A DNA stretch of 6,040 nt from Candidatus Lindowiibacteriota bacterium (GCA_023249255.1 JAHFCY010000199.1:1-6040); one strand, 5' to 3'. Counted from the stretch's first letter, positions 1-6,040 are shown. Notes: a model not told the origin generated them from the sequence alone. Numbers and translations are program-made.

Positions 1-2
1 TT

Positions 3-1304
3 GCCGACGACGATCCGTCGATCTCCAGACTGATGTGCCATCTTCTCGAAGCCAACGGATACGAAGTTCGTCTGGCGGAGGACGGCGAGGCGTGTATTGA
101 GGAAACGAAGTCGTTTCATCCGGACCTCGTTCTGCTCGACGTCATGATGCGCAAAATGCACGGATTTGACGTCCTGAAAAAAATCAAAGCCGATCCGAAA
201 ACCAAACGCATCGGCGTCATCATCTGCACGTCCAAGGGATACAAAGCCGATCACGAGCAGGCCCGGACGCTCGGCGCGTTTGAAGTCATCATCAAACCAT
301 TTCAGAAAGATCGGTTTCTCGAAATCATTGCCGGATTTTTCACTCACGGCTCGGATGAGGGACAGGCATTCCGTCTCGAAGCCGAGACCGCCGGTAGCGG
401 AGATATTTATCTGCCCCACATCTCCCCCGACGCCGATTACCTGCGCCTCTGGGGCACGCGCGGATCCACGCCGGTCTCCGGCCAGAAATACATCCGGCAC
501 GGCGGCAACACCTCCTGCATGCAGCTTCACAGCGGTGGAGAAATCATCATCATCGACGCCGGTACCGGCATCCGGGATCTGGGTGTGTGGCTCATGGGCC
601 AGAAATTCCGCCGCCTGCATCTTCTCGTCACGCACACGCACTGGGACCACATCCAGGGATTCCCGTTTTTCACCCCGAGTTACGTGCCCGGATTCAACCT
701 CGTCATTTACGGCTTGTCGGGATTCGGCAAGGATTTGAAATCGATTTTTCAGGGGCAACTCGATCGCGACTACTTCCCCGTTCAGATGGAGGACATGAAA
801 GCCAACCTCGAATTCCGGCACCTCGATGACAAGCCCATCGAGATCGGCGATTTCAAAATCACGTGGGAGTTCACACACCATCCCGGCGCCACCGTCGGAT
901 TCAAAATTCAGCTCAAGGACAAAATCATCGGCTACGTCAGCGACAACGAATTTCTGCGCGGATACATCGGCCCGCCCCACGCGCTCACCATTGACAGCGA
1001 CGAGATGGTGCCGTACCGCAAACTTGTGAAATTCATGACGGGCATGGACGTTCTCGTCGGCGAAGCCCAGTACACGAATGACGAGTATAAAAACAAAATC
1101 GGCTGGGGCCACTCCTCGCTCTCAAACGCCGGCCTTCTCATGTCCCTCGCCGGGATCAAAAAATGGATCCCCACCCATCACGATCCCCTCCACGATGACG
1201 AGTATCTTCAGAACAAACTCAATCTCACAAAGAAAATCCTGCATGACCTGAATCACCCCATGGAGGTCAGGCACGCATTCGACGGGCTGGTGGAGTATTT
1301 GTAA
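3..1304 (+). CDS. Response-regulator receiver domain fused to MBL-fold metal hydrolase (5' partial)
   Basis: A phosphoryl-receiver domain is joined to a metallo-beta-lactamase-fold hydrolase, presumably cytoplasmic. The frame is open to the left edge: the first visible codons read ADDDPSISRLM, the usual acidic pocket just after receiver strand 1, so the true start is upstream and the Met at 33 is internal. Numbering from position 3, the receiver spans residues 1-110, with phospho-acceptor D46 (LLDVMM), T76 and K98-P99 (IIKPF). A linker of about 35 residues follows. The hydrolase (about 147-433) begins RLWGTRGSTP and has GGNTS (167-171), DAGTG (185-189), the metal motif H211-x-H213-x-D215-H216, H292/H293, D314, GWGHSS (H370) and H392/H393. 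This set resembles the RNase Z/PhnP-like MBL branch, which acts on phosphodiesters; the actual substrate is unknown. Regulation of the hydrolase by phosphorylation at D46 is inferred. There is no signal peptide or membrane segment in the visible part. Domain calls are firm, substrate open. Confidence 0.93.
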   Translation, partial: ADDDPSISRLMCHLLEANGYEVRLAEDGEACIEETKSFHPDLVLLDVMMRKMHGFDVLKKIKADPKTKRIGVIICTSKGYKADHEQARTLGAFEVIIKPFQKDRFLEIIAGFFTHGSDEGQAFRLEAETAGSGDIYLPHISPDADYLRLWGTRGSTPVSGQKYIRHGGNTSCMQLHSGGEIIIIDAGTGIRDLGVWLMGQKFRRLHLLVTHTHWDHIQGFPFFTPSYVPGFNLVIYGLSGFGKDLKSIFQGQLDRDYFPVQMEDMKANLEFRHLDDKPIEIGDFKITWEFTHHPGATVGFKIQLKDKIIGYVSDNEFLRGYIGPPHALTIDSDEMVPYRKLVKFMTGMDVLVGEAQYTNDEYKNKIGWGHSSLSNAGLLMSLAGIKKWIPTHHDPLHDDEYLQNKLNLTKKILHDLNHPMEVRHAFDGLVEYL

Positions 1305-1310
1305 AGGCTA

Positions 1311-1334
1311 AACTGGGGCCTTTAAACCCCGGTT
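1311..1334. terminator. Weak hairpin between convergent genes, possible bidirectional terminator
   Basis: The 47-base gap between two converging stop codons contains arms AACTGGGG and CCCCGGTT, which pair over 8 positions (one G-T wobble) around an 8-base loop. The placement between convergent genes suits a shared terminator. However, no T-run follows the stem directly on either strand, so it is not a good intrinsic terminator by the usual criteria. Confidence 0.3.
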
Positions 1335-1351
1335 GCCTGTGTCGTGCGGTT

Positions 1352-2383
1352 TTAGGCTGGTTTGTTTTTCTTTCCAATGACAACGTCCGCCGTGCCGACA
1401 AGGGCGCCGGCGGTGATGAAGAGGCAGAGCCACCAGGACAACAGAATGCTGCGCAGGGCGAATACGGGGCCTTTCAGCCTCAAGTTCCACCAGAAAAGTT
1501 CCGCATAGCAGGCGATGAAGAGTCCGAACGTCAACGCGAAAATCCACGGCGAATAGGGGCATCCCATCGCGCTTGTCACGATCGGCGGAAATGCCAGCGC
1601 GCCGAAAACCGAACCGAATCCGTAATAACTCGTCACCGAGCCGAAATTCTCGAATTGTTTCCGTTTCCAGAAAATCGGCATCCAGAGACGGACGCGGTTG
1701 AAAAAGTTCCGGTTGTTTTTCCCGAATTTCTGGTAATGGTGCAGGACGTTGATCTGCGGATCGAAACGGATCTGCGTCTGCTGAGACAGGCGGTGGCCGA
1801 ATTCGTATTCTTCGACCGATGCGCCGGGAAAACTCGGGTCGAACCGGCCGGCCGCCTCGAAAAACTTCTTGCGGGCCGCGCCGAGTCGCGGTGTGAAGAA
1901 CGTGCAAATGTCGGGCGCACGACGGTTCTGCTGGATGTGATCGAGCAGGGCCCGGTATCGGGGCGTGAACCCGTCTTCGGGATTCGCCGGGTCCTGCCCT
2001 CCGCCGCCGTTGATGGCGCCGAGGCCCGGTTCGTTTCGGAACCGGTCGTGGAGGCGGCGTAGCGACCCGCGATCCAAAATGGTGTCCGCATCCAAAAAGA
2101 CGAGCACCTCGCCGCGAGCCGATCCCGCCGCGGTATTGCGAGCCGCCGCCGCGCCTTTGGCCGCGTCGTGGCGGTTGACCGTGAGATTTGCGCGTGACCC
2201 AGAAAATTCCCCTCCCGACAATTCCGGCTTGACGGACTGGGTCGACCCGTCGTCCGTGATGACAACTTCGAATGACCCGGCCGGCATGTCTTCCGCCCAG
2301 ATCGACCGCAGAAGTTTCTTGAGGAGTATCGTCTGGTTGTGGACCGGGATAATGATCGAGACAAACGGCGCGTCGGCTGTCAT
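1352..2383 (-). CDS. Family 2 glycosyltransferase with C-terminal membrane helices
   Basis: This 343-residue protein is a GT-A-fold, inverting family-2 glycosyltransferase, expected to transfer a sugar from a nucleotide-sugar donor on the cytoplasmic face of the membrane. Visible marks: VSIIIPVHNQ at 8-17 (strand 1), DDGST at 44-48 (nucleotide binding), GAAAARN at 77-83, the metal-binding D98-A99-D100 in VFLDADT, and E191-E192 in VEEYEFGHRL, which sits where the family carries its ED acid-base motif. After about 250 come two to three hydrophobic segments (about 256-274, 280-299, 309-337), so the C-terminus is membrane-anchored. The ATG at 2383 is chosen because it lies eight codons before the conserved strand and has GGAG five bases upstream. 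It starts 51 bases after the large gene upstream on the same strand, and the two may form an operon. Such enzymes usually build exopolysaccharide, O-antigen or glycolipid; acceptor and sugar cannot be told here. Confidence 0.93.
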   Translation of the reverse strand: MTADAPFVSIIIPVHNQTILLKKLLRSIWAEDMPAGSFEVVITDDGSTQSVKPELSGGEFSGSRANLTVNRHDAAKGAAAARNTAAGSARGEVLVFLDADTILDRGSLRRLHDRFRNEPGLGAINGGGGQDPANPEDGFTPRYRALLDHIQQNRRAPDICTFFTPRLGAARKKFFEAAGRFDPSFPGASVEEYEFGHRLSQQTQIRFDPQINVLHHYQKFGKNNRNFFNRVRLWMPIFWKRKQFENFGSVTSYYGFGSVFGALAFPPIVTSAMGCPYSPWIFALTFGLFIACYAELFWWNLRLKGPVFALRSILLSWWLCLFITAGALVGTADVVIGKKNKPA

Positions 2384-2388
2384 TGAGA

Positions 2389-2392
2389 CTCC
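2389..2392 (-). promoter_or_regulatory. Shine-Dalgarno GGAG of the glycosyltransferase gene
   Basis: On the minus strand GGAG is followed by five bases (TCTCA) and then the ATG at 2383. It supports this start codon. It lies between short complementary arms TGAGA and TCTCA, so it would fall in the loop of any hairpin they form. Confidence 0.6.
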
Positions 2393-2434
2393 GAGACTAT
2401 CTCAGACATTCCGATGGAATCAAGATTTGGATCA

Positions 2435-5400
2435 TCAGTCGAAACAGGCGAGCCACGTGCGGAACGAGAAGAGGCCTTTCTCGTCAGCCCCGCCGGCGCC
2501 TCGATCGTGGCCGGCCGCGTCGGCGGCGTCGTCGCTCCCGGCGGACAGTTCGCGGGCCGGGACGAAAATATAGCGGTTGGATTTTCCCTCGCGCTGGCGC
2601 CATGCCGTTATTTTTTCCCGGAACGATTCAGTGTGGCGCAGCCGGCGGTCCTTGATCAACAACGGATAATCCTCGCCGACCAGAAATTTGCACTGGTCCA
2701 TGAATTTCAATTCAGTCTCGGCCGACCGGAGGATATCGTCGGCGCGCGCGTAATCTCCCGCCGGAACGATGAGCGCGCTTTCGCCTGTGGGGCTGTGCAG
2801 AATTTTTTGGATTTCGTCGACCGGCGCGGCCGTCAATGGATGATCAGCCGGCAGAATCATCAGCCGCGCCGGAATTTTGGGTTCGGCGGTCAGGGCTGTC
2901 GCGAACATTCGAAGTTTCCGGGCGAACTTGACTTTTTCCCTCAACGGAAAATTCGCCCGGATGATCGCCTCGCCGATCATGTCGGCCGTGGCCGAACCGA
3001 AAATTGTCCGAACATGATGAAAAAGGTCGAACCCGCGCGGAGAAAGACCGTAGCGAAGTTCGGCCGCCAGACTCAACGCGTTGAAGAGCCGGACATGGGA
3101 TTGCGTCTGCCAGGCCATGTCGTTCAAGAGATCAGCCCCGCCGGATCGGCAGAATGCCTCGACCGCTTTTTCGAATGAAGGCCGGCCGGTCGCGGCCGAA
3201 ATTCCGTCGAGGCGTCGAAATGCGGCCGTCATTTTTCGCCGGATCGGTTCAAGGTCCTCCGGGCCGATGTGAATTTTCCCGCGCCTCCAGTTTTCCACTT
3301 TGGAAAAATCGCAAAACGCCCCGAAAATAAGCCCGGCGTGGATGAGCAAAAATGACCGGACGTCCCGCGGCTGAAGAGGCGTTGCGTCGAACAATCGCAG
3401 CGTATCGGCGACTTCCTCCCCGGACAGCATCTCGCAAACGTCCGGTCGCCGCCGGATCCGTTCCGCCAGAGAGACAGTCTGGGACTGGAGCATCCGACGA
3501 ACAGCGCTGTTTGAGGAAATATCCTCCGGTGAGAGGATGCAGTCCGCGAAGATCGGATCGTCTGTGAGACTTCCGCAGAGCAGAATTCCGGTAATGATCC
3601 GATCCCATTCCTCCGGCGAAATCGGGGTTCCACCGCCCGCCTCCATTCGCCGGCCCAGATCGACGGCGATTCGGATCGAAGACGAGAGATTCAGCTTGAC
3701 AAAATTGAATGCGGGTTTCAGATGGTCAAGCAGTGTGGTCCGCCGTTCGAGCGTTTCCAGACCCTCCGCTCTCAAAAAATCCTTCAGGTTCCGCTCCGTC
3801 ACCGCGGCGTCGGCGTGGAAATGGATCTGCCCCAGAGACCGCACCAGCTCCTGAAGATTGTAATAGACCGCGCGATCGCTCAAATAATTGGGGTTTTCGT
3901 GCATTGCGCCGATGACTTCCCGCAGGGCATTTCGGAATGGAGTCGCGCCCGGCACGCTTTCGTAATAAAACAGGAGCACGTCGCGGTTCGTGAATCCCGA
4001 CAACAGGATGCGCCGGAATCGCTCGTTGCTCCGGTCATCAAACGTCGCGTGATGGTTCGCCGCCTCCCACTTCAGATATCGTTCGGCTTCCGCCTGCACG
4101 CGTTCCGACCCGCGAAGTTCTTCGACGTCCGACGCCTTTTCAAGTTTCCGGATTCGCTCTTCAGCCTGTGCCGTCGGCGCGTAGAGGGACATGAACTGCT
4201 CGAACGGGATGAGACAGCAGGGATCCTGGATGCGATTCGATTCCCGGAAATCCCGGATGATGACGTGGAACGGTTTTTGAAAATCGGCCTCATACGGATA
4301 CGACTGCGTCACAAACTGCAGGCGCCGCTCTCCGGCGATGACCGCGACGCGGTCGCGCTTGCCGATTTCGAATTTTGGATGTCCCGTCAGCCGTTCGTAG
4401 GTCTTGATGACACGGGGCAACATTCCCATGAGAATGATCCAGCGTCCTTCGGCCATCAACCGCATGATGATTTCCACCACGCGCTGGACAGGCTGGGCGC
4501 TGGCGTTGATGAACGCAAATGACTGGATGCGTTCGTTCCGAAACAGCGGTGCAATGAGGTCGGTCCGGTTGATCACGTTGATCTTGTCGCGAACCGGCAA
4601 TCCCGATTTCATGAGATTGTCGAAAATCCGGCTGACGAGGTCCGACCCATGGCGCTCTCGAAGATCAGCCATGGGATTCGGGTGCTGGGGATTGAGGCCG
4701 CTGTGGAGCGCGGCGGCCATCTGCAGCGCCGAGTAGCACTGCGGGTAGAACGACGACATCTCGTCCAGCCGGCGCAAAAGGCCGTACTGGTGCGGATCGG
4801 AAAAAAAACTCTGGGCCGCATGCCAGATTTCCCGGTCGATCTGTTTTCGTTCGAGCTGGGCGTCCAGCCATCGCGGCGCAATTTCCTCCAGCCGCAAAAA
4901 TCCACGGATCCAGTGGTCCGGCCTTGTCCGGTCGCCGAACACCGCGATGTTGTCCGCGAGGTGCAGAATCTGCTGAATGCGTCCCGTCGGACCGGTTGAT
5001 TGCCGATGATGGGCCTTGAGTAGGCGATGGATCGTGCCGGTGTCAAGGCGCGTGTCAAGGCCCGCGTCCGCGAGCGCGCGGGGCAGAAGATCAGCCGAAA
5101 TTTCGGCGTGCCGTTCCAGCACGGCCGTCAGAATCTGCCGGCTGAGCCGCCCGCTCGGTTCCATGAGGACCCGGCGAAACGCCGGATCCAGCACGTTGAG
5201 GTCGTGAAGAGCGGCGCTCACGAGAAGCAGGTCGTGTTCCGACCCCGGTAGATTCGCCCGCCGCCCGAGTTCGTCCGCGAACCGGACGGTCAGAATCAAG
5301 TGCACGTGATGCGACAGGTCCACCGGCTCGTATAACGAGAAAATGGTTCGGACCGCCGAGGTGTCGGAACCGATGGTGTCCGCGAACAAAAACGATTCGG

Positions 5401-6040
5401 CCATCGCCAGTCCCGTTGGCCACCGCCGCTTGAGATGTTTTCGGCCAAGCGCGACAACGAGCCGGTTGATATGTTCGTACGGATCGAGGTCCGCCAGAAA
5501 ATCGGGATTCGGCAGAAGATAGGTGATCGCCTCGGACATCGCGTCCTGGAGCGGTCCCGCGTCCGCCTCCACCGCCATCACGAATTGAAGAATTTCCTTG
5601 CCCTGCAAATCGTTCGACAGGATCAGGCTTTCCTTGACGCTCTCATTGTGCAGATAGTCGGCGGCCGGCGTGGTTTTCCGGAATTCGGCCGCGTTGGCCA
5701 TGACATGAGGGCTTGGAGAAAATCCGGAACCCGCCTCGTTGATCTCGCGCATGATATCGGGCGCAAATTTGATGCGTCGGGCCATCCCGACTCGTCCGTC
5801 CGATGTCGGCATCCGCACAACGACGTCGCCGCCGCTCATCACCGTGATCTCCAGTCCGCGCAGATCCCCCGGATAGGCCCGGATCTGTTTGGCGAGCCTC
5901 CGGGAATAATGGAGGTCGATGTGGTTGACCACGATCCCGGGATTGTCGCCAAACTCGATGCGGAGCGTTTTTTGTTCGGGGTCGTAGGAGACCCGGCCGC
6001 CCCGGTGGTAGTCTGTCAGCAGATAGGAATGCGGACCGTC
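2435..6040 (-). CDS. Large protein with tandemly duplicated HD-GYP-like modules (5' partial)
   Basis: The frame is open from the right edge to the TGA at 2435, giving 1201 visible residues (numbered from 6040); the start lies outside the window. No whole-length family is recognised. After an N-terminal region (1-128), two homologous units follow, about 129-576 and 655-1131. The first holds a divergent HD-GYP core: a His cluster H244/H245/H247, H279-D280 in ALHDLNVLD, H311 in ERHAEISADLL, H344-H345, and D363 in LHLADN. In HD-GYP proteins these positions bind metals and hydrolyse cyclic di-GMP or related nucleotides; the GYP loop is missing here, so the substrate is uncertain. The second unit has lost all of these residues. 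The C-terminal end (about 1167-1189) is Gly/Ala/Asp-rich and probably disordered. No transmembrane segments or signal peptide are visible, so a soluble protein is likely. The glycosyltransferase gene follows 51 bases downstream. The frame and duplication are firm; the function is inferred. Confidence 0.92.
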   Translation of the reverse strand, partial: DGPHSYLLTDYHRGGRVSYDPEQKTLRIEFGDNPGIVVNHIDLHYSRRLAKQIRAYPGDLRGLEITVMSGGDVVVRMPTSDGRVGMARRIKFAPDIMREINEAGSGFSPSPHVMANAAEFRKTTPAADYLHNESVKESLILSNDLQGKEILQFVMAVEADAGPLQDAMSEAITYLLPNPDFLADLDPYEHINRLVVALGRKHLKRRWPTGLAMAESFLFADTIGSDTSAVRTIFSLYEPVDLSHHVHLILTVRFADELGRRANLPGSEHDLLLVSAALHDLNVLDPAFRRVLMEPSGRLSRQILTAVLERHAEISADLLPRALADAGLDTRLDTGTIHRLLKAHHRQSTGPTGRIQQILHLADNIAVFGDRTRPDHWIRGFLRLEEIAPRWLDAQLERKQIDREIWHAAQSFFSDPHQYGLLRRLDEMSSFYPQCYSALQMAAALHSGLNPQHPNPMADLRERHGSDLVSRIFDNLMKSGLPVRDKINVINRTDLIAPLFRNERIQSFAFINASAQPVQRVVEIIMRLMAEGRWIILMGMLPRVIKTYERLTGHPKFEIGKRDRVAVIAGERRLQFVTQSYPYEADFQKPFHVIIRDFRESNRIQDPCCLIPFEQFMSLYAPTAQAEERIRKLEKASDVEELRGSERVQAEAERYLKWEAANHHATFDDRSNERFRRILLSGFTNRDVLLFYYESVPGATPFRNALREVIGAMHENPNYLSDRAVYYNLQELVRSLGQIHFHADAAVTERNLKDFLRAEGLETLERRTTLLDHLKPAFNFVKLNLSSSIRIAVDLGRRMEAGGGTPISPEEWDRIITGILLCGSLTDDPIFADCILSPEDISSNSAVRRMLQSQTVSLAERIRRRPDVCEMLSGEEVADTLRLFDATPLQPRDVRSFLLIHAGLIFGAFCDFSKVENWRRGKIHIGPEDLEPIRRKMTAAFRRLDGISAATGRPSFEKAVEAFCRSGGADLLNDMAWQTQSHVRLFNALSLAAELRYGLSPRGFDLFHHVRTIFGSATADMIGEAIIRANFPLREKVKFARKLRMFATALTAEPKIPARLMILPADHPLTAAPVDEIQKILHSPTGESALIVPAGDYARADDILRSAETELKFMDQCKFLVGEDYPLLIKDRRLRHTESFREKITAWRQREGKSNRYIFVPARELSAGSDDAADAAGHDRGAGGADEKGLFSFRTWLACFD
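2648..4078 (-). repeat. Protein-level repeat, copy 2 (HD residues lost)
   Basis: Visible residues about 655-1131 form the second copy, aligned to the first by the landmarks listed there. Where copy 1 has the HD pair this copy has C822-G823 (ILLCGSLTDDPIF against ALHDLNVLDPAF). The HxE histidine becomes Gln or Thr in LQSQTVSLAERI. The HH pair becomes roughly Thr-Pro in LFDATPLQ. The last Asp becomes Gly or Leu in IHAGLIFGAF. The scaffold is retained, so this copy is probably a folded but metal-free domain with a structural or regulatory role. Confidence 0.82.
4313..5656 (-). repeat. Protein-level repeat, copy 1 (HD residues intact)
   Basis: Visible residues about 129-576 of the large protein form the first copy. 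Landmarks shared with copy 2, in order: NPDFLADLDPY (from 178) against NPNYLSDRAVY; LVVALGRKH against LVRSLGQIH; DELGRR against VDLGRR; FGDRTRPDHWIRG (from 368) against FCDFSKVENWRRG; ALQMAAALHSGLNP (from 438) against ALSLAAELRYGLSP; and GLPVRDKI against NFPLREKV. Order is kept and the spacing between copies drifts only from about 538 to 556 residues. Similarity probably continues weakly past 500, through a stretch starting PVQRVVEI. Confidence 0.85.
4928..5320 (-). other. Divergent HD-GYP-like catalytic core inside the large protein
   Basis: This stretch covers visible residues about 241-371. Its motif order matches the HD-GYP fold: a His cluster before a helix ending in DELG, then H279-D280, then a segment ending EPSGRLS (usual form: NKPGxLT), then H311 in HAEISADLL (usual form: HPEIGxxIL), then H344-H345, then D363 in ILHLADNIAVF (usual form: IlaVADxFDAl). 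The step from the HD pair to the next His is 32 residues, slightly longer than the usual 29. The segment after HH, which normally reads E-x-x-D-G-x-G-Y-P, is cut to RQSTGPTGR. Confidence 0.72.

Follow-up and report, generated by a model that had tools for sequence, protein, structure and literature searches.

The window analysed here, 6,040 nucleotides long, is an entire contig (G000:C249). On its minus strand a reading frame is open from 6040 to 2438, with no internal stop and a stop codon at 2435-2437. The gene (2435-6040) runs off the contig at 6040 with its 5′ end missing, and what remains encodes the C-terminal 1,201 residues, or 70%, of a protein of about 1,700 residues that joins a kinase-like domain, an HD unit and a putative pseudo-HD unit; about 515 N-terminal residues lie outside the window. 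The full-length protein is described here from its orthologues in two sister genera (L006:7811-12961 and L007:7906-13065), which are about 1,715 residues long and start with the PI3/PI4-kinase-like domain. In two other genomes from the same family the gene is uninterrupted (G001 C14, 1,716 codons; G002 C77, 1,719 codons). In the window's own assembly the N-terminal part is found on a second contig, C360 (L008), whose positions 1-138 overlap window positions 5903-6040 with 124 of the 138 bases identical. Such an overlap fits strain variation or mixing within the metagenome bin, and we infer that C249 and C360 join in the real genome.

Directly downstream of this gene, and on the same strand, lies a family 2 glycosyltransferase gene (1352-2383), 51 bases away in the window and 26 in L006. 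No such gene follows the L005 orthologue, which is adjoined by a frame for a TPR protein on the opposite strand. Another frame of the window (3-1304, plus strand), open at the contig start, joins a response-regulator receiver domain (PF00072) to a metallo-beta-lactamase fold (PF12706). In L006 a gene divergent from the kinase-HD gene (6328-7404, minus strand) combines a class III nucleotide cyclase domain with an RDD domain C-terminal to it.

The N-terminal domain was recognised with the PI3/PI4 kinase profile PF00454, whose cut-off is 27.1 bits. L007 exceeds it (28.1 bits, E 2.3e-6), L006 gives 25.7 bits (E 1.3e-5) for the protein and 27.1 bits in a six-frame genome search, and G000 gives 27.3 bits, with neighbours. 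When the three genomes were searched in six frames, no other gene was matched, and this one attained the cut-off in every genome. The match is limited to about 48 of the 241 profile positions (approximately 129-176). It is accompanied by the conserved motifs VLKPTDM, YDRKPDQ and HIDFG; the Lys, DRK and ID[FH]G motifs of bacterial PI3/PI4-kinase-like proteins are shared by this domain. The ATP Lys (in VLKPTDM), the catalytic Asp (in YDRKPDQ) and the Asp of DFG (in HIDFG) are invariant; the Asn of DRHxxN is replaced by Gln, and the kinase may hence be inactive. A profile-profile comparison with other bacterial PF00454 proteins aligned the same motifs, with a score (28.4) barely above the best of 60 shuffles (25.9). 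We therefore call the domain kinase-like and not a proven kinase. It is separated from the first of the two units described below by a region, delimited by alignment with the orthologues, that occupies residues 1-128 of the window's frame (5657-6040, minus strand).

The rest of the protein is built from two tandem units of about 490 residues. The original prediction had seen, at 2648-5656 (residues 129-1131 of the 1,201-residue frame), an ancient and diverged duplication in which short landmark motifs recur in the same order, and our results bear this out. The motifs are indeed repeated, FGDRTRPDHWIRG at residue 368 being answered by FCDFSKVENWRRG at 909 (offset 541) and ALQMAAALHSGLNP at 438 by ALSLAAELRYGLSP at 988 (offset 550). 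BLASTP of the protein against itself aligned residues 140-561 with 678-1123 (65.1 bits, E 3e-15, 22% identity), and phmmer gave an E-value of 9e-16. The check named beforehand, an HMM-HMM comparison of the halves of the three orthologues, yielded a probability of 98.6, an E-value of 1.1e-15 and a score of 122.1 over 466 columns, while 40 column-shuffled controls scored 22.8 at most. Since the score lies far above the shuffles and agrees with BLASTP and phmmer, the duplication is real and spans nearly the whole unit: the matching ranges, residues ~136-620 and ~674-1167, reach well past the HD core on both sides. One could still propose that the halves are unrelated helical regions sharing motifs by chance, given that they are only about 20% identical and mostly helical. 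The E-values and the gap to the shuffled scores refute this reading, as do 46 alignment columns that are identical across all six units (two units in three orthologues), and we give it virtually no weight. On sequence evidence, both units are derived from one ancestral HD-containing unit. A joint structure model of 1,165 residues, built from two alignment rows, had a pLDDT of 39 and was set aside.

Unit 1 (residues 129-625; 4166-5656, minus strand), as delimited by the half-to-half comparison and a structure model, consists of an N-terminal helical part, an HD domain, post-HD helices and a C-terminal alpha/beta part. A linker placed by the alignments (residues 626-666; 4043-4165, minus strand) connects it to unit 2. 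The HD core of unit 1 (residues 244-370; 4931-5311, minus strand) is the only part of the protein matched by PF01966, whose cut-off is 22 bits. The score is 31 bits in L006 and 22.5-26.9 bits in L005 and L007, with E-values of 3.3e-7 and 1.5e-4 in the two orthologues over the cut-off; the window's own unit 1 falls slightly under it, at 20.1 bits. The ligand set H..HD..H..HH..D is complete, and the three orthologues agree at every one of its residues: H247, H279, D280, H311, H344, H345 and D363. The same pattern is found in the HD-GYP phosphodiesterases of c-di-GMP, PmGH (4mcw) and DvhD (9rbz), and the spacing of 32 residues between the first His and the HD is that of PmGH. In phmmer alignments to 4mcw, with E-values of only 0.9-1.2, H247, H279-D280 and H311 pair with H189, H221-D222 and H250 of PmGH. 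Here the partner of H247, His 195 of the 4mcw chain, was identified as H189 of the published numbering by counting back from the aligned HD, and the metal ligands are named as in PMC4159591.

An alignment of four rows, in which two proteins were each represented by both units, was used for an AlphaFold model of unit 1. The model has a mean pLDDT of 60 and a pTM of 0.57; within the HD region pLDDT rises to as much as 85. The structures that it matches best are DvhD (Z 12.7), PmGH (10.9) and the HD domain of the c-di-AMP phosphodiesterase PgpH (4s1b/4s1c; 10.9), followed by eukaryotic phosphodiesterases near 9; the model is helical and of moderate confidence, and a Z-score near 13 does not settle the matter alone. 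A Foldseek search with this model returned no match below an E-value of 0.001, and its seven top rows were all HD-GYP proteins. Sequence searches of the PDB gave no credible significant match. A match of the L005 HD region to 2,5-diketo-D-gluconate reductase (E 0.0013) was judged to be due to chance, as it departs from the HD pattern and the orthologous region of L006 has no such match. We hence base the assignment of unit 1 on its profile match, its ligands and its predicted fold jointly, which agree with one another, and on no single one of them.

The original prediction had described both units as HD-GYP-like. For unit 1 this holds in part, as it has the ligand pattern of HD-GYP proteins and a model that matches their structures best. 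However, the GYP motif is absent, the HH being followed by RQSTGPTG, RPSGR or RSTGGAPA in the three orthologues. The distance from HH to the last Asp is 14-18 residues, compared with 28 in PmGH, and the stretch that bears GYP is thus missing from unit 1. The lysine three residues after HD (HDxGK; K225 in PmGH) is absent as well, all three orthologues reading HDLNV, and so is the Glu ligand for a third metal. Unit 1 therefore resembles HD-GYP domains in its metal set and its predicted fold, and is not an HD-GYP domain proper. The protein as a whole also differs from HD-GYP proteins in that its second copy is degenerate and no known sensor domain is recognised. PgpH, a 7TM protein anchored in the membrane, has a single HD domain, which lacks GYP as unit 1 does; in contrast to PgpH, the unit is here duplicated and joined to a kinase-like domain, and a Pfam search of the protein reported no match to the 7TMR-HD profile.

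For unit 2 (residues 667-1170; 2531-4042, minus strand), which the half-to-half comparison identifies as a diverged copy of unit 1, the HD-GYP-like description does not stand. In the region aligned with the HD core (residues 782-911; 3308-3697, minus strand) all seven ligands of unit 1 are replaced in each of the three orthologues, the corresponding positions being N, C/S/A, G, Q/A/M, T/S/G, P and L. HD-family profiles did not match unit 2 of any orthologue at E-values up to 10, and it belongs to the HD superfamily only because it is homologous to unit 1. Unit 2 is nevertheless 52% identical between genera, with differences of 0.38, 0.29 and 0.59 at the three codon positions, which indicates that it is constrained at the protein level. 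We hence regard it as a putative pseudo-HD twin, conserved with its active site apparently dismantled, as in a pseudo-enzyme. Both the metal site of unit 1 and its loss in unit 2 are read from sequence.

The distribution of the protein was surveyed in 386 genomes from 327 genera. A profile of the two units matched 3 of the 386, all from one family and from three genera, and always as two copies; no similar protein was found in this set outside these three related genomes. A longer profile (A1) matched other genomes only over or around the HD core, with the exception of one marginal match to a stretch containing stops, and a single marginal match outside the family (E 0.003) was all that the kinase-like part added. 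PF00454 itself was recorded in 18 of the 386 genomes; apart from the gene studied here it lies mostly in frames of 240-350 aa, and none of these other matches is fused to this HD unit. One of them, in L042 (G229:C19:180589-180936), lies in a frame of 4,836 codons with the motifs NDRHLGN and NIDLD; this, too, is a very large protein, and it bears a PI3K-like site. Viral contigs contained no relative. A role in defence was unsupported, PADLOC, PHROGs and NCBIfam giving only weak HD-type or chance matches, and weak matches to Cas3_HD, Csm1 and Cas10 reflect the shared HD fold and do not suggest a role in CRISPR systems. In all three genomes GGDEF domains are present, with 7-15 matches per genome, which makes cyclic dinucleotides plausible substrates that may be available.

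Taken together, the best reading of this protein, to which we give a probability of about 55%, is a metal phosphohydrolase or phosphodiesterase that is coupled to a kinase and carries a dead copy with a regulatory role. A single chain would carry a PI3/PI4-kinase-like domain followed by the two tandem units. Unit 1 would most likely be a working HD phosphohydrolase or phosphodiesterase, probably with a dinuclear metal centre, acting on a substrate that is plausibly a cyclic dinucleotide or another nucleotide. In this reading unit 2 would be catalytically dead and retained for a structural or allosteric role; it might, for instance, pack against unit 1, or bind a ligand that it does not hydrolyse. 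The kinase-like domain would either transfer phosphate to a lipid, a small molecule or a protein, or sense a nucleotide, and its fusion to the units suggests that it is coupled in cis to the HD site.

The same arrangement could instead describe a bifunctional kinase/phosphatase, in which the kinase-like domain adds a phosphate that unit 1 removes, setting the level of one phosphorylated molecule, with unit 2 as the switch. The presence of kinase-like and phosphohydrolase-type domains in one chain in three genera would agree with it, and HD enzymes comprise phosphatases as well as phosphodiesterases (PMC8177086). We consider it unlikely, in that nothing points to a shared substrate, the nearest structural matches of unit 1 are cyclic-dinucleotide phosphodiesterases and not phosphatases, and the kinase, with Gln in place of Asn, may be inactive. 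Improbable too, in our estimate, is a large sensor or scaffold in which unit 1 binds a metal and a ligand, the kinase-like domain binds a nucleotide, and neither is a second-messenger enzyme. The HD-GYP-like protein Bd1817, in which the motif is degraded, shows no activity on c-di-GMP (PMC8177086), and unit 1 without the GYP loop and the HDxGK lysine, together with a kinase-like domain without its Asn, could be seen in the same light. However, unit 1 has all seven of its metal ligands invariant, as the kinase-like domain has its Lys, its Asp and the Asp of DFG, and changing the GYP residues of PmGH to alanine has little effect on its activity (PMC4159591).

What is new in the kinase-coupled HD enzyme that we favour is the combination and its architecture, as each domain comes from a known superfamily. 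In a literature search that was limited and had most subscription journals outside it, we found no account of this duplication or of its fusion to a kinase, no active/pseudo-enzyme pair described for HD phosphohydrolases, and no bacterial fusion of a PI3/PI4-kinase-like domain with an HD unit. Pairs of active enzyme and pseudo-enzyme are familiar among kinases and GGDEF/EAL proteins. In RelA/SpoT (RSH) proteins, too, one chain contains an HD hydrolase and another catalytic domain; in contrast to them, no synthetase, TGS or ACT domain was found here, the HD unit is duplicated with an apparently dead copy, and its partner is kinase-like. Only tentatively would we go further and see here a lineage-specific and previously undescribed prokaryotic kinase-phosphodiesterase switch containing an active/pseudo-enzyme pair, with a dead HD twin coupling a PI3/PI4-kinase-like domain to an HD phosphodiesterase within one chain. 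If both sites work, the protein would link kinase chemistry to phosphodiester hydrolysis in a single chain, and would offer a natural test of the control that a dead copy exerts over a live HD site.

Two further observations were made. The protein ends in a strongly conserved tail, [DE]KGLFxFRTWxxxFD (residues 1187-1201; 2438-2482, minus strand), whose pattern is identical in the three orthologues and which is preceded by a variable stretch of low complexity. Furthermore, L006 contains a single frame (14642-16438, minus strand) that encodes a lipoyl ligase/octanoyltransferase-type domain (PF21948) and a radical-SAM domain with part of LIAS_N, which suggests a fused enzyme of the lipoate pathway.
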